A stretch of 36,484 nucleotides of DNA from Planctomycetaceae bacterium (GTDB lineage: Bacteria > Planctomycetota > Planctomycetia > Pirellulales > Pirellulaceae), in NCBI GenBank assembly GCA_002862205.1, contig PKCN01000299.1, positions 1-36,484 of the forward strand, in the 5' to 3' direction. Under the pieces are notes generated by a model, which worked only from the letters and a program-made list of their open reading frames with translations, searched no databases and was not told the origin of the DNA. Shown here piece after piece: positions 1 to 36,484 of the stretch; within the stretch, counting starts at the first letter, position 1; the number at the start of each line of letters is the position of its first letter. Made by a program: the position numbers and the translations under genes.

Positions 1-74
1 GTGACTCGTGTGGGTGCATGAAGCTGACGGAGCGAGTTGGGTGGCATGTTCAAGCAAACAAGCATGGTTTAGCA

Positions 75-560
75 ATGACTGAGGAATTGGTGACTGGGTT
101 AGCGGGTGCGCTTGCGGAGAAACGTTTGAAGATTGTTTTTGCCGAGAGTTGCACAGGCGGTTTGATCTCTGCGGTGCTGGCTGGGGTTCCGGGGATCTCT
201 GAATGGCTTTGTGGTTCGGCGGTCACGTATCGCGCGGCTACAAAAGTTTCCTGGCTGGAAGTGGATGCCGCGCTGATTGAGGAACACACAGCAGTGTGCA
301 GTGAGGTTGCCCGGCAGATGGCTGTTGGCGTTTTAGAGAAGACGATGGAAGCTGATCTCGCGCTGTCGGTGACGGGGCATCTTGGTCCAGGAGCCCCCGA
401 AGGTATGGATGGGCTTATCTTTGTCGGGATTGCGATCCGTGGAGAGTTGGAGAAGCCGATGACAGAGGTGAGTCGACATGTTTTGACAACGAAAGAACGT
501 TTGGTCAGGCAGCGCGAAGCCGCCAGTGTCGTCTTGTTGACCGCTTTAGAGCGAATGTAG
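75..560 (+). CDS. pncC: PncC / CinA C-terminal family nicotinamide-nucleotide amidohydrolase
   Basis: Probable stand-alone CinA C-terminal domain protein. The family deamidates nicotinamide mononucleotide to nicotinate mononucleotide in cytoplasmic NAD salvage. The protein has the family motif AESCTGG near its N-terminus (residues 42-48 counting from the upstream ATG at 18), followed by a GSAVTY segment, AVCSEVARQMA in place of the usual AVSxxVA, and SVTGHLGPGAPEG in place of the usual SGIAGPxGG glycine loop. From the ATG at 75 the protein is 161 residues, the normal size for a stand-alone PncC, so I prefer that start. The ATG at 18 is in frame, the frame stays open to the window edge, and no clear Shine-Dalgarno site favours either. 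The altered glycine loop means activity is inferred from the family, not shown. Confidence 0.8.
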   Translation: MTEELVTGLAGALAEKRLKIVFAESCTGGLISAVLAGVPGISEWLCGSAVTYRAATKVSWLEVDAALIEEHTAVCSEVARQMAVGVLEKTMEADLALSVTGHLGPGAPEGMDGLIFVGIAIRGELEKPMTEVSRHVLTTKERLVRQREAASVVLLTALERM

Positions 561-703
561 GGGCAGCAGTGCGGTTCCGTACATTCTGTGGCGTAAAGTG
601 GTGGTCATCTGATAACCAACAAGACGAAACCTCACAAAAGGCATTGGTTTGATGTGATGGGCACGGAACTGATAAACCGATTTTGTAACCGCCAGGGGTA
701 AGA

Positions 704-2509
704 ATGACAGCTAGTCTAAGGCGGCGATCGTCCGCGATCCGATCGTTATTTGTGGGAATGATCTGTCTCGGTTCGTACACCTTGGTGGTAGCTCAGCAAC
801 CGCCCCAGTCACAAGGCGGATTATTCCCGCGTGGGCAGGAGAAACAGAAGCAGTCCATCGAAGACATGTTTGAAAATGTCGCGCGAGCAAGGGCTGAACG
901 TACGAAGGGCGAACAACCGCTCGCTCCGGACAATGGGCAATTGGGCGATGATCTGGTGCCCTCCGCTGGCACTTTGGGAGGAGGCAATTTCCCTTCACGA
1001 ACGCCGTTCCTGCCCGGAAGAATCCCCCAGAATACGCTGCGCGATTCGTTGTCAGCAGGCGACCCCTTTGCTGCCCGTCCTCAAGCGATTCGGCAGTCAA
1101 TCGTTCTCCGCAGTGCCGCATTTCAGGACGACTTCAGGAGTCTTGATCGTCGGTGTGCCAGCCTGGCGCAGTTGTTGCGGGACGACGCCCTGCGAAATCC
1201 CGTGATCGGGCAGGTTTTACCTTCCGCAAATCGACTGTCGTCTGAAACGCGGATGATGCTGCAGAACGCAAGCGTCAATACACAAGTCAGTGATGCTCTT
1301 GAATCCTACCGGAGAATCGACCGGGGATGGCGCCAATTGGCATTCCAGTTACGAGGACTCGTTGGGGTCAGTGGGGAAGCCATCGAAGCAGCTCATCAGT
1401 GTGACCAGTTGATCAGCAGAATGTCCCGTCAGCTTGGTTTGGGCCCGCAATTCGATCGTGGAAAGCTTCGAGATGAACTGTTGGTGATCGGCACCAGAAT
1501 TCAGACTCTGGGGGAAGATCTTCGACTTGCGGACATTTCTCTGGGAGCACGTCAGAGTTTGTCTCGTGGGTTGCGTCTGCTGCGTCAGGATGCATTGAAT
1601 TTTGTTGATCGTGTTGAGTATTTTGAACAGGCAGATTTGGTGCGTGGCCTCAATGCCTTGAACGCTCGCTGGCAGCAGATTGCCTTGGCAATCGGTGAGA
1701 TTGCTGATGTGCATGTGCAGTATCGCGTTCAAGGGGTGACCGAAAGTTTTCGAAAGGCACATGGGATACTGTGGATCAAGCTTCCGCCACATGATGCCGT
1801 TCTACCTGCCGCAGCGAGCCGGCTGGTGATGCATGCCCGAAATCTGCTCAGCCGACTCGAAGAAAAGTTGGTCAATGCAGATCAGCTCACCGGAGCAGAG
1901 CGGATCAGATTGTCCGCTCGTAATCTGCTTGCGAAAAGCGAGGTGTTGAGCGAACAGGTTTCGCGGAATGATTCTCTGGTGACATTGCAGTCGAACTTGG
2001 CCGAAATTCAACAGGGTTGGCTTGAGTTCCGTACACAACTGTTAAACGACAAACTTGTTGGGTTGCAAATGATTTTGTCGATCGACGGAGAGTTGCAGCG
2101 TTTGCGGACAGCTTTGGGCGTTGCCAATGATGCCGTCAAACCGATGGATCGCAGGAGGTTGTTGCAAACGGCCGCTGCGATAGAGAGCACGGCCGAGTTT
2201 GTTAGTGCTGATCTGAACCGCTTCAGCCGACTCTTGACGCCGTTGACGTACCGGGAAACCACTCTTGCTGCTGCTTCTGCATTCATGCAATCAGCCAAGC
2301 TGTTTCATCAGACGATTGACCATCAAGCCGATGCGGTCACGATTCGCCGTGCGGCTGATGCCATGCAGAAAAACTGGAATCTCCTGTTGCCGAATCTCGC
2401 TCAGATCCAGTTGCACGGGTTATCCGCATATCAGGCAAGGAATCTGCTGCAGGACCAATCTGAATTGGTAGAGTACATCTCCGAGGTTTCTACTCTCCCC
2501 ATGCCATGA
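704..2509 (+). CDS. Secreted alpha-helical protein of unknown function
   Basis: Not recognised. The 601-residue product starts with a convincing Sec signal peptide: an Arg-rich n-region (MTASLRRRSSAIRS), the hydrophobic core LFVGMICLGSYTLVVA, and a cut before QQPPQSQ. A low-complexity Pro/Gly/Arg-rich stretch follows to about residue 125. The rest is mostly charged, Leu/Gln/Arg-rich helix with several repeats of an L-x-x-L-x-R-x-x-Q type, so an elongated helical bundle is likely. I see no catalytic motif and no second membrane segment. An AGGGG at 694-698 sits 5 bases before the ATG and supports the start. It stands 143 bp after pncC with no evident partner. A periplasmic structural or scaffold role is only a guess. 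Confidence 0.8.
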   Translation: MTASLRRRSSAIRSLFVGMICLGSYTLVVAQQPPQSQGGLFPRGQEKQKQSIEDMFENVARARAERTKGEQPLAPDNGQLGDDLVPSAGTLGGGNFPSRTPFLPGRIPQNTLRDSLSAGDPFAARPQAIRQSIVLRSAAFQDDFRSLDRRCASLAQLLRDDALRNPVIGQVLPSANRLSSETRMMLQNASVNTQVSDALESYRRIDRGWRQLAFQLRGLVGVSGEAIEAAHQCDQLISRMSRQLGLGPQFDRGKLRDELLVIGTRIQTLGEDLRLADISLGARQSLSRGLRLLRQDALNFVDRVEYFEQADLVRGLNALNARWQQIALAIGEIADVHVQYRVQGVTESFRKAHGILWIKLPPHDAVLPAAASRLVMHARNLLSRLEEKLVNADQLTGAERIRLSARNLLAKSEVLSEQVSRNDSLVTLQSNLAEIQQGWLEFRTQLLNDKLVGLQMILSIDGELQRLRTALGVANDAVKPMDRRRLLQTAAAIESTAEFVSADLNRFSRLLTPLTYRETTLAAASAFMQSAKLFHQTIDHQADAVTIRRAADAMQKNWNLLLPNLAQIQLHGLSAYQARNLLQDQSELVEYISEVSTLPMP

Positions 2510-2533
2510 TTTGGAAACGCCGTTGGTGAAGCA

Positions 2534-2752
2534 ATGAGCCACGGTTGCACGTCGAATGCTGGCTGGCAGGGCGTGCGACGACCTGCAATGCAGTTGCTGC
2601 TGGGGACGTTGCTGCTGGGGACGTTGCTGCTGGGGAATCATGTCGTCATGATTCGGAAAACTGATTCTTTTCGTTTGGGATTGTGGTTGTCTTTGCAGGG
2701 GCTTTTGGTTGCCGCTGGTGGGCATTGTCTTGGGGGGATCCCACGGGCCTGA
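2534..2752 (+). CDS. Possible small two-helix membrane protein
   Basis: A 72-residue reading frame in the space between the helical protein and the sulfatase. It contains two plausible membrane segments: one built from the repeated pentapeptide LLLGT and continuing to NHVVMI (about residues 20-40), then a basic turn RKTDSFR, then LGLWLSLQGLLVAAGGHCLGG (about 48-68). The coherent helix-turn-helix pattern after the repeat looks like real protein, and a 15-bp tandem repeat encodes the first helix. There is no good ribosome binding site before the ATG. It could be a chance frame created by the repeat; homologues with the same RKTDSFR turn would settle it. Confidence 0.4.
   Translation: MSHGCTSNAGWQGVRRPAMQLLLGTLLLGTLLLGNHVVMIRKTDSFRLGLWLSLQGLLVAAGGHCLGGIPRA
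2594..2638 (+). repeat. 15-bp tandem repeat, 3 units
   Basis: Three head-to-tail copies of TTGCTGCTGGGGACG (2594-2608, 2609-2623 and 2624-2638, the last ending AAT). If the small membrane frame is real, they encode LLLGT repeats. Confidence 0.9.
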
Positions 2753-2868
2753 TGTGCGGGGTCGCGACGAGTACATGGAAAAATTTGTTGCGCTAGCTGC
2801 GACTGTGCGGCCCGGTCGGTTAGCATAAAGGGACGAAGTTTTCCTGTTTGTATCCCCGGAGTTGTTGA

Positions 2869-4416
2869 ATGCGCCCGAAATTTTTTTCCGTTCTGTTCAT
2901 TCTTGGTCTTGTGTTGAGTGGTTGGGCGTCTGCGGACGAACTCCCTGAAACAGGAAAACGCGACAGCATAAAACCTCGCAATGTCGTCTTTGTCCTGACC
3001 GATGATCATCGATACGATGCAATGGGTTTCATGGGGCATCCGTTTCTTGAGACGCCACATTTGGATTCTCTGGCATCCAACGGTGTGCATCTCAAAAATG
3101 CATTCGTAACCACCTCGCTTTGCTCACCGAGTCGGGCTTCGATCCTGACGGGTTTGTACACGCACAAACATCGGGTGATTGACAATAATCGTCTGGTGCC
3201 TGAGGGAACGCTGTTCTTCCCTCAGTATTTGCAGGGTGCCGGGTACAAGACGGGTTTTATCGGTAAATGGCATATGGGTGGCGCGCATGACGACCCGCGA
3301 CCGGGATTCGATCACTGGATCAGTTTTCGTGGCCAAGGCAACTATTTGCCCCCGGGCCCAAAATACACGTTGAACGTCAATGGAGAGCGGGTCAAGCAAA
3401 AGGGTTACATCACTGACGAGTTGACTGACTATGCAGTGGAGTGGTTGGAGCAGCAGAAGGATGCTGAGCAGCCGTTCTTTTTATACTTGTCGCACAAAGC
3501 AGTTCATGCAAATTTCACACCGGCGAAGCGGCACGAGGATCGGTACAAGGATGCCGATCTGAGTTTTCTGCCGCGAGGTAAGGAAATCAGTGCTGCCAAG
3601 GACGCGCCTCGTTGGGTGCGGGACCAGCGTAACAGTTGGCATGGGATTGATTTCAGTTACCACAGTGACAAGGGACTGGATTATCTGTATCGACGCTATT
3701 GTGAATCAGTGTTGGCAGTGGATGACAGTGTGGGACGTGTCCTGCAGCAGTTGAAAGATATGGGCATTCACGATGAAACGCTTGTTATCTACATGGGTGA
3801 TAATGGTTTCATGTGGGGCGAACATGGACTGATTGATAAGCGGGTTTCCTATGAGGCATCCATCCGGGTGCCCATGATGATGCAGTGCCCTGATCTGTAT
3901 GAGGGTGGTAAAGTTGTTGAGAATGTGATTGGGAACATTGACATTGGCCCCACCGTTTTACACGCAGCAGGGCTGGGAACCCCTGATTACATGGATGGCG
4001 TCAGTTTTCTGGATTTGCCGAATCAGCCTGACATGGATTGGCGAGACTACTTTCTTTACGTTTATTACTGGGAGAAGAATTTTCCGCAGTCGCCAACTCA
4101 GTTTGCCCTCCGCGGTGACCGCTTTAAATACATCACCTACTACGGTTTGTGGGACGTGGATGAACTCTATGACTTGAAAACCGATCCGGGTGAAACCAAT
4201 AATCTGATCAATGATCCAGATTACAAATCCGTGGCAAAGGATTTGGAAAATCGGCTTTACGCGATGCTTGGAGATTCTGGGGGGCTGGACATCCCGATGA
4301 ACCAACCGCGTGGGAATTCCCAAAATAAACGTTGGGCTGAGCGTGGCGGAAATAAGGCGGCCGACTTTCCCAAGTCGACCGTGGTAGAAAATCCCCTGAA
4401 CCGTCAGGCAAAGTGA
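2869..4416 (+). CDS. Secreted sulfatase (arylsulfatase family S1)
   Basis: A type I sulfatase that hydrolyses sulfate esters, most likely on a polysaccharide, outside the cytoplasm. Residues 1-22 form a signal peptide ending in ASADE. The alkaline-phosphatase fold shows the metal-binding pair TDDH (44-47) and the signature C85-S-P-S-R89, whose cysteine is converted to formylglycine. It is followed by SILTGL, GKWHMGG (132-138), and GDNG (310-313) with GEHG and Lys324 closing the active site. The C-terminal DELYDLKTDPGETNNL stretch is typical of the family. Length 515 is normal. The stop is 9 bases before the esterase start, so they are probably co-transcribed. A maturase (anaerobic or FGE type) is not in the window. 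The exact substrate cannot be read from the sequence. Confidence 0.95.
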   Translation: MRPKFFSVLFILGLVLSGWASADELPETGKRDSIKPRNVVFVLTDDHRYDAMGFMGHPFLETPHLDSLASNGVHLKNAFVTTSLCSPSRASILTGLYTHKHRVIDNNRLVPEGTLFFPQYLQGAGYKTGFIGKWHMGGAHDDPRPGFDHWISFRGQGNYLPPGPKYTLNVNGERVKQKGYITDELTDYAVEWLEQQKDAEQPFFLYLSHKAVHANFTPAKRHEDRYKDADLSFLPRGKEISAAKDAPRWVRDQRNSWHGIDFSYHSDKGLDYLYRRYCESVLAVDDSVGRVLQQLKDMGIHDETLVIYMGDNGFMWGEHGLIDKRVSYEASIRVPMMMQCPDLYEGGKVVENVIGNIDIGPTVLHAAGLGTPDYMDGVSFLDLPNQPDMDWRDYFLYVYYWEKNFPQSPTQFALRGDRFKYITYYGLWDVDELYDLKTDPGETNNLINDPDYKSVAKDLENRLYAMLGDSGGLDIPMNQPRGNSQNKRWAERGGNKAADFPKSTVVENPLNRQAK

Positions 4417-4425
4417 GTACCTATC

Positions 4426-5436
4426 ATGCGAATCTTACCGTATGTGATGTTGGTGATAGGGTGCGGTGTGGTTGCGCAATGCAACGCACAGGAACGCAGC
4501 CAGACGCAGGAACGCAGCCAGACGCGGGGCGGGCCGCAGGCGGTTGCAGGAAAGCAAGCTGGTACGACTCAGCAGAAACCGGGTGCGAAGGCTGGTAAGG
4601 CGAAAAAGGTGCCACCGGCATTCAAGTGGGTCAACCCTCTGCCGGGTGTTTCTGCGCCTGGATTGAAGCAGGGGACCTTTTCAAGTCCCAGCTTGGGAGT
4701 CGAGGTTGGTTACCTGATTTTATTGCCTGAGGGTTACCAGGCATCCAGGAAACGTTATCCGGTCGTGTATTACCTTCATGGTGGCCGGCCTGGGAACGAG
4801 TGCAAGAGCCATCGACTTGCCGGTCCCATCCGCAGGCTGATGAAATCGTCGGGATTAAAACCTGCAATCTACGTGTTTGTGAATGGTGGTCCTGTCAGTC
4901 ATTACAACATGCCAGAAGATGACAGGGCGCAGGGAGCTAGCGTGTTCATCGATGAGTTGATTCCGCATGTTGATCGTAAGTATCGCACGATCGCAGATCG
5001 TTCGGGGCGTGCGTTGGAGGGCTTTTCGCAGGGTGGGCGAGGCACCATGCGTTTGGCGCTGCGTCATCCGGATGTCTTTTGCAGTGCTGCTGCGGGAGGG
5101 GGGGGCTATGCGACTGAAAAGCGAATCAGTGAGTCAGGCGGAGTTGAGTCACCCAATTTACGTTTTGCTGAGGGTGACAACACGTGGGATCTTGCCAGAG
5201 GATATGCAGGGCGGAGCAGAGGACCAGATGTCCGCTGGATGATTTATGTCGGGACAAAAGGCTTCAATTATGAAAACAACTTGGAGTACATGGATTTTCT
5301 GTCTTCGCTTGGAATTGAGTTTGAGAGGTTGGTTGTGGCGGGCGTTCCGCACTCGGCCACTGGCATTTATGCTAAAGCAGCCGAACGAATCATGAGGTTC
5401 CATGTCAGGAATTTCGAAGCAGCGCAATCGAAATGA
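4426..5436 (+). CDS. Secreted carbohydrate-type esterase (alpha/beta hydrolase, esterase D/CE1-like)
   Basis: A 336-residue exported hydrolase. The signal peptide ends around CNAQ (about 19-22). A low-complexity linker (about 22-62) includes two copies of QERSQT encoded by an 18-bp tandem repeat. The catalytic domain has VVYYLHGGRPG (oxyanion region, about 113-123), the nucleophile elbow GFSQGG with Ser201, and a C-terminal VPHS with the probable catalytic His309. This fits the putative-esterase family that includes feruloyl and acetyl xylan esterases. It starts 9 bp after the sulfatase and its end is overlapped by or abuts the oxidoreductase, so the three genes look like one operon that strips sulfate and acyl groups from a polymer. 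Substrate is inferred from context only. Confidence 0.88.
   Translation: MRILPYVMLVIGCGVVAQCNAQERSQTQERSQTRGGPQAVAGKQAGTTQQKPGAKAGKAKKVPPAFKWVNPLPGVSAPGLKQGTFSSPSLGVEVGYLILLPEGYQASRKRYPVVYYLHGGRPGNECKSHRLAGPIRRLMKSSGLKPAIYVFVNGGPVSHYNMPEDDRAQGASVFIDELIPHVDRKYRTIADRSGRALEGFSQGGRGTMRLALRHPDVFCSAAAGGGGYATEKRISESGGVESPNLRFAEGDNTWDLARGYAGRSRGPDVRWMIYVGTKGFNYENNLEYMDFLSSLGIEFERLVVAGVPHSATGIYAKAAERIMRFHVRNFEAAQSK
4489..4524 (+). repeat. 18-bp tandem repeat, 2 units
   Basis: Two perfect copies of CAGGAACGCAGCCAGACG, encoding QERSQT twice, directly after the esterase signal peptide. It probably only lengthens the linker. Confidence 0.85.
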
Positions 5437-5455
5437 GTTTGCTGGAGGATTGACT

Positions 5456-6799
5456 GTGAAAATGAGAGTGTGTGCGTCAGCTTTTGGGCGGCGTGAATTG
5501 TTGTTGGCCGGTGGGGGCGGATTGACGCAAGCAGCGTTGCCGCATGTGACTGCTCAAGCCCCCAGTGATCGTCTTCAGGTCGGTGTGATTGGACTTGGTT
5601 CGCGGGGTTACAATCTGATCGACGCCTTGGTGAGGCATCACGATGACGCCCGAATTGTGGCCATCTGCGATGTGGATCGGACGCACTATCGTGACCGCGA
5701 TTGGGGAACTGGAAATGGGTATGGCCTGATTCCGGCGGGCCGCAAAATTGATGCGGCCTATGCAGCTCGCGGGATACGTCGTTCAGCAGACAGTATCACG
5801 CAGCACCACGATTATCGTGACTTGCTGGGACGTGCGGGAATCGATGCGGTGATCATTGCCACGCCTGACCATTGGCATGCCAAATGTACGTTGGATGCTG
5901 TTGCGACCGGCATCGATGTCTATTGTGAAAAACCTGTGACACACCTGTTCGCCGAGGGGCAGGCGGTGTACCGAGAGGTGGCAAAACGACGGGCGATATT
6001 TCAGACCGGTTCGCAGCAACGCAGTGATCGGCTGTTTCGCCGTGCGGTCGAACTCGCCAGAAACGGTGTGCTTGGGGATCTGCATACCATCAAGGTTGGC
6101 CAGCAGCAGGGCTATGCTCAACCGATGGGCGATTCGAACATCGTGAAAATACCCAAGCAACTCGATTACGGGTTTTGGTGTGGCCCGGCTCCGGTTTTGC
6201 CTTACATGCGTGGCCGACATCACCGTTGGTGGAGGGGGCACAGCGCTTACGGTGGAGGCGTGCTGATGGATTGGATTGGCCATCACAACGACATTGCGCA
6301 CTGGGCCTTGGGTTTGGACCAATCCGGCCCGGAGGTGGTGGAGGCCATCGATTGGACCTTTCCCGAAACACCCATCTACGATACCCCTGTGCGTTACACG
6401 ATTCGCTGTCAATATCCCGGCGGAGTGAAGGGAACGATTTCCAGTCAGAATCAGGCCGGCTTGGAACTGATTGGAAGTGAAGGATCGGTGTTCGTGAATC
6501 GTGGAAAACTGCGGACTTCGGATCCGCGTTGGTCGAAGCCGGATTTTGTTCCAGGTTCGATCAGGGTAGCCGCCTCTGACGACCATATGGGTAACTTCCT
6601 GAGTTGTGTGCGAAGTCGTAAGGAGACAATCGCGCCAGCCGAGACAGGGCATCGCTCAATCACACCCGGGCATCTGGCTTACGTTTCAAACGCGGTGGGG
6701 CGAGCGCTGAAATGGGATCCTGCCCAGGAACGTGTGATCGATGATCAGGAGGCTGATCAAAAACTACGGCAACTCAAATATCGTGCGCCGTGGGGTTGA
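5456..6799 (+). CDS. Tat-exported Gfo/Idh/MocA family oxidoreductase
   Basis: NAD(P)-dependent oxidoreductase fold, 447 residues from GTG 5456. I chose this start because GGAGG at 5444-5448 lies 7 bases before it; an ATG at 5402 would overlap the esterase by 35 bp, and ATG 5462 is also possible. The N-terminus FGRRELLLAGGGG is a twin-arginine signal, so the protein is probably folded with its cofactor in the cytoplasm and then exported. The Rossmann motif VGVIGLGSRG, the VAICDVDR strand, DHWHAKC and the family EKP motif (YCEKPVTH) are all present, followed by GGGVLMDWIGHHNDIAHWALG in the C-terminal sheet domain. Some exported relatives are GH109 glycosidases that use tightly bound NAD, which would suit the sulfatase-esterase neighbourhood, but this cannot be decided here. 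Confidence 0.9.
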   Translation: MKMRVCASAFGRRELLLAGGGGLTQAALPHVTAQAPSDRLQVGVIGLGSRGYNLIDALVRHHDDARIVAICDVDRTHYRDRDWGTGNGYGLIPAGRKIDAAYAARGIRRSADSITQHHDYRDLLGRAGIDAVIIATPDHWHAKCTLDAVATGIDVYCEKPVTHLFAEGQAVYREVAKRRAIFQTGSQQRSDRLFRRAVELARNGVLGDLHTIKVGQQQGYAQPMGDSNIVKIPKQLDYGFWCGPAPVLPYMRGRHHRWWRGHSAYGGGVLMDWIGHHNDIAHWALGLDQSGPEVVEAIDWTFPETPIYDTPVRYTIRCQYPGGVKGTISSQNQAGLELIGSEGSVFVNRGKLRTSDPRWSKPDFVPGSIRVAASDDHMGNFLSCVRSRKETIAPAETGHRSITPGHLAYVSNAVGRALKWDPAQERVIDDQEADQKLRQLKYRAPWG

Positions 6800-6944
6800 G
6801 TGGTGGCCAGGCGTCTGACCATGAATCTTGGGTGCCAAGCGGGGCCGATCACTGATCAAGCGGGTGGGGGAAGTGATGCGGGAAATCAGTTCGACGAGTT
6901 GCGTATCCCAATTGTTGAGAAGCTCAAATTCACCAGCACCCCAA

Positions 6945-7004
6945 CGCGTCTGAGTTTAAAGCGTCTGATTTTAACGCGTCTGAGTTTAACGTGTCTGAGT
7001 TTGG
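6945..7004. repeat. 15-bp intergenic tandem repeat, 4 units
   Basis: Four units close to CGCGTCTGAGTTTAA at 6945, 6960, 6975 and 6990, with single-base differences. They lie in the 253-bp convergent gap between the oxidoreductase and the asparagine-synthetase-like gene. A weak frame (6800-7027) reads through them, giving RLSL-type pentapeptides, but I do not count it as a gene. Confidence 0.9.
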
Positions 7005-7052
7005 AGCACGTTTTTCCGGCAGGGTAGTTTTGTTCATCCTGTGATCAGGCTT

Positions 7053-8489
7053 TTAGTCGAGTAGTTTGTCGCCACTGAAAAATGCATCTTTGAATGCGTC
7101 TCGGTATTCCTGTTCTTCGGTCGGGAAGACGGAATCGAAGGTGGCGGCATCGGCAGCGCCTCGTTGAAATCGCTGTTTGGGGTAGGTCGGCATTTCAATA
7201 CCGGTGACCTGCTGCACTCCCGCGGAGACGATGCTGGCCTTGAGCCCATAGAGTTTTTCGTGGTCCCAATCGGTCAGAGCGACGAATGGGACTTCCTCGG
7301 CAATCTCGATGACATCGGGGACGGCAAAGGGGCTGAACCCGGAGAAACCGAGCATGGCGGCGGGCGCACTTGTTCGTACATGGCCGCGGCTCTGGCCGCC
7401 GCTGTAGACAAGGGAATGTTTGACCGCATCGACTCCCCAGCCTTCCTGATACAGCATTCGGTTTCCAAGCACGCTACGGATCGTGAGTTCCGGGTTTTCC
7501 TCGATTGGGTAATCTTTCAGATTCTCGTCCCCCCCATCACCGTCAATGAGATATTTCCAGTCGGGGTACCGCTGTCTGAGCGTCTTGAGCAAGGCAAGGC
7601 CCATGGTGGCTGATTGGACATCCAGAGGCTTGTAGTCTTCGATGACACGGATGGCGTCTTGCCAGGAGAGGTGCTCGCGTGGGACATCGATCACTTCCAG
7701 ATACACTTCGCGGTCTATTTTTTGCAAAAACTCGCGAGCTTGGACACTGTCACTCGGGTTTCCGTCGACGGCGAGGGTAAATGCTTTGAGACGGGAGGGT
7801 GACTGTCCACGGCGTCGCAGCAGGTAGTCGAGCACGACGAGCACGGCTCCGCTGTCGATTCCGCCACTGAACATCACTCCCAGCGGCTCCGATTCGGGGA
7901 TCATTTCGAGCCACTGGTCACAGACTTCGGCTAGCCTGCCAATGTAGTTTGCACCAATTTCATTAATATTGGCTGGCAAACGATTGCGTTTAGGGGCAAA
8001 AAAACGTGTTAACACGGGATTTGGGTCAGGGCAGCCCACCAGTTGGAGTTCCAGAAGGTGGTGCGCCGGGACCATTCGTGTGTAGGATGGATTAAACTGG
8101 TCGGCGAGGCCTTCCTGCTGCAACTGCTGGGCAATTTCATCAATTCGTTCGGCAATGATCAGGGCGGGGCCCTCAGCTCTTTTGGCAAGGAAATACCGCA
8201 TGGGGCGGCCAATGGAACGCGCCATCCGGATGGTTTTTCCCGCTTGTTCACAGATCGCAAATTGCCCACCAATTCGCCGCACCGCTTCGATGTCTCCGCG
8301 TCGAACCGACGCAGTGGCTTCCTCCAAGCTGGTTCCAAGTAAGATGTTACCGGCGGGGTCGAGAAGATTGACAACACGATCAATCAGCCGCTGTGGTTGC
8401 CCTTGAAAGTTTTGCGGTTGGTCTAGAGTGGAATGTGGCGATTGCGGCGATTGGTCCGAAGAAGCTTCGGGCAATTGGTTTTTTGTCAT
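7053..8489 (-). CDS. Asparagine-synthetase-like enzyme with a Cys-less glutaminase domain
   Basis: A 478-residue protein from ATG 8489; the frame runs on to ATG 8597, but that codon lies inside the intergenic palindrome and the extra 36 residues look non-coding. The N-terminal half resembles the class II amidotransferase domain of AsnB (RRIGGQFAIC, then RSIGRPMRYFL in the position of the usual RDxxGxKPLYY), but there is no Cys after the start Met, so glutamine hydrolysis is not expected. The C-terminal half has the PP-loop FSGGIDSG (207-214) and GDGGDEN (317-323), matching the ATP-pyrophosphatase domain. It should adenylate a carboxylate and join it to ammonia or an amine, as beta-lactam synthetase does. 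It is divergent from the FAAL-ACP-oxoamine synthase gene, which hints at a shared pathway. The real substrate is unknown. Confidence 0.85.
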   Translation of the reverse strand: MTKNQLPEASSDQSPQSPHSTLDQPQNFQGQPQRLIDRVVNLLDPAGNILLGTSLEEATASVRRGDIEAVRRIGGQFAICEQAGKTIRMARSIGRPMRYFLAKRAEGPALIIAERIDEIAQQLQQEGLADQFNPSYTRMVPAHHLLELQLVGCPDPNPVLTRFFAPKRNRLPANINEIGANYIGRLAEVCDQWLEMIPESEPLGVMFSGGIDSGAVLVVLDYLLRRRGQSPSRLKAFTLAVDGNPSDSVQAREFLQKIDREVYLEVIDVPREHLSWQDAIRVIEDYKPLDVQSATMGLALLKTLRQRYPDWKYLIDGDGGDENLKDYPIEENPELTIRSVLGNRMLYQEGWGVDAVKHSLVYSGGQSRGHVRTSAPAAMLGFSGFSPFAVPDVIEIAEEVPFVALTDWDHEKLYGLKASIVSAGVQQVTGIEMPTYPKQRFQRGAADAATFDSVFPTEEQEYRDAFKDAFFSGDKLLD

Positions 8490-8587
8490 GAATCGTCGGG
8501 TAAAACGAGTTGTTCGGGTTGGTTGACGTGTTGAGCAACACCTCAACAGACCTGATAAAGGATACCGAAAATACAATGCGGGGTCTT

Positions 8588-8615
8588 GGATAATCATCTT
8601 GAGTGATCATTATCC
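8588..8615. promoter_or_regulatory. 28-bp imperfect palindrome in the divergent promoter region
   Basis: Arms GGATAATCATCT (8588-8599) and TGATCATTATCC (8604-8615) are complementary at 10 of 12 positions, including an unbroken 7-bp outer block GGATAAT/ATTATCC. It sits in the 253 bp between two divergent starts, where a dimeric regulator could control both genes. Overlapping short inverted repeats (GTGTTG/CAACAC around 8528-8541) lie in the leader on the minus side. No regulator is encoded nearby. Confidence 0.45.
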
Positions 8616-8742
8616 GGACTCACATTGAACCAACCATGAATTTGCAGCACGAGCTTACATTTTCCAAGCAGCCACCAGAAGTCGGGTTGAAACTGAAAAC
8701 TCAGCCCAACCATACATATTCCTCCCCCTTTGATCCCAGGCG

Positions 8743-11700
8743 GTGACATCCACCGTGGATTTGCATAAATATTTTGGCTCCCAAACGCCTCCCCGAGACA
8801 ATTTTGTTTCGGTGCTTCGTTATTGGGCTGAGCAAAGACCCAACGAAACAGCGTATATCTTTACCGATGTCGAGTCGGTGGAGCAGCGGCTTACTTATTC
8901 ACAATTGTGGGGTGAGGTGCGCGCCTTGGCAGGTTATCTGCAGGGGCGGTGTCGCGTGCGCAGTGGCGACCGTGTCTTACTTGTTTACCCCCCCGGCATG
9001 GATTTTGTGATCGGCTTCTACGCTTGTCATGCCGCTGGCGCGATCGCCGTGCCTGCGTATCCGCCTCGCAGGAATCGTAAAGCGTCGCGAATTCGTTCGA
9101 TTGTTGTCGATGCGGATGCACGCTGGGCGCTGACCACGCAAGCGTTGGCGGAGCAATTGACCGGTGATCGTCCGCATGACGACCTGATTGGCGTGCAATT
9201 GGTGGGCACAGATGACCCGGCAACTCGCGACGCAGATGCTTGGCGGGCACCGAAGATAACGCCCAATACTCTCGCTGTGTTGCAGTACACCTCCGGGTCG
9301 ACCGGTTCACCCAAGGGTGTGATGCTCAATCACTCCAACCTGATCGCAAACAGTGAATTGATTTTGCACGGTTTTGAGCCGCAAGTTGAAATTTGTGGGA
9401 TGAGCTGGCTGCCGACGTACCACGACATGGGCCTTGTGGGAGGTCTTTTGATGCCGTTGTACATTGGACGCAAAAATGTATTGACAAGCCCAATGACATT
9501 TTTGCAACGCCCTGTTCGTTGGTTGCAGGGGATTACCAAATACGGGGTCACGATCAGCGGTGGTCCCAACTTCGCGTTCCAGCTTTGCGTGGATAAGATC
9601 CGCGATCATGAACTTGAAGGGCTTGATCTGTCGACGTGGGAAATCGCTTTCAATGGAGCAGAGCCAATCAGGGCTGCCACTTTGAATTCATTTACCGAAA
9701 AATTTGAAAAGTGCGGCTTTCGTCGATCGGCTTTCCTGCCCTGTTACGGAATGGCTGAAACCACGCTCATTGTCACCGGTGGGCCAGCGGAAACGCGACC
9801 GGTGCTGACCACGTTTGACCGCGGTGGACTGGATGAGAAGATTGTCCGTCCTGTCCTGCCTGATCACCAAAATGCGAGGATGCTGGTTGGTTGTGGTACC
9901 GTGTTGCCCGATGAAAAGGTCATCATTGTTGACCCCAGCACGCGGGAAATTCTTCCCAGTGACAGCATCGGAGAAATTTGGGTGCAAAGTCCTTCGGTGG
10001 GACAGGGATATTACCAACGCAAGGACGCGACGCTTCGCACATTCCATGCGACCACGATTGACGGAGACGGGCCCTACCTTCGAACAGGCGACCTCGGGTT
10101 CCTGTACGAAGGCCAGATTTACATCTCGGGTCGTGTCAAGGACATGATCATTGTCCGTGGCGTTAATCGTTACCCCCAGGACATCGAGGAGACAGTGGAG
10201 AGTTCGAGCGAGGCGGTGCAAGCCGGTTCCGTCGCCGCGTTCGCCATGGACTATGAAGGGCGAGAACAACTGGTCATCGTCGCCGAGACGGTGCGCCGAC
10301 GAAATATAGATGGAGACGGCAATCTGCAGAGGATACGCAGGGCGGTGACCGCTGAGCATGATCTGCCACCCGATGCGGTGTATCTGGTGCGAAATAGCAG
10401 TGTTCCAAAAACCAGCAGTGGCAAGATTCAGCGGCACGCATGCTTGCACGCCGTGCGAGATGGTGATTTGAAACTGGTCGCCAAGTGGGTTCGGTGGGAA
10501 GAGAACAACGAAGCTCGAATGAACTTCGATGCTGCCCCCATGATGCAAGCCGCAGCGGCAGGTGGGCGTTCAGCCGATGTCGACGTCAGCAACGTCAGCC
10601 CAGTGGTGATCGAGGCGATCAAGCATCATGTCAGGCGAGTTGCCGGTGAACGTGCTGCAGCGTTGGACGCTGGGACGAACATTGTGTTGGATCTCGGGCT
10701 GGATAGCCTCGAGCGGTTGGAAATCGCCCGCAAACTGGAAAAAACATTTGAGGGCAGATTCCCCGAGCAGGTTCTCGATGACATAGAGACGATTGGGCAG
10801 ACCGCGTTGGCAATCGAGCGTTATCTTCCTCCGGGGGGAGAAGCACGCGCGGCAGCATTGCTGCGGGGTGAGTTTGTCGATTCTGAAGAAGGTGCCATGG
10901 TGGCCAATCAGGCTCCCGTTGCTCCCGTGGTCGAGGTCGAACCGGAAGACAGTTTTGAGCAGTTTGCAGAGTATCGCCGTCTGAAGACGACGATGCGGCA
11001 AATGCTGATGACAGGGGTTCCCAACCCGTATTTCACGGTCCACGATGGGATCGTGCGAGATCATACCGTGGTCGATGGGAACAAATTGATCAGCTTTGCA
11101 AGTTACAACTATTTGGGGCTTAGCGGGCACCCAACTGTGATGAGCTGTGCGGCTGACGCGATTCACGAATACGGGACCAGTGTTTCGGCTAGCCGCCTGG
11201 TTTCCGGGGAAAAGCCGATTCATGGTGAATTGGAACAGATGATTGCGGACTGGATTGGCGTGGAAAGGTCCATTTTGATGGTGGGCGGACACGCAACCAA
11301 TGAAACCACGATTGGCCACTTGGTCGGTCCCGGCGACCTGATCATTCACGATTCGCTGGCTCACAACAGCATTGTCCAAGGGGCGTTGCTGTCGGGAGCG
11401 CGACGTCGGCCGTTCCCACATAATGATTATGAAGCCCTCGACCGGATGTTGACGGAAATCCGTTCGCAGTACCGCAGGGTACTCATTGCAATTGAAGGCG
11501 TTTACAGCATGGATGGGGACTTTTCTGATGTTCCCAAGTTCATCGAGGTGAAGAAACGACATCGCAGTTTGTTGATGGTCGATGAAGCCCACAGTTTCGG
11601 AACAATGGGTGATACTGGCCGCGGCATGGCGGAGCATTTTGGCATTGACGCCAGAGATGTCGATATTTGGATGGGCACGCTGAGCAAATCGGCCGCGTCC

Positions 11701-12171
11701 TGCGGTGGATACATCGCCGGCTGCAAAGAGTTGATCGAGCTGTTGCGATACACCGCGCCAGGGTTTGTTTTCAGCGTCGGTATGCCCCCGGGACAGGTCG
11801 GTGCAGCTTTGGCTGCCCTGCGGACTCTGGATGCGGAGCCTGAACGAGTTGTGAAGTTGAGGGAGAAAAGTGACTTATTCCTCAGTTTGTGCCGCGAGGC
11901 TGGGCTGGACACCGGTGATAGCGGTGGAACACCTGTGATTCCCGTGATTACGGGGAATTCAATGGTCGCGCTGCGGCTTTCACACCGGCTCAAGGGTGAT
12001 GGCATCAATGTGCAGCCAATCCTCTACCCGGCCGTTGATGAGTCAGCGGCAAGGTTGCGTTTTTTCATCACCTGTGAACATGGTGATGATGAAATTCGCT
12101 TCACCGTTGATCGTACGGCCACTCACCTTGCGGAACTTGGATTTGAAGCGACTCCTGTTTCTGCACAATGA
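8743..12171 (+). CDS. Fused fatty acyl-AMP ligase, acyl carrier protein and alpha-oxoamine synthase
   Basis: A 1142-residue three-domain enzyme. Residues 1 to about 580 are a fatty acyl-AMP ligase: YTSGSTGSPKG (182-192), GGPNFAFQLC, GMAETTL, RTGDLGF, VRGVNRYPQDIE and PKTSSGKIQR. Residues about 620-710 are a carrier domain with LGLDSLE, Ser655 being the phosphopantetheine site. Residues about 745-1140 are a PLP-dependent alpha-oxoamine synthase of the serine palmitoyltransferase/AONS family, with SYNYLGLSGHP, DEAHSFG and Lys982 in GTLSKS. The protein should activate a fatty acid, load it on its own carrier, and condense it with an amino acid, releasing CO2 to give a long-chain amino-ketone. 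The start is GTG 8743 or GTG 8755; AGGCGGTGA at 8738-8746 is a near-perfect ribosome site for the latter. Whether the product is a sphingoid base cannot be read here. Confidence 0.93.
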   Translation: MTSTVDLHKYFGSQTPPRDNFVSVLRYWAEQRPNETAYIFTDVESVEQRLTYSQLWGEVRALAGYLQGRCRVRSGDRVLLVYPPGMDFVIGFYACHAAGAIAVPAYPPRRNRKASRIRSIVVDADARWALTTQALAEQLTGDRPHDDLIGVQLVGTDDPATRDADAWRAPKITPNTLAVLQYTSGSTGSPKGVMLNHSNLIANSELILHGFEPQVEICGMSWLPTYHDMGLVGGLLMPLYIGRKNVLTSPMTFLQRPVRWLQGITKYGVTISGGPNFAFQLCVDKIRDHELEGLDLSTWEIAFNGAEPIRAATLNSFTEKFEKCGFRRSAFLPCYGMAETTLIVTGGPAETRPVLTTFDRGGLDEKIVRPVLPDHQNARMLVGCGTVLPDEKVIIVDPSTREILPSDSIGEIWVQSPSVGQGYYQRKDATLRTFHATTIDGDGPYLRTGDLGFLYEGQIYISGRVKDMIIVRGVNRYPQDIEETVESSSEAVQAGSVAAFAMDYEGREQLVIVAETVRRRNIDGDGNLQRIRRAVTAEHDLPPDAVYLVRNSSVPKTSSGKIQRHACLHAVRDGDLKLVAKWVRWEENNEARMNFDAAPMMQAAAAGGRSADVDVSNVSPVVIEAIKHHVRRVAGERAAALDAGTNIVLDLGLDSLERLEIARKLEKTFEGRFPEQVLDDIETIGQTALAIERYLPPGGEARAAALLRGEFVDSEEGAMVANQAPVAPVVEVEPEDSFEQFAEYRRLKTTMRQMLMTGVPNPYFTVHDGIVRDHTVVDGNKLISFASYNYLGLSGHPTVMSCAADAIHEYGTSVSASRLVSGEKPIHGELEQMIADWIGVERSILMVGGHATNETTIGHLVGPGDLIIHDSLAHNSIVQGALLSGARRRPFPHNDYEALDRMLTEIRSQYRRVLIAIEGVYSMDGDFSDVPKFIEVKKRHRSLLMVDEAHSFGTMGDTGRGMAEHFGIDARDVDIWMGTLSKSAASCGGYIAGCKELIELLRYTAPGFVFSVGMPPGQVGAALAALRTLDAEPERVVKLREKSDLFLSLCREAGLDTGDSGGTPVIPVITGNSMVALRLSHRLKGDGINVQPILYPAVDESAARLRFFITCEHGDDEIRFTVDRTATHLAELGFEATPVSAQ

Positions 12172-12337
12172 ATTTGCGAAGTTGGGCCGCTTGAGTCATG
12201 ATAGACCTTGCGACTTTCGGCGACTGCCCTAGAATCGCATCGACGGTGTAGGGTGATATCCATTGATTAGCTTGATTTCTGACCACCCCATCGAGCGAAC
12301 TTCTTAGATCCGGCTTTATTCATTGAAGGAGAATGTC

Positions 12338-12520
12338 TTGCTTACTGAGTCAACTGTTGAGAGCATGTTTCGGGAATTGATTAACAATCCGAAACGAGAT
12401 GAAGAAACCTTCGACAAGGCAGAGGAACTCCTTGAGGAGGAGTTGCGTCCCGAAAGCCCGCTTCGGCATCGATTGAGCGTCGAGCTTGAAGAGTTGCGCA
12501 GCCTGCTTGCCAAGAGCTAG
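12338..12520 (+). CDS. Small acidic helical protein
   Basis: A 60-residue product with a TTG start at 12338. GAAGGAG at 12325-12331 is a strong ribosome site 6 bases upstream and decides the start; the nearby ATG at 12333 is out of frame and soon stops. The protein is very rich in Glu and Leu (for example EELLEEELRPESPLRHRLSVELEELRSLL) and should fold as a helical hairpin or coiled coil. It has no signal peptide and no known motif. It follows the FAAL fusion by about 165 bp and ends just before a strong terminator. Function unknown. Confidence 0.7.
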   Translation: MLTESTVESMFRELINNPKRDEETFDKAEELLEEELRPESPLRHRLSVELEELRSLLAKS

Positions 12521-12556
12521 CTCAGTAAAGTTGGATCTCTATTCCAAACAGCATTG

Positions 12557-12603
12557 AAACGAAACAGCCCCGCAAAGTTTGACTTTGCGGGGCTGTTTCG
12601 TTT
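12557..12603. terminator. Bidirectional intrinsic terminator with a perfect 21-bp stem
   Basis: Arms 12557-12577 and 12583-12603 are exactly complementary around the 5-base loop TTTGA. The stem has a GC core (GCCCCGCAAAG) and A- and T-rich ends, so it gives a T-run on either strand. It separates the small acidic gene (+) from the barrel gene (-), which converge here. Confidence 0.92.
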
Positions 12604-12646
12604 GAATCAATCGTAGCCTGCCCAGCCGTGAGGGCCGTGGAATCAA

Positions 12647-13828
12647 TCAGTGGTTGAAGTTCAAGCCAAAGGTTGCTCCGAACATGAACACGCCTTGGTC
12701 TTTGGCTCCGCCTGCAAACGCATTTCTGCCTTCGCCGCCTCGCCACACGCCGCTGCCGATTTGGATGGCTTGCATACCCGTTCGTACTGCGAACATCCGG
12801 CTCAGCTGGTAGCTCAGTTCTGCTCGGACATCATAACCGTAGTAGAATTCCGAGTTCTTGGTGTAAAGCGGATTGGTCGCGATCGTCGCCATGGATGTAA
12901 CTTCGGCACCCACACTATCATCTTCGTACTGCGTGTACTCTCTGATATTCTGATAGCTCGACGATTGCCAGTTCCCGCCAAAGAATGCTCGGAACTCAGT
13001 GGACAGAACATAGCGATCGTGTGGTTTGAAGTAGCGGAAGCCAATCTGACCACCGAACATGTCGTTCAGAGTGACGTTCTTGTCCGTCGTCAGTTCCTCG
13101 AAGATCGGTTCAGGCACAGGGTCTGGTGGAGGAGGTGGATAGATACTGCTGTTGTAGGCATTGAATGAGTTGACGTCTCTGAGTTTCATGTAGCGTATAC
13201 CGATCAGAGGTTCCACGATTCCCCCGTAGTGATACGGAGTCATCCGCCAAGTCTTGTTCAGTTCATAACCCTGATACTGGAATACGTTCTGCGTTTCCCC
13301 AACATTGTAGAACCGGAAGTTGTAACCAATGTTGTTAGCCTCTGAGAGGCGGACCGGGAATCCGAACGGTGGAGATTGTGGGGGATAATCGGGTGGTGGC
13401 TCGCCTGGTTCCGCAGGTGGGATATATCGGTTTACTCTCTCCTGCCTGACGGTGTCAGCCGCGAGCACATTGAGTTTCGTCCAATTGAACATCCAACCGT
13501 GCTTGTCGCCCGGTAGCATGAAGCCGATCTCGTAGCGGTTTCCCCAACCGCTATCGAGCCTGTTCTCGCCGGTGTCAGGTTTGGCCAGATCAGGCCTGCC
13601 GGCGTACAGATTGAGCCGATCGTAGGTTGCGAACCATCCGGTATGAGCCCGTTTTTCAGGCTTCATATCAATAAGATCCAAGTCGTACACTGGTTCGAAC
13701 CAGCGAAAATCCGGATCAAATTCGAAGGGGTCGACCACGTTTACTGGGTCTTTGGCGTCCGCAACCGCAGCACCGCCCAGAAGAGCCAGGGCCGCCAGTA
13801 CACTTGAAGCCAGCTTCCTTACCGACAT
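12647..13828 (-). CDS. Outer-membrane beta-barrel protein of planctomycete type
   Basis: A 393-residue exported protein. I start it at ATG 13828, where GGTGGA lies about 7 bases upstream; a GTG 12 bases earlier is the only alternative. The signal peptide (SVRKLASSVLAALALLGGAAVADA) is followed by a long stretch of alternating aromatic and polar residues with frequent W/Y/F and Gly, as in transmembrane strands. The product ends GATFGLNFNH, a C-terminal amphipathic strand that suits barrel insertion. A Pro-rich loop (PPAEPGEPPPDYPPQSPP) and another (PPPPPDPVPEP) probably face outward. I recognise the general look of planctomycete BBP7-like barrel proteins, but no function is known. The gene is monocistronic, ending at the shared terminator. 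Confidence 0.8.
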   Translation of the reverse strand: MSVRKLASSVLAALALLGGAAVADAKDPVNVVDPFEFDPDFRWFEPVYDLDLIDMKPEKRAHTGWFATYDRLNLYAGRPDLAKPDTGENRLDSGWGNRYEIGFMLPGDKHGWMFNWTKLNVLAADTVRQERVNRYIPPAEPGEPPPDYPPQSPPFGFPVRLSEANNIGYNFRFYNVGETQNVFQYQGYELNKTWRMTPYHYGGIVEPLIGIRYMKLRDVNSFNAYNSSIYPPPPPDPVPEPIFEELTTDKNVTLNDMFGGQIGFRYFKPHDRYVLSTEFRAFFGGNWQSSSYQNIREYTQYEDDSVGAEVTSMATIATNPLYTKNSEFYYGYDVRAELSYQLSRMFAVRTGMQAIQIGSGVWRGGEGRNAFAGGAKDQGVFMFGATFGLNFNH

Positions 13829-13896
13829 CGCTTGTTCCACCGTCTTGCAGTTAATTTTGCGGTAGAGTCCGGCGTTGAACCGAGTTCTACCTCCCT

Positions 13897-13929
13897 ACAC
13901 ACATCACCTTGGTAGGTGACTTTTGTGTG
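13897..13929 (-). promoter_or_regulatory. Stem-loop in the leader of the barrel gene
   Basis: TCACCT (13904-13909) pairs with AGGTGA (13914-13919) across TGGT, and CACAC (13898-13902) pairs with GTGTG (13925-13929) further out, with an internal loop between. It lies 69-101 bases upstream of the start and could be an operator or a 5' UTR structure. Confidence 0.3.
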
Positions 13930-14110
13930 CCCCCGATCTAGACATGCTTTGGCACGGTGAAAAAAACCTCGCGCCCCGGTCTGCTTATTTCGGGTTGTGC
14001 GGATAGTATCGGACCGTTTTACCGGCGAGGGTTAGCTTCTTTGGTAGCTGAGACATTAAAAGTCCGAGAATCTGCAGGACCGGCATAGTTTCACATGGTG
14101 AAAAATGCTT

Positions 14111-14602
14111 TCATTGCCGTTTTAGGGCACGCTTTGCCCTGAAAAAGTCGGTCAGAATCTGGCCGCATGGTTCGGCCAATACGCCGCCGGTCACCAGACA
14201 CTGGTGGTTCATGCGTTCATCGGCAAGCAGTTCATATAGGCTGCAGACGGCTCCCGCTTTCGGATCAGCCGCTCCAAAGACCACCCGGGGAATGCGGCTT
14301 TGTAGAATTGCCCCCGCACACATGACGCAAGGTTCCAGCGTCACATACAGGGTGGTTTTCTCAAGTCGCCAGTCAGAAATGGCCGCAGCAGCCTGGGTGA
14401 TTGCAATCATTTCTGCATGTGCAGTGGGGTCATGCAGTGACTCGCGTTGATTGGATGCAGCCGCAATCATTTCGCTATCCCGTATGATCACCGCGCCCAC
14501 AGGAACTTCGTCGGCTGTCAACGCTTCGTTCGCTTGCTCAAAAGCGCGCATCATCCAGTGGTGATCAGCGTCGAACAGCTCCTCCCGAAATCCCTCACTC
14601 AT
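14111..14602 (-). CDS. tadA: tRNA-specific adenosine deaminase TadA
   Basis: Zinc-dependent deaminase that converts adenosine 34 of tRNA-Arg(ACG) to inosine in the cytoplasm. The signature is complete: H62-A-E64 with Glu64 as proton shuttle, and PCVMC (91-95) with Cys92 and Cys95 binding zinc. VPVGAVII and [16 protein letters not shown] are also typical. At 163 residues it has normal length. ATG 14602 is 9 bp after the stop of the DUF1080-like gene, so the two are probably co-transcribed, though their roles appear unrelated. Confidence 0.95.
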
Positions 14603-14611
14603 TCCTCTTGT

Positions 14612-15415
14612 TCACTCCTCGGTTTTGGCAGCTTCTTTGGCAGCCGCTTGGGTTTCTTCTGCGGTCAATTTACGTATTCGAATATTTCTTAGTTCGGATT
14701 TGCACTGGAACGCGGCAACCCCCAGAGGAACACACTGATCCATTTCGTAGCGAATATCGAATTCGTGCCCCTTACGAAGTTGTTCTGCGGCCGGTTTGTT
14801 GTCGATCCAGCATTGGATTTGGTTCGCATCCACTCGTGCGCGGACCTTGTACCAGCGATCCGTTTCAAAATTGCGAAAGGAAGTTGTTTCATTCTCACTG
14901 GCATCAAAGCCATCGACACTGCTAATTCCAACGACGCCTCCACCCCAGCCCCCCAAGATGAAACTTACATGTTTCTTGCCAACTGGGAATGTCAAAGCGC
15001 AGAAAAAATCAAACCCTTCACGGCGGCGCGCCTCTAGCTCCACTTCGTAGTTCTCCTTGGGCAGGTCAGCTTCCCAGCGAATTCCCGTCAGCGGATCGCC
15101 CAGTCCCAAGGTGATGAGTTTATCTTTGATCACTGCCGGGCCATCACCGCCAAATTGGCTGACCACCCACTTGTCTTTGAGAGCTGTCCAGTTCTGAGCC
15201 TTCTTGTCTTTGCCAGCATTCGCTTTGCCAGGATCGCTGTTCTGCTCTGGTTTCTTTGTGCCTTTCTCTTCTGAGTCAGTTTGGGCGGCTGATTTTTTTT
15301 GGGGCGGGTCCCCAGCGGTAGAGGTTGCAGGCAGATTCGCAAGGCAAATCAGGACTCCTAACGTTAAGGAAGCGAGACGGATGTAATTTGACTGGCCAAT
15401 CAGCTTGAGAATCAC
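14612..15415 (-). CDS. Secreted DUF1080/LamG-like protein
   Basis: A 267-residue exported protein read from GTG 15415, chosen because GAAGG (15424-15428, minus strand) lies 8 bases upstream and because the start gives a clean signal peptide (ILKLIGQSNYIRLASLTLGVLICLANLPATSTAG). The frame is open a further 42 residues upstream, but that part is not signal-like. A Lys/Gln/Ser-rich linker (to about residue 75) leads to a jelly-roll domain with GIRWEADLPKENYEVELEARR, FILGGWGGGVVGISSVDG, and RWYKVRARVDANQIQCWIDN, the pattern of the DUF1080 (3-keto-disaccharide hydrolase) / concanavalin-like fold. In planctomycetes such proteins often accompany glycan breakdown. No catalytic residue can be named. 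Confidence 0.78.
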   Translation of the reverse strand: MILKLIGQSNYIRLASLTLGVLICLANLPATSTAGDPPQKKSAAQTDSEEKGTKKPEQNSDPGKANAGKDKKAQNWTALKDKWVVSQFGGDGPAVIKDKLITLGLGDPLTGIRWEADLPKENYEVELEARRREGFDFFCALTFPVGKKHVSFILGGWGGGVVGISSVDGFDASENETTSFRNFETDRWYKVRARVDANQIQCWIDNKPAAEQLRKGHEFDIRYEMDQCVPLGVAAFQCKSELRNIRIRKLTAEETQAAAKEAAKTEE

Positions 15416-15589
15416 GATGCATACCTTCGTTGAAACAGTGGTTTTTTTGGTTGGCAGTGGTGGGGGAAGCACAAGGTGCGAGGAAAGAGTGAGTTTGAAC
15501 GTCACAAAGCGGGGAATCCCAAACGGTACTTTGCGGGGCACAGCTTCCTTCAGTTCGGAATTCCAGCCTACCCGATGGAGCGATCACAA

Positions 15590-16012
15590 ATGCGTCCAGT
15601 TACCAAAATAACGATTTTTGGGTTCCGTTTGGCGATGGTGGTGCTCGCGGTGTACTGGTTCTGCATATTCGTGGGGACTCACCTGCCGAATATGGGAGAA
15701 ATGGTTGATTTGCGTTTTAGAGTGAATGACAAGGTCAAGCACTTTTGTGCGTTTTTTCTGCTAGGGGGGCTGCTGTGCTATGTCACCAACTCGCCACGTT
15801 GGTTGAAGCGTTTCGCAATCATTGGTTTGGTAGGGATGGCTTACGCCGCGATTGATGAGATCACGCAAAATTTCATTCCCGGGCGGTACCCGGACATTCT
15901 TGACTTTGTAGCCGATGCCGCAGGTTTATGGACTGCGATCACGATTTATGTGGGGGCCAAGTGCATCCATCTTGTATTCCGTCAGGAACCATCGGACGAA
16001 AAGATTGCCTGA
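15590..16012 (+). CDS. VanZ-like integral membrane protein
   Basis: A 140-residue membrane protein from ATG 15590, with GGAG at 15577-15580 nine bases upstream. An in-frame ATG at 15575 and a longer frame from 15476 exist but add no signal. Four hydrophobic segments are visible: FGFRLAMVVLAVYWFCIFVG, FCAFFLLGGLLCYVT, FAIIGLVGMAYAAIDE and AAGLWTAITIYVGA. The family signature DKVKHFCAFFLLG and EITQNFIPGRYPDILDFVADAAG are clear. VanZ-like proteins occur widely; the name comes from teicoplanin resistance, but most have no known role, and nothing here suggests resistance. It is divergent from the DUF1080-like gene. Confidence 0.88.
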   Translation: MRPVTKITIFGFRLAMVVLAVYWFCIFVGTHLPNMGEMVDLRFRVNDKVKHFCAFFLLGGLLCYVTNSPRWLKRFAIIGLVGMAYAAIDEITQNFIPGRYPDILDFVADAAGLWTAITIYVGAKCIHLVFRQEPSDEKIA

Positions 16013-16037
16013 TGGCCGGGGGGCAGCACACGTCCAT

Positions 16038-17270
16038 TCAAATGCGGGTTGACGCTGAGGACTTGGGCTTGCGTTGCAGTCTGCTTCTGGCTTCGGACAG
16101 GCGTTGGATCACACTCTCTGTGTCATTCCCCGTGATGGTCAGGTGCCCCATCTTTCTGGCTGGTCTCGCTTGTGATTTGCCATACAGGTGAAGACTGACA
16201 CCGGGGTCAGTCAGGGCAGCCGTCCAGTCGGGTGCTTGTCCGTCAGCGGTCCACAGGTTTCCCAGCAAATTCGCCATTGCGGCGGTTGCTGTCCGCTGTT
16301 GCGTGCTACCCAGTGGCAAATTGCAAACGGCACGCACATGCTGTTCAAACTGACTTGTCTCACAGCCTTCAATGGTCAGGTGTCCCGAATTGTGAGGTCT
16401 GGGCGCGACTTCGTTGATCAGAACATGTTCGCCAGACACAAAAAATTCGACACACAACAATCCGATCAAATCAATCGTTTCGGCAGCGGAAACGGCGATT
16501 TGCCGGGCTCGCTGTGATAGCGATTCAGTCAATTCGGCAGGGGCGACTGAAATGTCAAGAATATGGTTGCTGTGAGTGTTCTCGAAAATCGGAAAACTTT
16601 CGCATCGTCCGTCGGGCGTTCGTGCGACGATGACGGAGACTTCTTTGTCAAAGGCAATGCATTTCTCAGCGATCCATCGATTGGTCGTTGCCCAATCGAC
16701 CTGGTCAGCATCGCCGGCTGATTCAATTCGATGTTGGCCTTTGCCGTCGTATCCACTACGAGCGGTTTTGATGATCAGCGGCCAGCCCATTTCATCCCCA
16801 GCAGCTATCATTGATGGGGCATCATGGACTTTTCTGAAGGGGGTGACGGGTAGCCCCGCTTCTTGAAAAGTTGTCTTTTCAATCAGGCGGTCCTGGGCGG
16901 TTTCCAAGACCGATGCTGATGGATAGGTCGGTGCAAACTCGCGGCACCGTGCGATGGTGGCAGCAGGAATGTTCTCAAATTCCAATGTGATCACATCACA
17001 CTGATTTGCAAAACGATCGATGGCGTCGTGATCATTCAACTCACCCACCACGGTCTGATCAGCCACATGAGAGGCTGGTGAATTTTCTGCATCCGTGAAG
17101 ATCACGACCCGGTATCCCATGGCTGCTGCAGCGACTGCAAACATCCGTCCCAATTGTCCACCACCGACCATGCCGATGGTGGAACCAGGAAGATGGGGAT
17201 TGTCGGGTTGGTTTGCCATGGATGTCATTCGTTGTCGCGATTTTTCAGCTTGGCTTTCCATCGAAGTCAC
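16038..17270 (-). CDS. purK: N5-carboxyaminoimidazole ribonucleotide synthase PurK
   Basis: ATP-grasp enzyme of purine synthesis that joins AIR, ATP and bicarbonate to give N5-CAIR, the substrate of PurE. MVGGGQLGRM (about 34-43) is the family N-terminal loop. DVITLEFENIPA, PLIIKTARSGYDGKGQ (ATP-grasp strand) and the metal/ATP site FFVSGEHVLINEVAPRPHNSGH are all present. The 410 residues include about 20 extra at the N-terminus; the GTG at 17270 is 7 bp after the purE stop, while in-frame ATGs (Met15, Met18) are possible true starts. The gene order purE-purK in one transcript is classical. Confidence 0.95.
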   Translation of the reverse strand: MTSMESQAEKSRQRMTSMANQPDNPHLPGSTIGMVGGGQLGRMFAVAAAAMGYRVVIFTDAENSPASHVADQTVVGELNDHDAIDRFANQCDVITLEFENIPAATIARCREFAPTYPSASVLETAQDRLIEKTTFQEAGLPVTPFRKVHDAPSMIAAGDEMGWPLIIKTARSGYDGKGQHRIESAGDADQVDWATTNRWIAEKCIAFDKEVSVIVARTPDGRCESFPIFENTHSNHILDISVAPAELTESLSQRARQIAVSAAETIDLIGLLCVEFFVSGEHVLINEVAPRPHNSGHLTIEGCETSQFEQHVRAVCNLPLGSTQQRTATAAMANLLGNLWTADGQAPDWTAALTDPGVSLHLYGKSQARPARKMGHLTITGNDTESVIQRLSEARSRLQRKPKSSASTRI

Positions 17271-17277
17271 GTGTTAC

Positions 17278-17784
17278 TTACAGTTCGGCGGATTGAAGCA
17301 CTGCATCGGTTTGCTGTTGTATCATTTCCACAAGACGTGATCGTAATTGCTCGTCGGACAGCGCCAGGATTCTCGCGGCCATGATACCGGCATTTTTGGC
17401 ACCCGCATTTCCAATCGCCATGGTTGCCACAGGAATGCCTCCGGGCATTTGAACGATGGAGAGCAATGAGTCGAGCCCTTGCAAGGCGCGACTTTGTACT
17501 GGCACACCAATCACGGGCAGGGTGGTTTCTGAGGCCACCATCCCGGGCAGGTGTGCCGCACCACCGGCTCCGGCGATAATGACTTTGATGCCGCGTTGGT
17601 GTGCCTTTTGAGCGTAGGCGAACATGCGAGCCGGGGTCCGGTGAGCGGACACGACCAGACGTTCATTGTGAATGCCCAGATTATCCAGAACATCAGCGGC
17701 ATGTTTCATGGTTTCCCAGTCGTTGCGACTGCCCATGATCACGCCTACTTGGGCGTCGGTGGGATCGAATTCGGTGCCGGACAT
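17278..17784 (-). CDS. purE: N5-carboxyaminoimidazole ribonucleotide mutase PurE
   Basis: Class I PurE, 168 residues, converting N5-CAIR to CAIR. ATG 17784 is preceded by GAGG at a 6-base distance and gives the usual N-terminus; the longer frame to 17973 is not needed. Motifs are complete: [20 protein letters not shown] with His48, [14 protein letters not shown] (71-84), and [27 protein letters not shown] in pieces that match the family, then NAGAKNAG. It stands directly upstream of purK and about 185 bp downstream of the helicase gene, all on the minus strand. Confidence 0.96.
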
Positions 17785-17969
17785 CGTTGCCTCGTGAGCG
17801 GGATGGTACGCGGTCGCAGAAGTGTGAAATCGTAAAGGGATCGGGGGGGTTTGAGAAGACGACCAATCGGGGCTTCTGCCCAAGCCTTGACAAGAGAGTG
17901 AGCCGTTGTTGCCTGTTGTGTCAGCTGCGGCGACTTTTTGTCCCTTGGGACGGGGCCGGTCTGGTGGGG

Positions 17970-20351
17970 TCAATCGTCCAATACTTGCAGGTCTGCAAAG
18001 GCAAGCCGGAAACTGCGTTCTTCATCGTCAAAACGGACGCGGGCAATGCGTTTTGGGCCGCGACCGGTGATCGACACAATGGTGCCATCGCCGTGATCGG
18101 CGTGCCTCACGAGCATCCCCTGGCTGTAAGCGCGTAATGGGGGTGTCGGGTTGGAAAGCAGGTCGGCCGCTGTCTTCAGACTCGATGCGATCGACATCGC
18201 GGCGTTTGAGCGTTTCTTGCGTGCGACTGCTTCGGCCAGTTCCTCCTGAGGCAGTTGAGAGGTTTCGTCGGGAATCACATCCGTTGGGTCAGACGCGATC
18301 TCATCATTCGAAACATTATCTTTTTGTTGGGAGGTTTCGTCGGGAAGGTCCCAGGATTCTGGATAGGACTCGTCGAAGGTATCATCGCTTGCATACGGAT
18401 CCTCATCAAACCAGTCCTGTTCTTGTGACGTCTCGACGCGGTTCATCTCCTCAAGTGGCAATTCGTTCAAAAACGGACTGGGGATCACTGGTCGCACATC
18501 GCCACGCATCGCACGCCGTTTGCAGCAACTCAATTGCAGCCACTGCTTGGCTCGGGTGATGCCGACAAACAGCAGTCGCCGCTCCTCTTCGAGTTCAGAT
18601 TCACTTTCTTTGGATCGTTTGTGCGGCAGCATGTCATCTTCGACACCAATGATGAAAACATGCGGAAATTCAAGGCCCTTGGCAGCGTGCAGGGTCATCA
18701 ACGTGACACGTTCGTTGGTTCCGTCAAACGCGTCCGTATCTGCCACCAATGCGACTTGTTCCAGAAATGCTTCCAGAGACCCGTCATCAGGATGCTGGCG
18801 ATCGAATTCAACTGCTGCCGAGATCAATTCGTCTACATTCGCAAGCGAATTTCCGTCCTGTTGATCAACCGATGTTTTTTCGAGATGTTGTTCGAATGAA
18901 ATTTCTTCGACTAGAAATCTCAGCAGGTCTTCCAGGGGAGCGGTCGCTTTGACACTCAGGTTGTCATAAAGATTAATGAACTTGCGGACCATCGTTTGCG
19001 CCCTCTTGGCCAACCCAGCAACATGATCTACCTGTCGGGCAGCTTCGAGCATGGTGATGCCATGCTGATCTGCATGGTTGCGAATGCGTTCAACCGTTTT
19101 AGCACCGATGCCCCGGGTTGGGACATTGATGACGCGCGTCAACGCGACATCATGGTTGGGGTTGTTGATGAGGTGCAAGTAAGCCAGCAGGTCCTTGATT
19201 TCACGACGTTGGTAGAATTCAAGCCCGTTGACGATCTGATAAGGGATGCTCCGGTTTCGGAAAGCGTGTTCGAGTGAGCGGGTCATCGCGTTCATTCGAC
19301 AGAAAATTGCAAAGTCGCTGGGACGCAAGCCTTGAGTCATGACAGCATTGGCAATCTCGTCAACGATGGAGTCCGCTTCCTGGTAACCGTCTTCATAAAA
19401 GCGGAGGACGACAGGCACGCCTTCTTCATTATCGGTGAAGAGTTTCTTGGGCTTGCGGCGTCGGTTGTGTCGAATCAACTGATCAGCGACCCGCAGCACG
19501 TTCGGCGTGCTGCGATAATTCTGTTCCAGGCGAACCGTCTTGACGTTGGGATAGTCCTTTTCAAAGTCCAGAATGTTGTTCAAGTCTGCCCCCCGCCATC
19601 CGTAGATCGACTGGTCGGGGTCGCCGGTGACCGCGAGATTGGGTGCATCAATGGATAGGGCACGCACAATGGCATATTGTGCCAGGTTCGTGTCCTGGTA
19701 TTCATCCACCAGAATGTATTTGTACTTGTGGTCCAGTTCTGAGCGAATCTCGGGATTTTCACGCAGCAATTTCGCGATGTGTAGCAGCAGATCATCAAAA
19801 TCGACAGCGTTGGCCGTTAGTAGCTGCTTTTGATAAACCGGATAGACACGTGCTGCGATGGCATCTCTTGGTTTCAGTGCATGCCCCTCCATCATCTCGG
19901 GGGTCGTGAGACGATTCTTGGCATGACTGATGGAAGACGCGATCTGGTCGGGAGATGCATGGGTGGTGGAGACACCTGCGGCGGCAATCGCTCGTTTCAT
20001 TGCCTGTTTGGAATCAGATGTGTCGTAAATGGAGTAATTTTCCGAGAGGCCTACCATCGTTGCATGGCGACGTAGTAACTGCGCACAAAAGCGGTGAAAC
20101 GTTCCCATCCAAACCGGTTGACCGGGCGACAGCGTGTCGACACGCATCCGCATCTCGTCCGCCGCTTTGTTCGTGAAGGTCAGAGCGGCAATCTGCCAAG
20201 GCCGGACTCCCTGGTTGAGCATGTTGGCAATGCGGTGAGTCACAACACGGGTTTTTCCGGAACCCGGACCAGCGAGAATCAGCATGGGACCGTCCAGATG
20301 GCCGACGGCTTCACGTTGTGCTTCAGTCAGTTCGCGAAAGATTGCATCCAT
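17970..20351 (-). CDS. ATP-dependent DNA helicase UvrD/PcrA
   Basis: SF1A 3'-5' helicase of 793 residues for repair and replication restart. ATG 20351 gives the usual N-terminus ([16 protein letters not shown]); the frame extends to 20507 but that part looks non-coding. Walker A AGPGSGKT (27-34), motif Ia FTNKAADEM, the Walker B/motif [10 protein letters not shown], motif [17 protein letters not shown], motif IV QNYRS and motif [13 protein letters not shown] and VGITRAKQ are all clear. After the core comes an acidic linker with two PDETSQ copies, then a C-terminal Tudor-like domain ([15 protein letters not shown] to the end), as in PcrA, which contacts RNA polymerase. PcrA-like architecture is seen; the exact name is family-level. 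Confidence 0.95.
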
Positions 20352-20768
20352 TGCGTGCGTCTCAGATTGTCCCTTGGTCACTAACTTACCCAGTTTCGAA
20401 CGACCCCGGTGGTGGAATGTCCGCCGCAACACATTCGGCGAGGGCCTGTGCGGGCTGCCCGTTAAGCTCAGGGTACCATCTCGGAGATTCCACCGGGTTG
20501 CCGCCAATATAGCCGATCAGGCGGAATTGGAATGCTGCTGAAAACCCCCGGGCTTGTCAGTTGATTCGCGTGCCATGATGCAGGATTACGCTTGATTTGG
20601 GCCGGCAGGTGTTGCGTGGCCAACCCGCTCGGGTGGGGTTATAGGACCTTTGGAAGCAATACAACGCTTCTCTGAGGTGAGGAACTGCATGGGCGATTGC
20701 CAATTCATGCAGTGCCATGGGATACTCTAGGCAGTCTTGGTCGATGTGAATGCGAGCGAAGGTTGTTT
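20352..20768. other. Intergenic stretch between uvrD/pcrA and the DUF2237 gene
   Basis: 417 bp of divergent promoter space. Apart from the hairpin at 20684-20713 I see no gene, repeat or clear promoter boxes. Weak reading frames here are extensions of the flanking genes. Confidence 0.6.
20684..20713 (+). promoter_or_regulatory. Stem-loop upstream of the DUF2237 gene
   Basis: ACTGCATG (20684-20691) is exactly complementary to CATGCAGT (20706-20713), and inside it GGC (20692-20694) pairs with GCC (20699-20701) over GATT. It ends 55 bases before the ATG and may act as a leader hairpin or operator. Confidence 0.35.
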
Positions 20769-21140
20769 ATGGCAGGCAAGAATGTATTGGGAACGGAATT
20801 AGTGGTTTGCGGCACTGATCCAATGACAGGATTTTATCGAGATGGCTGCTGTAATACCGGCGCTCAGGATGCCGGGTTGCACGTCGTGTGTGTTGAAGTC
20901 ACCGCAGAGTTTCTCGAGTTCAGCAAGAGCCGCGGGAATGATCTGACGACCGCCAATCCGATGTATCAGTTTCCCGGACTGGTGCCCGGAGATCGCTGGT
21001 GTCTTTGTGCTGCCAGATGGAAAGAAGCTTATGATGCTGGCGTCCCGCCGGGAGTGCATCTCGCGGCGTGTCATATGTCGACGCTTGAGTTTGCGTCGCT
21101 GGAACAGCTTCAGGAACATGCGATTGATGCCGCTTCTTGA
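20769..21140 (+). CDS. DUF2237 family protein
   Basis: A 123-residue cytoplasmic protein of the DUF2237 family. ATG 20769 has GAAGG (20758-20762) 6 bases upstream; the frame to 20697 is not needed. The family consensus is almost complete: NVLGTELVVCGTDP, TGFYRDGCCNTG, a central EFLEFSKSRGNDL, FPGLVPGDRWCLCA and RWKEAYDAGVPPGV. Several conserved Cys residues (CGT, CC, CLC, CH) suggest metal or redox chemistry. The family has no established function. The gene is monocistronic, facing away from the helicase. Confidence 0.93.
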   Translation: MAGKNVLGTELVVCGTDPMTGFYRDGCCNTGAQDAGLHVVCVEVTAEFLEFSKSRGNDLTTANPMYQFPGLVPGDRWCLCAARWKEAYDAGVPPGVHLAACHMSTLEFASLEQLQEHAIDAAS

Positions 21141-21150
21141 GGACGGGTAG

Positions 21151-21225
21151 TCGCCGCAGCTGTGGTCGCCTGAATTCTCGTCGCCTGAATTCTCGTCGCC
21201 TGAATTCTCGTCGCCTTAGCTCTGG
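21151..21225. repeat. 15-bp intergenic tandem repeat, 5 units
   Basis: Three identical units TCGCCTGAATTCTCG (21166, 21181, 21196) flanked on each side by a diverged unit that keeps TCGCC (21151 and 21211). The middle units are perfect and carry an EcoRI-type GAATTC, so they look recently duplicated. Confidence 0.92.
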
Positions 21226-21329
21226 AGCTTGGCTGTCAAGAACGTACGGTGACCCTTCTTTGTCAGGCGACGCGTTGACTGGAATGCCATTCGTGATCAC
21301 TCTGCAGCCTGCTGGTAGCGGTGTGGGTT

Positions 21330-21359
21330 GCCGACCCGGTCACAATGTGACTTGTCGGC
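21330..21359. terminator. Possible stem-loop terminator between convergent genes
   Basis: GCCGAC (21330-21335) pairs with GTCGGC (21354-21359), and inside it GTCACA pairs with TGTGAC around a single A. The position between convergent stops fits termination, but there is no T-run on either side, so a protein-binding palindrome is equally possible. Confidence 0.3.
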
Positions 21360-21449
21360 CGTGGCATGGCCGGCATGCGATCCGGTACCGAATCAATGTG
21401 ATTTGATTCCACTGCTGATCGCAAGCCGTATAGATTTGGCGTTGGACGC

Positions 21450-22997
21450 CTACCTCGCTTTGGAACGGGAGTTTGCGTCGGCCACCGTCAACGCTGCCGC
21501 ACTGCCGCAGTCAACTCCATCGATTCGTTCGATTGGAATGTAAGTACTGATGGCGTGTTCCTCGATCATGCCCGATTCCAGCACGCTGGCACGGCTCAGC
21601 AATTTTGCTCCAATTCGACTCGGCTGACTCGCCTCGTCTTGAGTTGGCCAGTGGGCAGCAATGCTCGCGATTCGTTCGCTGGACCAGTCCCGGACACTGC
21701 CTGTGTAGGATCCGATCAGTCTGCCGGTGGCCGTGCTGAACTCGTAGACGTGGTCCATCGATTCCATGCCATCCACCTCTGAAACTTTCTGAATGATCGC
21801 TTGGAGTGCGAGGTCAGCAGGCCCCTTCCTGGCGTCACGAGCCTCGAGGGGCTCGGAGTTATCCAGAGATGCGGAGTTATCCAGAGACGCGGAATTCGCA
21901 AGGGTCCCGGAGTTCGCAAGGGTCCCGGAGTTCGCTTGGACTTGGGACGAGTGTTGGGGTGCTGGTGCAAGTGTGAGGGGTTCCGCCCTTGTCAGGATTG
22001 CCAACGCTTCATCTGCTGTGATGGCTGAATTTTTCTGATCGCTGACCGGTGGGGCTTCCATGCTCGCATTGGAATCATGCCGTGAGGCTTGATACTTGTC
22101 TGATTTCCGTGGGGGCTCGTTTGAAAGCAGGATGTCACTTGGAGACGAGGGTGATTTCACGGTCAATGGATCCGAATCAAGCTTGTTTTTCGCAAGCAAG
22201 TTGAGTTCAGCTGGATCAGATGCTCTTGAAAGAGCCATGGCGGTATCAAAATCATCCCACAAGTCGGCTGTCTGTTCGTCATCCACACCAGTTCCCGCAC
22301 TGATCGGGTGCGAGGCGATTGGAAACGCATTCCAGGATTTCAGATCGCGGGCTGAGAGATCGTAAGGCATGTAATCTTCTTCAATCGTCGCGATGATTGG
22401 TGAGCTGCCGATGAGCGGATTGATCGGTGCGACTTCGATTCCCGAAACGCTCATGGGGCGATTTTCAGGAATGAGTACACTCGGACCAAGACTTTCAATG
22501 TCGATGGGTTCTTCAGAGGCCAATTCCTGCAATTGCAGGTTGAGCGGAGTCATGCTGGCCGTTCTTCGAGCATCAGGCTTGATTTCGAGCGAAACTTGCC
22601 AGTCTTCCATGGCATCAATCGCCTTGAGTGACTCAGGGGTGAACGAGCCCACGGTGATGTAGGGTTCTATCACCTGGTCGACGACAACGTTGCAGGTTGA
22701 GGTCTGAGGTTGGCGATCGATCTTCGCTTTGGCGATCAATGCTGGGGGTGCCGGGGGTGCCGGGGGTGCCGGGGTGGGAAGGGCACCCGAGTCATGTGTC
22801 CCCATGGCAATCCAGTGAACCGGACCTGGTGGCACGCTCTGGGAGGAGGCGTGCTGATTGTTGGCTCGAATGGGAAGGATGTCGATCGTAGCGTCGAATG
22901 TCTTGGCAAACAGCGTTGGTGCGGTAATCGCGATGGTGAGGGTGAAGATCAGGGAAAGATGGAAACGTTGCAGTTTGGAGGTGCATTGCACGTTCAT
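21450..22997 (-). CDS. Low-complexity secreted protein of unknown function
   Basis: Not recognised. The 515-residue product begins with a signal peptide (LSLIFTLTIAITAPTLFA), then reads as Ser/Ala/Pro/Asp-rich, mostly disordered sequence with no cysteine pattern or enzyme motif. It carries two internal repeats: PAPPAPPAPPA (9-bp units) near residue 80, and a hexapeptide array SGTLAN/SASLDN (18-bp units) near residues 360-380. A short ordered C-terminal part (about 395-500) follows, with VDGMESMDHVYEFSTATG and IGSYTGSVRDWSSERIASI. AGGAG lies 12 bases before ATG 22997. The C-terminal part is the best query for remote homologues. The gene is monocistronic. Confidence 0.72.
   Translation of the reverse strand: MNVQCTSKLQRFHLSLIFTLTIAITAPTLFAKTFDATIDILPIRANNQHASSQSVPPGPVHWIAMGTHDSGALPTPAPPAPPAPPALIAKAKIDRQPQTSTCNVVVDQVIEPYITVGSFTPESLKAIDAMEDWQVSLEIKPDARRTASMTPLNLQLQELASEEPIDIESLGPSVLIPENRPMSVSGIEVAPINPLIGSSPIIATIEEDYMPYDLSARDLKSWNAFPIASHPISAGTGVDDEQTADLWDDFDTAMALSRASDPAELNLLAKNKLDSDPLTVKSPSSPSDILLSNEPPRKSDKYQASRHDSNASMEAPPVSDQKNSAITADEALAILTRAEPLTLAPAPQHSSQVQANSGTLANSGTLANSASLDNSASLDNSEPLEARDARKGPADLALQAIIQKVSEVDGMESMDHVYEFSTATGRLIGSYTGSVRDWSSERIASIAAHWPTQDEASQPSRIGAKLLSRASVLESGMIEEHAISTYIPIERIDGVDCGSAAALTVADANSRSKAR
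21855..21926. repeat. 18-bp tandem repeat, 4 units in two pairs
   Basis: Units at 21855 and 21873 read GGAGTTATCCAGAGATGC/GACGC; units at 21891 and 21909 read GGAATTCGCAAGGGTCCC/GGAGTTCGC... Each pair is nearly identical, and all share GGARTT at the start. On the minus strand they encode the SASLDN and SGTLAN hexapeptides. Confidence 0.88.
22744..22770. repeat. 9-bp tandem repeat, 3 units
   Basis: Three copies of GGGGGTGCC, encoding the PAPPAPPAPP stretch of the secreted protein on the minus strand. Confidence 0.88.
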
Positions 22998-23288
22998 GAT
23001 TCGGTGGAACTCCTGGGTACCGAAGGACGCGTCCGTGAGGTGAATCCCCGAAGGTCAGTTCGGGAAAAACCACTCGTGATTGTCGAGTGAAAGGCAGGCT
23101 TGTCACGAGTCGTCGGTCGCAGCATGCCAATCTTGGCTTGGCTGACTTTGGGGACTGGGGTGACAAACAAGCTATCGGCGTGTTTACTGCTCAGGCTTGC
23201 TTTGCGGCGTAGGAAACTGTTACCGATTTTCAATCAGTGTTCAGGTTGCGCCGAATAGTCACAGCACCATGTTTTGTACCGGTTGGAA

Positions 23289-23774
23289 CTAATCAACCGA
23301 GAATGTACACAACAGAAATTTCTTGCAGCGTGAATGAATCCCGGGCGACGAGCTTTCCCTGGGGCCTGCAATGTTGAGGATTTCGGGTGTCTGGTTGGCC
23401 AGCCAGAAACGCACCGCATCAACCTCAATGAGCTCGATTTTTACGGTGAAATATGGTTTTCCCAGTTTGTCACACAAACGTTTGGTAAGCCGCGTTCCGC
23501 CCTTGAGTTTGCCCTCGTGCAGAATCAAAGTCGCTGAACTGTCGGTGATGTTGTGTTCGGTACGAACCGGATATTCATTCGATCTGGTCTCCTCGAGCGC
23601 GTACCGGGCCGGGATGGTGCCATCTTCTGCCAACCGTCCCGCCGGGCACCATCCGCCATGTTCGATGTCCAATTGGATTGCGGTATCCAACGCTGCTCGG
23701 TCCACACCTGTTTGTCCACCAGAGACGATGCGCTGTGGGACAAAGGTCGGTGTGGGACCAAACAGATTTTGCAT
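23289..23774 (-). CDS. Putative molybdenum carrier protein (SLOG-like fold)
   Basis: A 161-residue protein in the family annotated as putative molybdenum carrier. The N-terminal motif RIVSGGQTGVDRAALD (about 15-30), then GGWCPAGRLAEDG, the ALEETRSNEYPVRTEHNI segment, and C-terminal LNIAGPRESSSPGI match the family. The fold is Rossmann-like and may bind a nucleotide or molybdopterin-type ligand; biochemical role is unproven. I start it at ATG 23774, which overlaps the pseudouridine synthase stop by one base (TGATG), a strong sign of translational coupling; the frame to 23867 is inside the upstream gene. It is the last gene of a three-gene operon. Confidence 0.85.
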   Translation of the reverse strand: MQNLFGPTPTFVPQRIVSGGQTGVDRAALDTAIQLDIEHGGWCPAGRLAEDGTIPARYALEETRSNEYPVRTEHNITDSSATLILHEGKLKGGTRLTKRLCDKLGKPYFTVKIELIEVDAVRFWLANQTPEILNIAGPRESSSPGIHSRCKKFLLCTFSVD

Positions 23775-24565
23775 CACTCTGTCCCCGTCTGCGTTGGTGG
23801 AAAGTAATGATCGACCTGTTGACTGAGTTTGGAAGGTGCTGGCATCCCGTTGAGGAATGATGACCAACTCGGCGGAAGGGGGGCTTCAAACCACATGGGG
23901 ACGTGTTTTGTCGGATGTTCGATTTGGAGTCGCCAACTGTGCAGGGCGATGCCCACTTTGAATTTTGTTTTTGATCCATACTTGCGATCGCCCAACACGG
24001 GATGATCGCGATCGGCCAACTGTGTCCTGATTTGGTGCTTGCGTCCGGTCAGTAATTCCACCGCGAGGGTGGTATTGGCCTGGTTTTTTGTCAGTACCTG
24101 ATAACGAAGTTCAGCCGTCTGTGTATCGGGACGCACGTTGGGACTCAGCCGCATTCGATGGGCCGCTTCGTCTTTGCGAATCTGGTCAGACCAGTGGTCC
24201 GCTTCGGCATCCAGCCTGCCTTGCACTACGGTGAGGTAGATTTTTCGAGGTGCAGCGACCGGCCTTTTCTTCCCTTTTGGCTTCTGGGTACCGTCGGCTT
24301 TCAATGCCTTGCTGGCAAACTGGGCCGTTAGTCGTGACGCTGCCTTGCTGGTGCGCGCCAGCACGAGCACTCCGCTTGTCATGGCATCGAGCCTGCTGAC
24401 GATGCCGACAAAAACCCGACCAGGTTTACCGCAACTCTGTTTGATGTACTGGGCGGCAAGTGAGTGTACCGTGGGACCTGATTCCGATCCCATGGTGGGT
24501 AATCCAGCGGGCTTGTTCACCACTAGCAGGTGGTTGTCTTCGAACAGAATTTCCAAGTCTGACAT
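23774..24565 (-). CDS. RluA-family pseudouridine synthase
   Basis: A 263-residue RluA-type enzyme that isomerises uridine in rRNA or tRNA. NHLLVVNKPAGLPT (about 11-24) and the catalytic motif SRLDAMTSG with Asp60 are clear; the family normally has HRLD, so Ser replaces His here. The RNA-binding core ELLTGRKHQIRTQLA and HPVLGDRKYG are conserved, as is IALHSWRL. The insertion KADGTQKPKGKKRP (about 85-101) is a charged loop. It lacks an S4 domain, like the shorter members. Its ATG overlaps the SDR stop by one base (TGATG). Target position cannot be assigned from sequence. Confidence 0.93.
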   Translation of the reverse strand: MSDLEILFEDNHLLVVNKPAGLPTMGSESGPTVHSLAAQYIKQSCGKPGRVFVGIVSRLDAMTSGVLVLARTSKAASRLTAQFASKALKADGTQKPKGKKRPVAAPRKIYLTVVQGRLDAEADHWSDQIRKDEAAHRMRLSPNVRPDTQTAELRYQVLTKNQANTTLAVELLTGRKHQIRTQLADRDHPVLGDRKYGSKTKFKVGIALHSWRLQIEHPTKHVPMWFEAPLPPSWSSFLNGMPAPSKLSQQVDHYFPPTQTGTE

Positions 24566-25449
24566 CAGTGGTTATCCGGATTGGAAGCATCAGTTGGTTT
24601 GTCAGGGTGCTGTTTGTCGGAACGCTGTTTGTCGGAACGCTGTTTGTCGGAACGCTGTTTGTCGGAACGCTGTGCCAGAATCGCATTCATCAGCGAGGGG
24701 GCAAGCCGATCGGCGTACACAAGCGTCTTGCCACCCCAACTCAGAATCACTTCACTGCGACGTTTCCGGATTGCGCGGTAGGCCCGATCGGCAACACGCT
24801 GGGGAGACCAGTGACCCAAACTGCTCGAAGATTGGTTGGGATCGGTTTGAATCAGAGAATCGAAAAATTCACTCTTGGTGGTGCTGGGGCTGACAAGAGT
24901 GACTTGAATCCCCGCTGAGGCAAGTTCTGCTCTCAAAGAGTCGCTCCAGCCGTGCATGGCAAATTTGCTGGCACAATATTCACTCTTGTCGGGGACTGCC
25001 CGGTGTCCAAGCACGCTGCTGATATTGCAGATCACGGGGGATGATCCTCGGTGCAGAGCAGGCAACAAATTACGGGTCAATTCGACAGGAGCGAAGAAAT
25101 TGACTTCCATGATTTGTCGCAGGCGGTCGGGGGTAGCGTCTGCGAATTTGCCAATGCCGCCAATTCCAGCATTGTTGACCAGCAGATCGAGCTTGCCAGC
25201 GTGATGGGTTTCAATCATGGAACGAACCGCGAGGCGTACATCCTTGTCCGTAATGTCGCCAGCTAAGGGTGTGACACCTCCAAATTTGGTGTGGTCATGG
25301 GAGGCAGACCATTGGCAGATCCGTTCAGCCCGTCGTGCGACTGCAATGACATGGCAACCGTTGTCGGCGAGCAGTTGTGTCAAGCATTTGCCGATACCAC
25401 TGCTGGCACCTGTCACAACGGCGACCGAATCCTTGGCTTTCCACGGCAT
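24565..25449 (-). CDS. Short-chain dehydrogenase/reductase
   Basis: A classical SDR with an NAD(P)-binding Rossmann fold: TGASSGIG (13-20), NNAG (92-95), and the catalytic Ser145, Tyr158 and Lys162 (YCASK). The RR pair at 39-40 after the second strand suggests NADPH. Up to about residue 260 it looks like a normal SDR of fatty-acid or lipid type. The last 30 residues are a low-complexity tail with four RSDKQ copies (261-280) encoded by a 15-bp tandem repeat, which probably does not touch the active site. It is first in a tightly overlapped operon with the pseudouridine synthase and the molybdenum-carrier-like gene. Substrate unknown. Confidence 0.93.
   Translation of the reverse strand: MPWKAKDSVAVVTGASSGIGKCLTQLLADNGCHVIAVARRAERICQWSASHDHTKFGGVTPLAGDITDKDVRLAVRSMIETHHAGKLDLLVNNAGIGGIGKFADATPDRLRQIMEVNFFAPVELTRNLLPALHRGSSPVICNISSVLGHRAVPDKSEYCASKFAMHGWSDSLRAELASAGIQVTLVSPSTTKSEFFDSLIQTDPNQSSSSLGHWSPQRVADRAYRAIRKRRSEVILSWGGKTLVYADRLAPSLMNAILAQRSDKQRSDKQRSDKQRSDKQHPDKPTDASNPDNH
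24609..24668. repeat. 15-bp tandem repeat, 4 perfect units inside the SDR 3' end
   Basis: Four identical units GCTGTTTGTCGGAAC at 24609, 24624, 24639 and 24654. On the minus strand they encode RSDKQ repeats at the C-terminus of the reductase. Identity of all units suggests recent slippage or selection. Confidence 0.95.
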
Positions 25450-25482
25450 CTGCTTTTACCTGTCACGCTTCGCGAAACGTAT

Positions 25483-26988
25483 TCATGCGACTTCGGTTGA
25501 ATTGTCGCTGACGGGATTGTCGGTGAGGGGCAGGGTGTCCGGTTGTTCGGACGGCTTGCTTGGGGAATCGGTACTCGACACTTCCGGCAGTTGTTCATCG
25601 CAAACTGTCGCCGGTGATTCTGGGCTCTCTTTTTCTGCAGTGTCCTGGTCAGATTCGGTACGATCGAGCTCGGCAGAGTCCGTTGCCAGACCCGCTGACG
25701 CGTGTTCACCATCGGCGGGGCGGATCGCAAGTGCCGAACGGTGTACCTGGCCCATGGCACCCGTGGGCATTCGCACGCGAACAGTGATGGTTGTTTCGTC
25801 GCAGGTTTGGGAGACAACTTCACCTTTGGCGGCAAGAAAGGCAAGCAGCCGCCCGTCGGTTGCATCGACGTCGATTTCAAGATCCAGAAACTCGCGTCCC
25901 AATGCTTCACCTACCGCTTCGGTGAGCAGAGTCAGCCCCTTGGCACTCCGAGCGCTGACAGTGATGGCATTTGGGTAACGGTCAAGCACACGGTTCAACG
26001 TGGCTGGATCACGTATGGCGTCAATCTTGTTCAGTATCAGCAGCGTGTCTTTTTCTTCAATTCCCAGATCGGTCAGGACGCTGTAGACAGCACTGATCTG
26101 ATTGAACACGGTGGGGCTGCTGGCATCTGCCACATGAAGCAGCAGTTCTGCCTGACGGGTCTCTTCAAGCGTCGATTTGAAACTGGCGACCAGCGAGTGT
26201 GGCAAGTCGCGGATGAATCCGACGGTATCGCTGAGTAGAACCGTGCCCCAGCCGGGCAATTGCCAGCGACGGGTTCGCGTATCCAGTGTCGCGAAAAGTT
26301 TGTCCTGAGCAAGGACGTCAGCCTGAGTCAACGCATTCATCAGCGTACTCTTGCCCGCATTGGTGTAACCGACCAACGAAACCGTGGGGGCTTCCTTGCG
26401 AGCCTTGACTTGACGTTCCCGGCGTTGCTCGACCTTGCTTAGCTCCTGCTTGAGGTCATGAATGCGTTTTTGAGCAAGCCGACGGTCAACTTCCAGTTGT
26501 TTCTCACCGGGGCCTCGCATGCCGACTCCCATCGCTTGCCGAGACAGGTGAGTCCACATTCGTTTCAGACGCGGCAGGGAGTACTCAAGTTGAGCCAGTT
26601 CAATTGCCAAGCGGGATTCATAGGTGCGGGCTCCGGCAGCAAAAATATCAAGAATCAATTCCGTGCGATCAAGTACTTTTGCACCAACTGCTTTTTCAAG
26701 GTTTCGCGTTTGAGCTGGTGACAAATCATTGTCAAAAATCACAAGATCTGCCTCGTGACGCTCTACCATCAAACGCAATTCCTCGACTTTACCCTTGCCC
26801 AAGTAAGTGGAATGGTCCGCTGATGCCCGACGCTGGACCAACTCGTCCATCACTTCGGTGCCCGCGGTGGTGGCCAAACCATGAAGCTCTTCCAGTGGAT
26901 CAGCTTCAACCTTCTGGTTGGATAAAATCAGTCGCGCCAGAATACTGCGTTCCGGCGAATCATCCTGGACCTGATGTAGTTCACGCAC
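25483..26988 (-). CDS. hflX: GTPase HflX
   Basis: Ribosome-associated GTPase of 501 residues that rescues stalled or heat-damaged ribosomes. GTG 26988 begins VRELHQVQDDSPERSILARLIL, and GGAGGAGG lies about 13 bases upstream; the frame reaches 27255 but that part does not resemble HflX. The HflX N-terminal domain (STYLGKGKVEEL, VIFDNDLSPAQTRNLE, RTELILDIFAAGARTYE, MRGPGEKQLEVDRR) and G1 GYTNAGKS (207-214), G3 DTVGF (254-258) and G4 NKID (320-323) are complete. After the C-terminal domain comes a tail of about 70 residues rich in Ser, Glu, Asp and Pro, unusual for the family and perhaps disordered. The gene is followed 33 bases later by the SDR gene on the same strand. Confidence 0.94.
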   Translation of the reverse strand: MRELHQVQDDSPERSILARLILSNQKVEADPLEELHGLATTAGTEVMDELVQRRASADHSTYLGKGKVEELRLMVERHEADLVIFDNDLSPAQTRNLEKAVGAKVLDRTELILDIFAAGARTYESRLAIELAQLEYSLPRLKRMWTHLSRQAMGVGMRGPGEKQLEVDRRLAQKRIHDLKQELSKVEQRRERQVKARKEAPTVSLVGYTNAGKSTLMNALTQADVLAQDKLFATLDTRTRRWQLPGWGTVLLSDTVGFIRDLPHSLVASFKSTLEETRQAELLLHVADASSPTVFNQISAVYSVLTDLGIEEKDTLLILNKIDAIRDPATLNRVLDRYPNAITVSARSAKGLTLLTEAVGEALGREFLDLEIDVDATDGRLLAFLAAKGEVVSQTCDETTITVRVRMPTGAMGQVHRSALAIRPADGEHASAGLATDSAELDRTESDQDTAEKESPESPATVCDEQLPEVSSTDSPSKPSEQPDTLPLTDNPVSDNSTEVA

Positions 26989-27451
26989 GATTGGGTGGTG
27001 TCCTCCTCCGTGTGGCGAAGAGCGGAATTGTGAAGGGCGAGCTGAAAAAAGTCGAGTTGCACACCGTCGTTCAACAGTGAACAGTGAATTGAAGGAGCTT
27101 GGTTTTCCAGCATCATAGTATAGAGGGACGGGGAACTGTTCCAAAGGAGACAGGGACTCTCTTGAGTGGCATGCGATGCTTGGGCATTGCCAAAACTTGG
27201 CTGTGAACGCACCGCTTTGCAGGGGATCGCCCGCAAGTCCCGATTCTGACTGCATAGGAGGCCACGAAAGTGGCTTTTCAGTCCGGATCAGGCTGTTCGA
27301 GCTCGTTGGGCAGGATGGATATTGGTCACGTCAGGCAAAGGGACACCCCTGGGCTGAAATGGGTTCGTGGGATTGGGAAGTGACTCGGCAGTCGTGGGGG
27401 GACGCTTCTGGTAACCGGCTGTGGGATCGCTGTGGGATCGCTGGCTCGTAG

Positions 27452-27606
27452 ATAGCGGGCTGACCCATGAGATCGATCAGCAGGAGTCCTGGATTCCCCA
27501 TGGTGGGTGGAGCCATTTTCGGGGTGGACCCGAGGTGGGGACCTGCTGCACCTCATGGGCGGTTGGAACTTGAGAATCGCTATGTTCTTGGAAACGCTTG
27601 TTTTTT
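27452..27606 (+). ncRNA. Candidate structured RNA (nested irregular hairpin)
   Basis: Five nested helices are visible on the plus strand: ATAGCG (27452-27457) with CGCTAT (27578-27583); CCCATGAG (27464-27471) with CTCATGGG (27552-27559); CAGCAGG (27478-27484) with CCTGCTG (27542-27548); TCCCCA (27495-27500) with TGGGGA (27536-27541); and GGGT/CCA (27505-27515) with TGG/ACCC (27525-27531). They form one long irregular stem with internal loops, and a T-run (TTTTTT, about 27601-27606) follows 17 bases after the closing helix. This looks like a small RNA with an end signal, or a leader element for the gene at 27750. It is not a match I recognise to tmRNA, RNase P RNA or SRP RNA; 6S-like RNA remains possible. 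Confidence 0.3.
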
Positions 27607-27694
27607 CGGGAAATTGAGGCATTTTCCGGGTTGGGAAAGATTTTCTTTTGCTGCGTGACCTGACGTGTCATTGGCATCGCGAAAAATCGTTCTG

Positions 27695-27714
27695 TCGAGC
27701 AAATGATCGCTCGA
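27695..27714. promoter_or_regulatory. Inverted repeat upstream of the small gene at 27750
   Basis: TCGAGC (27695-27700) and GCTCGA (27709-27714) are exactly complementary with 8 bases between them, 36 bases before the ATG. Possible operator; weak. Confidence 0.25.
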
Positions 27715-27749
27715 GAGACAGAAAATCATCCTTTGCGGGAAACGAGACG

Positions 27750-27995
27750 ATGACACAAATGCTTCTTTTTGATGCCCCTGCCAATGCCACGATTCTTCCT
27801 GTGGCAGAATCATTTCAAGCTGAGACCGCTGTGGTTGAGCGGAGCGTTCCTGCAAAACGCAAGACTCTGGCGGCCAAAACGGATCAGGAAGGTGGAGTTC
27901 ACCACATGGGTGACTTGGCTCGTTTGGTTTTGCTGCGTTACGACGTTGTTGCCAAACGACGGGCGGTGATGGCTGCTCGTAGAGCCGCTCGCTAG
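27750..27995 (+). CDS. Small protein of unknown function
   Basis: An 81-residue basic protein starting MTQMLLFDAPAN. The start ATG 27750 is the first methionine giving a clean N-terminus; the frame upstream is non-coding in appearance. Its C-terminal half, MGDLARLVLLRYDVVAKRRAVMAARRAAR, is a strongly basic amphipathic helix that could bind nucleic acid or a membrane surface. There is no signal peptide. I do not recognise the family. It ends 54 bp before the 18-bp repeat array. Composition and an ordered helix support a real gene, but the ribosome site is weak. Confidence 0.6.
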   Translation: MTQMLLFDAPANATILPVAESFQAETAVVERSVPAKRKTLAAKTDQEGGVHHMGDLARLVLLRYDVVAKRRAVMAARRAAR

Positions 27996-28049
27996 AGACG
28001 GCTGCGATCGATTGGTCGCAGGCAGGTGATTGTGCTGGCTTGGCTCACC

Positions 28050-28157
28050 GAGTCTTGTCGCCGAACTGAGTCTTGTCGCCGAACTGAGTCTTGTCGCCGA
28101 ACTGAGTCTTGTCGCCGAACTGAGTCTTGTCGTCGAACTGAGTCTTGTCGCCGATTT
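28050..28157. repeat. 18-bp intergenic tandem repeat, 6 units
   Basis: Six units of GAGTCTTGTCGCCGAACT at 28050, 28068, 28086, 28104, 28122 and 28140. Four are perfect; the fifth has CGTCG for CGCCG and the last ends ATTT. They lie between the convergent ends of the small protein gene and the LapA-like gene, outside any trusted reading frame. All six frames stay open because 18 is a multiple of three. Confidence 0.95.
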
Positions 28158-28231
28158 GGCACCGTGAATTGGATGAGACCGATTTGGATCACGTTGGCCA
28201 TGCGATTTCGCCCAGAAAATTACTGCCTGCT

Positions 28232-28561
28232 TCAATCGTCAGAGGTGGTTTCCAGTGGATGATTCGCCTCTTTCTTGCCGCCCACCACCCGGGATCTTGC
28301 CGTGCTTGAAGTTTGAATTGGAGCTGAGGAAGACTTTTGCGATCTCTGCTTTTTCTTCTTCCGCTTGCGAAGCATCGATGCTGTCAGCAACGCACCCAGT
28401 AGAAAACCAACGGTGGTGCTTGAAATCAAAAGGATCGAAAGTGGCAGGGAACGATTCCAGAAAAGCAGCTGAATCTCAACCTGAGCCTGATTCTGAAATA
28501 CCAGTGTCAGCGTTAACGCCGCGATCAAGATCAGCAAGAACCAACGGATTTTCTGCATCAT
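28232..28561 (-). CDS. LapA-like (DUF1049) membrane protein
   Basis: A 109-residue membrane protein from ATG 28561 (another ATG at 28558 is equally good). Two hydrophobic segments are visible: IRWFLLILIAALTLTLVF and LPLSILLISSTTVGFLLGALL, with the short NQAQVEIQLLFWNRS loop between, the LapA/DUF1049 pattern. The tail KRKKKKQRSQKSSSAP and beyond is highly basic then Ser-rich and should be cytoplasmic. In proteobacteria LapA helps lipopolysaccharide assembly; that role is not assumed here. The gene is divergent from imuA. Confidence 0.82.
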   Translation of the reverse strand: MMQKIRWFLLILIAALTLTLVFQNQAQVEIQLLFWNRSLPLSILLISSTTVGFLLGALLTASMLRKRKKKKQRSQKSSSAPIQTSSTARSRVVGGKKEANHPLETTSDD

Positions 28562-28583
28562 CAGTGACCAGCAGCCGAATAAG

Positions 28584-28591
28584 TACTGTAC
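28584..28591. promoter_or_regulatory. Possible SOS-type half-site before imuA
   Basis: The sequence TACTGTAC lies between the divergent LapA-like and imuA genes. imuA-imuB genes are usually repressed by LexA, and this resembles half of the CTGT-N8-ACAG site, but the second half is not clear. Confidence 0.15.
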
Positions 28592-28708
28592 AAACATTCA
28601 TTAGTTGATAGCATTTGAAAAGTGGCTGACTCAAGCCCAGCCTTTCAGGCCCACTCTTTCTTTGCCCATTCTCACTCTAATTCCTTCTCGCGTGTATGTC
28701 GTTCTGTG

Positions 28709-29821
28709 ATGTCGAACCAACAAACTTTTGATTTCCTGAATGGTGATTGTTCTCAGAGCAAGACTCGTGTGAAGGATTTGTCTCATGGGGAGGGTGAGCG
28801 GGGCTCACCGCAAGTTTCGAGAGCGGTCAAAGAATTTCGTGCTGCCACAGATTGGCAGAGTCTGGATTGCAATCGTATTTCGTCTGCCTCAGTGGCAGAG
28901 GGTGATTGTTCTGGTGATGATTCGGAACTCGGTGCATTGGTGGCTGAAAGTCAGGACCGGGAGTCGGTTCTTCGTAAGTTGCGAAATGATTTGGGGTGCT
29001 TGCTGCCCAAAACTGGAAATGAAACCCAGGCAATCTATTCAACTGGAAGTGAGTCAATGGACGAGATGTTGCCTCGGGGAGGTTTGCGGCGTGATGCAAT
29101 TACTGAGTGGGTTGCTGATTCGGAGAGTTCGGGCGCGGCAGTTCTTTCCTTGATTGCTGCTGCCAATCTTCTGAGTATTTCGGTGAAGTCGGGACCTCTG
29201 GTGGTTGTTTGTGGTGAGTCCGGTTTTTATCCACCTGCAGCCGTTGCGTTGGGTCTTTCGGTTGATCGAATCATCTGGGTACGTCCAAAACGGCATGCTG
29301 ACCTTGTCTGGTCGATTGACCAGGCTTTGCGATGCGAATCAGTTGCTGCTGTTTGGGCGCATGCAGGGGCTCATTTGGATGATCGTGATGCACGACGATT
29401 TCAGTTGGCATCTGAAGCTGGGCAAACCGCAGGTTTGTTAGTCCGTCCGGCAGCGAGTCGAGGAAAACCTGGTTTTGCTGAAGTGCGTTTTCACGTCAGG
29501 CATTCGACCACCCCATCGAAACGGGATGCGATTGGTTCTGTTGTGAGTTCGCAGGGAAGGATTCGTTCTGAAGTTGCAGTGCAGTCTCATCGTGCCTTGC
29601 AGGTTACGGTGGATCGTTGCCGTGGTGGTGTGGCTGGGCAACAGACTGCAGTGCAGATTGATGATCAGGGAAATTTACACGCGGTGCCATGGCATCACGA
29701 ACCTTCAGCCTCGACTGGTTTTTCAGGGGACAACAGACATGAAACGGCTGCTGTGCATCTGGCTTCCGAATTGGCCCATCCAAAGACTGCGAAGCGAGTT
29801 GCGGCGAGCCGCAGAGCGTAG
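28709..29821 (+). CDS. imuA: ImuA-like translesion mutasome accessory protein
   Basis: A 370-residue RecA/SulA-like protein from ATG 28709 (MSNQQTFDFL); a GTG at 28622 is also open. The core begins STGSESMDEMLPRGGLRRDAITEWVA, the ImuA/SulA signature, and continues VLSLIAAANLL and VVVCGESGFYPPAAVALGL. Unlike RecA it has no Walker A (the region reads ADSESSGAAVL), which is normal for ImuA. ImuA works with the inactive Y-family polymerase ImuB and DnaE2 in SOS-induced mutagenesis. Its last 83 bp overlap the imuB start, so the pair is translated together. N-terminal 100 residues are variable and low-complexity. Confidence 0.82.
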   Translation: MSNQQTFDFLNGDCSQSKTRVKDLSHGEGERGSPQVSRAVKEFRAATDWQSLDCNRISSASVAEGDCSGDDSELGALVAESQDRESVLRKLRNDLGCLLPKTGNETQAIYSTGSESMDEMLPRGGLRRDAITEWVADSESSGAAVLSLIAAANLLSISVKSGPLVVVCGESGFYPPAAVALGLSVDRIIWVRPKRHADLVWSIDQALRCESVAAVWAHAGAHLDDRDARRFQLASEAGQTAGLLVRPAASRGKPGFAEVRFHVRHSTTPSKRDAIGSVVSSQGRIRSEVAVQSHRALQVTVDRCRGGVAGQQTAVQIDDQGNLHAVPWHHEPSASTGFSGDNRHETAAVHLASELAHPKTAKRVAASRRA

Positions 29822-31628
29822 TTCGGATCAAGCACGATCCGGCGCGAGTACGGATGCTCCGATTGTCCTATGGAGGGAAGATGCCCGCCGAGGGCGTCTG
29901 GTGGTCGCCTGCTGTCATACGGCATCGAAACTCGGCGTACGGGTTTCCATGAAACTTGCCGAGGCAACCGACCTGTTGCGTTCTCCTGCGGCCTCTGGAT
30001 CACTTGGTTCAGCCCCGTCCACGGGAAATCCGATGATTCAGCGTCATGATCGGAACCTAGATCAGCACACGCTTGAGCAAATCGCAGCATCTGTGCAGAG
30101 CCAGATCACTCCCAGAGTTGCGTTGGAAGAACTGGGAAACAAACCGTGGTGTGGACATCCCCGGCACCAATGTGAATCTTTGTTGTGCGAAATCGCCGGG
30201 GTCAGTCATCTGTTTGGTGATGAACCAGGTCTTTTGGCGGCAGTCAAGGAAATGTTGGCTCGTCGGCATGTGCGAGTCAGGATGGCGGTCGCTGATTCTT
30301 TGGCTGCAGCGTGGGCTTTGGCTCACGAAGCACACATGAAACCACTATCACTATTAGCACAAGAATCAGTCGGTGCGGAGAGTGGTATCAGCAGTGTGGT
30401 CAGCCAGGCCGGTTCTTCATCAAGTGTTTTTCATGGTGGGCTGATTGTTCGTGGCTCCCAGGAGACCGCTGGCTCGATTGGCGACTTGCCCGTCCAGGCG
30501 TTGAGGATTGCAACGGATACCGTATCCACTTTGGCAAGGCTTGGTGTTGTTTCAGTAAGGCAGGTGTTGGCATTGCCACGGAGTGGATTAGCGACCCGAC
30601 TTGGAAGCGATTTGGTTCAGCGTTTGGAACAGGTGCAAGCTGAAGTCGATGAACCCCTGATCGTTCATCAGCCCGAGCCTGAGTATGCAGTTGCTCTTAC
30701 ATTGGAGTATCCAACGACCGATCTGGAAATTTTGATGGATCGGATCAAACGTTTGACATCTCAATTGACATCGCAATTATTGATTCAGCAGCGGGGGGCT
30801 TTACGGTTGTCATGTTGCCTGAGGCTGACTGGTGGCCAAAAGACAAGTCTCGATGTTGGCTTGTTTGCTCCCACAGTGGATGCGGACCATCTCAGTGGGT
30901 TGATCATCAATCAGTTGGAGTCAAAGCAAATTCAGGACAAGGTGGAGCGTTTGAGTTTAATGGTCACGTTGTCAGGGATGCTTCGCAGTAGTCAGTCTTC
31001 ACTGTTTGATCTTGAGCAGCGTCAGATTTCGGCAATCGACATGACAGGTGTTGGCATCAGTCGTTTGGTAGACGCATTGAGCGGAAGGATGGGGCGTGAT
31101 CGAGTTGGGTATTTGGAGCTTCAGAATGATCCTTTGCCTGAGCGGGCATTTGATGTTCTGCCATTGGCTGGCAACGCGACTTCGCATGCCCGGAAACAGC
31201 GGAAAAAGCAAAGAAAATCTGTGGAAAAGCGTGGTGATCAGTCGTCCCATGAGGTTGGATCGGGAATCACTCGATCGGTTGTAAAGCCGTCAGTGGGTGA
31301 CGCCTTGCGTCGTCCTCTTTCTCTTCTCCCTGAACCGGCACCACTCCGTGTGGCCTGGCATGAGACAGAATTCAGTCTTCAGGTATCATCTGCCCGTTTG
31401 CCTGATCGCATTCGATTCAGCGGGGTCGACCACCTGGTACTGAATCAATGGGGACCGGAAAGGATTGAAAGCGGGTGGTGGAGGGGAAAATCAATTCGTC
31501 GTGACTATTACCGAATTGAAACAGACCAAGGCGAGTGGTGGTGGATCTTTCGCAATCTTGTCACGCGTGACCAACGGCATAAAAGTTCAACGCCCTATCG
31601 TTGGATGTTGCATGGACGGTTCAGTTGA
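29739..31628 (+). CDS. imuB: ImuB, catalytically inactive Y-family polymerase
   Basis: A 629-residue ImuB from ATG 29739, with AGGGGA (29725-29730) 8 bases upstream. The N-terminus MKRLLCIWLPNWPIQRL is the ImuB signature, in which the first catalytic Asp of active Y-family enzymes is missing; CEIAGVSHLFGDEP replaces the SIDE region. The little-finger/C-terminal part ends GWWRGKSIRRDYYRIE, EWWWIFRNL and MLHGRF, as in ImuB. An inserted basic stretch HARKQRKKQRKSVEKRG is seen around residue 490. ImuB bridges DnaE2 to the sliding clamp, but dnaE2 does not follow here and must lie elsewhere. The stop is one base from the convergent stop of the next gene. Confidence 0.9.
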   Translation: MKRLLCIWLPNWPIQRLRSELRRAAERSSDQARSGASTDAPIVLWREDARRGRLVVACCHTASKLGVRVSMKLAEATDLLRSPAASGSLGSAPSTGNPMIQRHDRNLDQHTLEQIAASVQSQITPRVALEELGNKPWCGHPRHQCESLLCEIAGVSHLFGDEPGLLAAVKEMLARRHVRVRMAVADSLAAAWALAHEAHMKPLSLLAQESVGAESGISSVVSQAGSSSSVFHGGLIVRGSQETAGSIGDLPVQALRIATDTVSTLARLGVVSVRQVLALPRSGLATRLGSDLVQRLEQVQAEVDEPLIVHQPEPEYAVALTLEYPTTDLEILMDRIKRLTSQLTSQLLIQQRGALRLSCCLRLTGGQKTSLDVGLFAPTVDADHLSGLIINQLESKQIQDKVERLSLMVTLSGMLRSSQSSLFDLEQRQISAIDMTGVGISRLVDALSGRMGRDRVGYLELQNDPLPERAFDVLPLAGNATSHARKQRKKQRKSVEKRGDQSSHEVGSGITRSVVKPSVGDALRRPLSLLPEPAPLRVAWHETEFSLQVSSARLPDRIRFSGVDHLVLNQWGPERIESGWWRGKSIRRDYYRIETDQGEWWWIFRNLVTRDQRHKSSTPYRWMLHGRFS

Positions 31629-31629
31629 A

Positions 31630-32100
31630 TCATGTCCCCGCTGACGCCTGACTATCAGATCCGGCCATCGGCAGAACTTCAGCACGTTGATGGTCAGGTT
31701 GAGGACTACGCTTCAATTTCCGCTCATGAACTGCATTTTCGAGTTCGATCTGAGTCAAGAGACCGGCGTCAAGAATCAGGGTTATCAGAGGCTTGCTGCT
31801 TTCGATTTGAATCAACAGTAATCGGCCCAGATTGAGTCGATCCAAATAGCCAAGTTCAATTGCCAGTTCACCGAAGGGACGGTGTGAAATGGTCTGCTGA
31901 GCCAGCACATCAAAGACTTGGCTCATCGTCATGAGCTCGTTCTCTACGGCCAGTTGTCCGATGGGTGTACGAGAGGCAAGATGACGGTCCAGGACCGCAA
32001 GTGCTTGTGCCGCTGTGATGTAGCCGCCTTCAACGAGGTCAAAGCATAGACGCATGAGAGTTTGCCCCAATTCCCAAAAAGCCAGATGGCGTGAGTTCAA
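31630..32100 (-). CDS. GspE N-terminal-like repeat protein
   Basis: A 156-residue protein whose middle part contains two or three tandem copies of a short helical unit: GYITAAQALAVLDRHLA, then TPIGQLAVENELMTMSQVFDVLA, then RPFGELAIELGYLDRLNLGRLLL, and a partial fourth LITLILDAGLLTQIELENAV. This G-x-L-A/V-x-x-G-x-L/I-x-x-x-x-L pattern is that of the N-terminal domains of type II secretion/type IV pilus ATPases (GspE/PilB, MshE-like), some of which bind cyclic di-GMP. No ATPase domain is attached. TTG 32100 is preceded by AGGGA; ATG 32055 is the alternative start. It converges with imuB with a one-base gap. A role as c-di-GMP sensor is only a hypothesis. Confidence 0.72.
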   Translation of the reverse strand: MNSRHLAFWELGQTLMRLCFDLVEGGYITAAQALAVLDRHLASRTPIGQLAVENELMTMSQVFDVLAQQTISHRPFGELAIELGYLDRLNLGRLLLIQIESSKPLITLILDAGLLTQIELENAVHERKLKRSPQPDHQRAEVLPMAGSDSQASAGT

Positions 32101-32274
32101 CCGAATTCCCTACCACAGGAACCCTAGGCTGAAATTTGAAGCTTTGCGTTGAGAAAATCAGCAATTGTTCGCCACTTTGTACAGGTTTGCACAACGAGGA
32201 CGCTTTAAGCTGCATTTTGAGTACAGGTGGTGGCAATTGGCCCGCTGGATGGATGCGTCATGCTGGCAGCAGCA

Positions 32275-33429
32275 TCAGTTCTGCACTGTGGCGTCGGTCT
32301 TGTGTTGAATCAGAATATCCAACTCCTGCTTCAGTCTTGGCAGAATTTCGTCGTACCCAAAGGCGCCGAGTGCCTCGGGCCCTTTTTTCAGATTGACCTT
32401 GGCAGGCCCGCACCAGAGTCCCAGATCGGCATCATCCGTCTCGCCAGGTCCATTCACGCGGCAGCCCATGACGGCAATCGTGATCGCATACTCTTTGGCA
32501 TATTCCGTCATCTCTTTGACGTTGGCCGCGAGATCGATGAAGGCTTCATTTTCGACGCGGGAACAACTCGGGCAGCTGATGATGTTCAAAGCTTTTTCAT
32601 TCAGGTTGACGACCGTCCGCACTCTGCCTGCATGAATATCGTCAATGATCCCCAGCCCCGCAGCGATCTCCTCCGGTTTGCGATCGTTGGGCAACGTCAA
32701 GGACACACGGACTGTGTCTCCAATCCCACGGCCAATCAGCTGCTCGAAAGCGATTCGTGTTTTGATAATGCCGTCGGGTGGCATGCCAGCTTCGGTAACA
32801 CCCAAGTGAAGTGGCACGTCCGATCGTTGCTCAGCAAAACGCTGATTGACCTCGATGACCTTACTCGGATCAGAGTCTTTCAATGAGACGACATAACGGG
32901 TGAAATCCAGCGAGTCAACAAAATCACAGTGTTCCAAAGCGCTTTCCAGCATGGGAGTGATCGAGTCTTTTGGGTCATACATTTCTTTCTTGGCGGGATC
33001 GACGCTTCCGCAGTTGACCCCGATCCGGACTGCACAATCAAATTCCTTCGCCTGTTCGATGATGAAGCGGACTTTTTCCTGCCACGGTTTGTCTCGCTGG
33101 TGATGATACAGATGGCCAGGGTTGTATCGAATCTTGTTGACGTGGGGAGCAACCGCCTCGGCCAGGCGGAAATTCTCTTGCAAGTCGACCGCAAGGTTGG
33201 CGGTGGTTTGTTTTCGAATCTCAGCGAGTGCGACAGCGTCTTTCTGACTGTCAACGGCGATACGCACGACGCCAGCTCCACGTTCACGCAACGCTTCAGC
33301 CTGAGCAACCGTGGCATCAATATTTTGCGTTTTGGTCGCTGTCATGCTTTGAACAGCAATGGCTTCCCCGCCGCCGACGGTAATGTTGCCGATTGGAACT
33401 GAGCGGGTGGGATTGCGTTGAATGGTCAT
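32275..33429 (-). CDS. ispG: 4-hydroxy-3-methylbut-2-enyl diphosphate synthase IspG
   Basis: Iron-sulfur enzyme of the MEP isoprenoid pathway, converting MEcPP to HMBPP. The 384-residue length is that of the short bacterial form. [4Fe-4S] ligands Cys286 and Cys289 (SCPSC), Cys323 ([10 protein letters not shown]) and the catalytic Glu330 are all present. [22 protein letters not shown] and IGVNCGSVD are typical. ATG 33429 has GGA four bases upstream; the frame extends to 33927 but that part has no family similarity. A 174-bp gap separates it from the GspE-N-like gene. Confidence 0.96.
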
Positions 33430-33643
33430 GTTTCCATCAAGACAGGAGGCGATTCTGTATGCATTTTGGGTGCGGTGAGCCAAGGGGGCACTGCGGTTGG
33501 ATCCGATCGAGCACGCTCCGCAAGCATTCCCAGTCAGGTCAGGATAACACGGCGTCCATCTTTTTTCCCAGCAGGGTAACCATTGCAACAGACAAGTCGC
33601 CCACCTTTTTCCGGCAAGAGGCCTCCGAACGCGGTAAGGCAGG

Positions 33644-34447
33644 CTAGTTTTTTCGATTTCCCCGCTTGTCGCTCGACTGGTTGGCGGCAGATGTGTTTGT
33701 CCTTGAGGACTTTTTCGGCTTCGGTTTTTTGATTTGAACAGGTTCAAAGTCTGCGAATTTTGCACGTCTTGCGGGCCATTCACGCTGCGTTTGCTTCTTG
33801 ATCGACCATAGTTTGACGTCATCAATTTCGATTTCGCCTTTTCTGGGGCCAGCGACACCCATGCCCTTGCCTCCGGATGTCGGTGAACTGGCGAAGGCTG
33901 GGTGATTTGCGTACAGAGTGGGGCCATCCTTGATTTGCATTACAAATTCGGGACCATTGCGTTCGGCAGTGATGGAATACCAAATTCCTTTCTTCCAGAT
34001 GAAATCAGTCGCCTCGGCTACTTTCCAGACCTCATGATCAGCCAGCAGGGTAACGCCCATCTGACTGAATCGAACACGACACACATGGTGGTCGAACTCG
34101 ATGAAGGGAGCGATGCTGGTTTCACTTCCACCAAGGAAGCGGATTTTGAATGAGGCGATGAAGTTGTCGGGAGTGGCAGGAAGGCTCAAACGTGGCTCGT
34201 AGCCAAAATGGTCCTGTTTTGAAGCTTGGTATTCAGGCGAGGATTGCTCCCCATGCAAAACTCCGTTCTTAACAGACCATCGCGTGCCCTGGCGGCGCAG
34301 CCACGTTGACTTTGGTAGCGGCATGTCCTGGTCGAAGTCTGCTTGCAGTACAAGTTCACGAGGGATTGCAAGCAGCGGATCAGGTGATTGGGCTCGTGCC
34401 GTGCAGCAAATGAAAATGGTGATGACGATCAGGGATGTTCGTGACAC
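33644..34447 (-). CDS. Secreted DUF1080/LamG-like protein (second copy type)
   Basis: About 267 residues. GTG 34447 gives the signal peptide [23 protein letters not shown] 34498 is the first open codon but makes no better start. The body has a concanavalin-like pattern: [63 protein letters not shown], and [13 protein letters not shown] near the end, followed by a Lys/Ser/Pro-rich tail. This resembles DUF1080/LamG-type domains of planctomycetes. It does not look paralogous at high identity to the copy at 14612-15415. Probably binds or cuts glycans in the periplasm; unproven. Confidence 0.72.
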
Positions 34448-34777
34448 GGTAAAGAAAATCCATGGGTTGGGATGGTCAGAGAAAAAGTCGCACGCCAAAA
34501 CCCGACTCAGCCAGAACCTTGCCAGGAAATGCAGCGTGTCGGGTTCCGTGCATTTCCATCATAGCCTGACGCGTCTGCAGTGCGGGGTAGCAGTCGCTGC
34601 GAATTGTCGACGCCGGTTGATGGCAGAAAAAAAGCCGTCGTGGTCGTTCACGACGGCTCTTGATGAGTTTATTCTGCCTGCGGACGCGGTCCCATCAGCC
34701 GTTGCATGAGTCTGTTTGAATCAGTGACAAACCTGTTAGCCAACGTGAACATGGTCACCTTCTGAGTAGGCAGGTGA
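34448..34777. other. Intergenic stretch with one terminator
   Basis: 330 bp between the LamG-like gene and the end of the TPR gene, all on the minus side. It carries the terminator at 34626-34658 and no gene that I can support. Confidence 0.7.
34626..34658 (-). terminator. Intrinsic terminator of the TPR/Gly-rich gene
   Basis: AGCCGTCGTG (34633-34642) pairs perfectly with CACGACGGCT (34649-34658) over a 6-base loop. Read on the minus strand the stem is followed by seven Ts (A-run 34627-34633 on the plus strand), the standard intrinsic terminator form. It lies 120 bp after the stop of the gene upstream. Confidence 0.93.
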
Positions 34778-36484
34778 TCAGTTGATTGCACCACCAGCAC
34801 CACCGCCAGCACCACCGCCAGCACCACCACCAGCACCACCGCCAGCACCACCACCTGCACCGCCACCAGCACCACCGGCAGCACCACCCGGGGTACTTGA
34901 CCCCGTGATGAAGTTGAAGGTTGATACCTTTCCGATCTGTGAGAAGAACGGAGCAGGTGTGATTCGCACAAATCGGCGATCCGCTGAAATGATGGCGATA
35001 CCTGTCATCGACGCACCTTCTGGCAGCACCGTAATTTGTGGCTCGAAACCGACTGCCCCTCGGCGACGATTGAAGCCGCGGGCGGGGTCAATTGCACCAC
35101 CGGTCAACGAGGTGATGTCGTTGTAGAGGTCCTGCAGGACCTGGCCGCTGTTGTTACCACCGACCATTTGTCCAAGTACTTGATCCTGCACTTCGCGACG
35201 CACATCCTGCAGATGAGCAAGTTGAGCGTCGGCAACTTCCTGCTGGCGTTGCCCTTCTTTGACGTCGAAGACAACCAAGGCGTCCTGCTCTGTCAAGGGA
35301 ATCTGTTTGCGGATGAATCGCTGTGACTTTCGCCCAACATCAGTCAGTAATTCCACGGTAACGTTGCCGGTGGAAACATTTCCCCAGACCCGTCGTACAA
35401 GCAGACGATACTGCCCGGTGAATCCTTGAGGACAGATGTAAGTCTCGGATACTTTGCCTTTTTTGTCAGCGTTACTGCCTGGATAGGCATCGCCGAGCAA
35501 GGTTCCACCGCCCGCAGTCGAAAGGTTGTCGATCGAGCAGATGGTGCCCGATGGCTCCTCAATGGCGAGGTCGATGTCTGCATTTCCGGTCCAGGAAACG
35601 CGTACGACAACATCATGAGCGGCAGCTTTCTGCAACGCGGCATTGAAAGCTGCTGCATCCTCTTTTCTGCCTTCTTCCAGCAGGCGTGCATGAGTGGCTC
35701 GTGCAACCAGGCGTGCCTCATCGGCTATTTTTTTGAAATTCTCGGGCCAAGCCTGAGACAGAACTCCCTGGCATGCCCAAGTCAAGTCCGGAACGCTGTC
35801 GAGCTGCTTTGCAATGCGTAAGCCCATCACGTATGGTTCGCGTCTGTAGGGGTCGAAGCTGGACACATTGCGGCAAAGACGAATTGCGGATTCCTTTGCC
35901 CCGATTGCTTCCAATCTGGCTGCAACATGAAGCACCTCTTCTGGGCTGGCTGCAAAGTCGACTGCTGACAGGAACGCCCTCTCGACGTCTTCCATGGGAG
36001 CATCAGTTGCTTTGAGTGCGAGAGCATAAGCATGATACATCCAAGCCTGCACGTGGCCTGCTCGAATTGCGGAGCTGATCAGGTCGCGAGCTTGTGCGAA
36101 CTGGTCAATCGCTTCGGCCTTGTTGCCCGCAGCCTCAGCTTTGCCAGCGCGAATTGTGTAGAGTCTCGCTGTTGAGCGGATTCGCTGATCAAGGATTCCC
36201 ATGTCGCCGGCTGTTTTGATGTCCAATCCAGCGAAATAGTCTGACCAGGCATCCTCACGGCTTTGACCAGCCTTGGGCTTGAGCTTGATCGCGGAGATGT
36301 TGGCCGATGCAGGGATTCTCTTCGTGCTTGGCTTTGCTTGAGCCTGGTTTGGGGAACTCGTCTTTTTGTTGCCCAGTGACAGCTCGTCAGGAATGGCATT
36401 GAAGCCACCACCGCCCATGCCACCACCGCCCATGCCGCCGCCCATGCCGCCCATGCCGCCACCCATGCCGCCGCCGCCCATGCC
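34778..36484 (-). CDS. Partial secreted-type protein with TPR-like and DUF2135-like domains and Gly-rich ends
   Basis: A protein of at least 567 residues cut by the window edge: the visible frame opens in a Gly/Met-rich stretch (GGGGMGGGMGGMGGG) and has no real start here. Next comes a helical, TPR-like region (about 90-300) with AEAAGNKAEAIDQFAQARDL and YHAYALALKATDAP. A beta domain (about 300-420) reads VVVRVSWTGNADIDLAIEEPSGTICSID then QYRLLVRRVWGN, resembling DUF2135 (YfaP-type) domains. The C-terminus is an array of GGGA repeats (12-bp units, 34788-34887) before AIN. The product is probably exported. I know no function; a cell-envelope or matrix role is a guess. Confidence 0.82.
   Translation of the reverse strand, partial: GMGGGGMGGGMGGMGGGMGGGGMGGGGFNAIPDELSLGNKKTSSPNQAQAKPSTKRIPASANISAIKLKPKAGQSREDAWSDYFAGLDIKTAGDMGILDQRIRSTARLYTIRAGKAEAAGNKAEAIDQFAQARDLISSAIRAGHVQAWMYHAYALALKATDAPMEDVERAFLSAVDFAASPEEVLHVAARLEAIGAKESAIRLCRNVSSFDPYRREPYVMGLRIAKQLDSVPDLTWACQGVLSQAWPENFKKIADEARLVARATHARLLEEGRKEDAAAFNAALQKAAAHDVVVRVSWTGNADIDLAIEEPSGTICSIDNLSTAGGGTLLGDAYPGSNADKKGKVSETYICPQGFTGQYRLLVRRVWGNVSTGNVTVELLTDVGRKSQRFIRKQIPLTEQDALVVFDVKEGQRQQEVADAQLAHLQDVRREVQDQVLGQMVGGNNSGQVLQDLYNDITSLTGGAIDPARGFNRRRGAVGFEPQITVLPEGASMTGIAIISADRRFVRITPAPFFSQIGKVSTFNFITGSSTPGGAAGGAGGGAGGGAGGGAGGGAGGGAGGGAGGAIN
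34788..34887. repeat. 12-bp tandem repeat encoding Gly-Gly-Gly-Ala
   Basis: About eight units near CCAGCACCACCG, read as GGGA on the minus strand at the C-terminus of the partial TPR protein. Third-base changes among units keep the amino acids the same, so protein-level selection is likely. Confidence 0.9.
36409..36484. repeat. Gly/Met-rich repeat at the window edge
   Basis: Irregular repeats of CCGCCCAT and CCACCCAT blocks, encoding GGGM and GGM units on the minus strand. They run off the window end. Confidence 0.85.

Follow-up and report, generated by a model that had tools for sequence, protein, structure and literature searches.

A single-chain fatty acyl-AMP ligase, carrier protein and oxoamine synthase of Pirellulaceae as a candidate CoA-independent serine palmitoyltransferase

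Domain architecture of the fused gene product

The window analyzed here is a stretch of 36,484 nucleotides from a Planctomycetaceae bacterium (contig PKCN01000299.1). An open reading frame on its forward strand encodes a 1142-AA protein in which a fatty acyl-AMP ligase (FAAL; residues approximately 20-582), an acyl carrier protein (ACP; 625-688) and a PLP-dependent alpha-oxoamine synthase (775-1124) follow one another in a single chain:

8743..12171, + strand: FAAL-ACP-alpha-oxoamine synthase ORF, GTG start, stop included, 1142 AA
8800..10488, + strand: predicted fatty acyl-AMP ligase domain, residues 20-582 (Pfam; PDB match 7r7f, 537 bits; motifs)
9745..9975, + strand: A5-to-GEIW stretch holding the FAAL-type insertion (motif spacing; 7r7f alignment)
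10615..10806, + strand: acyl carrier protein domain, residues 625-688 (Pfam PP-binding; motif)
10705-10707, + strand: phosphopantetheine Ser655 (GxDS-type motif GLDSLE)
11065..12114, + strand: PLP alpha-oxoamine synthase domain, residues 775-1124 (Pfam; PDB SPT 3a2b, 221 bits; column comparison; trees)
11686-11688, + strand: PLP Lys982

The sequence-only reading of this locus had placed three steps, namely adenylation with carrier loading, the carrier itself and a PLP condensing enzyme, on one polypeptide, and this was confirmed by Pfam and motif searches. The three Pfam domains that it had named for a check, AMP-binding (residues 26-424, 233 bits), PP-binding (625-688, 37 bits) and Aminotran_1_2 (781-1119, 135 bits), were all found above their gathering cut-offs, and AMP-dom_DIP2-like (467-578, 38 bits) brings the number of such domains in the 1142-AA chain to four. 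The motifs are intact, with Ser655 in GLDSLE and Lys982 in GTLSKS at the positions given before. The fused ORF does not arise by chance, since nine relatives aligned with the window protein are 73-95% identical to it and the fusion is present at full length in at least 142 of 199 Pirellulaceae genomes. Ser655 is invariant in all ten aligned rows (the window protein and these nine relatives). AlphaFold2 prediction of the whole chain with nine close relatives gave no usable model (mean pLDDT 38.4, pTM 0.29).

Judged by its sequence, the adenylation domain is a FAAL. String matching found all of the motifs A3 (YTSGSTGSPKG, 182-192), A5 (YGMAETT, 335-341), A7 (YLRTGDLGF, 445-453), A8 (GRVKD.., 463-482) and A10 (PKTSSGK, 555-561), together with the catalytic lysine. 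The best solved relatives of the domain are 7r7f (537 bits), whose molecule is named 'Polyketide synthase' in the PDB, 3kxw (413 bits), FadD23 (321 bits) and FadD32 (312 bits). The spacing from A5 to GEI is 70 residues in the window protein vs. 43 in the acyl ligases L005 and L007 of the same genome, these being the two of five own-genome loci tried that gave a clean measure (L006 has a spurious anchor at 109, L008 is without the A5 motif and L004 without a usable ORF). The insertion stretch aligns collinearly with the FAAL 7r7f, with two one-residue gaps.

Residues and phylogeny of the oxoamine synthase domain

Column comparison showed that Lys982, His874, Asp947, His950 and Arg1106 of the window domain align with the corresponding columns of the reference enzymes. 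We take these residues, other than the lysine, to serve in PLP stacking (His874), in the PLP site (Asp947 and His950) and in carboxylate contact (Arg1106). Further SPT-like residues include SYNYLG (787-792), as in LCB2a, ASR (816-818), DEAHS and TLSKS; a Streptomyces relative has Ala at the position of window Ser817. The NCBIfam SPT models NF047600 (291.5 of 640 bits), NF047599 (256.8 of 500) and NF047603 (194.4 of 670) stayed below cut-off, and the top NCBIfam model for the PLP part was bioF (TIGR00858), with 337.6 bits also below its cut-off of 426.45. A like pattern was obtained for a Pseudomonas SgaB-like protein (bioF 332.5; SPT 277.8 and 260.5), which likewise misses the SPT cut-offs.

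Phylogeny of this domain, the check proposed alongside the Pfam search, put it in one clade with PKS-linked (SgaB-type) oxoamine synthases, with support of 100/100 in a smaller and 100/99 in a larger tree. Both trees were built without PfSgaB itself, for which a Pseudomonas TMW protein served as a stand-in by gene order, and the larger one drops two rows of the smaller (L074_o3, a duplicate of the Roseomonas row, and L062_o2, which barely differs from the S. meliloti row). A branch of 95/91 in the larger tree separates the SPTs, plant LCB2a and the window domain from BioF, Kbl, HemA and ThAOS; the corresponding SPT-side branch of the smaller tree is weak (77/48). AU tests rejected the SgaB clade joined with BioF alone (p 0.011), gave p 0.029 for the join with Kbl alone, and did not reject the SgaB clade with BioF/Kbl/HemA against the classical SPTs (p 0.17).

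Among the plasmid relatives compared, the highest identities were to a Streptomyces KS-AT-ACP-AOS protein (58%) and to the protein of Pseudomonas TMW 2.1634 (56%). The TMW 2.1634 cluster comprises a PKS, an AOS and, five locus tags on, an SDR, a layout that matches that of PfSgaA (RS19805), PfSgaB (RS19800) and PfSgaC (RS19775) in P. fluorescens MYb115 (PMC12134224). PfSgaB is described there as a proven L-serine palmitoyltransferase, preferring Ser virtually exclusively over Ala and Gly. As the window oxoamine domain lies in the SgaB clade, L-serine is our best guess for its amino acid. It is unlikely that the same chain takes alanine or glycine instead, which would yield 1-deoxy-type long-chain aminoketones (3-amino-2-alkanones or 1-amino-2-alkanones) for use in the membrane or in signaling. 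The versatility of the alpha-oxoamine family, the deep placement by BioF/Kbl/HemA left standing by the AU test and bioF as best-scoring family model would all fit such a product; however, the firmly supported clade is that of the nearly Ser-exclusive PfSgaB, the residues at the substrate site are SPT-like, and the YghO homologues of this genome suit ceramide.

Other synthases, N-acyltransferase candidates and gene neighborhood

The search of the window genome turned up three oxoamine synthases. Those other than the window protein belong with Kbl (100/100) and with BioF (G000:C27, 97/57), which leaves the window gene as the sole SPT candidate found there. The genome also carries, elsewhere than the window gene, two YghO/Aca homologues (41% and 36% to a Rahnella YghO-like protein). 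The Rahnella protein is 81% identical to an E. coli gene annotated yghO, and yghO is listed in PMC9386255 as the aca gene, required for dihydroceramide. For the reductase, none of the matches in the genome search stands out, the best of 12 SgaC-like SDR matches reaching 30% and the best of two CerR-like matches 29%.

No pathway gene cluster was found among the neighbors scanned around the window gene or its relatives, and the earlier remark that neither a ketoreductase nor an acyltransferase is adjacent holds in these scans. Neighbors kept near the window gene were an Asn-synthase-like gene, a protein with a sub-threshold BBP7 match, TadA, PurK, PurE and UvrD. In three more distant relatives, a TIM-barrel isomerase-like gene neighbors the fusion. 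None of these genes suits the pathway, and a dedicated gene cluster was rejected.

Distribution in Pirellulaceae and Planctomycetota

A match to the window protein was present in 192 of the 199 Pirellulaceae genomes at E <= 1e-90, a value that one domain alone can reach. YghO-like genes occurred in 59 of 60 Pirellulaceae genomes and in none of the 16 from family f3, which belongs to the same class; co-occurrence of YghO and the fusion inside one family counts as roughly one event. Some match was seen in 7 of the 16 f3 genomes, and the matches listed omit four of these seven (G194, G216, G257 and G291), in any of which a fusion may be present. Across the phylum, 103 genomes have a YghO-like gene, at least 27 of them with an oxoamine synthase within 1 kb, and all ten of these adjacent synthases that were placed in the larger tree fell among the classical SPTs. 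That most sampled Pirellulaceae carry the fusion suggests that the family makes sphingolipids by a route missed by standard annotation.

This distribution bears on a second and quite improbable alternative, that the aminoketone is a secondary-metabolite starter, released and tailored to a natural product and not built into a membrane lipid. Near relatives are indeed fused to or located beside polyketide synthases, and feeding of an ACP by a FAAL is typical of polyketide and lipopeptide clusters as described in PMC8460268. Yet such a gene is expected to be patchy, whereas the fusion recurs at full length in most of the family's 199 genomes, and the neighbors identified are mostly housekeeping genes, with no tailoring cluster kept.

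Use of cysteate as the amino acid, giving a sulfonolipid precursor of the 3-ketocapnine type, is very unlikely. A cysteate C-fatty acyltransferase (28eh, 168 bits) is among the PDB relatives of the oxoamine domain, and a FAAL-ACP-ComA protein of Legionella lytica adjoins an oxoamine synthase; in the larger tree, however, the window PLP domain and the Legionella enzyme fall into different clades. A ComA search (PF02679) found no match in the window genome, with a positive control in 2 of 14 genomes, and the sulfonolipid route via ComA, the one route searched, was rejected on this result.

An 8-amino-7-oxononanoate synthase forming biotin from a free pimelate-like acid is hardly credible and was rejected by tree, score and neighborhood: bioF is the highest NCBIfam score for the PLP part, but it lies below the bioF cut-off, a clade with BioF is rejected (p 0.011), another copy in the genome (G000:C27) groups with BioF, and the neighbors scanned include no biotin genes. 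Firm clustering with such synthases beside a biotin operon, which the sequence-only reading had set as evidence against itself, is thus absent, the neighbors being housekeeping genes.

Two further observations concern related fusions in the phylum. A ligase-ACP-oxoamine synthase fusion is also found in Planctomycetota family f28, where the one ligase scanned does not resemble a FAAL. Genome G121 has a second fusion paralogue.

Proposed function

We predict, with a probability of about 0.7, that the window protein is a single-chain AasR-AcpR-SPT that would convert free fatty acid, ATP and L-serine to 3-oxosphinganine without CoA. In the proposed mechanism, the FAAL domain would use ATP to activate the free fatty acid. 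Since CoA is not accepted by FAALs, the acyl group would be handed to the neighboring ACP, onto the phosphopantetheine that Ser655 carries. The PLP domain (Lys982) would bind L-serine and condense it with the ACP-bound acyl chain, with loss of CO2, to give 3-oxosphinganine. Unlinked genes may then N-acylate (YghO/Aca family) and reduce this product to dihydroceramide. The FAAL takes the place that the polyketide synthase has in relatives, ahead of a putative SPT domain of the SgaB type. The domains, motifs, SgaB-type clade, conservation and co-occurrence with YghO homologues support the amino-ketone product suggested before, and from them we infer the serine substrate, the hand-over within the chain, the product and the steps that follow.

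A broader proposal, which we see as evenly balanced between right and wrong, is that sphingolipids belong to the core membrane lipids of all Pirellulaceae and are made by a single-chain FAAL-ACP-SPT from free, possibly scavenged, fatty acids that would be kept off CoA and passed within one molecule. As a member of the polyketide-type branch, the fusion would escape surveys for SPT by family cut-off. The same proposal holds that fusions of an adenylating domain, ACP and oxoamine synthase arose more than once in Planctomycetota.

If the prediction is true, one protein, needing just fatty acid, ATP and serine, builds the sphingolipid backbone in a bacterial family for which the papers found give no link to these lipids. 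A source of bacterial sphingolipids that spans a whole family would thereby be added, and the misses by SPT cut-off searches would be explained. The protein would also illustrate a CoA-free way of dedicating free fatty acid to a single lipid, offer a compact enzyme for biocatalysis, and tie one gene to one lipid class in growable strains.

Comparison with known systems

With the AasR-AcpR-SPT system of Proteobacteria, the window protein would share three activities in the same order, in which a free fatty acid is loaded onto a dedicated ACP and then condensed with serine under decarboxylation, with no CoA step. The Caulobacter trio is described as separate proteins (CC_1165, CC_1163 and CC_1162; PMC9386255), and the contrast with this split system drawn in the earlier reading holds: the window protein is one polypeptide, its PLP domain is of a different clade, and the reductase and N-acyltransferase genes are unlinked. 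Rahnella and Pseudomonas plasmids carry operons in which a FAAL, an epimerase, an ACP and an SPT-like enzyme are encoded by four separate genes.

FAAL-ACP units that start PKS/NRPS lines, as presented in PMC8460268, are alike in that a FAAL with the insertion feeds a fused ACP; their partner is a ketosynthase or condensation domain, whereas that of the window protein is a PLP enzyme. Dehydrogenases, oxygenases, acyl transferases and reductases are other FAAL partners named there, and 'aminotransferase' and 'PLP' have 0 occurrences in its main text. No report of a single-chain FAAL-ACP-oxoamine synthase was recognized by title or abstract in the open-licence literature searched.

SgaAB of Pseudomonas fluorescens MYb115, a type I PKS with an alpha-oxoamine synthase (PMC12134224), is similar to the window protein in the SgaB-type PLP domain. 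The acyl chain of SgaAB comes from the iterative PKS, whereas that of the window protein would come from free fatty acid via the FAAL, and in the latter ACP and PLP domain share one chain. The PKS-AOS fusions (Streptomyces anthocyanicus KS-AT-ACP-AOS, Planktothrix and Pirellulaceae genome G205) also have an ACP upstream of a fused SgaB-type oxoamine synthase, and a Pfam scan of the PKS partners found a full reducing PKS module with AOS in Planktothrix and G205. Where these fusions have polyketide synthase domains, the window protein has its FAAL.

Domain organisation of the fusion protein

The gene for the FAAL-ACP-alpha-oxoamine synthase lies on contig C49 of a 7.77-Mb assembly that is 98.73% complete. 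Its open reading frame and the Pfam domains of the product, all scoring over the cut-off, are as follows.

8743–12171, + strand: fusion open reading frame, GTG start codon, 1142 residues
Residues 26–424: AMP-binding domain
Residues 467–578: FAAL/DIP2-like C-terminal subdomain
Residues 625–688: ACP
Residues 781–1119: class I/II PLP domain

All motifs searched for in the protein were intact, and Ser655 and Lys982, named in the sequence-only reading as the key residues of the carrier and the condensing enzyme, were both found at these positions in such motifs. The best solved relatives of the adenylation domain were 7r7f (537 bits), 3kxw (413), FadD23 (321) and FadD32 (312), and the A5-to-GEI spacing is 70 residues vs. 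43 in two ligases of the same genome, the comparison set with measurable spacing. Because of these relatives and the insertion, the adenylation domain is assigned as a FAAL on sequence grounds.

Conservation and gene neighbourhood

Matches to the fusion were found in 192 of 199 Pirellulaceae genomes (E ≤ 1e-90), with a match in all 68 genera. Among the 150 matches listed, coverage was full-length (from residue 20 or before to residue 1120 or beyond) in at least 142 genomes, and 7 further genomes had only shorter ones. Among named records, the nearest relatives of the window come from Rhodopirellula and Rubripirellula and are MAGs for the most part (15 loci; best-segment identity 73–96%); they include Rubripirellula obstinata CECT 8602 and Stieleria sedimenti ICT_E10.1. 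On this basis the window genome is assigned to the Pirellulaceae.

The neighbourhood of the fusion is not a biosynthetic cluster. An Asn-synthase-like gene is kept beside it in 10 of 18 loci, in close relatives only, and the family of a protein that matches BBP7 below threshold in 13 of 18; housekeeping genes are kept as well. As a stand-alone gene is kept through the family, its lipid would seem to be of general use more than a secondary metabolite. The divergent Asn-synthase-like protein (7053–8597, −) has the synthase domain in Pfam and no glutaminase domain. The protein with the weak match to BBP7, a putative outer-membrane barrel family (22.6 of 26 bits), is encoded convergently with the fusion (12647–13840, −); its own family is kept also in the more distant genomes G121 and G205, and the G121 copy gave no Pfam match.

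The PLP domain belongs to an SgaB-type clade

The PLP domain groups with PKS-adjacent or PKS-fused oxoamine synthases (AOS) with supports of 100/100 in the 47-row tree and 100/99 in the 55-row tree. In the Pseudomonas, Caballeronia and Sinorhizobium members a reducing PKS gene lies within the same cluster as the AOS, the Streptomyces anthocyanicus member is a single KS-AT-ACP-AOS chain, and those of Planktothrix and the Pirellulaceae genome G205 join a reducing PKS module and the AOS in a single chain. The Pseudomonas TMW 2.1634 cluster runs PKS, AOS and, five locus tags on, SDR, a spacing that matches the published SgaABC cluster (PMC12134224), and this gene order ties the clade to PfSgaB of Pseudomonas fluorescens MYb115. 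PfSgaB joins L-serine to acyl-CoA surrogates and prefers it almost exclusively to Ala and Gly (PMC12134224).

The S. anthocyanicus chain (L065:8308-13131) is plasmid-borne, close to an MMPL transporter gene, and its PLP domain is 58% identical to that of the fusion. On Sinorhizobium meliloti pSymB (L068:4334-14097), capsule genes adjoin a reducing PKS, an SgaB-type synthase and an SDR. The region resembles the rkp capsule region, which would imply that a sphingoid-like product is made there. Genome G205 has both its chain of reducing PKS module, ACP and SgaB-type synthase (L080:3519-11219) and a FAAL-ACP-oxoamine synthase.

Depth of the link to serine palmitoyltransferases

In the 55-row tree the SgaB clade lies with the SPTs and plant LCB2a on one side of a branch (95/91), and BioF, Kbl, HemA, ThAOS and a Burkholderia enzyme lie on the other; the same division was weak in the 47-row tree (77/48). 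In AU tests, a grouping of the SgaB clade with only BioF was rejected (p 0.011), as was one with only Kbl (p 0.029), and a grouping with BioF, Kbl, HemA and their neighbours together was not (p 0.17). Residues of the fusion's PLP domain agreeing with SPTs are SYNYLG (as in LCB2a), ASR, DEAHS and TLSKS; ASR is not limited to SPTs, being present in Azospirillum BioF too. Ser817 aligns with the S. multivorum residue that contacts the serine hydroxyl, and the Streptomyces relative has Ala at that position. The fusion and the Pseudomonas SgaB-like protein both missed the NCBIfam SPT cut-offs, so these models do not cover the SgaB-type branch.

Similar fusions in other genomes

Further fusions are read as having separate origins.

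L081:4686-7982, L082:6275-9595, L083:6259-9669, L084:9744-13001: ligase-ACP-oxoamine synthases in four genomes of the planctomycete family f28
L079:7624-10950: second FAAL-ACP-oxoamine synthase of G121, its PLP domain in another clade, that of a Streptomyces enzyme

The f28 type is probably an independent fusion. For the one member scanned, L081, the 25 NCBIfam models listed include no FAAL model, and its ligase is not FAAL-like. On Legionella lytica plasmid NZ_CP071528.1, a FAAL-ACP is fused to phosphosulfolactate synthase (ComA; L058:9124-12036); an oxoamine synthase, here a protein of its own, lies on one side and a 2-phosphosulfolactate phosphatase on the other, possibly a cysteate/sulfonolipid route.

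Candidates for the rest of the pathway

Three oxoamine synthases including the fusion were found in the window genome; the second, of the Kbl clade, lies beside a gene read as threonine dehydrogenase, and the third groups with BioF (97/57). Two YghO homologues are present, neither on the fusion's contig. They have 41% and 36% identity to a Rahnella protein, which in turn shares 81% identity with a plasmid gene of E. coli that carries the annotation yghO. Both yghO and CC_1154 are listed as aca, required for dihydroceramide, in PMC9386255.

Across the phylum, 103 of 294 genomes carry a YghO-like gene (E ≤ 1e-40), and in at least 27 of them an oxoamine synthase lies no more than 1 kb away. Ten of these adjacent synthases were placed in the tree and all ten fell among classical SPTs, which supports YghO as a predicted marker of ceramide synthesis in the phylum. 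The gene occurs in 59 of 60 Pirellulaceae genomes, a co-occurrence with the fusion that, within one family, amounts to about one event. Family f3 of the same class has it in 0 of 16 genomes; among the matches listed for these 16 (7 with some match, 4 of them left out of the list) there was no fusion.

Searches of the window genome brought out no single reductase. One SDR lies 12 kb away from the fusion (24565–25449, −; 27% identity to the SgaC-like reductase); it is one of 12 SgaC-like matches and no special candidate. Directly after the second YghO-like gene, on contig C46, a ketosynthase-like protein is encoded (L131:5352-7958).

Proposed action and comparison with known systems

FAALs load holo-ACP and reject CoA (PMC8460268). 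A single chain of FAAL, ACP and SPT-type domain would immediately commit the fatty acid to the base. PLP enzymes of the alpha-oxoamine family are dimers, so the ACP could serve the other subunit as well. A Black Sea metagenome survey reported 138 Planctomycetota MAGs with Spt-like proteins, and its Spt section does not mention ligase-ACP-AOS fusions (PMC11334938). The fusion would act much like the split AasR-AcpR-SPT trio of Proteobacteria, and its last domain is of the SgaB type.
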